Source: Nanobdellota archaeon | GTDB taxonomy: Archaea > Nanobdellota > Nanobdellia > Woesearchaeales > UBA9642 | Direction of reading: 5' to 3' | Assembly (NCBI GenBank): GCA_021813435.1 | Contig: JAKAKR010000008.1 | Coordinates: forward strand, 62,001-126,000 | Length of the DNA stretch: 64,000 nucleotides | In this document: in pieces, positions 1 to 64,000 of the stretch | How positions within the stretch are numbered: position 1 is the first letter of the stretch | Layout of the letters: each line of letters starts with the position of its first letter | The notes under the pieces: generated by a model | Told to the model about the DNA's origin: nothing | The model's database searches: none | What the model saw: only the letters and a program-made list of their open reading frames with translations | Made by a program: the position numbers and the translations under genes

Positions 1-507
1 CTGCGGGGACTGCGCAAAACTGTAACAATACACATCCACCTTTTGCTTGCGCGCAATTGTGGCATCCTGTTTCATGCGACCAAAAAGACGCTGCTGCTCC
101 ACACGCGATGCATAACGCAGCGCGCCAATATCCATGCATAATGCAATGCGGTGTGTACGACATAACCGTGCATGGACCTGGTTCAATGCAGTGTTGCGAT
201 AATGGAAGGAATCATGGCCCTTGCTGGATTCAAGACCGACAATGTAATCGATGTCGGATTCGAAAAATTCACGGGTCGCAGGTGCAAAAAGATAATCGAA
301 TTTTTTTCGCATGATAGGGATCTCATTAACAGTTTTCAAGAAATACGCTGTCTTGACGCGCAGTTTGGAGTGGATAGATTTGTAGACATACTGCTTGTCT
401 GCAGAAAGGAGGATAAGCTCATTGAATCCGAGACGTATGGCAGTCTGCACAAAGAGGGATTCCTGCGTTCCTGCGGCGTTAACGACGATGACATCACGAT
501 AGTGCAT
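1..507 (-). CDS. rnp3: RNase P protein component 3 (Rpp30 family), C-terminus truncated by window edge
   Basis: Reverse-strand translation from ATG at 507 is open to base 1: MHYRDVIVVNAAGTQESLFVQTAIRLGFNELILLSADKQ...DYIVGLESSKGHDSFHYRNTALNQVHARLCRTHRIALCMDIGAL...RMKQDATIARKQKVDVYCYSFAQSPQ; resembles the Rpp30 pattern (ALNQVLA..., RMR.N..L.RKY.V...). Confidence 0.75.
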   Translation of the reverse strand, partial: MHYRDVIVVNAAGTQESLFVQTAIRLGFNELILLSADKQYVYKSIHSKLRVKTAYFLKTVNEIPIMRKKFDYLFAPATREFFESDIDYIVGLESSKGHDSFHYRNTALNQVHARLCRTHRIALCMDIGALRYASRVEQQRLFGRMKQDATIARKQKVDVYCYSFAQSPQ

Positions 508-567
508 GAGGTGATGATGCGAGAATAATTTAAAAAGGTTTATAAAAACCTGCGCATTTGTTCCGGC

Positions 568-1248
568 ATGGAAGAGCGCGTTCAGAAGATCATTGCAAAT
601 GCAGGACATTGCAGTAGAAGGGCAGCAGAAGAGTTTATTGCCCAAGGAAAGGTCCGTGTCAATGGCAGGGTCATAAAACTGGGTGATAAGGCAGACATTG
701 CCAAAGACGAGATACTTGTGGGCACGACACGTATTGAAGGAGCGCGACGGGTATACTTGATGCTCAATAAGCCGCGCGGGTATGAAGTGAGCATGAGCCC
801 GCTCATCCGTAAGAGCGTCATGAATCTTGTGCCGCAGGACGAGCGCATCGTCCCAGTCGGGCGGCTCGACAAGAATACTACAGGATTATTATTTTTCACA
901 AACGACGGTGATTTTGCGAATAGGATTACGCATCCGCGCTATGAGAAAGAGAAGACCTACGCGGTTGTCCTCGACCGCAAGATAAGCAAGGAAGACATCA
1001 AGAAGATCGAGGAGGGCGTACATCTCAAGGACGGGTTTCTCAAGGGAAAAATCAAGGTCTATTCGCCCACAAATCTCGAGATCACGATCCACGAGGGAAA
1101 GAAATGGATTGTCAAGCGCCTGTTCTTCAAGCAGGGATATTATGTCAAGGAACTCTCGCGAACAAGAATCGGTCCTGTAAAGCTTGATGTCAAGATCGGC
1201 AAATGGAGATACCTGCATCAACGCGAGATCGACCAGTTGATGCGATAA
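568..1248 (+). CDS. S4-domain pseudouridine synthase, RsuA/RluB/E/F family
   Basis: N-terminal S4 motif (RVQKIIANAGHCSRRAAEEFIAQGKVRVNG) and catalytic GRLDKNTTGLLFFTNDGDFANRITHPR motif. Confidence 0.92.
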   Translation: MEERVQKIIANAGHCSRRAAEEFIAQGKVRVNGRVIKLGDKADIAKDEILVGTTRIEGARRVYLMLNKPRGYEVSMSPLIRKSVMNLVPQDERIVPVGRLDKNTTGLLFFTNDGDFANRITHPRYEKEKTYAVVLDRKISKEDIKKIEEGVHLKDGFLKGKIKVYSPTNLEITIHEGKKWIVKRLFFKQGYYVKELSRTRIGPVKLDVKIGKWRYLHQREIDQLMR

Positions 1249-1267
1249 AAAATAAAGTAAAGGTATC

Positions 1268-1702
1268 TTATAACCCTTCTGCTTCTTTAATATGCCCAAG
1301 AGCTTCGCTGAGCGCGATCTTCTCAGGATCCCAAGTCAATTTGCTCTTGACACTCTCCAGCATTGCCCAAAGATAATTATCGTGCTTTTTGTCTGCATTA
1401 TAATTCTTTACTGGAATATTCATGCTGGCATTAATCAGGAAGAATTGGAATACATGGGTATCCTGTCCATCCTGGAATGCCTGCGTCGAATTCATGGATT
1501 TTACGATGCGGTGTTTGGAGATACCGACTTGGTCTTTCACCAATCGATTGACTGCATCTTCCTCTTTTTCGCCTTCGCGGATAAGCGTCTTAGGAAATTC
1601 CCATCCCTTCCATCCTTCGACCCGTCGGAGGATTAAGAAGAATAATTCCCCGTTATTATCGTAAGTTATGATCTGTACACCTTTCTTTTCAACCATAGAC
1701 AA
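1268..1702 (-). CDS. NUDIX hydrolase domain protein
   Basis: WEFPKTLIREGEKEEDAVNRLVKDQVGI resembles a degenerate Nudix box. Confidence 0.7.
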   Translation of the reverse strand: MSMVEKKGVQIITYDNNGELFFLILRRVEGWKGWEFPKTLIREGEKEEDAVNRLVKDQVGISKHRIVKSMNSTQAFQDGQDTHVFQFFLINASMNIPVKNYNADKKHDNYLWAMLESVKSKLTWDPEKIALSEALGHIKEAEGL

Positions 1703-1800
1703 TCACCTTTCTTGTTATATCTATACACGTGAAGAAGTCTTTTAAATAGTTTATGATTATGTCCAATCATAATCTCACATCGTTCGGAATTTTTTGAGAA

Positions 1801-2163
1801 TTATCCGAAACAGATATCGCAATTGCTCTTGCGGATGTCACAGTTGCTGCAAAGGATCCGCTGCCTGCGGCAGAATTCAGTGACGCGTGAGAGTTCCTGC
1901 AGCGCGATTTTAGGATCTTCAGTTGCGGCGATATGCTCGATTGCACGCGCAATCTCCTGGCGGGATTTTTCATTAAAGATGATGTTGGTCTGCGCGCGTT
2001 TCTTATTTACATATTGTGAGACTGCTGCAGGAGTAATATTCATGTATGTAGCGATCTTTTTTTGTGACAACCCTTTTTGTTTTAACCCAAAAACAAATTC
2101 CTTACGGATGGCAGGGATGATGCGCCAGACTACGATTTCCTGCGGAAGATCCATCTCATGCAT
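1801..2163 (-). CDS. XRE-type HTH transcriptional regulator (COG2522-like) with C-terminal Cys cluster
   Basis: LPQEIVVWRIIPAIRKEFVFGLKQKGLSQKKIATYMNITPAAVSQYVNKKRAQ HTH; C-terminal CSNCDIRKSNCDIC. Confidence 0.8.
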   Translation of the reverse strand: MHEMDLPQEIVVWRIIPAIRKEFVFGLKQKGLSQKKIATYMNITPAAVSQYVNKKRAQTNIIFNEKSRQEIARAIEHIAATEDPKIALQELSRVTEFCRRQRILCSNCDIRKSNCDICFG

Positions 2164-2251
2164 AAAAGGATATACGCGGTATGGTTTAAATAGTTAACGA
2201 TGGTTAAGAAAACGCATAACATTTTTGAACTACAACCGCCTAGGACCTATT

Positions 2252-2893
2252 ATGACAAGAAAGATGCTGATTATCGACCTTGATGGCGCGCTTATCAAAT
2301 CACGACCGTTTGATATTGCGCATAAGGAGTGGTTTCGGATCATGGCAGAGCTCCTGCGTGACCAGTCAGTGCACGCATTTGCATTCCAGGAGGATTACAT
2401 GCCGCATGTCCATGAGATCATGAAACGGTATCTGGGGGATATTGATGCCGCCTCGCGAAACATGTTTGCGCGAAACATCTATGCGATGAGCATTATCGAA
2501 GCAATAAAGAAGTGGGATCTTGTCGAGGAATTTGCAGAATATCTGCGCAGCATCAAGAAAAAATACGTGTTGGTTCTCGTCACCACTGCTCCTGCAATCG
2601 CAGTTGACGCGCTCCTTGAGAAAGTGCATTGCAAGGATTTATTTGATATCATTGTCAAATCGTCCCTTGATAAGGAGCCGCATAAAAAAGAGTTGCTTGA
2701 GGAATTCATCAAAAAGCACGGAAAACCGGAATTCTACATCGGCAAGGGCGACAAGAGCATTGGGATATGCAAGGACTTAGGCATCAGGACCATTGCCGTG
2801 CATTGGGTTGCAACAGGCGATCACAAGGGAAATTTCGAAGCAAATTCCACTGCAGAACTCGATAAGATTCTTGAACGGTACAGACTCGAGTGA
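2252..2893 (+). CDS. HAD-superfamily hydrolase
   Basis: MLIIDLDGALIKS motif I, VLVTTAPA motif II, late K/GKGDKS region; ATG at 2252 preferred over the TTG at 2225. Confidence 0.75.
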   Translation: MTRKMLIIDLDGALIKSRPFDIAHKEWFRIMAELLRDQSVHAFAFQEDYMPHVHEIMKRYLGDIDAASRNMFARNIYAMSIIEAIKKWDLVEEFAEYLRSIKKKYVLVLVTTAPAIAVDALLEKVHCKDLFDIIVKSSLDKEPHKKELLEEFIKKHGKPEFYIGKGDKSIGICKDLGIRTIAVHWVATGDHKGNFEANSTAELDKILERYRLE

Positions 2894-3051
2894 TAGATTT
2901 ACTCATTCACACATAGAGTCATTTTCCACCAAAATAGAGTAATGTATAGTGTCACCCTGCAATAGTTTCCACATGTCATTAAGGGGTTATTTCTAGCACA
3001 CCAGTATACAAATTTGTGATTTTTAGGGGTTAAAACGTACAATTATATCGC

Positions 3052-3110
3052 TCCATAAGAAATAAAGGTTCGTCACCTCGATATCACAACATACCTTTAT
3101 TTCCGATGGA
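3052..3110. repeat. Imperfect inverted repeat of ORB-like elements upstream of tbp
   Basis: TCCATAAGAAATAAAGGT (3052-3069, + strand) and reverse complement TCCATCGGAAATAAAGGT (3093-3110); 16/18 identical, 23-nt spacer. Confidence 0.8.
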
Positions 3111-3130
3111 ACTTGAGCACAAACAACATC

Positions 3131-3187
3131 ATTTATAAATAACCTCCTCTTTCCATTTATAAATCACTCTTTTAAATAACGGGGGTT
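3131..3187 (+). promoter_or_regulatory. tbp promoter/leader: duplicated ATTTATAAAT TATA-like box plus GGGGGTT SD-like motif
   Basis: ATTTATAAAT at 3131-3140 and again at 3155-3164; GGGGGTT at 3181-3187, 5 nt before ATG 3193. Confidence 0.6.
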
Positions 3188-3192
3188 ATACC

Positions 3193-3789
3193 ATGGCAAA
3201 AAAACCAACCAAGAAGGCAAAAAAAGCTTCAAAAGAGCAAGAGGTCAAGAGCGGAGAGACTGATTTACAGATTGTAAATATTGTCGTCAGCTCATCACTT
3301 GAACACAGCATCCCGCTTGAAAAGATGGCAGCAACACTCAGCAATACTGAGTATAATCCTGAACAATTCCCAGGACTGGTTATTCGCATCCGCGATCCAA
3401 AGACCAGCGCACTGATTTTCAGTTCAGGAAAGATTGTCTGTACTGGCGCGCGTTCAATACAGAAGGTTGAAGAGTCAATCCAGAAAATCATTGAGAGCCT
3501 GCAAAAAATCGGCATCAAGATCACTATCAAGCCAAAGATCACCATCCAGAACATGGTTGGCGCAGGATCCATCGGATTCCCATTGAACCTGAACATGCTT
3601 GCAATGAAGCTGCCCAACACTGAATACGAGCCAGAACAGTTCCCCGGACTTGTCTATAAACTCATTGAGGCAAAGGCAACATTCCTCTTATTCAGCAATG
3701 GAAAAGTGGTATGTACCGGTACAAAGTCTGAAGAGGATGCACGCGCAGCACTTTCAAAGCTTGTGGTAATCCTTAAGAAACTGCAATAA
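3193..3789 (+). CDS. tbp: TATA-box-binding protein
   Basis: Two direct TBP repeats (LSNTEYNPEQFPGLVIRIRDPKTSALIFSSGKIVCTGARS / LPNTEYEPEQFPGLVYKLIEAKATFLLFSNGKVVCTGTKS); basic N-terminal tail. Confidence 0.98.
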   Translation: MAKKPTKKAKKASKEQEVKSGETDLQIVNIVVSSSLEHSIPLEKMAATLSNTEYNPEQFPGLVIRIRDPKTSALIFSSGKIVCTGARSIQKVEESIQKIIESLQKIGIKITIKPKITIQNMVGAGSIGFPLNLNMLAMKLPNTEYEPEQFPGLVYKLIEAKATFLLFSNGKVVCTGTKSEEDARAALSKLVVILKKLQ

Positions 3790-3836
3790 ATTATTTTTTA
3801 TATTTATTTTCATATATGTTGGGTGCGGGGGTTGTG

Positions 3837-5852
3837 ATGGAGATTACTGAACAGATCGAGAAATTTTACGAATTCTTCGAATTGAGTTACAAGAATCCGC
3901 TCCATGAGGCAATCGCCAAAGGAGAAAAACACCTTACTGTTAACTTTAGCGATCTTGGAAAGTTCAATCTGGAACTTGCGCAGGAACTCATTGAAAATCC
4001 TGAGGATACTATAAAGGCTGGAGAGATTGCAATAGAGCGATTTGATTTTCAGAACGCCAAGGAGTTTAGGCTTCGGTTCCGTAATCTTCCGAAGACTCAG
4101 CAGTATGCGGTCCGCAATATCCGCAGCAATCATCTCAATAAATTCGTGCAGATTATGGGCATTATCAGACAAAAGTCCGATGTAAGGCCGCAGGTCACGA
4201 GTGCAAAATTTGAATGCCCGAGTTGCGGGGCAACTATGAATGTACTGCAGCTTGATACAAAATTTCGCGAGCCGACAAAATGCGGGTGCGGTCGGAAGGG
4301 AAAATTCCGATTACTCAGCAAAGAGATGATTGATGCGCAAAAGATCGTCCTTGAAGAGGCGCCTGAGGACCTTGATGGGGGAGAGCAGCCCAAACGTATT
4401 GATGTATTTCTCAAAGGGGATCTTGTAAGTCCCATGTCTGAAAAACGCACTAATCCTGGGAGCAAGAATATCATTACTGGAGTGTTAAAGGAAGTCCCAA
4501 TCATTGCGCGTGACGGCGGAAAGCTTACCCGTTTTGATCTGATGATCGAAGCCAATTATATTGAACCGCTCGCTGAAGACTTCACTGAACTTAATATCAC
4601 GCCTGAAGAAATCAAGGATATCCAGGAACTCAGCGAGGATCCTAAACTGTTTAGAAAACTTATCAACTCCATTGCGCCTTCCATTTACGGTCACGAAAAA
4701 GTCAAGGAAGCACTCATCCTCCAATTATTCGGCGGTGTACGCAAGGTTAAGGATGATGGTTCAATCAATAGGGGAGATATTCATGTCCTGCTTATCGGAG
4801 ATCCTGGATCTGGAAAATCGCAAATGCTTAAGCGCATCTCTGTTGTTGCGCCAAAGAGCAGGTTTGTTTCAGGAAAAGGCGCAAGCGCTGCAGGTCTTAC
4901 CGCAACAGTTGTCAAAGACGAATTCCTGAGAGGTTATGCCTTAGAAGCAGGAGCACTGGTCTTGACGAATCGCGGCATTTGCTGCATTGATGAGCTTGAC
5001 AAGATGACTAAAGAAGATACGAGCGCAATGCACGAGGCGCTTGAACAGCAGACTATCTCTATCAATAAAGCAAATATTTCTGCAACACTGCGTGCAGAGA
5101 CCACAGTTCTTGCTGCGGCAAACCCGAAATTCGGGCGGTTCGACCCCTATGAAATGATTCCCAAGCAGATTGAATTGCCGTCAACACTCATCAATCGTTT
5201 TGACCTCATCTTCCCGATAAGGGATATCCCTGACAAGGGCAAGGATGCAAAGACTGCTGAATTCATATTGCAACTGCACCAGAAGGCATCAGGCGGATCT
5301 GCAGAGATTGATACTTCGATGCTCAAAAAATATATTGCATATGCAAAGCAGCATATCAATCCGCAACTCACGGATGCAGCGCTCGAAGAAATCAAAGAAT
5401 ACTATGTCAAGATGCGCGCCACCGGTGAAGAGGAAGGAACATTCAAGGCAGTGCCTATCTCTGCACGCCAGCTTGAAGCGCTCATCCGATTGAGCGAAGC
5501 ATCTGCGCGCATGCGACTCAGCTTAAAGGTGACTAAACCTGATGCCAAACGTGCAATTGAACTCGTCCACTTCTGTCTGACACAGATCGGTGTTGATCCC
5601 GAGACTGGAAAAATTGATATTGACAGAATTGCAACAGGTATCAGCGCGTCACAACGCAGCACGATCTCGCTCATCAAGGAGATTATCCACGAACTCGAAA
5701 CGCAGATCGGAAAACAAATCCCTGTCGACGACATAGTGATGAAGGCCAAGGATAAGGGACTGGATGAAGAAAAGACTGAAGAAATCCTTGATCGGTTGCG
5801 AAAAGCAGGCGACATCTTCAGCCCTAAAAGTGGGTTCATCAGCAGGTTATAG
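3837..5852 (+). CDS. mcm: Replicative DNA helicase MCM
   Basis: Walker A GDPGSGKSQMLK, Walker B CIDELDKM, arginine finger region LINRFDLIF, zinc motif CPSC...CGCG; start set at ATG 3837 after GGGGGTT (GTG 3834 also possible). Confidence 0.97.
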   Translation: MEITEQIEKFYEFFELSYKNPLHEAIAKGEKHLTVNFSDLGKFNLELAQELIENPEDTIKAGEIAIERFDFQNAKEFRLRFRNLPKTQQYAVRNIRSNHLNKFVQIMGIIRQKSDVRPQVTSAKFECPSCGATMNVLQLDTKFREPTKCGCGRKGKFRLLSKEMIDAQKIVLEEAPEDLDGGEQPKRIDVFLKGDLVSPMSEKRTNPGSKNIITGVLKEVPIIARDGGKLTRFDLMIEANYIEPLAEDFTELNITPEEIKDIQELSEDPKLFRKLINSIAPSIYGHEKVKEALILQLFGGVRKVKDDGSINRGDIHVLLIGDPGSGKSQMLKRISVVAPKSRFVSGKGASAAGLTATVVKDEFLRGYALEAGALVLTNRGICCIDELDKMTKEDTSAMHEALEQQTISINKANISATLRAETTVLAAANPKFGRFDPYEMIPKQIELPSTLINRFDLIFPIRDIPDKGKDAKTAEFILQLHQKASGGSAEIDTSMLKKYIAYAKQHINPQLTDAALEEIKEYYVKMRATGEEEGTFKAVPISARQLEALIRLSEASARMRLSLKVTKPDAKRAIELVHFCLTQIGVDPETGKIDIDRIATGISASQRSTISLIKEIIHELETQIGKQIPVDDIVMKAKDKGLDEEKTEEILDRLRKAGDIFSPKSGFISRL

Positions 5853-5904
5853 TGCTACGCACAACAGGCGTATCTCAAGATAAGAAGTAGTGAGTGGAGA
5901 AATC

Positions 5905-6549
5905 ATGGTTGAAACAAAGACCACGGACATTCGAAGACAAACCGCATATAAATGCAGTATTCGCGATCTGACTAATGGAGTATTTGTCAAGAAGGAAGGG
6001 TGGGAGTCTAATTATGTTATGACGGATTATGGCGATTTCTCCCGTGTTAATGTCATCGGGGTCATTGTCTCAAAGGAAAATTCCAACTTTATCCTTGACG
6101 ATGGTACCGGCACCATGAGTTGCCGGATGTTTGAACAGAATGTAGCGCTTGAGGGATTGGCTGTCGGCGATGTGGTACTTACGATTGCGCGACCGCGCGA
6201 GTATAATGGCCAATTGTATCTTGCAAGCGAGATCGTAAGAAAGATTGATAATCCTGCATGGATCGCGTATCGCAAGAAGGAATTGTTACTGCTCAAAAAA
6301 GTTCGTAATGTACAGGAACTGCGTGGTCCTGCGGCAAAAGAGCCAGTACTGGTCGAAAGTTCAAGCACGACAAGTTCTAAGGAACGTATTCTAAAACTTA
6401 TCAGCGAGATTGATGATGGAAGTGGCGCGAGTATTGATGATGTGGTGCGGCTTTCCAAGATCCGGAATGCTGAAGAGATCATCACTGATCTGCTTTTGAA
6501 AGGGGAGATTTTTGAGATCAAGGCGGGCCGGGTCAAGATGATGAATTAA
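5905..6549 (+). CDS. OB-fold single-stranded DNA-binding protein (RPA32-like)
   Basis: RVNVIGVIVSKENSNFILDDGTGTMSCRMFE...GDVVLTIARPREYNGQLYLASEIVRKI OB-fold followed by a C-terminal winged-helix-like segment; adjacent to mcm; ATG at 5905 (MVETKT). Confidence 0.8.
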   Translation: MVETKTTDIRRQTAYKCSIRDLTNGVFVKKEGWESNYVMTDYGDFSRVNVIGVIVSKENSNFILDDGTGTMSCRMFEQNVALEGLAVGDVVLTIARPREYNGQLYLASEIVRKIDNPAWIAYRKKELLLLKKVRNVQELRGPAAKEPVLVESSSTTSSKERILKLISEIDDGSGASIDDVVRLSKIRNAEEIITDLLLKGEIFEIKAGRVKMMN

Positions 6550-6610
6550 ATTTATAAATACCTGTTTCTCAGAGGCAGTAAAGTAATGTTAAGTAAGAAA
6601 AATAAGAGAG

Positions 6611-6931
6611 GTGTTTATGATGTGCAATTGCGAAGAACAATGCTGCGGTGGACATCATCGTGGTGCAGGGATATTGATTGTGGTTTTGGGCCTTCTCATG
6701 TTGATTAATCTCAACCTCTGGCCTAAGTGGACTGGCGTTGACGGATGGATGAGCTTTGTTGCAGTCATCTTGCTCGTATATGGTGTCGCAAAGATCATTG
6801 ATCCTGTAAAGCACGAAAAAAAGGAAGCGTCAAAAGCAGAGACGCCTGTTGTGGCCGCTCCTCCGGTTGAAGCGCCTACAGTCACTGCAACAGTTCCTCT
6901 CAAGAAGGCTTCTGCAAAAAAGAAGCGATAA
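6611..6931 (+). CDS. Small membrane protein with two hydrophobic segments and a Lys-rich tail
   Basis: GILIVVLGLLMLINLNLW and GWMSFVAVILLVYGVAKII; GAGGTG upstream. Confidence 0.6.
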   Translation: MFMMCNCEEQCCGGHHRGAGILIVVLGLLMLINLNLWPKWTGVDGWMSFVAVILLVYGVAKIIDPVKHEKKEASKAETPVVAAPPVEAPTVTATVPLKKASAKKKR

Positions 6932-7059
6932 AAAGCATTTCTTTTATTATTTTTTTATTCTCTTTTATATTCTTTTTCGATTCCTGCGATAACGCATTCA
7001 CCTGCAAATAACTTTCTGAGAAATAGTAGCGCATCAGGATAATATTATCCGCAGTCTAT

Positions 7060-8016
7060 CTATCCGAAGACTGCAGGCGTGACATAGACTTCAAGTATGG
7101 CAGCAATAAAGAGGATGACCATGCTGAGCATGAGCAGATCTGCACTGTCCAGGATGATATGCTCGAATTTCTGGGTATTGAATTCGTGTTTGATGATTGC
7201 AATAGAGATGATTCCGCCTGCGAGTGCTGCAACAAAATATGCAAGTATTTCAGGGACGCCGTGGATAACATATTTGAGCAGTCCTATGGAAACCACAGAG
7301 AGATATCCTCCGATTGTTGCGCCACCAAGCTGCAGCGCCAGTGTTGCGATCTGTGTCCGGATGAAATTGCCGATTGCAGTCCCTATGACTGAAGCATTCC
7401 AGAGGAGGATAAATATGGCTCCTGCGCCGTAAAGGAATGAAAAGAGTATGCAGAAGATAAGCACTTTGACATTATTGAAAAATATCCGTTTCAGCGCCTC
7501 AAACGGGGTTATCACATCTCCGGTGACTCCAGTTACTTGCGTAGATACCGCAAGGGCATTGCCTGTGACTGCGGTTCCTGAAGTCTGCAGGTTTCCTGGA
7601 TCACCAAGAAACGTTGTGCGTCCATTGATGGTTGAAATCGTTGATGATTGCGCTTCAAAGAGTACTGCAACTGTTCCTGACGGAAGCACCGTGTACCAGA
7701 GCACAAATGCAAGGACTGCGCCATAAAAGAGATACATGAATGAGGAAAGCGCGCGGTAATGCTCTTTCAACAATACTTTCTCGCTCATATCGGTCAAATC
7801 TTTTTGCTCTTCCATCTTAATAAGTTTAAAGATGATGGGCACTGCGGCAATGGTCGCAAGAAAGACGGTGAATAGGCTGCTGTATTCCCGGAATATCCAG
7901 AGCGAGAGCAGCATTGCAATGGATGTGTAGAGGAATCCGAAGAGTACCATGATGCCGGGGCGCGACTCTGCTTTTTCCGGAGATAAGAGGTCCTCTAAAA
8001 CCATGCTCTTATTCAA
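7060..8016 (-). CDS. Stage II sporulation protein M-like integral membrane protein (SpoIIM/DUF95)
   Basis: Multiple TM segments and FYGAGAIFILLWNASVIGTAIG...HGVPEILAYFVAALAGGIIS signature. Confidence 0.85.
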   Translation of the reverse strand: MNKSMVLEDLLSPEKAESRPGIMVLFGFLYTSIAMLLSLWIFREYSSLFTVFLATIAAVPIIFKLIKMEEQKDLTDMSEKVLLKEHYRALSSFMYLFYGAVLAFVLWYTVLPSGTVAVLFEAQSSTISTINGRTTFLGDPGNLQTSGTAVTGNALAVSTQVTGVTGDVITPFEALKRIFFNNVKVLIFCILFSFLYGAGAIFILLWNASVIGTAIGNFIRTQIATLALQLGGATIGGYLSVVSIGLLKYVIHGVPEILAYFVAALAGGIISIAIIKHEFNTQKFEHIILDSADLLMLSMVILFIAAILEVYVTPAVFG

Positions 8017-8119
8017 GGAGGGATATTTATAAAGTTATTGCTCGAGGATATATCCGCTCAAGTCGCGCGCAATTTCTCTTCATGAAAAACTTTATAAGGA
8101 CTGGGACAATCCGAAGCAT

Positions 8120-8527
8120 ATGGATTATGAATCAATACTTGACCGCGGAAAATCAAAACTTCCTGAGATTGCAGTAAATACTGAACGATTCAGTGTCCCA
8201 AAAATTACCGGGCACCTTGAAGGAAATAAGACTGTGGTGAGTAATTTTTTTCAGATCACAAACGTTATCCGCAGAAGCCCTGAGCACTTACTCAAATATA
8301 TTTCTCGCGAGCTTGCTGCAAAAGGCGAGCTGCGCAAGCAATTACTCATCTTCAATACTAAGTTATCATCTGCAAAAATCAATGAGAAGATCGAGCAATA
8401 TGTTGAGAGTTATGTTATCTGCAAAGAGTGTGGCAAGCCTGATACCAAGTTAAGTAAAGAAGGCATGATCACATTCATGCGTTGCCAGGCGTGCGGTGCA
8501 AAACAGGCCATCACCGGAAAGATATAG
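8120..8527 (+). CDS. Translation initiation factor 2 subunit beta
   Basis: NKTVVSNFFQITNVIRRSPEHLLKYISRELAAKGELR...YVICKECGKPDTKL...FMRCQACGAKQAI zinc ribbon. Confidence 0.96.
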   Translation: MDYESILDRGKSKLPEIAVNTERFSVPKITGHLEGNKTVVSNFFQITNVIRRSPEHLLKYISRELAAKGELRKQLLIFNTKLSSAKINEKIEQYVESYVICKECGKPDTKLSKEGMITFMRCQACGAKQAITGKI

Positions 8528-8535
8528 AGGATCTG

Positions 8536-8790
8536 ATGAGTCTTCTTTCAATACTTGCAACTGCTTTTGGCATTATCATGGGCGCGGCAAATCTCCCGCA
8601 AGCGATAAGGATATTCCGTCGAAAAAAAGCAAAAGATGTTTCTATAATCACGTTCGGTATTGTTGCTGTAGGTGGAATTGTCTGGCTGCTGTATGGTATT
8701 GAGATTCAGAATACTGCAATCATTCTTGGAAATGCAGTAGGTGTTCTTTCCTGCAGTGCAGTGGTAGTTGGCTGGATAAAATATCACTAG
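8536..8790 (+). CDS. PQ-loop / SemiSWEET-like membrane protein
   Basis: MGAANLPQAIRIFRRKKAKDVSIITFGIVAVGGIVWLLYGI, PQ-loop motif with three TM segments; ATG at 8536. Confidence 0.8.
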   Translation: MSLLSILATAFGIIMGAANLPQAIRIFRRKKAKDVSIITFGIVAVGGIVWLLYGIEIQNTAIILGNAVGVLSCSAVVVGWIKYH

Positions 8791-8806
8791 ACGATTTGCT
8801 GACGAG

Positions 8807-11800
8807 TTATCCGAACCACGCGCCAAGTCCTGTCTGCGTTTCCTGTTCTTTACCAAAATAGCTTTCAATGCGCTGTTTGGTAAGATCAATGGTTTGTTTA
8901 AGATATGCTGGAATGTTAAACTTGTTTCCAAGACTTATGGTCGGCTCAAGATATTTGATGATGCTTCCTTCAGAGATAGTGAAGATGAGTTTGCTGCCGC
9001 ATTTTGCGCATTTACCCTGCAACGGCGGTCTGCGATATTTCTCGTTGCAATTTGCGCAGCGGAATTGTTGCGTACTAAACTTTCTCAGATTACCTTTGAT
9101 ATCACGAATAAAATGTTTCTCAATGACAAGACGCGCGACATCACCACTATCCACTGCGCGGATGCGCATGGCAAGATCCATCTGCCCCATCAGCTTTTCC
9201 TCCATTGAGGGAAGCAGCTTGTATTCTGAGCAGAGTACTCCGGCGTTGAAATCATCAGTGTCGTGCGTAAAGCCCATGCCTTCGTATTGCAGCGGCGTTC
9301 CGATGTGCCGTCCCATCCGATTAATCTTTACTGTTGATGGCGAGGTATACTCACTTGCGGCCTTATAGAATTCGAGTGGATAACGCCATCCGATATCGAT
9401 GTCAAAGACCATATCATCAACTTCTGCAGGGTTAAGGATATAAGTGAGTACGAGCGGCGCGTCCATGGTGGCTCCGCGTTTGTCTGAAAGGTATTGTGTG
9501 GAAAAATTAAGTAACCCATCAAGCAGAAGGAAGATGCAGGATTCATCCCCATCAGCGTCACGACGCATTGCGGCATGAAACATTGGATGCGCGAGGAATC
9601 CTTGTGTTTTGGAAAATCCTACAATACGTCCCAGTATTCCGGCCGAGGTGTGCGGCGCAAGTCCGATGACAAATTGTCCAACAAGATCATCCTTTGATTG
9701 GAGCCGATAATACGGCTTGAGACCATATACTTGTTCCAGAAGTTCATCGATAAATTTTGTAATGCGAAACAGTACTTCGTCGGCCGGCTCTTCCGGAGAG
9801 TCAGGACAGCAAGGCAGAAGGATATCCTGCGGCTTTATTTCAAGTATCTGCTCCTCACTCTCAAGAGGCCTGCCTTTGGTGTCTTTAGTATAGCCGAGTT
9901 TGCGCAATCGCTCGACGCTGACGCGCACTTCTTTGGGCTTGAAATGAGTGATAGGTATTTCTGAGATATCATAGCGGGTTGTTCCGTCTTTGTTGACTGC
10001 AATATTATATTTTGCACGCAGTATTCCTTTAATGAGATGCTCGGGGATATGCGCCTTGTTTGCCGTACCACGGATCCCTTTGATGAGATCTGGATAGATT
10101 TTAGTGTCTAATTTCTTGAGTAACGCAGTAAAGATTGCATTGATATCAATCGCGCTCTCCCGCGAGGGGAGTTTGGGATGACCGGGATGAGTACAGCTTG
10201 TCGATTGGCATTCTTTGCAATACTGGAGCTGTTTTGTTTTCCTGTCGCATGATTCACAGACTGCAAAGACAGTCTCCTTCTTGCAGCGCTCGCAGTAATA
10301 GATAGGGAATTGTGAAGTGACTTTTCCTGCCTGCATTGCAGTCTGGAATGAACGGAGTTTTCCACCCTCATCACCCACAGGAAAGAGCGTATGCGGCTGC
10401 CCCGCCAGTTTGCGCATCTTTGCTTTTTCCGGCCTGCCCATGCGCGCTCCAATAAAGACTCCTGCTTTGTCCCGAATAGGGAATGGCGCAATCTTATTGA
10501 TGATTTGAAGGATGTGCTCAGATTCCTTCCCTTCCTCAGGCGCAGTATCTGCGATGATTTTGCGGATTGCGGCAATATCCTCTTCGAGAATAATCTCGTG
10601 GATGTTGAGTGTTGCGATAAGCGCTTCAGCATGGTCGGTCTCTATGACCACAAATTCGTTGTTTACAAAAAGATGCGGGACACCAAGAAGCTCTAATGCG
10701 CGCTTTGCATCATTTTTTGGAAGGATGATCTTTTCAATGCGATTGTCGGGTTTATTGTCATAGCGAAGAATTTTTGCAGTCGCAAACCAATCAATAAAAT
10801 CCCTCAGGTCATGCACATTAATTGAACGCCAAAAGAATGTGTACGCAGGATGAAGGGGTATGGTAAGTTTTTTGCTGATCTCGACTGCTGCCTCGCCTGA
10901 GATTTTTGTCTTTAATGGCCTGCGGAAGAGTATCTCGAGTTTTTCTTTCGGGATTTTTAAGTATTCTGCTAGTTTTTCGAGATCAATCCGGCGATAGGGT
11001 TGCACTGTTTGTCCTTGCGCTTCGATAGCATTTATCTCGTCGAGAACTTGCGGCGACGCCGGGAATTGTGTTATTGCTGCGGCCTCCAATTCCTGGATCC
11101 AGTACTCTTGGCAATAACCCGGTGGCGCTAAAAGATGGTTTCTGTTGTAGAAGTCGCCGAATGATACGAGAATATCGCCGAGGTAAAGTATTTCCTTGAC
11201 TTCTTTTTTATATTGCTTTGCCAGCGCCTCTGTTTCCAGAAAGACTACGCTTCCATTATATAATTTTGCAATAGGACCATCGATACTGTCGCAGGAGGTT
11301 ATCGCTGTCGCCTTACCGGGACGTTCGACCTTGAGTTGTGTTGCGATTGCAATATAATTATTGAGCAGGTGCATTGTCGCCGGATGTAATGATTGCGCAG
11401 AATATCCCGAAACCCTGCCGCGTCCATAGCGGAGTCGGAATGCGCCATTGCGCAACGGATAGCCTAAAACCGGTCGTCCAGCGACAAGATCCTTGATATA
11501 AGTATAGTCCGGAGTGATCTTTGCATGGACATCGGATGTTTTTTTCTTATGCGCCTTTGCTGCTTTCTGAATATGCAGGTATTCCTCAAGGAACATCCAA
11601 TCATCCATATCAAAATCCTTACCCCACTTCCCTATCTGTTTCCATAACTTTGCTGCCTTGAGCGGAATACAATCAGTGTAGAGCAAGCAGAATCCGCTCC
11701 GGATAAGATTTGTCGGAACACGAGGGAGGTCTTTATAGTTTGCAACTTCAATACGCTCGCTCTCTTCGGCGCCAATCTGCACAGGGACATGTTGCATGAG

Positions 11801-12454
11801 AAAATCAATCTCTTCCCTGCTGGGGAAATATTGTCGCGGGCTGATGCGGGTGTGATAATCCTCTATTTCTGCATACGTGCGCTTTGTTTCCAGTTCTGTG
11901 GCGTCATATTTTGCGTAGCCAAACTTTTTTCGGACATAATCTGCAATAAGTACGCATACTGCTGCGGCTGTTCCTCCGGCATTACGGATTGGTCCTGAGA
12001 AATTGATACAAAAATATTGTCCCTGTTTATCCATGCGATCAACAATATCGATATGAGTAAATCCTTCAATAGGGCTTGAAACTACACCGACAGTAACATA
12101 TGCAAAACCCGTACGGATCCCGACTTCCATCGCCTCTTTGTTATCTTTGAATGTACAGAATTTTTCCTGCGCGATCTCTTCGGCAATCTTGAAAGCGACA
12201 CGCCAATCCAGCGTCCCATATTCTTTTTCGAGTTCAGTGATACGCTTGACTGCGCCAGAATTCTGGAGTTGCGGCGCAACTACTGCGATAAGACCGATGA
12301 CGCGCTCGGCCATATTCTTTGCAAGGATAATGTCGGGCTTTTCTGAATAATCATACCCTTTTTTTCTTGCTTCTGATGCAATCTTAAACTCTCTAAAACA
12401 GCCATCTTCCAATTCGTCAAAATATTTTTGCATCTCCTTGCTGCATTCAACCAT
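8807..12454 (-). CDS. polC: DNA polymerase II (PolD) large subunit DP2, intein-free
   Basis: About 1215 aa; AHPMFHAAMRRDADGDES catalytic motif, zinc-finger cysteines (CERC...CESC; CANC...CAKC); start likely MVECSKEMQ at 12454. Confidence 0.97.
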   Translation of the reverse strand: MVECSKEMQKYFDELEDGCFREFKIASEARKKGYDYSEKPDIILAKNMAERVIGLIAVVAPQLQNSGAVKRITELEKEYGTLDWRVAFKIAEEIAQEKFCTFKDNKEAMEVGIRTGFAYVTVGVVSSPIEGFTHIDIVDRMDKQGQYFCINFSGPIRNAGGTAAAVCVLIADYVRKKFGYAKYDATELETKRTYAEIEDYHTRISPRQYFPSREEIDFLMQHVPVQIGAEESERIEVANYKDLPRVPTNLIRSGFCLLYTDCIPLKAAKLWKQIGKWGKDFDMDDWMFLEEYLHIQKAAKAHKKKTSDVHAKITPDYTYIKDLVAGRPVLGYPLRNGAFRLRYGRGRVSGYSAQSLHPATMHLLNNYIAIATQLKVERPGKATAITSCDSIDGPIAKLYNGSVVFLETEALAKQYKKEVKEILYLGDILVSFGDFYNRNHLLAPPGYCQEYWIQELEAAAITQFPASPQVLDEINAIEAQGQTVQPYRRIDLEKLAEYLKIPKEKLEILFRRPLKTKISGEAAVEISKKLTIPLHPAYTFFWRSINVHDLRDFIDWFATAKILRYDNKPDNRIEKIILPKNDAKRALELLGVPHLFVNNEFVVIETDHAEALIATLNIHEIILEEDIAAIRKIIADTAPEEGKESEHILQIINKIAPFPIRDKAGVFIGARMGRPEKAKMRKLAGQPHTLFPVGDEGGKLRSFQTAMQAGKVTSQFPIYYCERCKKETVFAVCESCDRKTKQLQYCKECQSTSCTHPGHPKLPSRESAIDINAIFTALLKKLDTKIYPDLIKGIRGTANKAHIPEHLIKGILRAKYNIAVNKDGTTRYDISEIPITHFKPKEVRVSVERLRKLGYTKDTKGRPLESEEQILEIKPQDILLPCCPDSPEEPADEVLFRITKFIDELLEQVYGLKPYYRLQSKDDLVGQFVIGLAPHTSAGILGRIVGFSKTQGFLAHPMFHAAMRRDADGDESCIFLLLDGLLNFSTQYLSDKRGATMDAPLVLTYILNPAEVDDMVFDIDIGWRYPLEFYKAASEYTSPSTVKINRMGRHIGTPLQYEGMGFTHDTDDFNAGVLCSEYKLLPSMEEKLMGQMDLAMRIRAVDSGDVARLVIEKHFIRDIKGNLRKFSTQQFRCANCNEKYRRPPLQGKCAKCGSKLIFTISEGSIIKYLEPTISLGNKFNIPAYLKQTIDLTKQRIESYFGKEQETQTGLGAWFG

Positions 12455-14324
12455 GTGCGCCCTCCGCAAGATCCTCTGCTGGTGGCGTGAGTGTGCCGGA
12501 TTCTTTTTCCTGGTCTTCGCGTGAAAGGAAATTCATGACCTTTACTTCACGTGTCTGCATATTGATGATGAATGCGCGCGCAGGCTGCGCTTCAAGCCCT
12601 CGCCTTTCCTGTTCTTCAGATTGGGAGACCCAACAGCTTGCGTTGATGCAGGTCACGTTGCGATAATTGCTGACTGATGCGCGGTGGATGTGTCCTGAAA
12701 AAAAGAAGTCTGGGACTTTTTCCAGCGCAAGATAATCTTTTTTAGGGTCAGGAATAAACAATGACGATGCGTGGGTTGGTGCAAGATGTCTGCGTTGCAA
12801 TAGATAGCGCATGATAAGATCAGGTCTTTTTTGCGCTCCTTTCTGACGTATGGCGGGCACTTGTTCAGAATAATAAGGGAATGAATACCCGTGGTAGAGT
12901 AGTACGTTAAACCCGTCGAATCCCTGTTCTGGCTTCGCGTAAATATTGATGATTGCAGGATTTCCCACTGGGATAACATTAGGAATTACAGTAAGCGAGC
13001 GCGTATACTCATCGTCGAATGCGGGTTGCGGTTCACTGATGCGGCCCACGTCGTGGTTTCCGGGTGAGATAATGATTGGGATATGTGTTGGGATTTTTTT
13101 GATAAGTTCAGCAAACCCTTTATACTGGTCATAGATATCAATCACACTCAAATCATATTCTTGATTGGGGTAGATTCCGACACCGTCGACAAGATCTCCG
13201 GGAATAAAAATATACTTGACGTTCGCAGCGATCTCGCGTTGCGCCTCATTTCCACTCTCTCCACGAATCCATGAGATAAATTTCTTGAATTCCTTCTCAA
13301 GAAAGAGTTTACTGCCATATTGCGTGTCTGCAATCACGACAAAATATCCTTCCTCAGGACTTTTTTTTAGCTCTTTGGTGAGGGGGATATCAGGGTAAAG
13401 GATTGTATTTGCAAATATAATATTATCATACATCCCGACCACGCCGATGACTTCATCTAACTGTACTTCCTCTGCAAGTTTATAGAGTTCCTCTTTACTC
13501 TGACTGACCACTACCCGTACACTTCCTGTAGGATCCTCAATAGTGAGCATGATATTTTTATTTTTTGTCAGTGATTTCTCATAGACTGCTCCGATGATTG
13601 CAATATTCTCGCGATCTTTTTTTCCTACCAGGCGTCCGATTGACGTAAGATTTTGCAGTTCCTGACGTCCACGCAAGATACGTTCCAGATCGCGGAATCG
13701 TACGGTATAGTAGTTGACAAAATCCTGGACCGTACGCTTTCTGCTCTTCTCATCATAGGACATCACAATCTTAAGTTGGTTTTTTTTCATAAACTCTTCG
13801 CGGTAGGTTTTTAATTCCGTAGAATTCATCATCACCGCATCTGATTGCGGTATTGTTTCATGTTCAACTATAGTATGTGCAAGCGGTGCTATTGAAGAAT
13901 TTGCAATTGTTGCCGTTGTTTGTGGTGCGGCAGGTTCGATAGGTAATTTTAATGGAATATCTTGTCGTTTAGATTGCACGGTTTTTTGCGCCTGAATATA
14001 TTCCACAAATCGATCATATAGTTTTGTATTGAGATATTTTTCTTTTAGGACAATGGATTGTTCAAAATCATCCTGCGTAATAGGGATCTTATTGTTGATA
14101 ATATCGAGCACCTCGGCCGTAATGACTGTAAATGTTGTTTTGAAAGGTATGGTTAGGGATTCGAGCTGTTCTACTAGTGTTGGACTAATAAGTACCCCCT
14201 GTTCAAGGTAGAATTGCATTATTTCGCGGGTTGTGGCGCTCATAGTATGATCCAAAATGATGGTTTGTCTGTCAAGACTAACGATACGGTAAATGTTGTT
14301 ATAATAAATTGAACGAGTTCTCAA
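12447..14324 (-). CDS. polB: DNA polymerase II (PolD) small subunit DP1
   Basis: OB-fold plus phosphoesterase motifs (FIPGDLVDG, ISPGNHDVGR, FFSGHIHRASV); the start may be internal (MSATTREIMQF at 14243). Confidence 0.94.
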   Translation of the reverse strand: MRTRSIYYNNIYRIVSLDRQTIILDHTMSATTREIMQFYLEQGVLISPTLVEQLESLTIPFKTTFTVITAEVLDIINNKIPITQDDFEQSIVLKEKYLNTKLYDRFVEYIQAQKTVQSKRQDIPLKLPIEPAAPQTTATIANSSIAPLAHTIVEHETIPQSDAVMMNSTELKTYREEFMKKNQLKIVMSYDEKSRKRTVQDFVNYYTVRFRDLERILRGRQELQNLTSIGRLVGKKDRENIAIIGAVYEKSLTKNKNIMLTIEDPTGSVRVVVSQSKEELYKLAEEVQLDEVIGVVGMYDNIIFANTILYPDIPLTKELKKSPEEGYFVVIADTQYGSKLFLEKEFKKFISWIRGESGNEAQREIAANVKYIFIPGDLVDGVGIYPNQEYDLSVIDIYDQYKGFAELIKKIPTHIPIIISPGNHDVGRISEPQPAFDDEYTRSLTVIPNVIPVGNPAIINIYAKPEQGFDGFNVLLYHGYSFPYYSEQVPAIRQKGAQKRPDLIMRYLLQRRHLAPTHASSLFIPDPKKDYLALEKVPDFFFSGHIHRASVSNYRNVTCINASCWVSQSEEQERRGLEAQPARAFIINMQTREVKVMNFLSREDQEKESGTLTPPAEDLAEGAHG

Positions 14325-15504
14325 GGAGTGTTTTTATTTTGCTGGTTACAACGTCGCTTGTAACCAGCTTTATCTCCCTTGTTCGTCCATAGCGTCCTTT
14401 AGAGATGACGCGCGCATTGATAATTCCTGAGATATCAAATTCTCCTATGACATCACTCACCCTGCGCTGTGTAAGCGGTCGCAGATTAGTCTTGGCACAA
14501 AGTGTTTTGTAGAGATCATAGATATCTCCGGTGAATATAATATCTTGTTTATGTTGCTCAGACACAAGAAGTATCGCATAAAGTACGAGTTGAAATTGTT
14601 TTGGCTGGGCGACAACCATATCCAGGACGCGGTCCTTTTCTATCTTCTCCTCTGCTTCGTCCAATTCTCTGAGTGTTACTGCAATAAGATTTTTACGTTC
14701 CGCAAGCTCTACTGCAACACGTAAGAGCTCCAGCGCCCTGCGCGCATCACCGTGCTCTCGCGCTGCATATGCGGCGCATTTGGCAATAACGCCGTCTTCC
14801 ATGACATTGTCTTTAATCGCCTCCATAGAGCGCTTCTTGAGAATATCCTGGATCTGCATTGCATTATATGAGGGAAATACTAATTCTTCCTCGCTTAAAG
14901 AAGATTTTACCCGTGGGTCAAGATTATCTGCGAACATGACATCGTTACTTATCCCAATGATTGAGAGTTGACTATTTTTGAGTTCTGTATTGATTCTTGT
15001 AAGGTTATAGATAATTTCATCGCCAATCTTTTTTACTAATTGGTCTATTTCATCAAGAACTAAAACAATGACACGTCGTTCTTTTTCGATGGTGCGATAG
15101 AATATTTTGTATACTTCATCGGTCGGCAGACCTGTTGGCGGTATCTCTTTACCGAAGAATCGTGTGATCTCTGCAATGAGCCGATACTCTGTATCTGCTA
15201 CTTTTTTGAGTTTACAATTGATATAAACAAATTTTACTGGTATCTGTTCGCGGTTTGCAATAACTTCAATATGTTTGATGGTGTTTTGTACAGAAAGGGT
15301 TTTTCCTGAGCCTGTTTTTCCATAGATAAAAAGATTTGATGGCCTCTCCAGTCTCAATGAGGGAGCAAGGATCTTTGCAATAAGTGCAGTCTGTTCATCC
15401 CTGTGTAGGATTTCTTCTGGAATATATGAGCTTTGCAGTGCTGCTTTATTCTTGAATAAAGACTCTTTTTTGATGAATGTTTCCAAAAAATTACTGATGC
15501 TCAT
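14299..15504 (-). CDS. cdc6: Orc1/Cdc6 origin-binding initiator
   Basis: AAA+ Walker A YGKTGSGKTLSVQ, Walker B VLVLDEIDQL, sensor GISNDVMFADNLDPRVKSSL, C-terminal wHTH. Confidence 0.96.
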   Translation of the reverse strand: MSISNFLETFIKKESLFKNKAALQSSYIPEEILHRDEQTALIAKILAPSLRLERPSNLFIYGKTGSGKTLSVQNTIKHIEVIANREQIPVKFVYINCKLKKVADTEYRLIAEITRFFGKEIPPTGLPTDEVYKIFYRTIEKERRVIVLVLDEIDQLVKKIGDEIIYNLTRINTELKNSQLSIIGISNDVMFADNLDPRVKSSLSEEELVFPSYNAMQIQDILKKRSMEAIKDNVMEDGVIAKCAAYAAREHGDARRALELLRVAVELAERKNLIAVTLRELDEAEEKIEKDRVLDMVVAQPKQFQLVLYAILLVSEQHKQDIIFTGDIYDLYKTLCAKTNLRPLTQRRVSDVIGEFDISGIINARVISKGRYGRTREIKLVTSDVVTSKIKTLLENSFNLL

Positions 15505-15521
15505 ATAAACCCCGACGAATA

Positions 15522-15545
15522 GTTTCCAGAAGAAATAAGGGTTAT
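15522..15545 (+). promoter_or_regulatory. ORB-like element A
   Basis: GTTTCCAGAAGAAATAAGGGTTAT immediately upstream of cdc6. Confidence 0.6.
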
Positions 15546-15590
15546 ATAAATATTTCTAGATTTTAATAGTCGTGTTCGAGTATAGATGCC

Positions 15591-15612
15591 ACCCCCTCAT
15601 TTCTTGTGGAAC
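15591..15612 (-). promoter_or_regulatory. ORB-like element B, inverted relative to A
   Basis: Reverse complement reads GTTCCACAAGAAATGAGGGGGT, close to the recalled archaeal ORB form with a terminal G-string. Confidence 0.65.
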
Positions 15613-15729
15613 TTTTTTTATTCAGACAGGTTTTTTTGTTCAAAATCTCATTATGCACATTAAAATTCATTTGTAAAATAAGTCAAAAATAGCCTTTAAA
15701 TACAGAAATAGTCTTAAAAAGAGATTTGT

Positions 15730-15822
15730 TTATTTACTACAAAATATATTTTGTATTATATATTCTTTAATTTATTTTATTTATTATATATTATATATAT
15801 TTATTTTCTATATAGTAAATAA
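15730..15822. repeat. AT-rich block bracketed by a 10-bp inverted repeat, containing an 18-bp perfect palindrome
   Basis: TTATTTACTA (15730-15739) / TAGTAAATAA (15813-15822); TACAAAATATATTTTGTA at 15738-15755. Confidence 0.75.
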
Positions 15823-16056
15823 TGATATAATAATAATCAAAAAAAAGAAGTAGAAAAAGAAAAAAAAGAAAAAATAGTGATTGAAAAAAAATAATAGTGA
15901 ATAAAAGAACAGAAGTAAAAAGATAAGAAGAAAAGAAAAGATCGACGGAAAATAGGGAAAATTCTAAGAAAATTTTGGATAGACTGATATGATACTACTC
16001 TAAAAAATTGTAGTTCAAAAGCAGATATTGAAATACTCATTAATCTCATCAACATG

Positions 16057-16080
16057 ATTCCATGAGAAATAGTGGTGTCT
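16057..16080 (+). promoter_or_regulatory. ORB-like element E
   Basis: ATTCCATGAGAAATAGTGGTGTCT matches TTCCAnnnGAAATAnnGG. Confidence 0.45.
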
Positions 16081-16239
16081 CCTTATTTGATAATGCTTTT
16101 CTGTGCAATAATCATATTATTTAGTTTTCACTCAATAATAGCAACAAAAACAGAACATTTATAAATTAATCTCACTTCCCCATGGTAACATAATTCATTC
16201 GACGGTTCATATTATAATAAATCGTTGGGGGTTGCAAAA

Positions 16240-17031
16240 ATGATCGTACAGCAAGAATTGATAAAAAAAATCAAGGATTTTGGCCTAAACAGCTATGAAG
16301 CAAAAATTTGGACTGCACTGCTTTCACGCGGAGTATCAAGCGCCGGAGAGCTTTCAGAAATCTCCAATGTGCCGCGTTCACGAACTTACGATGTTCTCGA
16401 ATCCCTTGAAAAGAAAGGATTTATTATCATGAAACTGGGAAAGCCTATAAAATATATGGCAATCCCGCCTAGCGAAGTTATTGAACGCGTAAAAAAGAAG
16501 ATCAAGGATGATTCGTTAAAACAGGAAAAACAGATTGATGAACTAAAAGGATCAGATGTTCTTGCTGAATTGACTTCACTGCACACCACAGGTATTGACA
16601 CTGTCGAGCCAAGCGAACTTGCAGGAGTCATCAAGAACCGAGAAAATATCTATAATCACATGGACCTTATGATCAAAGGCGCAGAAAAATATGTTTATAT
16701 CATGACTTCTGAGAAAGGATTCTTGCGCAAGATTGAGCGTCATAAGAAGCTGTTCAAAAAGATGGCTGATACTGGCGTCAAGATCAGAATTGCAGCACCA
16801 TTGAGTAAGGATATGGAAAAGGCAAATCCAGAACTCAAAGGGATTGTTGATTATAAGAATGTTTCAGGAATCAACGCGCGATTCATCATAGTCGACGGTA
16901 AGGAGATGCTCTTTATGGTCACTGACGATGTTGATGTGCATCCATCCTATGACTCTGCAATGTGGATTAATAGTCCGTTCTTTACTGGCGCAATGAAAGA
17001 GCTCTTCGAGCTTGCCTGGAAGAAGAATTAA
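16240..17031 (+). CDS. TrmB-family transcriptional regulator, paralog 1
   Basis: FGLNSYEAKIWTALLSRGVSSAGELSEISNVPRSRTYDVLESLEKKGFI HTH and TrmB effector-type C-terminal domain; paralog at 50484-51302. Confidence 0.9.
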   Translation: MIVQQELIKKIKDFGLNSYEAKIWTALLSRGVSSAGELSEISNVPRSRTYDVLESLEKKGFIIMKLGKPIKYMAIPPSEVIERVKKKIKDDSLKQEKQIDELKGSDVLAELTSLHTTGIDTVEPSELAGVIKNRENIYNHMDLMIKGAEKYVYIMTSEKGFLRKIERHKKLFKKMADTGVKIRIAAPLSKDMEKANPELKGIVDYKNVSGINARFIIVDGKEMLFMVTDDVDVHPSYDSAMWINSPFFTGAMKELFELAWKKN

Positions 17032-17078
17032 GTTTTTGTTTTTTAACTTTTGTTTTATCATGCGTTTGAGGTATAAAA

Positions 17079-17336
17079 ATGAAACTTTTTCAAACAAAAC
17101 TTTCAGATGTTGATAATAAAAAAGAGTATCTTGTTAATCTGGCGCTGCCTGTGACCGGCCCCTTATTCTTTAATGATCTTGTTATGCGTTTACATGAGGA
17201 TAACCTTCATAATCCGATGATAAAAAATAATTTTTTTGATAGGCACCCTAAATTACTCATAGCAGGATATGCTGCTGCACAAACAGCAGTTTATGTGACT
17301 CCTCTTGCTTCAGGCCTGTACTCTCTCATCAAATAA
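17079..17336 (+). CDS. Small hypothetical protein
   Basis: 85-aa ORF with an ATG start. Confidence 0.45.
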   Translation: MKLFQTKLSDVDNKKEYLVNLALPVTGPLFFNDLVMRLHEDNLHNPMIKNNFFDRHPKLLIAGYAAAQTAVYVTPLASGLYSLIK

Positions 17337-17431
17337 TTTTTGTCAATTTATTCCTTTATACCTAATTGTATTCTGGAATATTTTGGTTTATTTTTCATCA
17401 CCTTTTTTAACTTCTCGTGATTCCTTCTCGT

Positions 17432-18121
17432 ATGGTTGATTATTATAAGAACGTCAAACTCATTGGTACATCACACATCGCTGCTGAATCGATAAAGAAG
17501 ATTGCTGAGGAATTCTCAGTAATGGATCCTGATATTGTTTGCGTCGAACTTGACAGGAAAAGGTTGCATGCGCTACTCACAGATGCAAAGCCAGACTATT
17601 CCCTCGCCGGTATAAAGAAATATGGCATGCAAGGATATTTGTTTGCAGTCATTGCAGGGCTCATCCAGCGAAAACTAGGCAATGTTGTTGGAATAAAGCC
17701 TGGCAGCGACATGCTCTCCGCAATCAACCTTGCGCGGAACAATCATAAACAGCTTGAACTAATAGACCAGGATATTGAGATAACCTTAAAGCGATTCTCT
17801 AAGGCGTTCAGCTTTAAAGAAAAGATGCGTCTGCTCTGGGATATTTTGCGCTCGCCATTTGCAAAAAAAGTCCGTATCAATCTGCAGGAAGTTCCGAAAG
17901 AGCGCATAATCCATGAGATGATGATGCAATTAAAAAATCAGTACCCCAACCTCTATCGCGTACTTATCGAAGAGCGTAATGAAGTCATGGCTAAAAATAT
18001 TTATCATCTCATGTCCAAGAATCATGACAAGAAAATCCTTGTAATCATTGGCGCTGGCCACGAGAAAGAATTGTTGCAATTGATCAAGAAAGAAGATTAT
18101 AGAAGGGATAGGGTGTATTAA
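17432..18121 (+). CDS. TraB/GumN-family protein
   Basis: VKLIGTSHIAAESIKKIAEEFSVMDPDIVCVELDRKRLHALL, and C-terminal KKILVIIGAGHEKEL. Confidence 0.85.
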   Translation: MVDYYKNVKLIGTSHIAAESIKKIAEEFSVMDPDIVCVELDRKRLHALLTDAKPDYSLAGIKKYGMQGYLFAVIAGLIQRKLGNVVGIKPGSDMLSAINLARNNHKQLELIDQDIEITLKRFSKAFSFKEKMRLLWDILRSPFAKKVRINLQEVPKERIIHEMMMQLKNQYPNLYRVLIEERNEVMAKNIYHLMSKNHDKKILVIIGAGHEKELLQLIKKEDYRRDRVY

Positions 18122-18248
18122 TGATCCTCAACATGTTCTACATATTTAAATAAAAAACGCACGATTAAACATGCCTATAAAAAGCAGATAAGTAATTAGA
18201 GATAATTAATATAATAACTAAAATAAAAAAATAACTAAATTTACTGCA

Positions 18249-20432
18249 TCAATATATCATCGGCATAGGGTAAGGTGCATTCTCCTGGTATGGCAGATCA
18301 ATGCTGTTCTGTGATGTCAGATTGTTTGTCAGATCATTCACCTTGATATACTGGTTCGATATGGTGTACAGGCTATTGTCGAAATATATGCTTCTCGTCA
18401 CTGTTGCCTGATTCCACCAATTAAAGTACTGTGAATTAGAGGATGAATGCTTAACCTTGCCGAGTAGTTCAAGCGCGCTGTCCTTGACAGAAAATACGTA
18501 CGCGCCATTCCATACATTATAATAATATCCGTAAGGCCCATTCCGTCCTGTATCTATAACCTCGGTAACTGGCAGGACAACAATGTTTTTTGTCTTGCTG
18601 TAAAGGAATGCTTTAGGATCATGGAGCACAGCGCTATCTGTTCCGGAAATTCCAATTGTATAGTGTCCTGTTTCTTTTGGGCGCGCCACATCGCTGACAT
18701 CAAAGATGCTTATCTTAACGCCTTTAGTGACTGTGCTGCCATACTCATTTACATCAGTCTCTTTGCCGACACCAATAAGTGTGGTATCATTGATCGGGTG
18801 CAGATAACTACTGTATCCTGGGACTTTTAATTGTCCAAGGATTTTTGGCGACGAAGGATCGCTTAAGTCTATTGCGAAAAATGGATCGATCTGTCGATAG
18901 GTTACCATGTAGAGTCGATTGCCCATGAACCGTGTGGAATATATGGATTCGTTCGGGGCAATATCCTGCAGTGTTCCGACAGTATTCATTGTAGCGCCCA
19001 GTACATACACATTGTTGTATTCTTTTCTGCCGCTATTCAGCCAGACGTCGACGGTGGTTGCGACACGAAGATTATTGTTATACTCGTCTAAAGAGTACTG
19101 GTTGAGGAGTCGTCCGTCGACTTCTGCGCGCGACATATAGGTGATGTGACCGTCTGCTATGGCAATTTTGCTGATGACTGTCTTACTATGCTCTAATTCC
19201 TGCCTGAGATCATATTCCTGCAATGCGTCCTGAATCTTAGTGAACATATCCTTGTATTGTTCCTGTAATTGTTCATTATTTTGCGCTTTGGAGAAGAAGT
19301 CAGTCAATACTGTTGAGATCTTATCCCACTTCTCGTCGTCAGTGATTGACATGCTGTTGATAGTGGTTATCTGTGTCTTGAGATCTCCCTGCAATAACGG
19401 GACAATCACATTGTCGAATCTTTCCTTACTATACTGCTCATTATAGCAGCGGAATCCCCAACAATAATAACGCTGTTTCTGATACGCAATGTAGATATTA
19501 TTCTCTGAGACCATGAGCGTATTGCCATAGCCGAGAAGGAACGATTTTGAATCGACAACAGCGTCAGTTTTCAGATTGACTGAGAGGATGGTGTTATAGA
19601 CATAGTTCTGTTCAGGATTGTCAAAGTAATATATTGGCGGAAGCATCTTTTCTGCGCCAAGCATAACAACCGGCATATCGATTGTGCGATAATTGGCATA
19701 TTCCTGCGCTATCACATACACCACATCATTGATCATCCGCGATTGATAATAATTACCCGAAACACTATACTTGTCGAGAAGTTTAGGATTCTTGCGATCG
19801 CTCACATCATAAATGTAGAGATAGGTCTTTTGACGATATGTCGGAACAGGAGTGATATCATATTTCTGGAAAGTGAATGATTGCTCATTAGCATTTACAA
19901 AGATCACCACCTTGTCCTTATTTAATAACAATTCCTGCGCGCGCGGAATATCATATCCGTATCCGGTATCATTATCAAAGATCTTTGTCGTAGATATAAT
20001 GCCCGCGTTCTCAGGATTTGCAGCATCCACAATAACAAGTTTATTGTCGGCGATCATATAGATATATCTTCCGTCATTCTTGACAAAGTCCGCTTCATCA
20101 ACAGATTGATACTGATTATTGGTCTGCGAGTAATCAGCAGCGCCTGCAGGAGTGGTTGCTTGCTGGGCAACAGGAGCGCTAAGCGCGCCTGTACTGCGTT
20201 CTGCAGACATCTTATTTACCATAATACCGCCGCTGTTCCCGCTTGTGGAATCCTGGCCTGCTTTGGCAAGAAATGCCTGCAACTCTGCAGCATCCTTAAA
20301 TTGCTTCAAATCCTGGCTCGGAGTCTGATTTGCAGACTGATTGTTAGGATTTACAGGAATATTCTGGCAGCCTGCAATAAAGAGTGCTGCAAATGCGAGT
20401 ACAATGACGACAAAAAGGATTGTTTTATTCAT
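18249..20432 (-). CDS. Secreted lipoprotein with C-terminal beta-propeller domain
   Basis: Signal MNKTILFVVIVLAFAALFIAGCQN (lipobox AGC); DYSQTNNQYQSVDEADFVKNDGRYIYMIADNKLVIVDAANPENAG; repeated beta-strand blades. Confidence 0.85.
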   Translation of the reverse strand: MNKTILFVVIVLAFAALFIAGCQNIPVNPNNQSANQTPSQDLKQFKDAAELQAFLAKAGQDSTSGNSGGIMVNKMSAERSTGALSAPVAQQATTPAGAADYSQTNNQYQSVDEADFVKNDGRYIYMIADNKLVIVDAANPENAGIISTTKIFDNDTGYGYDIPRAQELLLNKDKVVIFVNANEQSFTFQKYDITPVPTYRQKTYLYIYDVSDRKNPKLLDKYSVSGNYYQSRMINDVVYVIAQEYANYRTIDMPVVMLGAEKMLPPIYYFDNPEQNYVYNTILSVNLKTDAVVDSKSFLLGYGNTLMVSENNIYIAYQKQRYYCWGFRCYNEQYSKERFDNVIVPLLQGDLKTQITTINSMSITDDEKWDKISTVLTDFFSKAQNNEQLQEQYKDMFTKIQDALQEYDLRQELEHSKTVISKIAIADGHITYMSRAEVDGRLLNQYSLDEYNNNLRVATTVDVWLNSGRKEYNNVYVLGATMNTVGTLQDIAPNESIYSTRFMGNRLYMVTYRQIDPFFAIDLSDPSSPKILGQLKVPGYSSYLHPINDTTLIGVGKETDVNEYGSTVTKGVKISIFDVSDVARPKETGHYTIGISGTDSAVLHDPKAFLYSKTKNIVVLPVTEVIDTGRNGPYGYYYNVWNGAYVFSVKDSALELLGKVKHSSSNSQYFNWWNQATVTRSIYFDNSLYTISNQYIKVNDLTNNLTSQNSIDLPYQENAPYPMPMIY

Positions 20433-20565
20433 AGGAATCTCCTCCATACACAATGTAGAGTTGCCCGTATATATAAATATTCAGAAAGCTTTGAACAGGA
20501 TTGAAGTTAAAAAAGCAACATTTAAAAAGGAAAACAGCGAGGATAAGAGAAATAAGAGGTAATGT

Positions 20566-23500
20566 ATGGGTGAGTATGTGTTTATAAGAAAAAAACTTGT
20601 TCTTTTGATGGTTGTTATATTACTCATACCTTCCACGCTTGCAGTTGTGGGAAACTCTCAAATGTATTTTTTCTGGACACATAAAGATTCTAGCACATAT
20701 ATGCCAACAGAAGACACTCCGCGAGAAACACTGTACTCGTTTCCATTCAATTTTTATCACCACGCGACAGATAACGCGTATCATGGATGGTGCACGCCCG
20801 ATTTCAATTATATTAGCTTAATATATCTAAACGATACACAACCTATTTCCTTCAAATATGATGTTTCTGACGACGGACTGTATGTGTCATTAATCCCTCT
20901 TAAATTTGTAGAGGGTATTTTAACCGAAGATGTATCAAAAAACACTATTCGAATAGGAAATGATATTGTTACGCGCAATCAACTTCTAACACTCACACCT
21001 CACGATAAAGGATTTTATTTATTGCTCATCACACAAAAGAATGTAGCTACCTCCACCAGCTGTGATGGTCAAGAACGCGCATTGTATAATTTTGAGTTAG
21101 TTAATAGCTACGGTCAACCCTTAGTCTCTAACCCTCACAACGTCCTACTCTTTGATGGTCGAAAACCACTCTCTTGGATAAGACCATACACATTCAATAT
21201 AAGCGATTTTAATATTGATGCTGATACATGGGATAATGGCTCGCTTTGTACTGCGCAAGGTTTTGATTGGGCAGCAGACTTTCCCGCTACTCTTCCTGCC
21301 GAGCGCCGATGTTGTGGCGATGACATCGGGCAGGGTGGTGATAAAGGTTTTGTCTTTACCGATACAAAGAGTCATGCGTTCGTTTGCACCATTGATGCAT
21401 CAGGGTCAGCCGCGTGGAAACCGCTGGCCGGGCAGCAATGTCCTTGGGATCCTAATGGCGCGTTTGAAAGTATCTTAACCAAAGGCAATAATTATAATAG
21501 TCTTGCGACTAACGGCGCTGACGCGTGTTGCGGCGATGATTCAGGTACTTGCGTCAGCTCTGCAAATTCCTGTCAATCACGAACAGACAACACATCCTGT
21601 GCAGCTATTTCCGGATGTACATGGACGCCTAACGTAGTTATAGAGACGGGGTATCTTGATAGCAGTTGTATTATCCATGATGCGCCGCAGTGTCCCCAAA
21701 GTGCTCCTTATGAACTAGATCATCAAACAGACACAACAACGAATTGTTGTGCGAATTATGGTAACGCTTGTGATTCTGGCGCATCTTATACTTCCTCAAG
21801 AACGTGCTCTCCAACTCCCACACCATCAGGCACTTGCGCTTCGGCAACGCCAACAGACTGTACGATTTATGCAGATAGTTCTTCCTGTAATGGCGCAGGC
21901 TGCACGTGGGAAAACTATCAAGGATTCACCCATGATTATGGGTATATTACGCCGGATAATGCTTCATTATGTTATAATAATCAGAGCGATTTGAGAAATC
22001 CTGATCCGAGCGATCCTGCAAATAGTGTATGGTCGTGGCTTTCTGCATCAGGAAACAACATCCCCTTCAAGATTTTTACACTAAACAATTCACAATATAA
22101 CAAGACCGTCGATACCCTCTCGAACGGAGATGCATGGTATTATTGCAATGCAAGCAGCAGCATAACTGTCGGATTACAAGGAAAGGCAGTTGCTGAGGGA
22201 CAATCACCTACTTCCGCAAGTAACAATAATCCTCGTATACAGTCCTGTCTATTTATGGCACAGATATTCTTTAGTAAATCATATAATCATATTTGTTCAA
22301 CAAAGCCAGGAGACACATTTTGTTGTAATAATAATCGCGCAAATATCGCAGATTTTGATAGCGACTGCACTTGTCTTGACGGATCGGGCACCAAGATTTA
22401 CAGCCCGATAACGCAGCCGCCTGGCACGAACGGAATAGGAGGCAGTGATGGTCCGTTCGACAAAAGCGCATGTAGTTATGACGGAACAGGTTGTCTTTTC
22501 TATTTTGATAACACAAAATCCTGCGCGCAAAATAATGGTGTATTATGTGATGCAAAGCAAAATTTCTGTGTTAAGGGGCAATTTGACGCTAAGCGTACTT
22601 GTTGTTATTCCCCGCTGAATGCAGCAAAATGTGAGCCTGGGACTGCTATAGATTCAGAATTAAACTGTACCAAGATAGGCGGCGCGGTGTATAACAGTAC
22701 GCAACCGCAACTCTGTCATTTTGAAAATGCATCAATATCAGGCACTCTGCTCAGCTGCTGTTTTGGTCCATTAAGCGCAGGCACAGGCGTTAACCCCTGG
22801 GTTTCTAAAATACTTCAACAATCACCCAACGCATTCCTCTGCTTTAAACAAGATACTAATAATCTCTTCGGGCAATGTGCGTATGATAATAGCGCCGTCA
22901 ATAACGATATTGTGCTCGGAAGGTCTGTGGATCAATCATCTCAGCGGATATTTTCCGCAGGAAAACAACTACATACTATACTTTCATTTGATACGATTAA
23001 TCAGACTACAGGCCTTATTGTGGACAGAGGGTATAAGATTTCTATACGATTGTCATATGGAAAAGCGAGTAATAAGGATGGCGCGCTAATGAAAACTACA
23101 CCTTTATTCACTATATCCTCTTATTCGTTACTCGAATTTGATATTATGTATCCTGCAGATATGAAAAATGTTTCTGTAGTCTTATTTTATAATTTGCCCT
23201 CTGGCGAAGAAAAGAACATGACACTAGGATTACTGCGCGCGCACCTGAACAACGGAAATGCCGCATATCGTTGGCATCATGCAATATTCAATATTTCCGG
23301 AATACCTGTGGGCAGTACGTATTATTCTCTGCAATTTATTGAAAATGATTTTGCAAGTGATTATTCTATGCTCTTTGATTCACTTACCGCGGTTCCTCTC
23401 ACTGACGCCGATAACCGTGTCAACACCCCCAACTATTATTGTACAGGCGGATTCGGGACATGGATTCCTGATCTTGATCCCAACCCGCGAAAAGTCGACC

Positions 23501-24039
23501 TTACGGATTGGAACCAGTATGGTCCTTATCAGTTTGCATGTACTGTCCAGGCAGCGTTCGACTGGACAGGTACGCAGTGTTGCGGCGACGATACCCGCCC
23601 CGGATTATATGGTGAGTTCTATAATGATACGAAGAAGGGATGCTTTAATGGAAGTAAGATAGAGAATGATTGGAGCGTAGCATACATTTACAATATCCCT
23701 GAATTCCTCAATGCAGGGCGCACCCAGGTTAATCCTGCATTTACCGCATTCCCCTATAAGGATATATTATATTATAATAACGCATTTTATGGATGCCAAG
23801 TTGGGGACAAATATAATAATTCATTATTGCAGACTGCATGGAATGCAAGTATCATCCCTAACGACATGCTTATTACAAACAAGATCACTGGCGAATGCGC
23901 AGTTGTAGGATCCTATTATTGTTCGAATCATGCGTGGCATAAGATCACGGCAACGCAAGGATCAGGGACAACGATCCTGCGCAAGTACGCGCCTGCAGGT
24001 AATCTCATCTTTAATGGAAATTTTGAGGTGACGCCATAA
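20566..24039 (+). CDS. Large secreted Cys-rich surface protein (1157 aa)
   Basis: N-terminal signal KLVLLMVVILLIPSTLAVVG; repeated CCGDD modules and two C...GCTW modules. Confidence 0.8.
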   Translation: MGEYVFIRKKLVLLMVVILLIPSTLAVVGNSQMYFFWTHKDSSTYMPTEDTPRETLYSFPFNFYHHATDNAYHGWCTPDFNYISLIYLNDTQPISFKYDVSDDGLYVSLIPLKFVEGILTEDVSKNTIRIGNDIVTRNQLLTLTPHDKGFYLLLITQKNVATSTSCDGQERALYNFELVNSYGQPLVSNPHNVLLFDGRKPLSWIRPYTFNISDFNIDADTWDNGSLCTAQGFDWAADFPATLPAERRCCGDDIGQGGDKGFVFTDTKSHAFVCTIDASGSAAWKPLAGQQCPWDPNGAFESILTKGNNYNSLATNGADACCGDDSGTCVSSANSCQSRTDNTSCAAISGCTWTPNVVIETGYLDSSCIIHDAPQCPQSAPYELDHQTDTTTNCCANYGNACDSGASYTSSRTCSPTPTPSGTCASATPTDCTIYADSSSCNGAGCTWENYQGFTHDYGYITPDNASLCYNNQSDLRNPDPSDPANSVWSWLSASGNNIPFKIFTLNNSQYNKTVDTLSNGDAWYYCNASSSITVGLQGKAVAEGQSPTSASNNNPRIQSCLFMAQIFFSKSYNHICSTKPGDTFCCNNNRANIADFDSDCTCLDGSGTKIYSPITQPPGTNGIGGSDGPFDKSACSYDGTGCLFYFDNTKSCAQNNGVLCDAKQNFCVKGQFDAKRTCCYSPLNAAKCEPGTAIDSELNCTKIGGAVYNSTQPQLCHFENASISGTLLSCCFGPLSAGTGVNPWVSKILQQSPNAFLCFKQDTNNLFGQCAYDNSAVNNDIVLGRSVDQSSQRIFSAGKQLHTILSFDTINQTTGLIVDRGYKISIRLSYGKASNKDGALMKTTPLFTISSYSLLEFDIMYPADMKNVSVVLFYNLPSGEEKNMTLGLLRAHLNNGNAAYRWHHAIFNISGIPVGSTYYSLQFIENDFASDYSMLFDSLTAVPLTDADNRVNTPNYYCTGGFGTWIPDLDPNPRKVDLTDWNQYGPYQFACTVQAAFDWTGTQCCGDDTRPGLYGEFYNDTKKGCFNGSKIENDWSVAYIYNIPEFLNAGRTQVNPAFTAFPYKDILYYNNAFYGCQVGDKYNNSLLQTAWNASIIPNDMLITNKITGECAVVGSYYCSNHAWHKITATQGSGTTILRKYAPAGNLIFNGNFEVTP

Positions 24040-24293
24040 TGGAGCTTTGGTTACTTGTCATCTTTGGACTTTTTGGAGGATTGATCCACGCCCTCGTCGG
24101 AATGTTTAAACATAAAGTGTTTTCCGGAAGAGAAAAGTTTCACAAGGGAAAATTTTCATTTACACTCATTGCTTCAGGACTCATCGGACTTTTTTGTGCA
24201 CTGCTATTGATCGAGGATTATCGCATCGCGCTCCTTGCAGGATACGCAGGCACAGACCTCATCCAAGGTATCTATAAGATTACGCGAAAATGA
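24039..24293 (+). CDS. Small membrane protein between the two secreted Cys-rich genes
   Basis: Start overlaps upstream stop (TAATGG); hydrophobic segments LLVIFGLFGGLIHALVGMF and FTLIASGLIGLFCALLLI. Confidence 0.7.
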   Translation: MELWLLVIFGLFGGLIHALVGMFKHKVFSGREKFHKGKFSFTLIASGLIGLFCALLLIEDYRIALLAGYAGTDLIQGIYKITRK

Positions 24294-26272
24294 TCACGAC
24301 AAAACAATACGGAATAATCATAATATCATCGCTCATCCTATTTATACTCGCTCACACAATTCTTGCTGCAGGTCCTGTCGATTGTACTATCTTATTGAAG
24401 CAAAGTGTCTGTCAGTCAACCGCGGGATGCACCTGGGATATTGATTCATGTATTGCCGCGACTTCTGGATCAAGTACTCCACCAGTAACCTGCGGCAATG
24501 GACAAATAGACAGTGCCTTGGGAGAACAATGCGATTGGAATAGCACTAACGCAGCAATCAATATTACCGACTGTAATGTCTATGATCCCTCCTTAACTGG
24601 CACTGCAACATGCTTATCTGATTGTACGCTAAATACGACGCTGTGTAAGCCATACCACGCGCCACAAAACAATCAAAATACTGCAACGCCAATCGTAGGA
24701 TGGTATCCTTCGAATACGAGTTGGACAGTAACAGGCGGAGTATTAAATGCCACAAGCATAGGATCAATCAATTCCACACCTTTCTTTTTATCCGCAGGAA
24801 CAAATTATACTTTTTCAATTTCTAGCTCTGCCGTTGTCATAGTTACATTCTATGCGCCAGGAGCAGGCACATTAGACGTATTCCGTGCAAGCGGTGTATT
24901 CCAGAAAGATATTATTGTGTCGCAGGATAATAATTATACACTCATTATTACTGTCCAGACTCCTGGAACACTCATCGACAATATCTCGCTGGTTGAAAAG
25001 ACTCCCGTCATCTTTGATGAACCTACATCAACTACTGCGCCTTATGGGTGTTGTTACGACACCTACTGCTGGAATGGCAATACCTGCGTGAATAGTCTTG
25101 ACTGGACGAATAACTCGCAAGAACCACCATTTTGGAACTCACTCAATATCACCACGTGGCTTAATGATCATGTCAATAATTCCTGGAATGATCGCGCGTA
25201 TGGTTATCGCTGCACAGTCAATGATTCAGGATACGCGAATTGGACTCTTAGCAATATAAAATACGGCTGGGACTTTAAGGAATCAGGATATTGCGCGCAT
25301 CAGACAGACTGTTTTGTCAGCAGTGGCTTTGATTATAATCTTAGCGATGGATTCTCAGGATGCATTCCGAATGGGACATTCATTGCAGACACGGATAAAT
25401 CAAAAAATATGGATTTCGCGCTCAGCTCAAGCGGCGACAGGTATTGTCTTAACGGCAACTGGACCACACGCACTGCGCTCATGGCGCTCGCGTTGGAAAA
25501 TATTTCGCAAGGTACGAATTTTATCCTCTTCTGCGGCAATGCTGCAATGACATTCAACAATAATTCGCAACCCGGAATCAATCCTACAGCCGCATGCACA
25601 CTCATTATGCGCCACACTGATGGAAGCGAGCAAGTCATTAATACATTCACAACAGACCTCTCTATCAAAGATGCGTTACTCGCGATTGGCGCAGTATATC
25701 AACAAATATATAGTGCAGCTATCCCAACCGCCACATCATGCTCGGGTTCTGGATCATTCCTGACTTGCATTGAGTATGAGGATTCATCAAACAGCAATAA
25801 GCTCTACCTCTATTATAATAATGAGACCAAATATTTCATGATGAGTACGCAGAAAATACCTGGAGTCACAACGCAAAATACGCTCGTGATATTCTGGAAT
25901 ACTCTCGTCGCCTTTTTCAAGAGAATCTTTGGAATAACAACCACAGAATTCTCCAGCAATCTTGCGCTCCAAAAGACTTCAAATTTTGCAGAACTCTACA
26001 TCCTCAGAAATAATTCACTCATCATCACAGGAACACAGGAACAAAAATATGATGAAGCGCACCCCGGGATATATTATTTCACCTATCTTAATTATACTGA
26101 TACGAAAAATCCTGCAATAGGCAACGCAGTAATCATGGACCCCACATATCTTAAGATGCATACTGAGGACTCTGCCATCACTTCTGCAAGCGGCTCGCAG
26201 GAAGTCATCCTACGCTACAATACCACAAGCGATCTCTGGCCATACTTTACTGCAGTACTGCGGGACAGATAG
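24290..26272 (+). CDS. Secreted Cys-rich surface protein (660 aa)
   Basis: ATGA overlap with upstream gene; signal YGIIIISSLILFILAHTILAAG; C...GCTW module near N-terminus. Confidence 0.8.
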   Translation: MITTKQYGIIIISSLILFILAHTILAAGPVDCTILLKQSVCQSTAGCTWDIDSCIAATSGSSTPPVTCGNGQIDSALGEQCDWNSTNAAINITDCNVYDPSLTGTATCLSDCTLNTTLCKPYHAPQNNQNTATPIVGWYPSNTSWTVTGGVLNATSIGSINSTPFFLSAGTNYTFSISSSAVVIVTFYAPGAGTLDVFRASGVFQKDIIVSQDNNYTLIITVQTPGTLIDNISLVEKTPVIFDEPTSTTAPYGCCYDTYCWNGNTCVNSLDWTNNSQEPPFWNSLNITTWLNDHVNNSWNDRAYGYRCTVNDSGYANWTLSNIKYGWDFKESGYCAHQTDCFVSSGFDYNLSDGFSGCIPNGTFIADTDKSKNMDFALSSSGDRYCLNGNWTTRTALMALALENISQGTNFILFCGNAAMTFNNNSQPGINPTAACTLIMRHTDGSEQVINTFTTDLSIKDALLAIGAVYQQIYSAAIPTATSCSGSGSFLTCIEYEDSSNSNKLYLYYNNETKYFMMSTQKIPGVTTQNTLVIFWNTLVAFFKRIFGITTTEFSSNLALQKTSNFAELYILRNNSLIITGTQEQKYDEAHPGIYYFTYLNYTDTKNPAIGNAVIMDPTYLKMHTEDSAITSASGSQEVILRYNTTSDLWPYFTAVLRDR

Positions 26273-26355
26273 ACCAGAATACCAGTACCTGCTGCAGGCT
26301 ATCGACGGCGCCAGTCGAGCAGTACCTTTTTAAATTCCCTTCTGTTTCTTTAACT

Positions 26356-27312
26356 ATGCCTGAATCAATGATATGGACTGAAAAATATCGCCCGACATCA
26401 TTTACAGAAGTCAAAGGACAAAAAGACATTGTCAAACGGGTCAAGGGCTTTGTGGATGCAAAAAACATGCCGCACCTCCTCTTTGCAGGACCCGCAGGAA
26501 TAGGCAAGACCACACTATCACTCGTCATCGCAAAACAGCTCTACAAGGATTCCTGGCATGAAAACTTTCTGGAACTCAACGCCTCTGATGAGCGTGGTAT
26601 CGATGTTGTCCGTATCAAGGTCAAGGAGTTTGCGCGAACAAAAGCAATCGGCGATGTCCCATTTAAGATAATCTATCTGGACGAATGTGACGCGCTCACC
26701 CGCGAAGCGCAGCAGGCATTACGCCGGACCATGGAGAATTATACGCAGACCTGCAGGTTTATCCTAAGTTGCAATTATAGTTCAAAAATCATTGAACCGA
26801 TCCAGTCGCGCTGCGCAATATTTCGTTTCAAGCCGCTTGTCAAAGAGGATATCCACGAAATCATCGCGCATATTGCTGAACGCGAAAAATTGCATATTGA
26901 TGAAAAGGCCAAAGATGCGCTCGTCGAGGTCTCTGAGGGCGACTGTCGAAAATTGGAAAACATCATGCAGGCCTGCGCAGTCTTGAGCACTAAACTTACA
27001 GAGTCCATTGTCTTTGAAGTTGCGGCATTTGCAAGACCTGCAGAAATCAAAGAGATGCTCGAGTTTGCGATAAAAAAAGATTTTCCTAAGGCAAAAGCAA
27101 AACTTCTTGACACTATGCTCAATTATGGACTTTCAGGACTTGATGTTGTCAAACAAATCCAAAAAGAGATCTGGACACTTAAGATTGATGCGCAAAAAAA
27201 ACTCGAGATGGTCAAGGACTGCGCAGAGACAGAATTCCGCATGGTCGAAGGATCAGACGAATATGTCCAACTTGAGGCGCTCCTTGCAAAGTTCGTGCTG
27301 ACGAACGCATAA
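26356..27312 (+). CDS. rfcS: Replication factor C small subunit
   Basis: MIWTEKYRPTSFTEVKGQ, GPAGIGKTTLS, ELNASDERGIDVVR, YLDECDALT, RFILSCNYSSKIIEPIQSRCAIFRF; intein-free. Confidence 0.97.
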   Translation: MPESMIWTEKYRPTSFTEVKGQKDIVKRVKGFVDAKNMPHLLFAGPAGIGKTTLSLVIAKQLYKDSWHENFLELNASDERGIDVVRIKVKEFARTKAIGDVPFKIIYLDECDALTREAQQALRRTMENYTQTCRFILSCNYSSKIIEPIQSRCAIFRFKPLVKEDIHEIIAHIAEREKLHIDEKAKDALVEVSEGDCRKLENIMQACAVLSTKLTESIVFEVAAFARPAEIKEMLEFAIKKDFPKAKAKLLDTMLNYGLSGLDVVKQIQKEIWTLKIDAQKKLEMVKDCAETEFRMVEGSDEYVQLEALLAKFVLTNA

Positions 27313-27365
27313 ACGCATATGCTGTCTTGCGTATCCTTTTTATCCTGATCCCTGTCTTTGCGACA

Positions 27366-27731
27366 ATGAAACTCTACCCGTTCAGCCCCATCCAATCTAA
27401 AGAAGCATTACTCGCGGCAATCACTCATATCCATCTGGAAGCCCACAAACTCTGCAAGCAAAGCTTCGGCACATATCTTAGCAATGCAGGAAATGTCGGC
27501 GTATTCTGCCATTACACTGACGAATTTGTATTCTTAAAAAAATTGCGTGACGAACTGACAGAACTTTCAGATAATTCTGACCAGAAATACTTTAAACTGC
27601 ATGAACCACTAGTGATCCCTCAACAGGGCGACATTCCTGAAACAACATACACATATCTCTATATCCGAAAACCTGACCCGTACCGGCATCATGTAGGAGA
27701 CATTGACTTTTTTCTTGATACACCCAAATAA
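27366..27731 (+). CDS. Hypothetical protein
   Basis: ATG at 27366, about 121 aa, protein-like composition. Confidence 0.5.
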   Translation: MKLYPFSPIQSKEALLAAITHIHLEAHKLCKQSFGTYLSNAGNVGVFCHYTDEFVFLKKLRDELTELSDNSDQKYFKLHEPLVIPQQGDIPETTYTYLYIRKPDPYRHHVGDIDFFLDTPK

Positions 27732-27817
27732 GTCAGCACTGTCATGATGACAACAAATGTTCGGGTAAAATTATCCGACGCGACAAAACTCTGAGCATTA
27801 CAGAAAACAACCTTATC

Positions 27818-28360
27818 TTAATCAGTATATTTTTCTTCAAAGTCCTTGCGCAGTATGCGATACATCACTTCACTTGTGATCTCTCCATCTTTAATGATTG
27901 CATTCTGTCTTGTTCCTTCGAGCGTATATCCTGCCTTCTCAAGAACATGTGCAGATGGCGGGTTCCATGCAAAGACTCCTGCCTCGATGCGTTCAAGATC
28001 AAACGTATTGAACGCGTACGCAGTCACTACACGGAGCGCTTCTGTTGCAAAACCCTTGCCCCAGTACGGCTCGCCCAACCAGTATCCGATGGTTGCAGTC
28101 TTGCGATGCACATCTGCTTTTGGCTCAAAGCCGATGCCTCCAATAAGCGACTGTTCATAGAATATTGCAAAGGTATTTTTCTTTTTTTCAGGATCATTAT
28201 TACTCTTGAGCCATTTATCTGCTTCTGCAGGAGTGTAGGGGTGTGGAAAGCGGTCTACAAGGTTTCTCCAGATCTTTCTATTATTGGCTATTGCAAGTAG
28301 TATTTCCTTATCCCCGGAACGCCAATCCCGTAGATAGAGTCGCGCAGTCTTAAGTTCCAT
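27818..28360 (-). CDS. GNAT N-acetyltransferase, RimJ/RimL type
   Basis: MELKTARLYLRDWRSGD...GYWLGEPYWGKGFATEALRVVTAYAFNTFDLERIEAGVFAWNPPSAHVLEKAGYTLEG. Confidence 0.92.
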   Translation of the reverse strand: MELKTARLYLRDWRSGDKEILLAIANNRKIWRNLVDRFPHPYTPAEADKWLKSNNDPEKKKNTFAIFYEQSLIGGIGFEPKADVHRKTATIGYWLGEPYWGKGFATEALRVVTAYAFNTFDLERIEAGVFAWNPPSAHVLEKAGYTLEGTRQNAIIKDGEITSEVMYRILRKDFEEKYTD

Positions 28361-28500
28361 ACTCTTATATGTCTGCATTCTTTATATATTTTTGTAAGAA
28401 ATACTCGGATATATTGCGAAAGCGCCTTGCAAGAATGTCTTTACCAAAGAAAGATGTCGCGCAGAGAAGAAAAAATAGAAAAAAATAAAAGAAAAATAAT

Positions 28501-28977
28501 TTATGTATATTTGCCTTCAACGCTTCCCGTCTGCCTGATGGACTGTGTTGTCTCAGTATTGATATAGACAAATGAGACATCTGCTTTAAACTTCGAATCA
28601 AGCTGTCCGTTTGCTGGCGTGCCACATGCAAATGTGATGAGGAAGCTGTCGCCGTTCTGGATTGTTCCTGCAGGAGGAGTCATAGTCCAGTTTCCTGTGC
28701 ATTGGCTTGAGACTATTGAATAGTTTCCTGCGCCGCCAGGGATGGTGATTGCAACACCCTTATTGTTCTTGAATGCGATCTGGAAGGAATTTCCAGTTGC
28801 AGTGATCACTGCATTATCTACATTCGGTAATGGTGCAGGGAATGTTGTCCGGTCAGGCAATAATTTCTGCGGGCTAAGAACCCCGAAATATGCGAGTGCA
28901 CCGATTGCTGCGAGTACAATAACAATGGCCCATCCATAGGTCATCAAGAATTCCATGGCTGCTTGTCCTTTTTTCAT
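28501..28977 (-). CDS. Type IV pilin-like protein
   Basis: MKKGQAAMEFLMTYGWAIVIVLAAIGALAYFGVL: class III prepilin-like signal with Glu at +5. Confidence 0.85.
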   Translation of the reverse strand: MKKGQAAMEFLMTYGWAIVIVLAAIGALAYFGVLSPQKLLPDRTTFPAPLPNVDNAVITATGNSFQIAFKNNKGVAITIPGGAGNYSIVSSQCTGNWTMTPPAGTIQNGDSFLITFACGTPANGQLDSKFKADVSFVYINTETTQSIRQTGSVEGKYT

Positions 28978-29054
28978 AAATTCACCTCTACTTTTGTTTC
29001 AAAGATAGATGATTTACTCCTGAACAGCGATATTTATAAACTTTTTGTTTTGAT

Positions 29055-29185
29055 GATAAAGTGACGCTGTGAATGCTGCGAAAGCTATCGCGCTCGCATC
29101 GCGTAGTTGTTCTTTACGATTCCCGAGTTATTTGCAATCGCTTTATTCATCGGAAGGTTCGCTAGGCGATAGCTTTCTACTTAAC
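29055..29185. ncRNA. Candidate structured RNA or regulatory element (12-bp inverted repeat)
   Basis: GAAAGCTATCGC (29080-29091) / GCGATAGCTTTC (29166-29177), perfect; internal CGCG...CGCG stem; TATA-like ATTTATAAA about 25 nt upstream; no CDS. Confidence 0.35.
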
Positions 29186-29245
29186 TAGGCTTTGCCATTT
29201 TTGAGAAAACCTTTTAAAGAGCAGGTCTCAAATATCCTGTAGTGT

Positions 29246-29680
29246 ATGGGAATGCGTATAAAAAAGAGGCGGGAGACACATGGACAGGTGAGTATAGAGT
29301 ATCTTGCAGTCTTTAGCATAGCACTCATCATCACGCTTCCGCTCATCATCATTTTTGTGACCCAGACCAATAACCTCCAGGCCGACATCACCAATGCCGA
29401 GGTGAATCGGATTGTTTCTAAAATCGTCGATAATGCCGAGACAGTCTATTTTATGGGCGAGCCTGCACAAAAAACTCTCGCCATTGACTTTCCGCCCGGA
29501 ATACAATCTATCGCGGTAAATTCGTCATTCATCAGCTTTAACGTGACGACAACTGATCTCAACTATGTCATGGTCAAGGAAACTGTCGCAAACCTGACAG
29601 GTTCGCTCAGAACATTCCACGGAACGCACGTCATTGTATTCAAGGCAGTGAACAACACTGTCCTCATCACCGACCAATAA
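29246..29680 (+). CDS. Prepilin-like protein
   Basis: KKRRETHGQVSIEYLAVFSIALIITLPLIIIF. Confidence 0.75.
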   Translation: MGMRIKKRRETHGQVSIEYLAVFSIALIITLPLIIIFVTQTNNLQADITNAEVNRIVSKIVDNAETVYFMGEPAQKTLAIDFPPGIQSIAVNSSFISFNVTTTDLNYVMVKETVANLTGSLRTFHGTHVIVFKAVNNTVLITDQ

Positions 29681-29745
29681 TCTTTCAAGCACTCGTCGTG
29701 CACATACACTTGTCGGTATGATTGTCTGTTCAATCATTTGTTACC

Positions 29746-30180
29746 ATGCAACGCTGCAACAATCACCCAACGTATCATGATCGTTCTGGGCAGATTGCTA
29801 TTGAATTTCTCCTCCTTGTCGGCATCAGCATCTTTCTGCTTATCCTCGTCCTCATATCCATCAGCGCTATGTCTGAGCGCAAGATTGATGAGAAGACCTA
29901 TTATGAACTTGATGATTTCGGTACAACACTCCAGCAGGAGTTGCTTCTTGCCTCAGGAATGGAAAATGGGTATATTCGCCCCATCAATATTCCCGTGACT
30001 GTTAATGGACGCAACTTCAACATGACCATGGGCGGAGCGCAAAACGATACGAGCTATCTTATCATTACCTATATGACTGTTGACATCTACTACTCAATTC
30101 CTCCAGTAAATGGGTCGTTTGTAAAAGGAAATAATATCATCAGAAAAATCAATGATACCCTTTACATCAATCCCTCCTGA
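29746..30180 (+). CDS. Prepilin-like protein
   Basis: HDRSGQIAIEFLLLVGISIFLLILVLISISAMSE. Confidence 0.75.
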   Translation: MQRCNNHPTYHDRSGQIAIEFLLLVGISIFLLILVLISISAMSERKIDEKTYYELDDFGTTLQQELLLASGMENGYIRPINIPVTVNGRNFNMTMGGAQNDTSYLIITYMTVDIYYSIPPVNGSFVKGNNIIRKINDTLYINPS

Positions 30181-30190
30181 GGAACGAACA

Positions 30191-30721
30191 ATGATGACAT
30201 CTTCACTCCCTCAGCGTCGAAATGCGCAAGTATGGACCATTGACTTTATCGCAGGACTCCTCCTCTTTATCGTCGCATTATTCCTCGGACTACAGGTCAT
30301 ACTCTCCATGACTGCTACTGACACCTATAGCGGGCTCTATCGCGATGGAGTGCATCTCTCAACAACCCTATTGACGCCGGGCTATCCTGAAGCATGGAAC
30401 ATCACGCAAGTCATTGTTCCGGGGCTCGTGACTGTAAACACCACAAACCGTATTGACCCTGTCAAATTGCAGGAGCTTGATGCTATGAGTTATGGGCGAT
30501 CAAAAGTGCTATTCCGGATAAGCCATGAATATATCTATTTTTTCAGGAATAACACCAATGTCATCAACATCACCCGATGCGTCCACGGATATGCGTTCCC
30601 GGTAAATCCTGACTGCACTCCCAACCTTTCAACACTGCAGTATAAGCAGCTCGTACGTATAGACCGGTTGGTCATCTATAACTCGACACCGGTCATGATG
30701 GTGATATACACCTGGGAATAG
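30191..30721 (+). CDS. Prepilin-like membrane-anchored protein
   Basis: PQRRNAQVWTIDFIAGLLLFIVALFLGLQVI: Asp at the pilin +5-like position. Confidence 0.65.
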   Translation: MMTSSLPQRRNAQVWTIDFIAGLLLFIVALFLGLQVILSMTATDTYSGLYRDGVHLSTTLLTPGYPEAWNITQVIVPGLVTVNTTNRIDPVKLQELDAMSYGRSKVLFRISHEYIYFFRNNTNVINITRCVHGYAFPVNPDCTPNLSTLQYKQLVRIDRLVIYNSTPVMMVIYTWE

Positions 30722-30771
30722 CATCACGGAGTAATTCACATTAACCTTCCTCAAGAGGACTTCACACCACC

Positions 30772-33525
30772 ATGAGAACACGAATCACGCATTGCAAGAA
30801 TAGTAGACGCCGTCGCAATACTCGTAAAGCCATACTCTACACTATCGATGCCATACTTGCAAGTGTTCTACTCCTCGGAGGGTTGCTCCTCTTACTCAAC
30901 CATAATCCGCAGGATGCAAAAACTGATGAAGTACTGTTTCTCTCGCAAGATGTCCTTAATGTGCTCTCCGAATTGCGGCTTTCAGAATTAAACAATTCTT
31001 TTATTGCAGCAGAGATCGCTAATGGCAACATCACCAACATAAATAAGAGTGTTCTTGAGCAGGCAGGAGAGTATTGGGCACTCAATGAGACTGTTAAAGC
31101 AAACGAACTCATCAGTAGCACATTAAACGGGACACTGGACCCCTCCAAAGGATTGAACATGGAGATTGCAGGAGAAAGCCTGCTTTACCAGAATCATTCG
31201 ACGCGGCAGGAAGTGGTGACATCCACCAGGATGATATCCGGCATCAGTAAGGGCGTTCCGCTCACTGGCGCAAGCGCTTCAGCATATCTCAAAAAAATCA
31301 GGAACAAGAAAACCTCCTCTTATTTTTATTTCGGCGGATTTGTCGGTCAGGGAAATATCACTGCGCCGCTCTTTCTTCCCGGAGATTTTAATAGTTCGCG
31401 ACTCGTCAATGCAACACTCAAGATCGAAACACCCGGAACATTCACATTTTTGGTCAATGGCAACGCCTGCGCAGGAACATATGCGGGCATCGCAGACACT
31501 ATAAGCGCATGGGATGTGAGTTCCTGCAGCGATAGTTTTATTGCCGGCAGAAATAACATCTCACTCCAATTCATCTCATCACTGAATACCTCTTATGTCT
31601 CTGGTGGCTTTCTACGCGTAATATACACGACCGATGTCCTTAATGATAATGTGAGTGTAGGATATACGAGGTATTATTTTCCAGAAATATCCGGACTCAT
31701 CAATCTCTATGACTCCATATCTGCGCAGGGCATTATCCAAAATTGGACGCTCAACATCTCATTCTATAATCAGTATGATACCTTCCTTACCTTGGGCAAT
31801 GACACTATCTTTATTGCGCCCGGACAAAACATAACGCAGCAGGTCTATTTTGTGGAACCAAATGTGACGCTTGCGCCATTGCAAATCCCGCTCAGGCTGG
31901 GAATCAGCAATCTTTCCAATATCAGTGTGGTGCAGACCGGGCTTCCTGCAGATTCATTCCTTATTACTGATGTATCGGGCAGCATGGGTGATTGCGTGCA
32001 GTACCAGAATGTGACCAACACCTACTGCAGTTATGAATACAAATGGGGACGATGGCGCTATATCCGATGCATTTATCCCGGTACCTGCAATAGCGACGAG
32101 TGTCATACGCAGGCGTCACAATTCAGAAATTATGCGGTGTTTAATCAGACCTCTTACTCATGTAATGCAACCAAGCTTGACATTGCAAAAGCTGCTGATG
32201 CGCTTTTTGTCGGCGTCGTTCTCAATGCATCAACATTGAATAACATCGGACTCGTGGATTTTTCGACAAGCGCAAATACTCCGACTAACCTTTCCAATAA
32301 TGCTGCAGCGCTCGATAATGTCATCAGTAATTATCACGCGGGTGGCGGAACCTGTACCTGCTGCGGTGTCAATCGTGCACGCGACATGGTAAACATATCA
32401 CAGAACAAGCGGTTCCTCGTTATCCTGAGCGATGGCGACCCTACATATTACTGCAAGAATTTCTCTGACTATTCGGGTTCTGCGGTTTGGGGTGGAGACC
32501 CCACCGGAGGAAGTTCTGACCCTGCAGATATTGGCTGGGCAATCAATGCCAGTAAACTTGCATGCCAGAATAATATTACAGTCTTTACTGTAGGATTTGG
32601 CAGCACTATGAGCGCGCAAGGGCAGGACACTATGCGTCAGATGGCATGCAATGATTCGCTCTACTATAATGCGACTGATGTAACGCAGCTTGCGCAAATC
32701 TACCAAAATATCTCGCAGCAAATACTTCTCCTTGCAAACTTCACCTCACAAACACTCCAGGTGAGTGGAAATTATTCTCTCTCTCAAATACTTCCCAATT
32801 CCTATATTGATGTCTATTATGATCCACTCTATACTGCTGATGTCCAAAACAAGCTCTCACTTGTCTTTGAATCCCCACAATTCAATGGGTGCAACGCTAC
32901 AATCCAAGTCCCGCAGAACATCGGCATCATTGACGCCTTTGTCACCTCATTTTCCGGCAATAAATGGACTAAGACCGTGCGCTTAAGCAATTCGCAGGGC
33001 ACCACACTCATCTACAATCTCTCTGCGTACGGGACTGATTACTCAATTCTTGGCGATCCCTTTCAGATCCAGATACCTTCAGCAGTGCTTCTTCCTGGCG
33101 AGAATAATACTATCATGATGGAGATTGGCGACGCATCAGCGAACAATTCGAATTGCTCAGCGAATAATACACTCATTTATACTGGGCTTGTCCAGGCATC
33201 GACACCGCGCACAAACACTGTAGCGCGCGCTGATGGATGCATCTGGACTGTCGAGTCAGAAACAGGTTCTTTTGCAAATCTCTCAATTCCGCAAACCTAT
33301 ACAGGCAATGCGACCTGCAATTATACCCATGCAAGCATTGCTTATGATCCGACTGATGCGTATGATCTTGCAGCATACCAACTCTTCACCATTCTTGATC
33401 CGAGCGCTGATGGCCGAATCATCCTTGATATCTGGCTCTCAGACCTTGAGATCCAGCTCACTGTTGTCCGGCAGATCCCTTACTTGTGGGGTCCATCATT
33501 GGTACGAATGGAGGTCTGGCGATGA
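30772..33525 (+). CDS. VWA-domain surface protein with prepilin-like N-terminus (917 aa)
   Basis: RRRNTRKAILYTIDAILASVLLLGGLLLLL; VWA MIDAS FLITDVSGSMGDC, later FLVILSDGDPTYYC. Confidence 0.85.
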   Translation: MRTRITHCKNSRRRRNTRKAILYTIDAILASVLLLGGLLLLLNHNPQDAKTDEVLFLSQDVLNVLSELRLSELNNSFIAAEIANGNITNINKSVLEQAGEYWALNETVKANELISSTLNGTLDPSKGLNMEIAGESLLYQNHSTRQEVVTSTRMISGISKGVPLTGASASAYLKKIRNKKTSSYFYFGGFVGQGNITAPLFLPGDFNSSRLVNATLKIETPGTFTFLVNGNACAGTYAGIADTISAWDVSSCSDSFIAGRNNISLQFISSLNTSYVSGGFLRVIYTTDVLNDNVSVGYTRYYFPEISGLINLYDSISAQGIIQNWTLNISFYNQYDTFLTLGNDTIFIAPGQNITQQVYFVEPNVTLAPLQIPLRLGISNLSNISVVQTGLPADSFLITDVSGSMGDCVQYQNVTNTYCSYEYKWGRWRYIRCIYPGTCNSDECHTQASQFRNYAVFNQTSYSCNATKLDIAKAADALFVGVVLNASTLNNIGLVDFSTSANTPTNLSNNAAALDNVISNYHAGGGTCTCCGVNRARDMVNISQNKRFLVILSDGDPTYYCKNFSDYSGSAVWGGDPTGGSSDPADIGWAINASKLACQNNITVFTVGFGSTMSAQGQDTMRQMACNDSLYYNATDVTQLAQIYQNISQQILLLANFTSQTLQVSGNYSLSQILPNSYIDVYYDPLYTADVQNKLSLVFESPQFNGCNATIQVPQNIGIIDAFVTSFSGNKWTKTVRLSNSQGTTLIYNLSAYGTDYSILGDPFQIQIPSAVLLPGENNTIMMEIGDASANNSNCSANNTLIYTGLVQASTPRTNTVARADGCIWTVESETGSFANLSIPQTYTGNATCNYTHASIAYDPTDAYDLAAYQLFTILDPSADGRIILDIWLSDLEIQLTVVRQIPYLWGPSLVRMEVWR

Positions 33526-34496
33526 ACTCTTGGCGTAAAGGATTCGCGCGTAAGGGATTCACCTATGTCCTTATCGTGAGTTTTTTGCTTGCAGTCCTTC
33601 TGGTCGTATTCCTCACAGTCAATAATTATCATTATCAGGACAGCCAGGAGCTATACCAAAAGAGGATTCTTGTCATGAATGATTTTGTCAAAGGACTCAA
33701 CCAGGACATCATGCGCGCAAGTTTCATCTCCGGATTTCGTACTCTTGTTGCGCTTGAAGATTATACTTCACGAAGCGGGGTCTTCTTGAATAATACTGCA
33801 GATTCCTTCAAAGAGACATTCTATTATGGCACTATCAATGGAACACCGGCGACAATCATGAATGACTCGAGTTTTAGCGATTATCTTGCACGCGTCAATA
33901 TGCTTGCGGCAAACATCGGACTTGCAGTAAACATTACAGTCATCGAGATCCAGCTCGACCAATCAGATCCTTGGTCTGTCGATATCACCGTCATTGCGCA
34001 AGTCAATATTTCAGACACCCGAAAGCTTGCATCCTGGAAGTATGTCAAAGCATACACGACCAATGTTCCGATCTATAATCTGCGTGATCCGCTCTACGGA
34101 TTCTATACGCATAATACTGTCCCGAACACTATCCGCGTCCTCAACACCACCACACTGGTCTATCAGAACAATACTGAAAACCTCACCATCCTCCTCAATG
34201 AATCGTATTACATCGCTTCACCGGACGCACCGAATTTCCTTATGCGATTCGAGAACAGAAGTGATGCCAATCCTTATGGTATCCAGAGCGTGGTCAATAT
34301 TCCGCTACTCTCTGATCAGGGTCTTGAAGTCTACCCCAACCGCATCAAGGTAGACTATATGTATTTCAATAATATCGATGCGCCAAAAATCTGCGCTATC
34401 AGCGGAATTCCCGCAACATTATACACGGTGCTTTCCCAATCGCAGATTGCACTCTATCAAGTGCAGGGATTGAATTATTCAACGACGTGCCCATAA
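33522..34496 (+). CDS. Membrane-anchored pilus-locus protein
   Basis: ATGA overlap with VWA gene; RKGFTYVLIVSFLLAVLLVVFLTVNN N-terminal anchor. Confidence 0.6.
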   Translation: MNSWRKGFARKGFTYVLIVSFLLAVLLVVFLTVNNYHYQDSQELYQKRILVMNDFVKGLNQDIMRASFISGFRTLVALEDYTSRSGVFLNNTADSFKETFYYGTINGTPATIMNDSSFSDYLARVNMLAANIGLAVNITVIEIQLDQSDPWSVDITVIAQVNISDTRKLASWKYVKAYTTNVPIYNLRDPLYGFYTHNTVPNTIRVLNTTTLVYQNNTENLTILLNESYYIASPDAPNFLMRFENRSDANPYGIQSVVNIPLLSDQGLEVYPNRIKVDYMYFNNIDAPKICAISGIPATLYTVLSQSQIALYQVQGLNYSTTCP

Positions 34497-34625
34497 TCGC
34501 CATCCCCCTGACGCGAACATTTGAGGTACTCATTGGCGAGTCGTGATAAAATTATATAAGGCGTGCAAGTTTTAATCCATTCAACACCGCAAGCAGTGCA
34601 TCGTCGTATAGTTTAGGATACTATC

Positions 34626-35747
34626 ATGGCAACAAAACCATCAAAAAACATCCAAACTGGCGCAGACAGGCTTGTCGCGCTGGTTTCAGAAAAGAAGAAG
34701 ATCGAACTTGCTGATGCTGCAAAACAATTAGGAGTCGGCCGTAGTGTTGTCCAGGAGTGGGCTGAACTTCTCGAACAGGAAGGAGTGCTCAAGATACAGT
34801 ACAGTCTCTCAAAAATCTGGCTTATTGAACATGATATCACTGCAGAAGACGTGGTGACAAATGCCAAGGAAATGCTTTCAGCACGGGACGCCTTTGCGCG
34901 CAAGATTGATGTCGCAATCACCTCGCTCCAGAGCGAGACTGCAAGCTTTGAGGATGTGCGAAAGAAATTCATCGAGATTCAAAGTCATATCAAGACAGAG
35001 ATGGAAGCAGTCAAAAAAGACCTTGCTGAACTCGAACAGTTCGACACACTCAAAAAATCCCTCGGCAAGGATGTCGAATCCCAAACGCAGTCATTCCAGA
35101 AGACAATCCAGGAATACACTGCACTATTACGCGCAAGCGAATCATCTTACCAGAAATTCAGTGCAGAGATTACTGCAGAGAAAAAATCGCTTGAAGAAGA
35201 GCGTCAGATGCTCGCAGCGCTTACTGTAGCGCGCCGTGAACTCGACGCAAAGCTTGCAGATGCAGAACGGAAAATCTCACAATCAGAATCGCGGATAAAG
35301 ACGCTTGCATCAGCTGCAGACACTGCACTTGCAAACCTTAACCGCGCAAAATCACGCAACGTGGATGCAGTCCTTGCACCACTGCTCAAGAAATCGAGCG
35401 AACTCACTGCATCTGCAAATGACCTGCTTGCGCGCATCAATCAAAAGACATCAAGTGTTGCAAGCCATGAGGAGACCAGTAGGAAAGTGCATGACAGCTT
35501 CAAAGGGTTCTTTATCAAGAATGTCAATGCAGAAAAACTCATCACTGAGATTGAAAACGACAAGAATATGCTCCTCAAGGAGATGAGCGCGCTCAAAGAA
35601 CGCGTCGAGACATTCACCCTGCTCACCACGGCAAAGACCATCAAGGAACAGGCAAAAGACATTGAAAAATCAATTGCGGCATTAGAATCAAAACGCTCAA
35701 CACTGCGCGCAAAGATCGAGCATCTTATTGAACTCATCAAAAAATAA
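34626..35747 (+). CDS. Winged-helix/HTH protein with long coiled coil
   Basis: ADAAKQLGVGRSVVQEWAELLEQEGVLKIQY HTH followed by about 280 aa of heptad-like Glu/Lys-rich sequence. Confidence 0.7.
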   Translation: MATKPSKNIQTGADRLVALVSEKKKIELADAAKQLGVGRSVVQEWAELLEQEGVLKIQYSLSKIWLIEHDITAEDVVTNAKEMLSARDAFARKIDVAITSLQSETASFEDVRKKFIEIQSHIKTEMEAVKKDLAELEQFDTLKKSLGKDVESQTQSFQKTIQEYTALLRASESSYQKFSAEITAEKKSLEEERQMLAALTVARRELDAKLADAERKISQSESRIKTLASAADTALANLNRAKSRNVDAVLAPLLKKSSELTASANDLLARINQKTSSVASHEETSRKVHDSFKGFFIKNVNAEKLITEIENDKNMLLKEMSALKERVETFTLLTTAKTIKEQAKDIEKSIAALESKRSTLRAKIEHLIELIKK

Positions 35748-35865
35748 TCATTACGCGCGCAATTAAAGATACGCGCAAACGCTAACTATCGCTGGACTGG
35801 TAGCAGTACAAGACCATTCCTGAACCATAGGTGTCATCATCGCAAAACATCCCACAAAAAAAACA

Positions 35866-37656
35866 ATGCATACGACAACGCGCCGCATAGCGCGTAAGGA
35901 CTCGCAGAGTGTACATAGCGCAAGCGCAACTTCTACGACGACTGCGACCACGACCAAAGATACTGACGGGAAAATTCTCGGGACATATACCTATAATGCA
36001 GAGAGCATCCCTATCACAATCTCAGTCGTCCGCGAAAAAGGGGAGTTTGTGCCGAGTTATGAACTCCAGATATCAACCATAAGTCAGACGACTGAACTCA
36101 TCCTTGAACGTGTACGCCAGGAACTCATCCGGCGCGTAAGCCTCGGGATCAATGATATCAGCGACATCAAAAAGACCAATCTTGTTGAGGAAAAATTTGA
36201 GGAACTCATCGGAATACTGATCGGCAAATACTTTCCTGATAGCGACCCGGACACTACAAATTTCTTGCGGACATATCTCAAAATGAATAGTTTAGGATTG
36301 GGTCGTATGGAACTGCTCATGCATGACGAGCAGCTCGAAGAGATTGTCATCAATGCGGCAAGCGAGCCAATCTGGGTCTATCACAAAAAATATGGATGGC
36401 TCAAAACAAACATCACAATCCCGACTGAGGATCAGACGCGCCATTACGCAAGTATTATTGGACGCAAAGTCGGCAGACAGATCACAGTCCTTACTCCGCT
36501 GCTTGACGCGCATCTGGAGACCGGCGATCGCGTCAATGCAACACTGAGTCCAGTATCCACTGCAGGAAATACCATCACTATCCGTAAATTCTCCAAGGAT
36601 CCCTGGACAATCACAAAATTTCTCAAGACAAAGACACTGACACCATATGCTGCAGCATTGATATGGATGGCTATCCAGTATGAACTCTCTGCAATCATTG
36701 CCGGAGGAACAGCATCAGGAAAGACTTCTGCGCTCAATGTTTTTGCAAACTTTTTTCCGCCAAATCAGCGCATCATCTCCATCGAGGACACCCGGGAGAT
36801 CACGCTTCCCCGCTATATCCACTGGGTACCACTGAACACCACACTCCCTAATGCAGAAAATAAAGGAGAGATCAATATGGGCGATCTGCTGGTCAACTCA
36901 CTGCGTATGCGACCGGATCGCATTGTTGTCGGCGAAGTACGCAGAAAACTCGAGACCGAAACACTCTTCGAGGCAATCCACACCGGCCACTCAGTCTACG
37001 CAACATTCCATGCAAACAGTGCCAAGGAAACCGTCGAGCGCCTGACGAACGCGCCTATCGAGATCCCAAAAATCATGCTCCCTGCCATATCAATGATCAT
37101 TGTCCAGTTCAGAAACCGCCGCAGTGGTCATCGCAGAACATTCCAGATCGCAGAGATTCTCCCCAACGGTGAGGCCAATATCATGATGCAGTATGACCCT
37201 AAAAAAGATGTACTCGTCAAAGTCAATAAGTCACAAGCATTGTATGATAATATCTCCCTTTTTACCGGGATGAGTCTTGCAGAGATTGAGCGGGATCTGG
37301 CAGAAAAAGTCAAAGTACTGGATTATCTGGTCAAAAAGAATATCGAAGAAGTGAATGGTGTCGGTCGCATCATCGCAGAATATTATACCGACCGCGAAAA
37401 TCTCATGCATTATGTGAATACCAATAAAGACTTCCCTGATCTCAACTATGCTGCGCCGTCCGCGACTGAAAATTCAAAAGAACAAGGACAGAATATGTCC
37501 CAATCGCGGGTTGATCCAAAGACGCAACCAATCACTGTCCCTGCGGCAAGCCCTCCCCTCACAGCGCATACTACTGCTCTGACTAATAGTAGCCATGCAC
37601 ATAATCCTGCGCATTCACCCTTATCACAACTATTCCATCACTCAAAGAGGAAATGA
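35866..37656 (+). CDS. Type II/IV secretion system (pilus assembly) ATPase
   Basis: Walker A IIAGGTASGKTSALNVFANF, Walker B RPDRIVVGEVR, ATFHANSAKETVERL. Confidence 0.95.
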   Translation: MHTTTRRIARKDSQSVHSASATSTTTATTTKDTDGKILGTYTYNAESIPITISVVREKGEFVPSYELQISTISQTTELILERVRQELIRRVSLGINDISDIKKTNLVEEKFEELIGILIGKYFPDSDPDTTNFLRTYLKMNSLGLGRMELLMHDEQLEEIVINAASEPIWVYHKKYGWLKTNITIPTEDQTRHYASIIGRKVGRQITVLTPLLDAHLETGDRVNATLSPVSTAGNTITIRKFSKDPWTITKFLKTKTLTPYAAALIWMAIQYELSAIIAGGTASGKTSALNVFANFFPPNQRIISIEDTREITLPRYIHWVPLNTTLPNAENKGEINMGDLLVNSLRMRPDRIVVGEVRRKLETETLFEAIHTGHSVYATFHANSAKETVERLTNAPIEIPKIMLPAISMIIVQFRNRRSGHRRTFQIAEILPNGEANIMMQYDPKKDVLVKVNKSQALYDNISLFTGMSLAEIERDLAEKVKVLDYLVKKNIEEVNGVGRIIAEYYTDRENLMHYVNTNKDFPDLNYAAPSATENSKEQGQNMSQSRVDPKTQPITVPAASPPLTAHTTALTNSSHAHNPAHSPLSQLFHHSKRK

Positions 37657-37733
37657 TGTATTGCATGCCATCTTACAATCCGATCCTTGCCTTCCTGCAA
37701 TCCCTTAGCGCATCATATGTTTCGAGGTAAATC

Positions 37734-38528
37734 ATGACATTCTATCAACGGCTCGCAGCAGCATTTCCTGGTCTGAAAACAAAACTCCGGCAGGCGCGGA
37801 TGATTGATGAGCCAGAGCAATATCTCAAAAAGACAGTTATGAGTTCAGTCTCCCTCTCTGCCGGGCTCGCGCTTATTGTGTTCTTCTTTTTTTCATCGCC
37901 GCTGGCGCTTTTGGCAGTGGTTTTCTTTATTCCAATGCTTTTCATGTATTTTATGCGCTACGTCGATGTCAAGGTCGAAAAGATCAAAAAGCAAGTCGAT
38001 CAGGAAATCATCTTTGCCGGAAGATTCCTCATCATCGGTCTTGAGTCGGGCGTTCCGATCTACAAGATATTTGAAGATGTGGAAAAAAATTATTCTGCAA
38101 TCGGCCCTTATTTCGGAGAAGTGCTCAATAAAGTGTATCTGGGAACATCAATGGAAGATGCGATCAATGACACGCTTCTTGAATGTCCATCGCACAATCT
38201 GCGCCGGCTCCTTTGGCAGGTACTGAACTCATTAAAGACCGGTACTGAAGTTGCGCCTGCCTTGAACTCTGCAATAGACCAGATCGTCAAGGAGCAGGAC
38301 ATTGCAGTTAAGGAATACGGAAAAAAGCTCAGTCCAATGGCAATGTTTTACATGATGATATCACTCATCCTTCCCTCACTCGGCATCACTATGCTTGTAG
38401 TCCTTGCAACATTTCTCGGACTCAATATCACCCTGCCATTTTTTATTGTCATTGCAATACTCCTCGGATTTGTGCAACTCATGTTCCTCTTCATGGTCCG
38501 CTCTGCGCGACCTGCAATAAGTTATTAA
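37734..38528 (+). CDS. Type II secretion system F / TadC-like membrane protein 1
   Basis: T2SF-like AGRFLIIGLESGVPIYKIFEDVEKNY...LNSLKTGTEVAPALNSAIDQI and TM segments. Confidence 0.85.
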   Translation: MTFYQRLAAAFPGLKTKLRQARMIDEPEQYLKKTVMSSVSLSAGLALIVFFFFSSPLALLAVVFFIPMLFMYFMRYVDVKVEKIKKQVDQEIIFAGRFLIIGLESGVPIYKIFEDVEKNYSAIGPYFGEVLNKVYLGTSMEDAINDTLLECPSHNLRRLLWQVLNSLKTGTEVAPALNSAIDQIVKEQDIAVKEYGKKLSPMAMFYMMISLILPSLGITMLVVLATFLGLNITLPFFIVIAILLGFVQLMFLFMVRSARPAISY

Positions 38529-38546
38529 CGCACCTATGAATACTGC

Positions 38547-39878
38547 ATGCAGCCATATGCGCATAACAACCCCTTTCCCATGAACGCCCGGACTAAAAAA
38601 ACAAAAAAAACGCAATCGCACGCAAGAACAGCACGCATGCCGCGCAAGTATGCGAAAGCGCTGCACGTAAAGAGCGCGCATGTATTGTCAGATTCCATGG
38701 TCGCTTCTACGACCGCTGCTATATCTACCGTATCTACAGTTCCTCTTCCTACAGCAGCTCCCTCTCCAGCGACTAATCCATCTTCAACAGATTCAGGAAA
38801 CACTGCAGGGAACAGTACGCCCCGCCAGGAACCACGCACTGCAGGAATGCATGGGCGAAGACACCACCGGAAAAATACTCCTTTGCGCGCAAAGAAATCA
38901 CTGATAGATATACTGGGCGAACAGCTCACCAAAATAGGTATTGAAGAATCGCCTCGCGTATTCAACACACGTATGCTGCGCTACACCGGCATCGGTGCAT
39001 TACTCCTCTCTATTACTGTACTCATCTTTATCATCGTCAATGACAAACCATTGTCCACATTCTTCATATTCCTCTTTTTTATCTGGACCATTGTTTTCGG
39101 CGCGCTCTACCTGCTCATATCATTTGCAGTGCTCTTTTATTTTGATATGATTATGTACCGTCGGGTCAAGCAGATTGAAGAGGCGCTTCCTGACTTTCTC
39201 CAGCTCACTGCAGCAAATATCAGCGCAGGAATGACTATCGATAGGGCATTATGGTATGCGGTCAGGCCAAAATTCGGGATACTTGCAAAAGAGATGGAGC
39301 ATGTCGCAAAATCCACGCTTACCGGTGAGGATCTGGAGGTTGCGCTTGTCGCGCTCTCAAAAAAATATGACTCCCGACTGCTGCGCGAATCAGTGAACCT
39401 TATTGTCGCAGGGATAAACTCCGGTGGCGAGATGGCTGACCTGCTCAACAAGATCGCAAGCAATATCAAGGATACTGAACTCATGCGCAAGGAGATCTCT
39501 GCAAATGTCACAACGTATGTCATCTTCATTGGCGCAGCGACGATCTTTGCAGCGCCAATCCTTTTTGCACTCTCAACCGAACTGCTGATCATCATCAAGG
39601 AGATCACTTCAAAAATCAGCATTGACCACAGCGCAGGATTAAGTTCGCTCTTCACATTCAATTTTTCAGGGGACTCAATCGCTGTAGACAGTTTCAGGAG
39701 ATTTGCGATACTTATCCTTTGCATCTCCTCATTCTTTTCTGCAGCAATCATCAGCGTCATCCGGACAGGAACAGTAAAGGCAGGACTCAAATCAGTGCCG
39801 ATCTTCATTGCAGTATCGCTCATACTCTATTTCTTTTTTACCGCAATGTTTGCATCAATGCTCGGCGGATTATTCTGA
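38547..39878 (+). CDS. Type II secretion system F / TadC-like membrane protein 2 with long low-complexity N-terminus
   Basis: EEALPDFLQLTAANISAGMTIDRALWYA...LTGEDLEVALVALSKKYDSRLLRESVNLIVAGINSGGEMADLLNKI. Confidence 0.85.
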   Translation: MQPYAHNNPFPMNARTKKTKKTQSHARTARMPRKYAKALHVKSAHVLSDSMVASTTAAISTVSTVPLPTAAPSPATNPSSTDSGNTAGNSTPRQEPRTAGMHGRRHHRKNTPLRAKKSLIDILGEQLTKIGIEESPRVFNTRMLRYTGIGALLLSITVLIFIIVNDKPLSTFFIFLFFIWTIVFGALYLLISFAVLFYFDMIMYRRVKQIEEALPDFLQLTAANISAGMTIDRALWYAVRPKFGILAKEMEHVAKSTLTGEDLEVALVALSKKYDSRLLRESVNLIVAGINSGGEMADLLNKIASNIKDTELMRKEISANVTTYVIFIGAATIFAAPILFALSTELLIIIKEITSKISIDHSAGLSSLFTFNFSGDSIAVDSFRRFAILILCISSFFSAAIISVIRTGTVKAGLKSVPIFIAVSLILYFFFTAMFASMLGGLF

Positions 39879-39989
39879 TCAATGATGCATACCTGATAAA
39901 AGATGATCCAAGAAGAATACTGAAAGAAAGAAAAAAACAAAAATAAATTCTCAATAAATTCTTATAGGTTTTGTAGGCACGAGGTGTAA

Positions 39990-41018
39990 TTATTGCTGCG
40001 CCACATGCCTGATGTTGAGCGGCGTTTCGATATGTTGCAGGTATTTGTAGCTGAGTGTCGCCTCAAGCGGCACTTCAAAGATACTGTTGACACTGCCTGC
40101 ATCAATCGTACAATAGAGTGTTGCAGTCGCTTTGCCGGAATTGTCGCGATATAATCGCACGAATCCTTCACTGCTTCCTGCATTTGCCTCTGAAAGGCCG
40201 GTACACTTCGGATAGATATTTGCTGAACCGATCTGCACGGGCTTGAAGCTGATCTTGACCTTGTCGCGATCAGTGTTTGTCTCAACATCATTACATTCAG
40301 AGACTGAATCCTTGAAGAACGCATCGCCAGTTCCGACATGCGAAATGGTCATGGTCACGCCGATCTTTCCATTGCCTGCAAATGATTCCTTGAGCGAAGT
40401 GATCTGAACCGGTGCCCCGGAGTTCTGGGGGTTGGTTTCTCCTTCAACATCGCATATCTTATTGTTGTTAAGCATCTGCTGGGCATCCTTTTTGATGCAG
40501 ATCTGTGTTGCAACCCGTGTCTGATATTTGTAGCATGCCTCAGCGTATACATTCTGCTGCAGGTCTCCTGCAATGCTCGGGATATATTTGAGGTCGCCAA
40601 ATTCTACAGTTGCGGTCTGGCCATTTCTTACAGAACCATCATAATTCTTGACTGCGCCATTGATATCTGAACCGAAATTCTGCTTAAAGTCAGCATATTT
40701 TGTTTCGCCATATGTTCCTGCTTCAAGTCCGAGGATCTTTACATATCCGTCATTCGCTTTGATATTATACTCGCCGACGTTCTCAAGTTTGACAACAATG
40801 CCGAATCCTGAATTTCCACCGTCAACAATGGTTGCAGGAGGGCTTCCCGGCATATAGGTCATTTTGAGTCCTTCTGTCCCGCCGACAAATGCCTTGCCGG
40901 TTGTGGTTTGCGTTCCAGAACTGCAGCCCGTGAGTGTAATCACGACGAAAACCAATATGAGATATATCCCGATATGCTTCATTGATATCACCTTTCGCGT
41001 TCGCGCGCGTTTATTCAT
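39990..41018 (-). CDS. Surface lipoprotein, tandem paralog 1
   Basis: Lipobox LVFVVITLTGCSSG; CYKYQTRVATQICIK, SGAPVQITSL, LSYKYLQHIETPLNIRHV. Confidence 0.8.
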   Translation of the reverse strand: MNKRARTRKVISMKHIGIYLILVFVVITLTGCSSGTQTTTGKAFVGGTEGLKMTYMPGSPPATIVDGGNSGFGIVVKLENVGEYNIKANDGYVKILGLEAGTYGETKYADFKQNFGSDINGAVKNYDGSVRNGQTATVEFGDLKYIPSIAGDLQQNVYAEACYKYQTRVATQICIKKDAQQMLNNNKICDVEGETNPQNSGAPVQITSLKESFAGNGKIGVTMTISHVGTGDAFFKDSVSECNDVETNTDRDKVKISFKPVQIGSANIYPKCTGLSEANAGSSEGFVRLYRDNSGKATATLYCTIDAGSVNSIFEVPLEATLSYKYLQHIETPLNIRHVAQQ

Positions 41019-41089
41019 AACATTTATCGCAATTGCACAAGTTATCGTACGATATCCTGCACGTTCTATCCCTAGGGTAGTGTGCCTTT

Positions 41090-42427
41090 TTATATCTTAC
41101 GGATATTGACCAGTTTCTGGACAGACTTAGAATAGCCATAGGCAAGATCAATAGTGAGCGGCGCTTCATATGCACCCTGTGTCTGCGCGTATACTGTCCC
41201 TAATTCCGCAGTGCAGGTGATCTGTCCATTGCCAGAATCGTCGAGCCTGATGCGGTATCCATAATTGGTGGGTTGCGCGCAGGTGATGATCCCTGGAAGT
41301 CCGGAAAGCGCGATATAGTCGACATAGACGACGTTAAGATCTGTTGCCCGGACAATCGCTCCGGAGTTCGGATTGCATTTTGCAAGATTAGGCCAATCAA
41401 ACACCTGATCATACGTTCCCTTCTTATTGAGCTTTACATGGATAGTGAATACGGTCCGCTGATTGCTGGGCTGCTGCTCAATACTCGTGATTGCGATAGG
41501 GCCGCCCTGTCCGCCACTCAATGTGACGCTTGCAGGCGTGCATACTTTGCGGGCATTGCTGTTTGGCCGCGGGTCAATGCACATCATTGCAGTAGTCCGT
41601 GTTGCATAGGTATAACAGGCAGTTGCCATGATCGGTTGGTTGAAGGTCTCGAGTGATTCGGGAAGGCCAAAAAGATATGCAGGAAAATCATATACTTGGA
41701 TGTCGCCGCCCGGAGTCTCTTCATTGTCTCCTGCAAGTGCAATGATGCTTCTAAAGCCGCAGACCACATTATTCGGGCACCATCCACCATTGATATAACT
41801 GCTGAAGAAATTCTTGCCAACAGAAAATCCTATGCGTGAGCCATCAGGGTTTCTTGCAACAACATTCATCGTATAGAAGTCGCCATTTGACCCGAATGCG
41901 CCAGCGCCATAATTGACGCGTTGATTGTGATATGTCGCGCTAAACATTGATTGCTGTCCTGTACCCTGCTGCATGAATCCAAAATAGGTATTCCTGTTGC
42001 CAAAACTGAACGAGAACATATTATCATTGAATACAGGGTTACTGAATGCATTACCCATCGGCATATATGCCTGATCCCCTGCAATCGAGATAATATTTGG
42101 ATCATATCCGTGGATATAGAGGAAGCCGTAGGCGTCTGATGCGCCGGTATTCTTTATCTGGAGGACAATAGGAATCTCATTCTGGCAATCGACTCCGCTG
42201 TAGGTGGGCGAGTAGAGATCGCAGCTTGAATCATAATTGAATGTGTCTGGCGGACTGCCTGATGCAAAGGTCATGTCAAGACTATCATACCCTGTGCGGT
42301 ACTTGGCATTACCAGGATTAGCATTAGGGTTTCCCGTACATCCTGTAATAAAGATAGCAAGAACAAATACGCTAAGAACAATGAGCAAATGATGATGATT
42401 TACCAGGGGATATTGTTTTTTTCCCAT
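41090..42427 (-). CDS. Surface lipoprotein, tandem paralog 2
   Basis: Lipobox FVLAIFITGCTGN; CYTYATRTTAMMCID, QGGPIAITSI, LAYGYSKSVQKLVNIRKI. Confidence 0.8.
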   Translation of the reverse strand: MGKKQYPLVNHHHLLIVLSVFVLAIFITGCTGNPNANPGNAKYRTGYDSLDMTFASGSPPDTFNYDSSCDLYSPTYSGVDCQNEIPIVLQIKNTGASDAYGFLYIHGYDPNIISIAGDQAYMPMGNAFSNPVFNDNMFSFSFGNRNTYFGFMQQGTGQQSMFSATYHNQRVNYGAGAFGSNGDFYTMNVVARNPDGSRIGFSVGKNFFSSYINGGWCPNNVVCGFRSIIALAGDNEETPGGDIQVYDFPAYLFGLPESLETFNQPIMATACYTYATRTTAMMCIDPRPNSNARKVCTPASVTLSGGQGGPIAITSIEQQPSNQRTVFTIHVKLNKKGTYDQVFDWPNLAKCNPNSGAIVRATDLNVVYVDYIALSGLPGIITCAQPTNYGYRIRLDDSGNGQITCTAELGTVYAQTQGAYEAPLTIDLAYGYSKSVQKLVNIRKI

Positions 42428-42480
42428 ATGCTCTACTCCTGCATGCTTCCTATATAAATATTTTGCTTATTTCGAAGAGT

Positions 42481-42605
42481 AGACCCTCAGGATACTATCC
42501 TCAGGTGAGCAGCACTCACTTATCTCTACTCGCAAAAGGAATATTACAAGAAGGAATTTTGCCTTCAATAACATAGCAACGCTGCGAGCAGATAGTATCC
42601 GACTG
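42481..42605. ncRNA. Candidate multibranch structured RNA or element in lipoprotein intergenic gap
   Basis: GGATACTATC (42491-42500) / GATAGTATCC (42592-42601) closing stem; internal GTGAG-CAGCA-CTCAC, CTCGCA/TGCGAG and GAAGG...CCTTC stems; no CDS. Confidence 0.4.
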
Positions 42606-42613
42606 CCTTCTAT

Positions 42614-43891
42614 CTAGTTACTGGCGCTTGCAGTATTGCAGCAATATGTTCCGGGCTGGCAGAATCCATACACGCAATCGCCTGTTCTACTCTTTTGGAT
42701 GCATCCCTGCAGCTCGCAACTGCAGCTGAACCCACTGGTGAAGGTGAAATTTGCAAATGTCCCTTTGGGTTTGCAATCAGGATCATTCAGGTTTGTAGCG
42801 CAATACTCGCATTTGGCGACGCACTGCGCGCCATTCCATTTCTCATAGAAATTACAGTGTGTGTTTACTCCCTGCACAAAAGGAGTGAGTGAGTATTGTT
42901 TCTGGCTTTGGATCTCAATGTCGCGTGTTGCAGTCTCGATATATCCATAATCGAGCTGGCCAGTAAAGACAGTCAAATAATTGCGATCTGCCTTGGAATA
43001 TGCGGCAATATCGCTCGTCTTGACAAAGCAGCGCACATAACTGTTCTTGTCCACAAGGCGCAATTGTTTAGGCATGCATTCCAGTTCTGTCCCGGAAAGA
43101 TTTGCCTTGACGGTGATCTGGTTCCAGTCACCATTATTGTCAAGTTTGCTGAAATCGCAGTGATACGCGCCATCGGGGCTATTGAGGACGTATCCATCGC
43201 CGAGATTTTCAATATAGATCTCAAATGACGGGCGCACATTCTGTCCTTCACCGGATGTTTTCGGGTCAATGCGCGTGATTGCAACAGGGCCGCCCTGTCC
43301 CTCGCCGCTCGTATACGACGTCGGGGTACAGGCTTTACTTGCATCATTCATGATGCCATTTTTCTGCGCATCGATACATACGGCGGTGCTGAGCGAAGTG
43401 CTATAAGGATAACAGAGTGTATACGTAAGACTTGTCTTGACCTGCTCGCGGGTACTGTCAAGCGCCTTAGTGTTATAACTGAAATCATAATATTCCTCAT
43501 CGCCGATAGGATAATCACGACTCCTGCCCTGCAATGCGATATGGGAATAATCTCCATTTGCATTCGGGCTAGATGCAAGGGAAATATATTTAGGATCATA
43601 ATTGATGCTGAGCCGCGCAGGGTTTGTGGTTGTGACATCTTCTGGTCCGGAATTACGGACAATGATTCCAAGAAAGAATGTATCGTTGTCAAATGTCTGA
43701 ATGGTTCCATCGTAGGGAAAGATCAGTTCCAATCCCTTGATGCCTGTATAATACTGCGGCGCAGTTCCTGACTGCATGCATCCGCCTGCCACAAGTACAA
43801 TGGCGCTAAGGAGTAGACCGAGTACTACGAGCTTTGCAGTGGATTTTTGCACGCGTGATTTTGAGTTTGCAGCTGTTTTTGATGCTGTCAT
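42614..43891 (-). CDS. Surface lipoprotein, tandem paralog 3, with C-terminal Cys-rich tail
   Basis: Lipobox LVLGLLLSAIVLVAGGCMQSG (ATG at 43891); CYPYSTSLSTAVCID, QGGPVAITRI, LDYGYIETATRDIEIQ. Confidence 0.8.
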   Translation of the reverse strand: MTASKTAANSKSRVQKSTAKLVVLGLLLSAIVLVAGGCMQSGTAPQYYTGIKGLELIFPYDGTIQTFDNDTFFLGIIVRNSGPEDVTTTNPARLSINYDPKYISLASSPNANGDYSHIALQGRSRDYPIGDEEYYDFSYNTKALDSTREQVKTSLTYTLCYPYSTSLSTAVCIDAQKNGIMNDASKACTPTSYTSGEGQGGPVAITRIDPKTSGEGQNVRPSFEIYIENLGDGYVLNSPDGAYHCDFSKLDNNGDWNQITVKANLSGTELECMPKQLRLVDKNSYVRCFVKTSDIAAYSKADRNYLTVFTGQLDYGYIETATRDIEIQSQKQYSLTPFVQGVNTHCNFYEKWNGAQCVAKCEYCATNLNDPDCKPKGTFANFTFTSGFSCSCELQGCIQKSRTGDCVYGFCQPGTYCCNTASASN

Positions 43892-43910
43892 TTTTTTATT
43901 ATTTTTTTTC

Positions 43911-45716
43911 TTAAGGGTAGACCCCGTTTTGCAATGCATTCTGCCGTTGGATATCGCCATACCATTGCTGGACCATGACATAGACCGATTCCTCGACACT
44001 GTACTGGTATATAGCTTTTGCGCTAAACGTTTTTTCAGACTTTACCCCTGCGCCGAGGAGCTGGTCGGTATTGACGACCTTTATCCTGCAAGTGACAGAA
44101 TCAAAGGTTGATCTGACATTTGCATCATTAATTGCAAAGATGTATGTATGGATGCCGTCTGCAATAGATTCTGAAGTGATATCGCGTGTACATTTCTCAA
44201 GTTCTATTGAATCAGGGACTTGAAGCGTATACTGCATGCCTTTTACAATAGTTCCCCGCGGCCACATATTCGTCAGGCTTACGCCAAAGGGGTATTGGAT
44301 CTCATTAGGATTGGTTGGATCGATCTGGATCGGTTGGTGCAGTTGCGGCAATCCTAATGCTGCAGGGCCGCCAGTGTATACGGCAAGCGCAGTATCCTGG
44401 ATTCCCAGTTTTGCATTGATGTTGCCTGTATTATCAGTATCAAGGAGGCGGTACGCGTTGCGATTCATGAATGTATACGTGACATCTGCATCAGTCTCGT
44501 AAGTGAATGTGGAGATGAATTTCACCTCATAACTGCCTTCCTTAGGGATTGTTCCCAGATCGCAATCAATGGTGTTTGCATCATTATTTGCAAGCTGCAT
44601 CACTGCAGGTGTAGTGTTGCCTGTGCGGACTCCCGGGACCAGGCAGATATTTCTCACCTGGATTGTTCCAGGAATATTCTGCGCGCGAATCTTTGCCTCG
44701 ACGATAATATTGGAATCCGTATAGAACAGTGTATCTATGGGGCGCAGGTTCTCAAGAAATATTCCGCGCTGGTTCTCTTCCTGCCCGGCATATTGTTGTC
44801 CGGTGGCCTGCGCTATTGCCATCTGGAATGATTTTGTGAGCACTGTTGTACCACTATTTAACACCTTTCCAGTCCCTTGCAGTACATAATCAAGGATCTT
44901 GAGCGGGTTCGGAATCTTTGTGTTCCCGCTGACTGTGTTAAAATTGATGAGGAGCCAGATCAGTGCAATGATACACCAAAAGATAATATATCCGACGACA
45001 AATTTGCGCCATTTACTCTCGGGCGGCATCCGAAGGCTCAGATAGAGCGCCATGAGCGGGAAGAGTAGGATGAATCCCAGAATAGTGTATTCCCAGGATG
45101 CGATCTTAAATAAAGTCAATACCCGCGGAACAGCATAGGCAAGCACTGCAACAGTGATGAATTCTGCAATATTTGCGATCCGGCCTTTGGCTTCAAATCC
45201 GGCCAGAAGGATCATAATGGCATAGATTGCAATGACAACCTTAGAATAGATAACATCAAAACCGGTAAATGCATCGACAACATGTGCAAAGATTGCAAGA
45301 AAGACAAACAGCCCTAAACGGTTTTCGGCGGCGTTGGATCCCCCTCCTCCACGCGATGCATTTTCAAGATCCTTGCGGATCTTTTTCTCTTCACCCGTAC
45401 TCTCTTTATGTTCTTTTTCTCTCTCCTGTTCTTCTTTAGCTTCTGTTTCTTCACTCTGATGAATAGGATCTTTGTCTCCGCGATACCCGTTGAATACTAA
45501 GTTTGCTTCAGCATTCTTGAGTTGTGTTTCTTTTTCTGCAATCTGCGTCACGAGTTTTTGCACTTCTTCATGATCGTCACTTCTACCGGCATTTCGATGA
45601 TCACGCTCCTGTTGGCGCAATGTTTCGAGTTCAGCGTTATACCGCGATTTATCTGCCAGTCCTCTTGCTATTTTTTCTTCGTCACGTGATGTTTTACCGG
45701 TAAATAGCGCAGCCAT
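43911..45716 (-). CDS. Multi-TM protein with charged cytoplasmic-like N-terminus and large C-terminal domain
   Basis: Charged Glu/Lys-rich N-terminus, 5-6 hydrophobic segments, then about 300-aa extracellular-like domain. Confidence 0.7.
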   Translation of the reverse strand: MAALFTGKTSRDEEKIARGLADKSRYNAELETLRQQERDHRNAGRSDDHEEVQKLVTQIAEKETQLKNAEANLVFNGYRGDKDPIHQSEETEAKEEQEREKEHKESTGEEKKIRKDLENASRGGGGSNAAENRLGLFVFLAIFAHVVDAFTGFDVIYSKVVIAIYAIMILLAGFEAKGRIANIAEFITVAVLAYAVPRVLTLFKIASWEYTILGFILLFPLMALYLSLRMPPESKWRKFVVGYIIFWCIIALIWLLINFNTVSGNTKIPNPLKILDYVLQGTGKVLNSGTTVLTKSFQMAIAQATGQQYAGQEENQRGIFLENLRPIDTLFYTDSNIIVEAKIRAQNIPGTIQVRNICLVPGVRTGNTTPAVMQLANNDANTIDCDLGTIPKEGSYEVKFISTFTYETDADVTYTFMNRNAYRLLDTDNTGNINAKLGIQDTALAVYTGGPAALGLPQLHQPIQIDPTNPNEIQYPFGVSLTNMWPRGTIVKGMQYTLQVPDSIELEKCTRDITSESIADGIHTYIFAINDANVRSTFDSVTCRIKVVNTDQLLGAGVKSEKTFSAKAIYQYSVEESVYVMVQQWYGDIQRQNALQNGVYP

Positions 45717-45758
45717 TTTACAAAAGAAAAAACCTCTTTTACTTCAAACCTCAAATGC

Positions 45759-47453
45759 TTAACTCACGCGCTTTGCCTGGACATCAATCTCTGCAATATC
45801 AATATCCTGTTTTGGGATGACCTCGATTGAATTAGTGCCCTGAAGTACGTAAGAGTCAATAGTTGTGGAATACTCAAGATCCGTCGTATCGATATTGATC
45901 ATATGCCCGTTGACACTGACAGTGACGCGCTTGCGCAGATCATTATCTGCAAATCGCACAGTGAGTTTGATATCATAATTGGTGAGTAATTGGTATTGGT
46001 CGCTGACCTTTGAATAATCCACATAATTATTACACGCCGGCGGATTGCTTCCTCCCTCGCTGCGGTATCCGGTTTGACAGAGGCCGCAATCGGCGTAATT
46101 CACGACAGCCTTACAGCGGTCTGCAATGCCTGAGATCGGGATTTCCTGACACCAGAAGCTGTCATTATTCTGTGCAAAACAGCAATCCTTATCATAGGAC
46201 GCGCCGCATCCGGAAAGACAAGTATTGTCGCTATTATCCCCACACGTATTCTTGCAGGTGGTTGGCGCATTCCGACTCTTATCATAATATCCGGTCTTGC
46301 ATACGCCGCAATTTGATGCATCGACATACGCGACGCATCGATCATTTGAATTATACGTCGGCAAAGCGCACCAATAACTGTTATGGTTAAAGCAGCAATC
46401 CGCATCCTGGATGTCAGAGCATCCTGCAGGGCAGATGCCATCATAATCGCCGCAGCGCGCAGTCACCGGCTTTGTGCTAAAATAAGAATCCTGCATGTCA
46501 AAGAAATACGTGCGATATGTCACATTCTGCAATTCAAGATCCACATGCATAGTGTCAAGCAGGTATGATCCTTTGTTTGTTGCAAACGTGAGCTTATTAT
46601 TTCCCTCGACAAGATCTCCTTTGGAGAATTTGATATAGGTGCGTGTACCGCAGTCCGCAATAGTATTATAGATCTCGCGATTGTTCAGGCTGATACTGAG
46701 CGGTCCGACGCTTCCAGTGACGCAGGAGGGATAAAAGTAGAATGTGATATCCTGCAGATTATCACGCTCTGCCTTGCTGAGCGAGAAATACTGTGTTGAC
46801 GCGCTATTGGAGTAGTCTGTAACATCGCCCACAATCTGGATGTTTGAAAGGGTATAGGTGTTTGTCTTCCAGAATGCCCATCCAGGACTCGGGGATGTGA
46901 AAGTGAGTGTGTTATCGCTTCTCAGATAATCATTGTCAAGGGCAATAGGCTGGGCATTCCCCGTACTCGGCGTTCCTTCATAGATCTTTACACCATTCAA
47001 TGTGATGATGAGCGGACCTGCAGACTTATAGACATTGAATGAGACCAAAAGGTGACTCGATGCTTTCTTATCAATGCTGAAAGTGAGCGTATAGTCTGCA
47101 TCCTGCCTGTTGAAGAGTGCGTTGGTGGTGACTGCGCTTGCAATACTCTTGATGACCTGCGCAGAGGTCGCGGCATAGACACGCGTCGAAGGCAGGGTGT
47201 AATAGCGATCATTGCTGTTCAAATAATCAATATGCCCGATCTTTTGCGCAAGAATGGCGCTGGTATACCCGACATCCGTAGGTCTAAGCATATTCGTGCC
47301 TGATCCGCCGGTTGTAGTACCGTCATTGAGAAGTTCCTCGCGAAGATTGGGAGGCAAAAAGAGGATGTAGAGGATGATTGCGACAGTCATAATTGCAATC
47401 AATGCTGCAGCGCTTCCCGCAGCTGCCCGTTTAGAGAATCTCTTCTTGTGCAT
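45759..47453 (-). CDS. Secreted/membrane-anchored protein with duplicated Cys-rich module
   Basis: AAGSAAALIAIMTVAIILYILFL anchor; two Cys-rich repeats of about 50 aa. Confidence 0.75.
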   Translation of the reverse strand: MHKKRFSKRAAAGSAAALIAIMTVAIILYILFLPPNLREELLNDGTTTGGSGTNMLRPTDVGYTSAILAQKIGHIDYLNSNDRYYTLPSTRVYAATSAQVIKSIASAVTTNALFNRQDADYTLTFSIDKKASSHLLVSFNVYKSAGPLIITLNGVKIYEGTPSTGNAQPIALDNDYLRSDNTLTFTSPSPGWAFWKTNTYTLSNIQIVGDVTDYSNSASTQYFSLSKAERDNLQDITFYFYPSCVTGSVGPLSISLNNREIYNTIADCGTRTYIKFSKGDLVEGNNKLTFATNKGSYLLDTMHVDLELQNVTYRTYFFDMQDSYFSTKPVTARCGDYDGICPAGCSDIQDADCCFNHNSYWCALPTYNSNDRCVAYVDASNCGVCKTGYYDKSRNAPTTCKNTCGDNSDNTCLSGCGASYDKDCCFAQNNDSFWCQEIPISGIADRCKAVVNYADCGLCQTGYRSEGGSNPPACNNYVDYSKVSDQYQLLTNYDIKLTVRFADNDLRKRVTVSVNGHMINIDTTDLEYSTTIDSYVLQGTNSIEVIPKQDIDIAEIDVQAKRVS

Positions 47454-47582
47454 ACATACTCACCCTGCTTTGCCGCGTCTTCGGCATGCCGTGTAATTCT
47501 TAGTGCTCCTTTGAACCACTATCTATATAAATCTTACTGTTTTCGTTTATAAATATTACGTAGAGAATAGGACTTATTTTCA

Positions 47583-48632
47583 ATGAAACTCCTTACTAAA
47601 GACTTAAAACATCGCATGTTCAAGATTCAGATAGATGATGCTGAAGACCTCTGGTATCTTTCAACCATCATTGAAGTGGGCGATACACTCTCTGGCGAGA
47701 CGCAGCGCAAGATAAAACTAGGCGGGAGTGAGGAGAAATCAAAGATATCATTGCGCAATTGCTTTCTATCCATTACTGCAGAAAAAATATCCTATGACGC
47801 GCAGGAACTGCGCGTGTCCGGCCCAATCATTGATGGACCTGACGATATCCCGCGCGGGGATTATCATACTTTTGCACTTTCCCCGCACACAGTCATCACC
47901 TTGGTAAAGACCGCGCTTTCAATCTATATCGCCAAAAAAATCGAGGAAGCGTGCGTTGCAAAGACAAGCGCAATCCTTATCGTTGCCTTTGATCGTGAAG
48001 AAGCGATCTTTGCGCAGCTCAAATCCAATGGTTATGACATCCTTCTTGATCTCAAAGGCGATGTTTCGCGCAAGGATGACGCAAGCGAGAAGAAATCAAA
48101 TTTTTACAGCGAAATCGTCAATCAGATCATTGCCTATGACGCGCGATACCACTTTACGACCATCATCATCGCAAGTCCTGCATTCTGGAAAGAATACCTG
48201 CTCAAAGAGGTCAAGGATGAGAATCTGCGCAAACGCATCACCCTTGCGACCTGCTCAAGCGTCGACGAGGCAGCCATGACGGAAATACTCCAACGATCAG
48301 AACTCCAGACTGTGCTGCAAAAAGAGCGCTCCAGCCGCGAAGAGGTGGCCGTAGGAAAACTGCTCGAGGCAATCCAGAAGGATCTTGCCGCATACAGTTA
48401 TGTTGCAGTCCAGGAAAAGCTCGAGGCAGGAAATGTTGCGGAGTTTCTGATTTCTGAAAATCTTATCCGTTCCTCGCGACTCGACGGAAGCTATCCTGAG
48501 ATAGAAAAGCTTCTCTATCAGGTCGAAGCGCTTGATGCAACATTATATATCATCAGTTCCCCTGATGCCGCAAAAAAACTCGACGGCCTGTCCGGTATTG
48601 CAGTAGTGCAGCGCTGGAAGGAACAGTATTGA
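47583..48632 (+). CDS. pelA: mRNA surveillance protein pelota (Dom34)
   Basis: MKLLTKDL...MFKIQIDDAEDLWYLSTIIEVGDTLSGETQRKI...SGPIIDGPDDIPRGDYHTFALSPHTVI. Confidence 0.93.
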   Translation: MKLLTKDLKHRMFKIQIDDAEDLWYLSTIIEVGDTLSGETQRKIKLGGSEEKSKISLRNCFLSITAEKISYDAQELRVSGPIIDGPDDIPRGDYHTFALSPHTVITLVKTALSIYIAKKIEEACVAKTSAILIVAFDREEAIFAQLKSNGYDILLDLKGDVSRKDDASEKKSNFYSEIVNQIIAYDARYHFTTIIIASPAFWKEYLLKEVKDENLRKRITLATCSSVDEAAMTEILQRSELQTVLQKERSSREEVAVGKLLEAIQKDLAAYSYVAVQEKLEAGNVAEFLISENLIRSSRLDGSYPEIEKLLYQVEALDATLYIISSPDAAKKLDGLSGIAVVQRWKEQY

Positions 48633-48634
48633 CT

Positions 48635-49165
48635 ATGATATCTTTACAATTACCTGATATTAAATATAAAGAAACATATCTTGACGCAGTTCGCGAAATT
48701 CATGCAAAGAAATCAGAGAATGATGCTACTGATCACTATTTTACGCGAAGTATTGACGATCTTGATACACACTTTGCAGAAATAATTGCAGAATATGGTA
48801 ATAAGCGCAAAGGTATCAATCTTCCTGAGGGAAAAGTTCCCCGTATCCAATATTGGATCATTGATGAAAACGGCACTTATTGCGGGCGAATTTCACTCCG
48901 ACCAATGCTTAATGATTCCTTAAAAGAATTTGGAGGAAATATTGGGTACGACATTATTCCGTCCCAAAGAGGAAAACACTATGCATCGCAAGCACTCCGG
49001 CTTTGTCTCATCGAAGCAAAAAAACTTGGACTCACAGAAGTACTTTTAACGTGCAATGATACCAATATCCCTTCAATTAGGACAATTGAATCAAATCACG
49101 GAATCCTTATTGACAAAATTATGAGAAATAATAAACTTATTCGACGATATAAGATACTCCTTTAA
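48635..49165 (+). CDS. GNAT N-acetyltransferase
   Basis: GGNIGYDIIPSQRGKHYASQALRLCLIEAKKLGLTEVLLTCNDTNIPSIRTIE. Confidence 0.85.
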   Translation: MISLQLPDIKYKETYLDAVREIHAKKSENDATDHYFTRSIDDLDTHFAEIIAEYGNKRKGINLPEGKVPRIQYWIIDENGTYCGRISLRPMLNDSLKEFGGNIGYDIIPSQRGKHYASQALRLCLIEAKKLGLTEVLLTCNDTNIPSIRTIESNHGILIDKIMRNNKLIRRYKILL

Positions 49166-49178
49166 TAAGGTACGCGCT

Positions 49179-50087
49179 ATGCATCATAAAATTCCTCACC
49201 TCTCAGAAATCATCGAAGACATCCGCAATAAGAAGGAATTACATGCACTGGACGATGACTTTGTCGAGAAAAAACTGCAGGAATTCTTCTCAGATATCTC
49301 GAACCATCAGATGAAAGAGAAAGTGCTCAAAAAACTCAGTACAGTAAAGGGTTATAAGCAGTTTATGAAGAGTCGCGAACATGATTTTCTCGTCAAAGGT
49401 GTCAGGACTGAATTGCGCAAGGTCTACGGCGCATTCATTCTCGAGGATTATGAGAAGAAACAGCGGATCCTTGCAAGACTTGTCGATCCGGATGATCCTC
49501 TTATCCATGAGGAATTATTGCACTTGCATAAATCGACGCATGAACGATTCACGCATTATCCCCTGCTCTATAACACCATCTTTGCTGAACTACAGCATAT
49601 GGGCGACGCCTCGCAGCAATTCATCCTCCTTGATATCGCGTGCGGCCTGAATCCTATCAGTAACATCTATTTTCGCGATAGGATAAAAGCATATTACGCT
49701 TCAGACATCTCGAGTGAGGATTGCGCGTTCCTTACGCAGTATTTCAAAAAAGCAAACGTTCCTTTCGACTATAAGACTTTTCCGCTCGATCTTGTCGATA
49801 GGAAAAGCCATGAACAGCTTTCCCGCATCCCGGTCGATATCTGCTTTATCTTCAAAACCCTTGATGGGCTTGAGCGGGTAGAGCGCGGGGTCACTGAAAC
49901 ATTGTTGAAGGCAATCAATACCAGATTTTTTGCAATTACCTTTCCCACATTATCTATTGGCGGTCTTCGTAAGATCGATGTCCGTCGCAGATTATGGCTT
50001 GAAAAGCTCCTCGAGAAACTCGGATGGCAATATGAGAAGCACATGCTCGAGAGCGAATTATTGTATCTGGTGAAGAAATCGTCGTAA
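49179..50087 (+). CDS. 16S rRNA methyltransferase, Arm/FmrO-like (aminoglycoside-resistance family homolog)
   Basis: LLDIACGLNPIS, DICFIFKTLDGLERVERG, FAITFPTLSIGG, C-terminal ESELLYLVKK; recalled Arm/Rmt motifs are D.GCGLNP, KtLP.LE, FPTkSLGG, TEL.Y.I.K. Confidence 0.65.
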   Translation: MHHKIPHLSEIIEDIRNKKELHALDDDFVEKKLQEFFSDISNHQMKEKVLKKLSTVKGYKQFMKSREHDFLVKGVRTELRKVYGAFILEDYEKKQRILARLVDPDDPLIHEELLHLHKSTHERFTHYPLLYNTIFAELQHMGDASQQFILLDIACGLNPISNIYFRDRIKAYYASDISSEDCAFLTQYFKKANVPFDYKTFPLDLVDRKSHEQLSRIPVDICFIFKTLDGLERVERGVTETLLKAINTRFFAITFPTLSIGGLRKIDVRRRLWLEKLLEKLGWQYEKHMLESELLYLVKKSS

Positions 50088-50135
50088 TGTTGTAATTATT
50101 TTTTGCGCTTTCTGCAGTGTGATAGTATCAGTGTG

Positions 50136-50446
50136 TTACTTATAATTATAGGAGATATCCTGGATGTTCTCTTTGAGATGGAGTATGTCTTTCATCATTT
50201 TGGACGCAAGAATGTACTCTTCTGTTATTTCTGCGTCAACACGGATATTGTTTTCTATTTTCCGTCCGTGGTATGTGTAGTATAGATATACCACTGTCTT
50301 TTATTTGAAGATTTTGGCGTAGCGCCATATAATTCGCCGACATCACTATATTCTCCTACAATCTCTAATCTTTTATGAAAATCCTTTTCACTTGTCGCTA
50401 TGATTTGTGTTAGTCCGTCGTTTTTGATGTTGTTGTCATGTGCGAT
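50136..50446 (-). pseudogene. Frameshifted, 5'-truncated gene remnant
   Basis: Reverse strand reads IAHDNNIKNDGLTQIIATSEKDFHKRLEIVGEYSDVGELYGATPKSSNKRQWYIYTTHTTDGK then TAG; a +1 shift at the T-run 50258-50261 continues IENNIRVDAEITEEYILASKMMKDILHLKENIQDISYNYK-stop at 50136. Confidence 0.65.
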
Positions 50447-50483
50447 TCAGAAGAAGAGTAAAAAGAAAAGTTATCGTCTTAAT

Positions 50484-51302
50484 TTATAATTTCAAGACTT
50501 GTTTTGCAGGCTTCATCTCTTTCCATGCAAGCTCGAATAATTCCTCGAGTGCGTTTGCAAAGAATGGAGTGTTGACCCAGATGCCGACATCATACGTGGG
50601 ATGCACTTCCTGGTCGTCTGAAATCATGAACATAATCTCTTTTCGGTCGACAATCAGGAATCGCGCCTTGGTATCAGTGTGCCTTACTTCTGCGATGGTT
50701 CCCAGATCTTTTACGGCAGCGATAGTCTCTTTGGTGAGCGGCGCGCAGATCTTTACCTTGACTCCGCGTTTCTTGACCTGTTCAAGAACTGGCTTTAATC
50801 CTTCAATCTTGCGCATGAGCCCTTGGGTTGTTGTAATGATGGTGACTGATTCCTCTGCATTGCGAATAGTCAATTCCATATGGTTGTAGAGGTTGTGTCG
50901 TCCTTTCAGGCTTCCGGAAAGTTCGCTTGGCTCGACGAGCTCGATACCAGTTGAGTGCAGTCCGTTGAGTTCATTGATGACTTCAGTGTTCTTCAATTCC
51001 TCGAGTCGCTTGATGCGATCATCTGACTCCATGCGAACATTCTTCTTGACCCGCTCGACGATCTCTTTCGGAGGAACCGCGATGTACTTGATAGGCTTGC
51101 CGATTTTCATGACGACAAATCCCTTCTTTTCAAGTGATTCAAGAATATCGTAGCTTCGCGAGCGCGGGACATTAGCGATGTCTGAGAGCTCTCCGGCTGT
51201 TGATACTCCACGTGAGAGTAGCGCAGTCCAGATCTTGACCTCGTAGAGGTTCAATGCAAAATATCTTCGTAATTTGCTTAGCAATTCGTCTTTTACAATC
51301 AT
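50484..51302 (-). CDS. TrmB-family transcriptional regulator, paralog 2
   Basis: NLYEVKIWTALLSRGVSTAGELSDIANVPRSRSYDILESLEKKGFVVMKIGKPIKYIAVPP; closely similar to the 16240-17031 protein. Confidence 0.9.
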   Translation of the reverse strand: MIVKDELLSKLRRYFALNLYEVKIWTALLSRGVSTAGELSDIANVPRSRSYDILESLEKKGFVVMKIGKPIKYIAVPPKEIVERVKKNVRMESDDRIKRLEELKNTEVINELNGLHSTGIELVEPSELSGSLKGRHNLYNHMELTIRNAEESVTIITTTQGLMRKIEGLKPVLEQVKKRGVKVKICAPLTKETIAAVKDLGTIAEVRHTDTKARFLIVDRKEIMFMISDDQEVHPTYDVGIWVNTPFFANALEELFELAWKEMKPAKQVLKL

Positions 51303-51307
51303 AGTCT

Positions 51308-51329
51308 AACCCCCGATTACCTTAATCGG
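51308..51329 (-). promoter_or_regulatory. Leader hairpin overlapping SD-like GGGGGTT upstream of TrmB paralog 2
   Basis: CCGATTA (51313-51319) / TAATCGG (51323-51329); GGGGGTT on minus strand at 51308-51314. Confidence 0.5.
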
Positions 51330-51459
51330 CAATCACCCCTTTTTTTGCCATACATATACACACGAATAAAAGGCAATATGAATACTACTTTAAATATGTT
51401 ACGCTTTTTTACTCTACTCCAATGGTTTCAAGAATTACTCTTCACTGAGGTACGATAGT

Positions 51460-51891
51460 TTATTGCTGCGGCGCAGTTTCGAGTCGGGGTTGTTTATGAT
51501 ATGTCGTTCCAGTGATCATTTCAAACAATTGGGAGAATTCATACGGTTTGGTGAGAATCCGCCCATCGTCTCCGTGAGTGAACGCATGCACGCTGATTCG
51601 CTCGCTCGGGAGCGCATCGTCTATAATGATGGTGATATCTTTTTCAGGAACGCCTTTATTGATAAGATGAGTATATACTTTCTCGACCTGATCTTCTCGG
51701 ACATACTTATTCTCGATAAGATAGCGGTTATATGTTGCGGTGGCGTTCTGCAGGCGTTCTACTGCATCGTCGAGTGTTGTGTGTGTGGTCATGCCGCCCA
51801 TGCGACGGATGGCGTGCGTTACCATCTCTTTCTCATTCAGGTGTATTCCTACTGCGAGCACTTGATATTTTGTTGAAATTGAATTTGCCAT
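51460..51891 (-). CDS. Hypothetical protein
   Basis: ATG at 51891 (MANSISTKYQVLAVG...), TATA-like sequence upstream. Confidence 0.6.
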   Translation of the reverse strand: MANSISTKYQVLAVGIHLNEKEMVTHAIRRMGGMTTHTTLDDAVERLQNATATYNRYLIENKYVREDQVEKVYTHLINKGVPEKDITIIIDDALPSERISVHAFTHGDDGRILTKPYEFSQLFEMITGTTYHKQPRLETAPQQ

Positions 51892-52040
51892 AGTTATCAC
51901 TAAGAAGTTATTATTATTCATTTATATAGTTTATGGTTTTGTTTATAAATAAACGGCGTTTTATCGCTTTTCTCCTCTTAAATCAATAGATAGTTTTATA
52001 TACTTCTTGTGTATTAAATCGGTAAAATTGGGGGATTTAT

Positions 52041-53588
52041 TTGGAACTACAAAAACTCGCAGAGAGTCTGCACCCGCTCGAGCGCAAGATACTGCCGTTA
52101 CTTGAGACAACTCCAGATACCGGAATGCTCATCGAGAAATCCCGGCTCAAGGAAGTCGAGGTGACGCGGGCATTGCAATGGCTCTCCAATAAAAAACTCA
52201 TTGAGATCAAAGAAGAGGTCCGCGAACTGGTATTTCTCGACAAAAATGGGCAGCTTTATCTTAAAACAGGCCTTCCTGAACGTATATTTCTGACGGCGCT
52301 CAATCGCGAGATGTCGCTCAAAGATGTGGAGAAGGCATCACGACTTTCCAAAGAAGAACTCAGCATCTGCATGGGGCTGCTCAAGAAAAAGGGCGCAATC
52401 AATATCTCAAAAAAAGGAAACGACGTCTTTGTCTCATTGACTGACAATGGGCGCAGCATCCTCAAAAAAGAAATGCTTGAGGAGCAATTGCTCAAGCATA
52501 CATTTCCGCTCGAGCGAAAATCACTCAATCCGCAGGAACTCTTTGCATTCAACGAACTCATCCGGAGAAGAAACATCATCAGGACAGAGATAAAAAAACA
52601 GCGTGCCGCAACGCTCACTGACCTTGGCAGGCAGGTTTTGGAAAGCGTCGGCGCTAGTGACGGAAAAGATGTCATTGATTCCCTGACTGCGGACATGATC
52701 AGGAGCAAATCATGGATGGGCAAGACATTTCGCAACTATGATCTTAATGCGCCGGTGCCGCGTTCAAATTATGGAAAGATACATTTTGAAAACGAGTCAG
52801 TGTCATATGCAAAATCCATCTGGCTCGAGATGGGATTTACTGAAATGTCCGGATCAATGGTGCAGACCGCGTTCTGGGATCTGGACTCATTATTTGTCCC
52901 GCAGGACCATCCTGCACGCGAGATGCAGGACACATTCTACCTGAAAAATCCTTCGCAGGGAAAAATTCCTGACGATCTCAAAAAGAAAATTAAGGCAGTC
53001 CATGAAAATGGCGGCGATACGGGAAGCAAGGGATGGGGCGGCGTGTGGGATGAGGAGAAAGCAAAACAGCTTATGCTCAGAACGCATACGACAGTTCTCT
53101 CTGCGCAGACCATCAGCCGATTAAAGAGGGAGCATCTGCCGGCAAAATTCTTTACAGTCGGCAAGGTATTCAGGAATGAGACTCCTGACTGGAAACATCT
53201 CTTTGAATTTTACCAGGTCGAAGGTATCGTGGTTGATCCTAACGCGACATTGAATGACCTTAAAGGCTATCTCAAGGAATTCTTCAAGAAGATGGGCTAT
53301 GACAAGATAAAGATCAGACCCGGGCATTTCCCGTATACAGAACCTAGTCTTGAAGTCGAAGTATTCGACAAGAACAAGAACCAATGGATCGAACTCGGGG
53401 GCGCAGGAATATTCCGTCCTGAAGTCACGAAAACGCTCATGGGTTTTGAATGTCCAGTCCTTGCATGGGGTCTTGGTCTTGGACGGGTCACTGTCCCCTA
53501 TTATGCAATCACTGATCTGCGCGACCTCAATCGCAATGATCTCAAACAATTACGCTCAATGAAAAAATGGATGTTAAGACCGCAGTGA
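52041..53588 (+). CDS. pheS: Phenylalanyl-tRNA synthetase alpha subunit
   Basis: Motif 2 FFTVGKVFRNETPDWKHLFEFYQVEGIVVD, motif 3 GLGLGRVTVPYYAITDLRDL; TTG start preceded by GGGGGA. Confidence 0.96.
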   Translation: MELQKLAESLHPLERKILPLLETTPDTGMLIEKSRLKEVEVTRALQWLSNKKLIEIKEEVRELVFLDKNGQLYLKTGLPERIFLTALNREMSLKDVEKASRLSKEELSICMGLLKKKGAINISKKGNDVFVSLTDNGRSILKKEMLEEQLLKHTFPLERKSLNPQELFAFNELIRRRNIIRTEIKKQRAATLTDLGRQVLESVGASDGKDVIDSLTADMIRSKSWMGKTFRNYDLNAPVPRSNYGKIHFENESVSYAKSIWLEMGFTEMSGSMVQTAFWDLDSLFVPQDHPAREMQDTFYLKNPSQGKIPDDLKKKIKAVHENGGDTGSKGWGGVWDEEKAKQLMLRTHTTVLSAQTISRLKREHLPAKFFTVGKVFRNETPDWKHLFEFYQVEGIVVDPNATLNDLKGYLKEFFKKMGYDKIKIRPGHFPYTEPSLEVEVFDKNKNQWIELGGAGIFRPEVTKTLMGFECPVLAWGLGLGRVTVPYYAITDLRDLNRNDLKQLRSMKKWMLRPQ

Positions 53589-53621
53589 CCACACAGTAAA
53601 AGAGGTGTGGGAGTTTATGTT

Positions 53622-53873
53622 ATGGATGATCGTCAAGTATATGCGCTCGCGCGTTTGAAGCTTGCGTACAAGAAACAGTTACTGTTCATCAAGGGACTCA
53701 TGATCCTTGCGGTCATGGGTGTCATCGCCTATGTTATCACCGTCTATGAATTCAACATGGCGCTCCTCCTGATTGCAATCGCATTCATCGGGACGGGCAT
53801 CATCGGAATCATGACTGTCGACCAGAAATTAAAGAACATTTCAAGGAAAATCAAGGAACTCGAGAAATGGTAA
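53622..53873 (+). CDS. Small membrane protein in the pheS-pheT interval
   Basis: Two TM segments; ATG 53622 (MDDRQVYALARL) with GAGGTG upstream. Confidence 0.6.
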   Translation: MDDRQVYALARLKLAYKKQLLFIKGLMILAVMGVIAYVITVYEFNMALLLIAIAFIGTGIIGIMTVDQKLKNISRKIKELEKW

Positions 53874-53891
53874 AGAGGAGAGGGAGAACAC

Positions 53892-54500
53892 ATGAGCAAT
53901 TTATATCCTTCAATGGACTATATGCCGAGAGATTGGGTTGTAAGTAATGACGTCGATGTGAACGAGCGTTTTATGCATGAAGAATCCCTCCTCTTCACCT
54001 ATATTAATAACATACTGATACCGGGCAAGAATTTACACATCAGCGATGTTACCGCAGACGACTGTTATGATTTGAGACGACTGTTCATCGCTCCTGTAAA
54101 TATCGGCCGATTCACCGGCGCATTTGAAAGTGGAGTGTTTACTTTTAATACGTTCCCTATCCCGAGCAATACTGGTATCATTATGGATTCATCAGGATTT
54201 GCAACATTCAGGTTTATTGATAGAAATTACTCATTCAACAAAACATACATCACCAAGAAAAATGAGGTAATGACCCCTGATATCAACATTGCCTTTGTCG
54301 CTAACGAATCAATCATTGATAAACATCATCTATTGACTGAGGGGTCATGGACGCGCGAAGATGGCGCTCAAGGAGTATATCATGTCATGCAAAACATCGC
54401 GCAGGATGAGTTACATTTTCAATACTTACTCAAGGATATGTATATTCAAAATATCAATGCATTAATAAAAAATAATACGTATAACATATATGGTAGTTAA
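53892..54500 (+). CDS. Hypothetical protein in the pheS-pheT interval
   Basis: 202-aa ORF with GGAGAGGGAG upstream. Confidence 0.6.
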   Translation: MSNLYPSMDYMPRDWVVSNDVDVNERFMHEESLLFTYINNILIPGKNLHISDVTADDCYDLRRLFIAPVNIGRFTGAFESGVFTFNTFPIPSNTGIIMDSSGFATFRFIDRNYSFNKTYITKKNEVMTPDINIAFVANESIIDKHHLLTEGSWTREDGAQGVYHVMQNIAQDELHFQYLLKDMYIQNINALIKNNTYNIYGS

Positions 54501-54521
54501 CCTTCGAGGCAATGCATTAAA

Positions 54522-56336
54522 ATGCCAACAATAACCTTAAGCAAAAAAACAGTCTTGGAATTTTTGGGACGAAAGGTCTCTGATGAAGAGCTTGCAGACC
54601 GCATCTCCATGCTCGGAACAGGATTTGAAGGAATAGAAGGTGACGAGATTCATGTCGAGATATTCCCTAATCGCCCCGACCTTCTTTCAGCGCCAGGATT
54701 TGCACGCGCATTAGGATCATTCACGGGCATAAAAAAAGGGTTCAGGAAGTACACAGTCAAGAAAAGCAATGTGAAAGTCATTGTTGATAAATCAGTCAAG
54801 GGAATCCGTCCCTATACTGCATGCGCGGTTGTCAAGAATCTTAAACTCACTGATGAAAAGATAAAGGAGATCATCCAAATCCAGGAAAAACTGCATATCA
54901 CATATGGGCGCAATCGACGCAAGGCAGCTATCGGCATCTACCCGCTTGAGCATATCAAGCCACCAATATATTACAAGGCGCTAAGTCCTGAGGAGATACG
55001 GTTCAAACCGCTCGACTTGAACAAAGATCTTACCGGTAACCAGATTCTTGCAATCCATCCGACAGGACGAGAGTATGGATACCTTCTTGAGGGAAAAGAA
55101 AAATATCCTGTATTTCTTGACAGCAGGATGCAGGTCATGAGTATGCCGCCGATCATCAACAGCAACACTATCGGCAAGATCACTATTGCAACACGCGAGG
55201 TATTTATCGAATGTTCAGGATTTGATTTTGATTACCTGCACATCTGCCTCAACATCATCGTGACTGCGCTTGCAGATATGGGTGGAGACATCTATAGTGT
55301 GGAGTTGCAGTATCCTGAAAAAAAATATACTGTACCCCGGCTCGAAGGCAGGGAGATGAAATTAGACAGTGCATATGTCAATAAGATTCTCGGGCTCGTA
55401 CTCACTGAATCAGAACTGCGATCAGCGTTTGATCGTATGGGCTATGCGTATAAGAACAAGAAAGTACTTGTTCCGGGTTATCGTGCAGACATTCTTCACC
55501 CTATTGATCTTGTGGAAGATATCGCCATCGCCTATGGTTATGAGAATTTTACTGGTACATTCACTCCTGTTGCAGCAGTGTCGGCAGTAAAGCCCATTGA
55601 ACTCTACAAGGACAGGATCCGCGAGATTGCAGTCGGCAATGGAATCATTGAAGTAAAAAATTTCCATTTGACGAGCAAGGACAAGCAGACAAAATTCATG
55701 AACAGTACCCATGCAGTTGTCGAGCTCCTCAATTCAGTGACTCAGGATTATGATGTGTTGCGCTACTGGATGACGCCGAGTCTTCTTGAGACGCTGCAAT
55801 CAAATAAGCATTATGAGTATCCGCAGAACATCTTTGAGATCGGAACCATATTCAAACCAAACACTACTTATGATACTGGCGTTCAGGAGCAGGAAGTGCT
55901 TGCAATAGCGCTCTGCGGCAATGATGCAAATTTCACTAAGATCAAAAAGATATTCGATACATTCGCCGGAGCACTGGACTTGAATTATACCATCGCGGAT
56001 ACCGCGCATGAATCCTTCATCGCAGGGCGTGTCGGTAGGATAGTGGTTGCTAACGAAAAGATAGGATACATCGGAGAGTTGCATCCGCAGATACTCCTGA
56101 ATTGGGGCATAGAGATGCCTGTTGCAGTGCTTGAATTAAACCTGAGCGATCTTTTCAAGGTCACAGGTCTTATTGGCGAGGATCAGCCAGTATCTTTAGG
56201 TCCTGCCCCTTCCAAGTCAGTATCATCTAAGACTGCGTCATCTCCTGCAAAGCCGCAGAAACATCACACTTCCAAGCCGACGCGCAAGAAATCCGCGCCT
56301 GCAAAGAAGAGTTCCAAAAAACAGAAGAGACGCTAA
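54522..56336 (+). CDS. pheT: Phenylalanyl-tRNA synthetase beta subunit with Lys/Ser-rich C-terminal tail
   Basis: EIFPNRPDLLSAPGFARALGSF, YGRNRRKAAIGIYPL, VPGYRADILHPIDLVEDIAIAYGYENF. Confidence 0.96.
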   Translation: MPTITLSKKTVLEFLGRKVSDEELADRISMLGTGFEGIEGDEIHVEIFPNRPDLLSAPGFARALGSFTGIKKGFRKYTVKKSNVKVIVDKSVKGIRPYTACAVVKNLKLTDEKIKEIIQIQEKLHITYGRNRRKAAIGIYPLEHIKPPIYYKALSPEEIRFKPLDLNKDLTGNQILAIHPTGREYGYLLEGKEKYPVFLDSRMQVMSMPPIINSNTIGKITIATREVFIECSGFDFDYLHICLNIIVTALADMGGDIYSVELQYPEKKYTVPRLEGREMKLDSAYVNKILGLVLTESELRSAFDRMGYAYKNKKVLVPGYRADILHPIDLVEDIAIAYGYENFTGTFTPVAAVSAVKPIELYKDRIREIAVGNGIIEVKNFHLTSKDKQTKFMNSTHAVVELLNSVTQDYDVLRYWMTPSLLETLQSNKHYEYPQNIFEIGTIFKPNTTYDTGVQEQEVLAIALCGNDANFTKIKKIFDTFAGALDLNYTIADTAHESFIAGRVGRIVVANEKIGYIGELHPQILLNWGIEMPVAVLELNLSDLFKVTGLIGEDQPVSLGPAPSKSVSSKTASSPAKPQKHHTSKPTRKKSAPAKKSSKKQKRR

Positions 56337-56392
56337 GACAATCGTAAGAACTCTTTCTCTATGATCTTTATCCTCGCCTTTTCGTGATGGTA

Positions 56393-57640
56393 TTATACTT
56401 TCTTGAATGTCTCTTTCCAGTTATATGCTATCATGAACAGCAGCAGTACAAGATTTGTCCCGAATAGCGTCCAGATAACATACTGCGCGCTCGTCGCAAA
56501 CAAGAGGATAAGGCTTGCCTCTACAATTGCGGCGATGAGAAATACTGCGATAAACCAATACTTCTTTACTGCAAGATCATACATCATATAGACTGACACT
56601 GTCGCAAGAAGAAAGAGCGCGAGGGCGTAGACTCCAAGATTTGCCATGACTGCATACGCGCTTCCGAACATGAGATGCGTGACTTCCTTATGGAATACTG
56701 CAACAGCAAGCGTGATTGCGCCTGCGCTGAGAACAACGACCTTGAGACTGTTGCGAAAGACCGCAAGTGCTGCACGGTTATCTCCGTTTCCATAATCTGC
56801 AATGATCTTGGGAAACATCACGGTTCCGACGGCAAATGCGATGCCGAAAACAATCTTTGCAATCATTCCTGCTGCAGCAAAAAATCCTGCTTCCTGCGCA
56901 GTAAAGATGTGTTTGACAAGAATAAGGTCCATGTTGCTCAGGAGTGCGATAAATAGGCATGCAACAAAGACCGGAAAGATGAATGCGTAGATCTCCTGCA
57001 GATCAAAGCGCGATGCCTTTGCGATATAATGGCTGCGCAGTACCTTGATGGAGAGAAATATCGCAAAAAGGCTCCCGACAGTCATTGCAAGAAGGATTGA
57101 TCGTATTCGCAGGCCAATGATGAGTGCAAGGATTGCAAGCGCAACGCGCAATGTCGCCTCTGTTACTTTATAGACTCCCCATTGTTTGAAATTCTGCAGC
57201 CCGCGTAGTATCCCTTCAATGATCGGGACCATGAAGCTTATCCAAATCAATAATCCAAAGACAATGATGACCTGATAGTCAGGGATGTTGAGAAATTCTG
57301 CAATGATCCTGCTGCAGAGGACCGTGATGACAAAAAACGCCATTCCCATCAGGAAGAAGAAGGTGAATGCCCAATTTGCAAGAAACCGCATCTTATCATA
57401 CTGTTCGCGGGTCTTATAGAATGAAATGAATCGTGTGACAATGAGCGCGATTGCGGCAAGTGCGACTAGAATGATGGAATTGATCGTGAGCAGTGTTTCA
57501 ATCTCCCCATATCCTTCAGGACCGAGCGTTCTGCTGATGATGATCTGGAAGACAATATTTAATACTGAAATGATTGTCGAGGCAAATCCGACCTGTTCAA
57601 CATTCTGGAGCAGATCCTGCGTATTGATGGCATTGATCAT
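56393..57640 (-). CDS. Polysaccharide flippase (Wzx/MATE-like)
   Basis: NVEQVGFASTIISVLNIVFQIIISRTLGPEGYGEIETLLTINSI and about 12 hydrophobic segments; start taken as MINAINTQD. Confidence 0.85.
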   Translation of the reverse strand: MINAINTQDLLQNVEQVGFASTIISVLNIVFQIIISRTLGPEGYGEIETLLTINSIILVALAAIALIVTRFISFYKTREQYDKMRFLANWAFTFFFLMGMAFFVITVLCSRIIAEFLNIPDYQVIIVFGLLIWISFMVPIIEGILRGLQNFKQWGVYKVTEATLRVALAILALIIGLRIRSILLAMTVGSLFAIFLSIKVLRSHYIAKASRFDLQEIYAFIFPVFVACLFIALLSNMDLILVKHIFTAQEAGFFAAAGMIAKIVFGIAFAVGTVMFPKIIADYGNGDNRAALAVFRNSLKVVVLSAGAITLAVAVFHKEVTHLMFGSAYAVMANLGVYALALFLLATVSVYMMYDLAVKKYWFIAVFLIAAIVEASLILLFATSAQYVIWTLFGTNLVLLLFMIAYNWKETFKKV

Positions 57641-57790
57641 CCCGTGGATGCCCTTCTTATCTTTTGCGCCGCGGCGTTCCGGATCCATGCTGCTTCTGAC
57701 CGAAGGGGATATAAATAGTTTACTATGCGCATACTATGCGCTGTTTGTACGCTGCCTGCTATTTGCGTTTTCTTTTTTGCATCGTAGTGT

Positions 57791-58147
57791 TCATCGTACT
57801 GACTCGTGATCAATATAGAAGCTGTAGATTCCCTCGACAAAGAGGAATGATGCAATGATTGCAGGCAGCGCCGCAATGAGGCCTTCAGGATAATTGGTAA
57901 ATCCGCTCGAAAAATAGATGAGCGCAGGCCACATCATGACAATGCACAGGATCCAGGATGTCGTGATGAACTGTTTAGTGATGTGCGCTGTGAGGATATT
58001 GACGACCTGTACGATGATGAGTCCGATTGCTGCGATAAGAACAATCGGGATCCCGATGATTTTTTCGATCTGCGTAATCCCGAATAAATTGAGAAACATA
58101 ATAGCGCCGAACGGCAGAAAGATAAATCCTACGATGGAGTCGATCAT
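57791..58147 (-). CDS. Small integral membrane protein
   Basis: Four hydrophobic segments in 118 aa. Confidence 0.55.
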   Translation of the reverse strand: MIDSIVGFIFLPFGAIMFLNLFGITQIEKIIGIPIVLIAAIGLIIVQVVNILTAHITKQFITTSWILCIVMMWPALIYFSSGFTNYPEGLIAALPAIIASFLFVEGIYSFYIDHESVR

Positions 58148-58168
58148 GGTGACCTTGTGGGCGTGCGG

Positions 58169-59035
58169 TTATTCAAAGATGATTGCTGCATAACTTACAG
58201 AATTCTTGTATGCTTCGTCTTCTTCAAGGTCTGCAGAGGTATAATATTGTTCGAGCCTAACTGCTGATTCTTTGAGATACTTGAGGAGTACGGCGATAGG
58301 ATATTCCCCGCAGATGGTCATATAATCATCCGTGCAATACTGCAGGAATCCTTTATCATCAAGTTTTTCGATGAACGCAATCGCTGCGCGGTCCTGCTCA
58401 TAGATTTTCTGCTTGACATCAGTCGAGAACGGGATGTGGTGATATGCGCGTCCATAATGCGTGAAATCCGAACTGATGATGACGACTGCTTTTTTGCCGG
58501 TTTCCATGATCGTCTCTTTCAAATCCAATGCGAGCCGCGCATGATCGATGTCCGGTCCCAGGATGATCGGGAGGATTTTGAGTTCGTGCATTTTGTCGTT
58601 TGTCGCGAATTGGAGAAATGGCACCTGCACTTCGATGCTATGCTCGGCTGTATGCGCTTCTTCATCAATACTCAATTCATCATTTTTTGCAAGGAGAAGC
58701 TTTGTAAATTCCTGGTCGACCCGTGCAAGCCCAAGTGGCGTCTCATACCCTTCAAGGGATACTGCGTTTTTGGTGTTGTGGTGGTTTGGTCCGATAATGA
58801 TATAGATGTCTGCGAATGCTGCCTCTGCAAGTTCTTTGTATGCCCATGCAGCGCAGGGTCCGGAATACTGGTATCCTGCGTGTGGCGCGATAATTGCTTG
58901 AATGCTTTTTGTCCGTTTGATAAGTGGCAATGCTCCTGGACCGCGTGGTCCTTCAAAGCATTCTGTGATCTGTTTTTGAAGCGCTTGTTCTCCTTGCGCA
59001 TAAAACTGTCCAGCAAACGTCGGTTTACGTACCAT
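58169..59035 (-). CDS. MEMO1 family protein (AmmeMemoRadiSam system protein B)
   Basis: VRKPTFAGQFYAQGEQALQKQI, IIAPHAGYQYSGPCAAWAYKEL, IIIGPNHHN, VVIISSDFTHYGRAY. Confidence 0.93.
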   Translation of the reverse strand: MVRKPTFAGQFYAQGEQALQKQITECFEGPRGPGALPLIKRTKSIQAIIAPHAGYQYSGPCAAWAYKELAEAAFADIYIIIGPNHHNTKNAVSLEGYETPLGLARVDQEFTKLLLAKNDELSIDEEAHTAEHSIEVQVPFLQFATNDKMHELKILPIILGPDIDHARLALDLKETIMETGKKAVVIISSDFTHYGRAYHHIPFSTDVKQKIYEQDRAAIAFIEKLDDKGFLQYCTDDYMTICGEYPIAVLLKYLKESAVRLEQYYTSADLEEDEAYKNSVSYAAIIFE

Positions 59036-59112
59036 AAGTATCACCCTTCTGTTTATAATCATACTAATAGGAGGCGTATTTATATGTTTTGCTGTTGCGC
59101 AACATCTCTTTC

Positions 59113-59550
59113 CTATGCAATGTGTAATCGTGTATTGTCTTGTTCTCGTTCGTGCGTTTCATAGAATTTCTTGAAATCCTTGATGATTGCTCTTCCACAC
59201 TCATTGATAGTCAGGAAAGCCTGCTCATTATTGATTGTAGTGCGCGTCCAGGCTTGAAGCGTATCCTTATACTGTTCGTGAGTGTCTATGCTTTTTCCTG
59301 TTCCTCCGTGCTGCATGAGTTCCTGTAGTTCACGCCAAACTGTATAGAAGAGGATTTTTGCGCGTATAGTATCATCCAGAGAGATTATAGTGTTACTTAC
59401 TTGCTGCTTGTAACTATCGAAATTCACATGTGCAAGGTACGCAGCATATGCTATGATGTATTTTTCTATCTTATAGGCATCCGGCGGCATAATGAGTCCT
59501 GCCATGCTTATTTCCACCGCTGCATGCTCGGCGATAATATCCTCAATCAT
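59113..59550 (-). CDS. Hypothetical protein
   Basis: 145-aa ORF between well-identified genes. Confidence 0.5.
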   Translation of the reverse strand: MIEDIIAEHAAVEISMAGLIMPPDAYKIEKYIIAYAAYLAHVNFDSYKQQVSNTIISLDDTIRAKILFYTVWRELQELMQHGGTGKSIDTHEQYKDTLQAWTRTTINNEQAFLTINECGRAIIKDFKKFYETHEREQDNTRLHIA

Positions 59551-59733
59551 GAGTTTTCGGAAAAAGCAGATTTTTATAAAGATTACCTAATAGTGCTCAA
59601 AATATAAACTCATACCGACTCATGCAGGTAGCAAACTACTTTTTTGGCTGTACTCGTATGTCGTTATTTTCAAAACCTTTAAATATCCTGTTATTCAGGA
59701 AAAGAAGCAAGAATCCTGTTTGTAGGTGATATT

Positions 59734-59952
59734 ATGGTTGATAAAAAAATTCTTCCCTTGGCAGCAATGGAGCGCGTGCTCAAGAAGGGCTCGCCGGATA
59801 TTAGGGTGAGCGATCCGGCTAAAGAAGTGATGCGCGATGTGCTCGAAGAATACGGTGTCAAGATCGCAAAGGCAGCTGCTGAGGCCGCGATCCATGCAGG
59901 CAGAAAAACTGTCAAGGCAGAAGACGTAAAGTTCGCATCAAAGCCGCAATAA
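59734..59952 (+). CDS. Archaeal histone
   Basis: LPLAAMERVLKKGSPDIRVSDPAKEVMRDVLEEYGVKIAKAAAEAAIHAGRKTVKAEDVKFA histone fold. Confidence 0.96.
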   Translation: MVDKKILPLAAMERVLKKGSPDIRVSDPAKEVMRDVLEEYGVKIAKAAAEAAIHAGRKTVKAEDVKFASKPQ

Positions 59953-59979
59953 TAGTATTTCTTTTATATTATTTTTTTT

Positions 59980-60396
59980 TTATCGCGAATAGAGATTCTC
60001 GACACTTTTGAGTGTTTTTTCAATGAACCAGTTCTTGTACTCTTGGAATGACCGGCGGCCGAGCGGTACGCGCGATTGATACTCGTTGTTTGATCCATTG
60101 ATATTCATTGAGATGACTCGTTCACGGGTGTTGACCATATACCACTCACTACCCCGCTGCGTGTAGACCTCAAGGCGCCATTCTTCATTGTTAAGTCCAC
60201 GCAATCGCCATACCTGGGCATCACTGGGCGCAGCAGGCTTTGCTGCAAGCATAGCCAATTCTTCTTCTAAGGCAGATATTGTGGTTTGGCTTTGATGTAC
60301 TAGCTTTCCTTGACTTGTTACCGCATATTGAGAATAATCGTGAGAATTATTTCCGGTGGTTTTACCTACAATTTTCTTATTGACGCTGTCGTTCAA
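59980..60396 (-). CDS. Hypothetical protein
   Basis: 138-aa ORF, protein-like composition. Confidence 0.55.
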   Translation of the reverse strand: MNDSVNKKIVGKTTGNNSHDYSQYAVTSQGKLVHQSQTTISALEEELAMLAAKPAAPSDAQVWRLRGLNNEEWRLEVYTQRGSEWYMVNTRERVISMNINGSNNEYQSRVPLGRRSFQEYKNWFIEKTLKSVENLYSR

Positions 60397-60584
60397 GTGT
60401 TTCGCCTATTGACTGCGCGTACAGTACTCTCGCGCGTGATCTCTCGTCATGGATGTCATCAATAAGAATCATTCTAGGATAAACTTATATTTAAACCTAT
60501 CTTTTTGGGCATTGAGGTAAAAACATATCTATTAAACTTCCTATAAACATATAAATGTCCTGCGTTCCTGTATGCTAGATACCT

Positions 60585-61187
60585 ATGAAACTCGTTATCG
60601 GATTGACTGGAACAATGAACTCAGGGAAGGGAACAATTGCCGAGTACATCGTTTCCAAGGAATTTGAGCATTTTATCCTTTCAGAAATCATCAAGGAAGA
60701 GACTAGCCAAAAGCACCTCCCGCTTACACGCGAAAACCTCCAGGATATTGGAGACATTCTTCGCAGGGAACATGGCTTAGGCGTTCTTGCAAAACTTGCG
60801 CTTGAACGTGCAAAGACTGATCGCATCCTTATCGATGGTATCCGCAACCCGGGCGAGATTGCATTTCTCAAACAGGTAAAAGACGTCTATTTTGTCCTTA
60901 TTGCTGTCGATGCTCCGCTTGCAGTGCGGTTTGCACGCGCAAAAGAGCGCAAATCCGCCAAAGACATTGTGGATTATGCAACATTTGTGCGGGATGACGC
61001 GCGCGACCGTGGCATAAACCAGCCAGAGAATGGACAACAGGTACAGGCATGCGTGGATGCTGCAAACTACCAGATCATCAATGATGGAAGGGCATTTGCG
61101 CCTATTGTAGATAGAATTCTGCAGGACATCTCACGTAAATACGAACATGCCTGCGCAGTGGCAGAGAAACAAACAATAAGTTCTTAG
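60585..61187 (+). CDS. P-loop nucleotide/dephospho-CoA kinase-like protein
   Basis: LVIGLTGTMNSGKGTIAEYI Walker A; ILIDGIRNPGEIAFL; VRFARAKERK. Confidence 0.7.
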   Translation: MKLVIGLTGTMNSGKGTIAEYIVSKEFEHFILSEIIKEETSQKHLPLTRENLQDIGDILRREHGLGVLAKLALERAKTDRILIDGIRNPGEIAFLKQVKDVYFVLIAVDAPLAVRFARAKERKSAKDIVDYATFVRDDARDRGINQPENGQQVQACVDAANYQIINDGRAFAPIVDRILQDISRKYEHACAVAEKQTISS

Positions 61188-62101
61188 ATCTTTACCTTCA
61201 TGAAATCATAGGCGACTTCAACATTTTGGAAGATATCACGCGCATCCTCAAGGACTTCTTCATCAGTCTTATAGCGCTGGGAGATATGTGTCAAGATCAA
61301 CTTCTTTGCGTTCGCATTGTTTGCGATAAATGCAGCCTGCTTTGCAGTCAGATGCTTATTGTTCTCTGCTTTTTCTTCAATAGTTGAGGCATAGCTTGCC
61401 TCGCAGACGAGTAAGTCAACATTCGTTGCCATCTTGATAGCATTCTCGCACACGCCAGTATCCATGATGACTGCCAGATGGATGCCTTTTTTGACAGTAG
61501 AGACTGCATCAGGATGGATTGTTTGCCCATTGACGGTTATCGCTTCTCCCTGCTGCAATTTCCCGATAAGTGGGCCAGTCGGTATCTTTAATTCATCAAT
61601 CTTTCTTGAATCAATCTTGCGCGTATCCTTTTCCACAAATCGGTATGCAAGGCAAGGTACGCCATGATCCATGAGCGCTGCCTGGATAATGAAATCTTCA
61701 GTATCAAGAATATCCATGATCTCAGTCTTGCGCAGGTGCAATTCATGCACTTCGATACGCAACCGGTTCTCAAAGATACAGGTCTGGAGCATGTGCTCGA
61801 TACGTTGCTCGGTCTCTGCAGGACCATAGATATGCAGGACCGGCGGCTCTTCATTCTGCACATTCTGGTTTCCTAAGGTCTGGATAAGGCCGATGAGTCC
61901 AGATACATGATCGCCATGCCAATGCGTGAGCAGGATATAATTGACCTTGTTCCGGTTGATCCCTGCAATATTCATCTGGCGCTGCGTACCCTCACCGCAA
62001 TCAATAAGGATCCCCTTATTCTTATAGCTCAAAAATATCCCTGATACATTGCGATCCTTTGTTGGCACCATGCAGCTTGTTCCTAAGAATGTGAGTTCCA
62101 T
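61184..62101 (-). CDS. rnz: Ribonuclease Z
   Basis: LTFLGTSCMVPTKDRNVSG, LIDCGEGTQRQM, LLTHWHGDHVSGLIGLI, LILTHISQRY. Confidence 0.96.
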   Translation of the reverse strand: MELTFLGTSCMVPTKDRNVSGIFLSYKNKGILIDCGEGTQRQMNIAGINRNKVNYILLTHWHGDHVSGLIGLIQTLGNQNVQNEEPPVLHIYGPAETEQRIEHMLQTCIFENRLRIEVHELHLRKTEIMDILDTEDFIIQAALMDHGVPCLAYRFVEKDTRKIDSRKIDELKIPTGPLIGKLQQGEAITVNGQTIHPDAVSTVKKGIHLAVIMDTGVCENAIKMATNVDLLVCEASYASTIEEKAENNKHLTAKQAAFIANNANAKKLILTHISQRYKTDEEVLEDARDIFQNVEVAYDFMKVKI

Positions 62102-62145
62102 GCCCTCTGGAGGGATGGATGGTTTATAAATTTTTACGCGAAATT

Positions 62146-63933
62146 TTATGTGAAATACCCTTCAATATTCTTCTTCATTTCTGCGATGCTGCGTGAACCT
62201 CTGATGGTTGCCGCAAGTTCTTTATCCGTAAATACTCCTTCAACCCAATTTGCAAAATCATTACGCCCCTGTTGCGTGTGATAATTGAATGTATCCAGAT
62301 CATTCTTTTCCAGATGCCGCGCCAGATCCTTGATAGAATGCAATACTTCGCCATTCTTGAGATAGAATGCCTTCTGTCCATCAATGATACGCTCAAAGAG
62401 TTCCTGTCGTTTCAGCGCAGTCGCGTTCTTTTGCAAGGTCGGCGCAGCCGGCCGTACAGGCGAATCTATTGCTGCGGCAGGCGATGTTTTGGGTACAGTG
62501 ATACTAACAGTGCTTGATGTTGTTGCGCTTGCTGTAGTTTGCGTGCTGATTTTTGTAAGAGGCGGAGCGATCGGTTTTGCAGTTTCTTTTGGTCTCTCAC
62601 TCTCTGCAACACTCTTTTTGTTCTCTATGGTATGTCCTTCTTTATTTTGCAGCACTGACGTATGTTTAATGAAATGTTCATGCTCTTGCGCGCTGATGAA
62701 ACCGCGTTGATGCAAGGTGTTAAGAATCGCAATCCGCTCGTCCTCACTAATCTTTGCTCTGCGCGCTTGTCTTTGGTGTATTCCTTGCGCCTGTCGCATC
62801 TTCCATGTCCTGAGATTTTCGCGGACCTTTGAGTAATACATCTCTTCCCTGCTCTTACGCAATAAGACTATGACTCCGATGCCGGCAAGAATGATGACAA
62901 TGATAAGGAACACATATTTCCAATTGTTGGTGACGATCTCAACAGGGATATGGAGCGGCTGCTCGACCAGATGATATTTCTCGTTAAGAATTGTGAATTG
63001 CACGTTTTTGGTCTGTGATTCAGTATCTGCAGATCCCTGTACAGTAAGCGTATAATACCCATTCTCAAGATTCGGAGGCAATCGCAGGGTCGTTGCAGTG
63101 ATCGTGTCATTGCTGCCGATAGTTTTTTCGCTGCTGCTCACTACCCTTCCATCAGGCGCGCGGACCGTGTACTTGAGCGTGATATTTTTTCCTGCAAGGA
63201 CATCTTTGAGTTGCGTCGTCGTATTCAGATAGAGTTCATTGTTGATTGCCTTGATATCAGTATTGACACTGACGTCAAAATCAATCTTTGGCTTTTTGAT
63301 CCCTGCAACATTGACCACAGTCGTGATATTTCTCGTGTACTCCTTTCCTGCAATTGACGTCGTGAGAACATATGTTCCTTCAGCGACACCGACAGTATTA
63401 AAGAAGAGCGTGATGTCCATGGTCTTTCCTGCAATGGCCTTTATACTATCAACATCACTATACACCAGCGTCTTGCGTTGCGTATACCCTTCAGGATAGA
63501 TGATGGTGATTGTATACGTTTCATCGGATTGTGCAGTAAGGTGAATGACCTTTGTACCAGTATCCCCTGAAGTCAGATCCATTTTGACGAGTGCGTCAGG
63601 AACAATGAAATACCCTTGCGGATACGTCGATGATGTTGATGATGGCGCCATCCCGCCCCCACCTCCACCTCCTGATCCGCCGCCCCCACCAGAGCTACTG
63701 CTTGATCCTCCGCTGCTTGGAGGACAGGCGATAGAAAGCGTCGGCATAGTGCGCGTATTCCCACATGCACTGGCATCAATACAGTCTCTGACGCCGCATG
63801 TTCCCTGCGAGTAATTCGTACAATACCATGCGGGAGTGCAGATATTGATCTGGATGTCAAATCCTCCGGCAAGAACCGGATGCGAAACAGTGAGCAGCGC
63901 CATAAATACTGCGCTTGCAAGAATGAGTGCCAC
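62146..63933 (-). CDS. Membrane-anchored surface protein with Gly-rich linker; 5' end may lie beyond the window
   Basis: Signal LILASAVFMALLTVSHPVLAGG, GGSSSSSGGGGGSGGGGGGG linker, TM YVFLIIVIILAGIGVIVLL; frame stays open from the GTG at 63933 to the window end. Confidence 0.7.
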   Translation of the reverse strand: MALILASAVFMALLTVSHPVLAGGFDIQINICTPAWYCTNYSQGTCGVRDCIDASACGNTRTMPTLSIACPPSSGGSSSSSGGGGGSGGGGGGGMAPSSTSSTYPQGYFIVPDALVKMDLTSGDTGTKVIHLTAQSDETYTITIIYPEGYTQRKTLVYSDVDSIKAIAGKTMDITLFFNTVGVAEGTYVLTTSIAGKEYTRNITTVVNVAGIKKPKIDFDVSVNTDIKAINNELYLNTTTQLKDVLAGKNITLKYTVRAPDGRVVSSSEKTIGSNDTITATTLRLPPNLENGYYTLTVQGSADTESQTKNVQFTILNEKYHLVEQPLHIPVEIVTNNWKYVFLIIVIILAGIGVIVLLRKSREEMYYSKVRENLRTWKMRQAQGIHQRQARRAKISEDERIAILNTLHQRGFISAQEHEHFIKHTSVLQNKEGHTIENKKSVAESERPKETAKPIAPPLTKISTQTTASATTSSTVSITVPKTSPAAAIDSPVRPAAPTLQKNATALKRQELFERIIDGQKAFYLKNGEVLHSIKDLARHLEKNDLDTFNYHTQQGRNDFANWVEGVFTDKELAATIRGSRSIAEMKKNIEGYFT

Positions 63934-64000
63934 TTCGACGAGTACATGTGGCGTACCTACTCCTGCACCTTGCAGGCGCGTGTTTGTGTAAGGTGGCGTT

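Follow-up and report, generated by a model that had tools for sequence, protein, structure and literature searches.

ORB motifs upstream of orc1/cdc6 and of tbp-mcm: a probable chromosomal origin and a possible initiator circuit in a Nanobdellota archaeon

Is the intergenic region upstream of orc1/cdc6 in this Nanobdellota archaeon the origin from which its chromosome is replicated, and could the ORB motifs found there also act in transcription? The region lies in a window of 64,000 nucleotides, the whole stretch of DNA that was analysed, and the features discussed are collected in Table 1. In a literature search, in which subscription journals were thinly covered, no paper describing a DPANN replication origin was met, and no account of ORBs before tbp-mcm. 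The locus supplies a testable candidate origin for this kind of archaeon.

Table 1 Features of the candidate origin, its neighbourhood and the tbp-mcm cluster (positions are those of the window)
Feature	Position	Strand	Remarks
ORB4, upstream of tbp-mcm	3051..3074	+	24.2 bits
ORB5, inverted partner of ORB4	3088..3111	-	23.8 bits; 21 bp before first TATA-like box (3132)
TBP gene	3193..3789	+	Pfam TBP 1e-62
MCM replicative helicase gene	3816..5852	+	Pfam MCM 9e-92
OB-fold protein gene, RPA-like by context	5890..6549	+	Pfam OB-fold 2e-5, under curated cut-off
PolD large subunit DP2	8807..12469	-	Pfam PolC_DP2 domains
PolD small subunit DP1, downstream of cdc6	12447..14324	-	Pfam Metallophos, DNA_pol_E_B
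orc1/cdc6, Orc1-1-type initiator, 401 aa	14299..15504	-	Pfam Cdc6_C, Cdc6_lid; TIGR02928 398 bits
Intergenic region with candidate oriC	15505-16224		bounded by orc1/cdc6 (-) and divergent TrmB-family gene (+)
ORB1	15524..15541	+	22.1 bits, genome rank 5; position same in most relatives; abuts cdc6 TATA box
cdc6 TATA box (TTTATATAA)	15542..15550	-	TATA beside ORB1 recurs in relatives
ORB2 with G-string (TTCCACAAGAAATGAGGGGGTGGC)	15588..15611	-	30.6 bits, genome rank 1
AT-rich candidate unwinding region	15612..16057		80.5% AT by composition
Near-palindrome TTTTCTATATAGTAAA (consensus TTTWCWATATWGWAAA, 16 bp)	15804..15819		between ORB3 and ORB2
Purine-rich tract	15836..15955	+	85% purine, with the window's longest purine run; T-rich on cdc6-sense strand
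ORB3	16058..16081	+	25.2 bits, genome rank 2; opposite orientation to ORB2, on the other side of the AT-rich region
TrmB-family regulator gene, divergent, bounds origin	16225..17031	+	Pfam TrmB 9e-22

An initial annotation of this DNA had proposed a replication origin next to orc1/cdc6, with three inverted ORB-like motifs. All three were found where it had put them, to within one or two bases: TTTCCAGAAGAAATAAGGG starts at 15523 (15522 had been given), GTTCCACAAGAAATGAGGGGGT lies on the minus strand at 15591-15612 and ATTCCATGAGAAATAGTGG at 16057. The first two form an 18-nt inverted repeat that is 89% complementary, with 52 nt between them. The A+T block and purine-rich tract described with the motifs do exist, but both are situated between the second motif and the third, not between the first and the second. 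The presence of GAAAT in the motif had been taken to indicate a lineage-specific ORB. The consensus of the relatives, TTCCAnAGGAAATnAAGGGGTG, is near-identical to the published common ORB, TCCA[CG]T[TG]GAAA[TC][GA]AAGGGGT (PMC4164010). As GAAAT is already permitted in this published sequence, that label was overstated, and the motif belongs with the ordinary ORB variants.

The recognition-helix stretch TQRRVSD and the wing GRYG[KR]T are kept in the Orc1/Cdc6 encoded beside the region and across relatives. The closest solved chains were 2qby_A (E 6e-98) and 2v1u_A (E 4e-88), which we take to be the structures of Orc1-1 of S. solfataricus and ORC1 of A. pernix on origin DNA. Both of these Orc proteins have been solved in complex with origin DNA (PMC9738581). 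A second Cdc6 paralogue in the genome (contig C2, 353 aa) has neither the TQRRVSD nor the GRYGRT stretch, and the genome-wide matrix scan described below found no strong ORB near it. The cdc6-DP1-DP2 neighbourhood is as at known euryarchaeal origins.

A matrix of 24 positions was built from 60 sites in the cdc6-upstream regions of relatives. The regions were drawn from 30 loci collected across the genome itself and its relatives, and the Nanobdellota genome was left out of the matrix. When the whole assembly (16 contigs, 1,411,830 bp) was scanned, exactly five sites scored at least 18 bits, namely ORB1 to ORB5 of Table 1, and the sixth-ranking site scored 15.8 bits. Three of the five make up the cluster upstream of cdc6, and the other two are 12.5 kb away, before tbp-mcm. 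In a first-order Markov control of 6 million positions, equal in length to about 2.1 genomes, only one site exceeded 18 bits, with a maximum of 19.9. An Infernal profile, in the build of which the genome's own sites were included, returned the same five sites and no others at E values up to 10. The motif is thus not at background frequency, and the ORB cluster upstream of cdc6, which supplies three of the only five sites that reach 18 bits in 1.41 Mb with a matrix made from relatives alone, is not due to chance.

Conservation was tested independently on 21 further relatives outside the matrix build. An ORB of at least 18 bits was present before cdc6 in 19 of the 20 that have at least 100 bp of upstream sequence, and the motif is thus kept upstream of cdc6 in relatives. 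Genomes of the same order gave 132 profile matches at E ≤0.01, a count that is not independent, as part of those genomes supplied sites to the profile: 64 of these matches fall in the first 1 kb before cdc6, 38 precede tbp-mcm and the remaining 30 are elsewhere. All but four of the last group (26 of 30) are on contigs with neither cdc6 nor mcm (e.g. G057 C22:8043), and these strong matches may be broken origins or further targets. The contig ends within ~720 bp upstream of cdc6 in 10 of the 30 loci (L007, L008, L010, L011, L012, L014, L018, L020, L032 and L033), so breaks in assemblies tend to fall at this origin.

Read in the orientation of cdc6, the order of elements is ORB3 (inverted), a T-rich tract, a palindrome, an AT-rich tract, ORB2, the TATA box, ORB1 and cdc6. 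Between ORB3 and ORB2, which are inverted to each other, is the stretch of highest AT content in the window. Its richest 120 bp reach 92% AT, the window maximum, the best value elsewhere in the window being 81%, and the A/T-only run of 42 nt at 15766-15807 is the window's longest.

The consensus of the palindrome was first read off the sequences of relatives and tested afterwards. It has one exact match in the 1.41 Mb genome. With at most one mismatch it occurs in 32 upstream regions, in 31 of which an ORB lies on the cdc6 side and in 26 an inverted ORB on the far side. Among the 21 held-out loci, 17 have enough sequence and 11 of these contain it. In 17 of 25 cases the palindrome falls in the middle fifth of the interval between the ORBs; the random expectation is 5.4 and none of 20,000 simulations gave as many. 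A switch from T-rich to A-rich sequence at the palindrome was seen in 18 of the 32 regions (random positions gave a mean of 6.2 and a maximum of 15). A recognisable ORB or palindrome is missing in a few relatives.

The evidence from GC skew for an origin at cdc6 is supportive but mixed. In G015, a relative with a single contig of 1.30 Mb, the cumulative skew is lowest at ~0.69-0.76 Mb, cdc6 being at 0.764 Mb, and highest near 0.14 Mb, about half a genome from the minimum; this skew was taken from about half the length (20 kb per ~40 kb), with one 20-kb stretch masked. In G003, which is of the same genus as the archaeon studied, cdc6 is at 128 kb; the skew is negative to the left of the gene (60-120 kb) and positive to its right (140-200 kb), and positive again at 20-40 kb. 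No skew switch was seen at cdc6 in G019. The window's own contig, one of the 16 of its genome, has no skew minimum and shows a weak local cumulative maximum instead.

Several lines of sequence evidence converge on the intergenic region: the ORBs, the AT-rich stretch, the palindrome, conservation, the PolD neighbours, the type of initiator and the skew of G015 and G003. Because of this convergence, the region is in all probability the chromosomal oriC of the archaeon, for which gene content and genome size suggest a DPANN, perhaps Woesearchaeales-like, affiliation. The origin proposed by the initial annotation is supported, therefore, by the rarity and conservation of the motif, with skew mixed; the tbp-mcm ORB cluster and the palindrome in the middle of the DUE were missing from its picture.

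At the tbp-mcm cluster, two TATA-like boxes, at 3132 and 3156, precede tbp, and ORB4 and ORB5 are upstream of both, unlike ORB1, which is between the TATA box and its gene. A site of at least 15 bits was present upstream of tbp-mcm in 21 of 30 genomes. An inverted ORB pair with the identical 37-bp offset is found in three same-genus loci, and several other relatives have direct ORB pairs ~81-86 bp apart upstream of tbp-mcm. A degenerate ORB at 2967-2990 (+, 12.0 bits) lies 84 bp before ORB4, which is the direct-pair spacing of those other relatives. The tbp-mcm upstream region is 66% AT with no extreme AT stretch, and no palindrome match was found in it. The mcm match is split inside a single long open frame (>1000 aa) in G002, G026, G032, G049, G058 and others, which suggests inteins.

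Points 12.5 kb apart are inseparable by skew, and it could be proposed that the working origin is the tbp-mcm cluster and not the cdc6 intergenic region. That cluster has fewer ORBs than the cdc6 region and neither a DUE-like AT stretch nor a palindrome, and this placement of the origin is scarcely credible. It could also be that the motifs at both places are only operators of a transcription regulator, Orc1 or another protein, with the origin elsewhere, since ORB1 abuts the cdc6 TATA box and an ORB stays upstream of tbp-mcm even where this cluster and cdc6 share a strand. However, ORB2 and ORB3 with the AT-rich region and the palindrome in its middle form an origin-like structure far larger than an operator, and the skew of G015 and G003 puts the origin at the cdc6 locus. 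A purely regulatory role for the motifs is very unlikely.

A further possibility, which competes with the favoured account only where tbp-mcm is concerned, is that the ORBs there serve replication and not transcription, either as the remote half of a bipartite origin or as an Orc1-titration site. The distance between cdc6 and mcm is ~4-17 kb in most genomes of the same order, the two genes being convergent in 33 of 50, and this closeness would fit such a role. So would the other orders of the class, in which 9 of 15 genomes have a second strong ORB at a distance of 4-11 kb, on the upstream side of cdc6 (G064, G070, G087, G134, G142, G153, G167, G170, with the ORB at C1:213498, and G195, with the ORB at C15:31791). 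An assignment of this second ORB to TBP or MCM was rejected, as its position is away from both genes. There is also a precedent in Haloarcula, where an ORB-rich region that follows cdc6E has been proposed as a site of titration (PMC3936714). In the order studied here, however, the site stays ~130-350 bp before TBP whatever the arrangement of the island, and the tbp-mcm region is without an extreme AT stretch or a palindrome match. A replication role for these ORBs therefore seems less likely than transcriptional control of tbp-mcm.

By homology with studied archaeal origins, Orc1 from the adjacent gene would bind ORB2 and ORB3, which flank the AT-rich unwinding region, and would direct the loading of MCM there, leading to bidirectional replication. 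Another factor probably binds the palindrome in the middle of the region, in the way that ucm is bound by UBP in Sulfolobus. A conserved Orc1-type site near a promoter is present at both cdc6 and tbp-mcm. As ORB1 separates the TATA box of cdc6 from the likely transcription start, bound Orc1 should repress its own gene. Orc1 would also bind the two tbp-mcm sites and may couple the supply of TBP and MCM to the level of the initiator, with either sign. These transcriptional steps, autorepression and control of tbp-mcm, are suggested by the positions of the sites and are given a little less than an even chance.

It is tentatively proposed that throughout the order Orc1 may directly switch the transcription of its own gene, TBP and MCM, acting through the same ORB motif as at the origin, and that the palindrome may mark a second origin-binding protein. 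If this is true, the level of the initiator sets both the firing of the origin and the supply of a general transcription factor and the helicase. The analysis thus offers a palindromic origin element that is new, together with a simple circuit by which the initiator might control itself, TBP and MCM. According to a recent review, the mechanism that limits archaeal initiation to once per cycle is not understood for Sulfolobus (PMC7617429).

The arrangement resembles oriC1 of Sulfolobus (orc1-1, ORB3-DUE-ORB2), where inverted ORBs also surround an AT-rich region beside an Orc1-1-type gene, and where a short conserved motif, ucm, bound by UBP, likewise lies about midway between the ORBs (PMC12141716). 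The sequences of ucm (within GCTTGGTTTAATTATACAAACTCAATATTT) and of the palindrome are unrelated, and no match was found by eye between the palindrome and the ucm oligonucleotide printed in that paper. The distance between the ORBs exceeds that in oriC1 and varies more, being 92-526 bp in relatives. Islands of cdc6 and PolD genes at archaeal origins are already known (PMC2643942), and in Pyrococcus oriC, as at the present locus, ORBs immediately precede cdc6, and DP1 and DP2 are close by (PMC4010727, PMC2643942). Here, however, the island is closed by tbp-mcm with ORBs of its own, whereas for Thermococcales the DP1 gene itself is reported to contain additional ORB and mini-ORB repeats. Haloarcula hispanica, with oriC2 and oriC2D, likewise has a second cluster of ORBs close to an origin (PMC3936714). 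There, oriC2D follows directly on cdc6E, contains 11 ORBs and has been proposed to act in titration, while here two ORBs are 12.5 kb off, before tbp-mcm. The binding of promoters, including their own, by proteins of initiator families is known for Sulfolobus Orc1-2 (PMC9738581) and bacterial DnaA (PMC8203912). Orc1-2, however, is a non-initiator that binds another hexamer, whereas here a single ORB motif marks both the candidate origin and the promoters.
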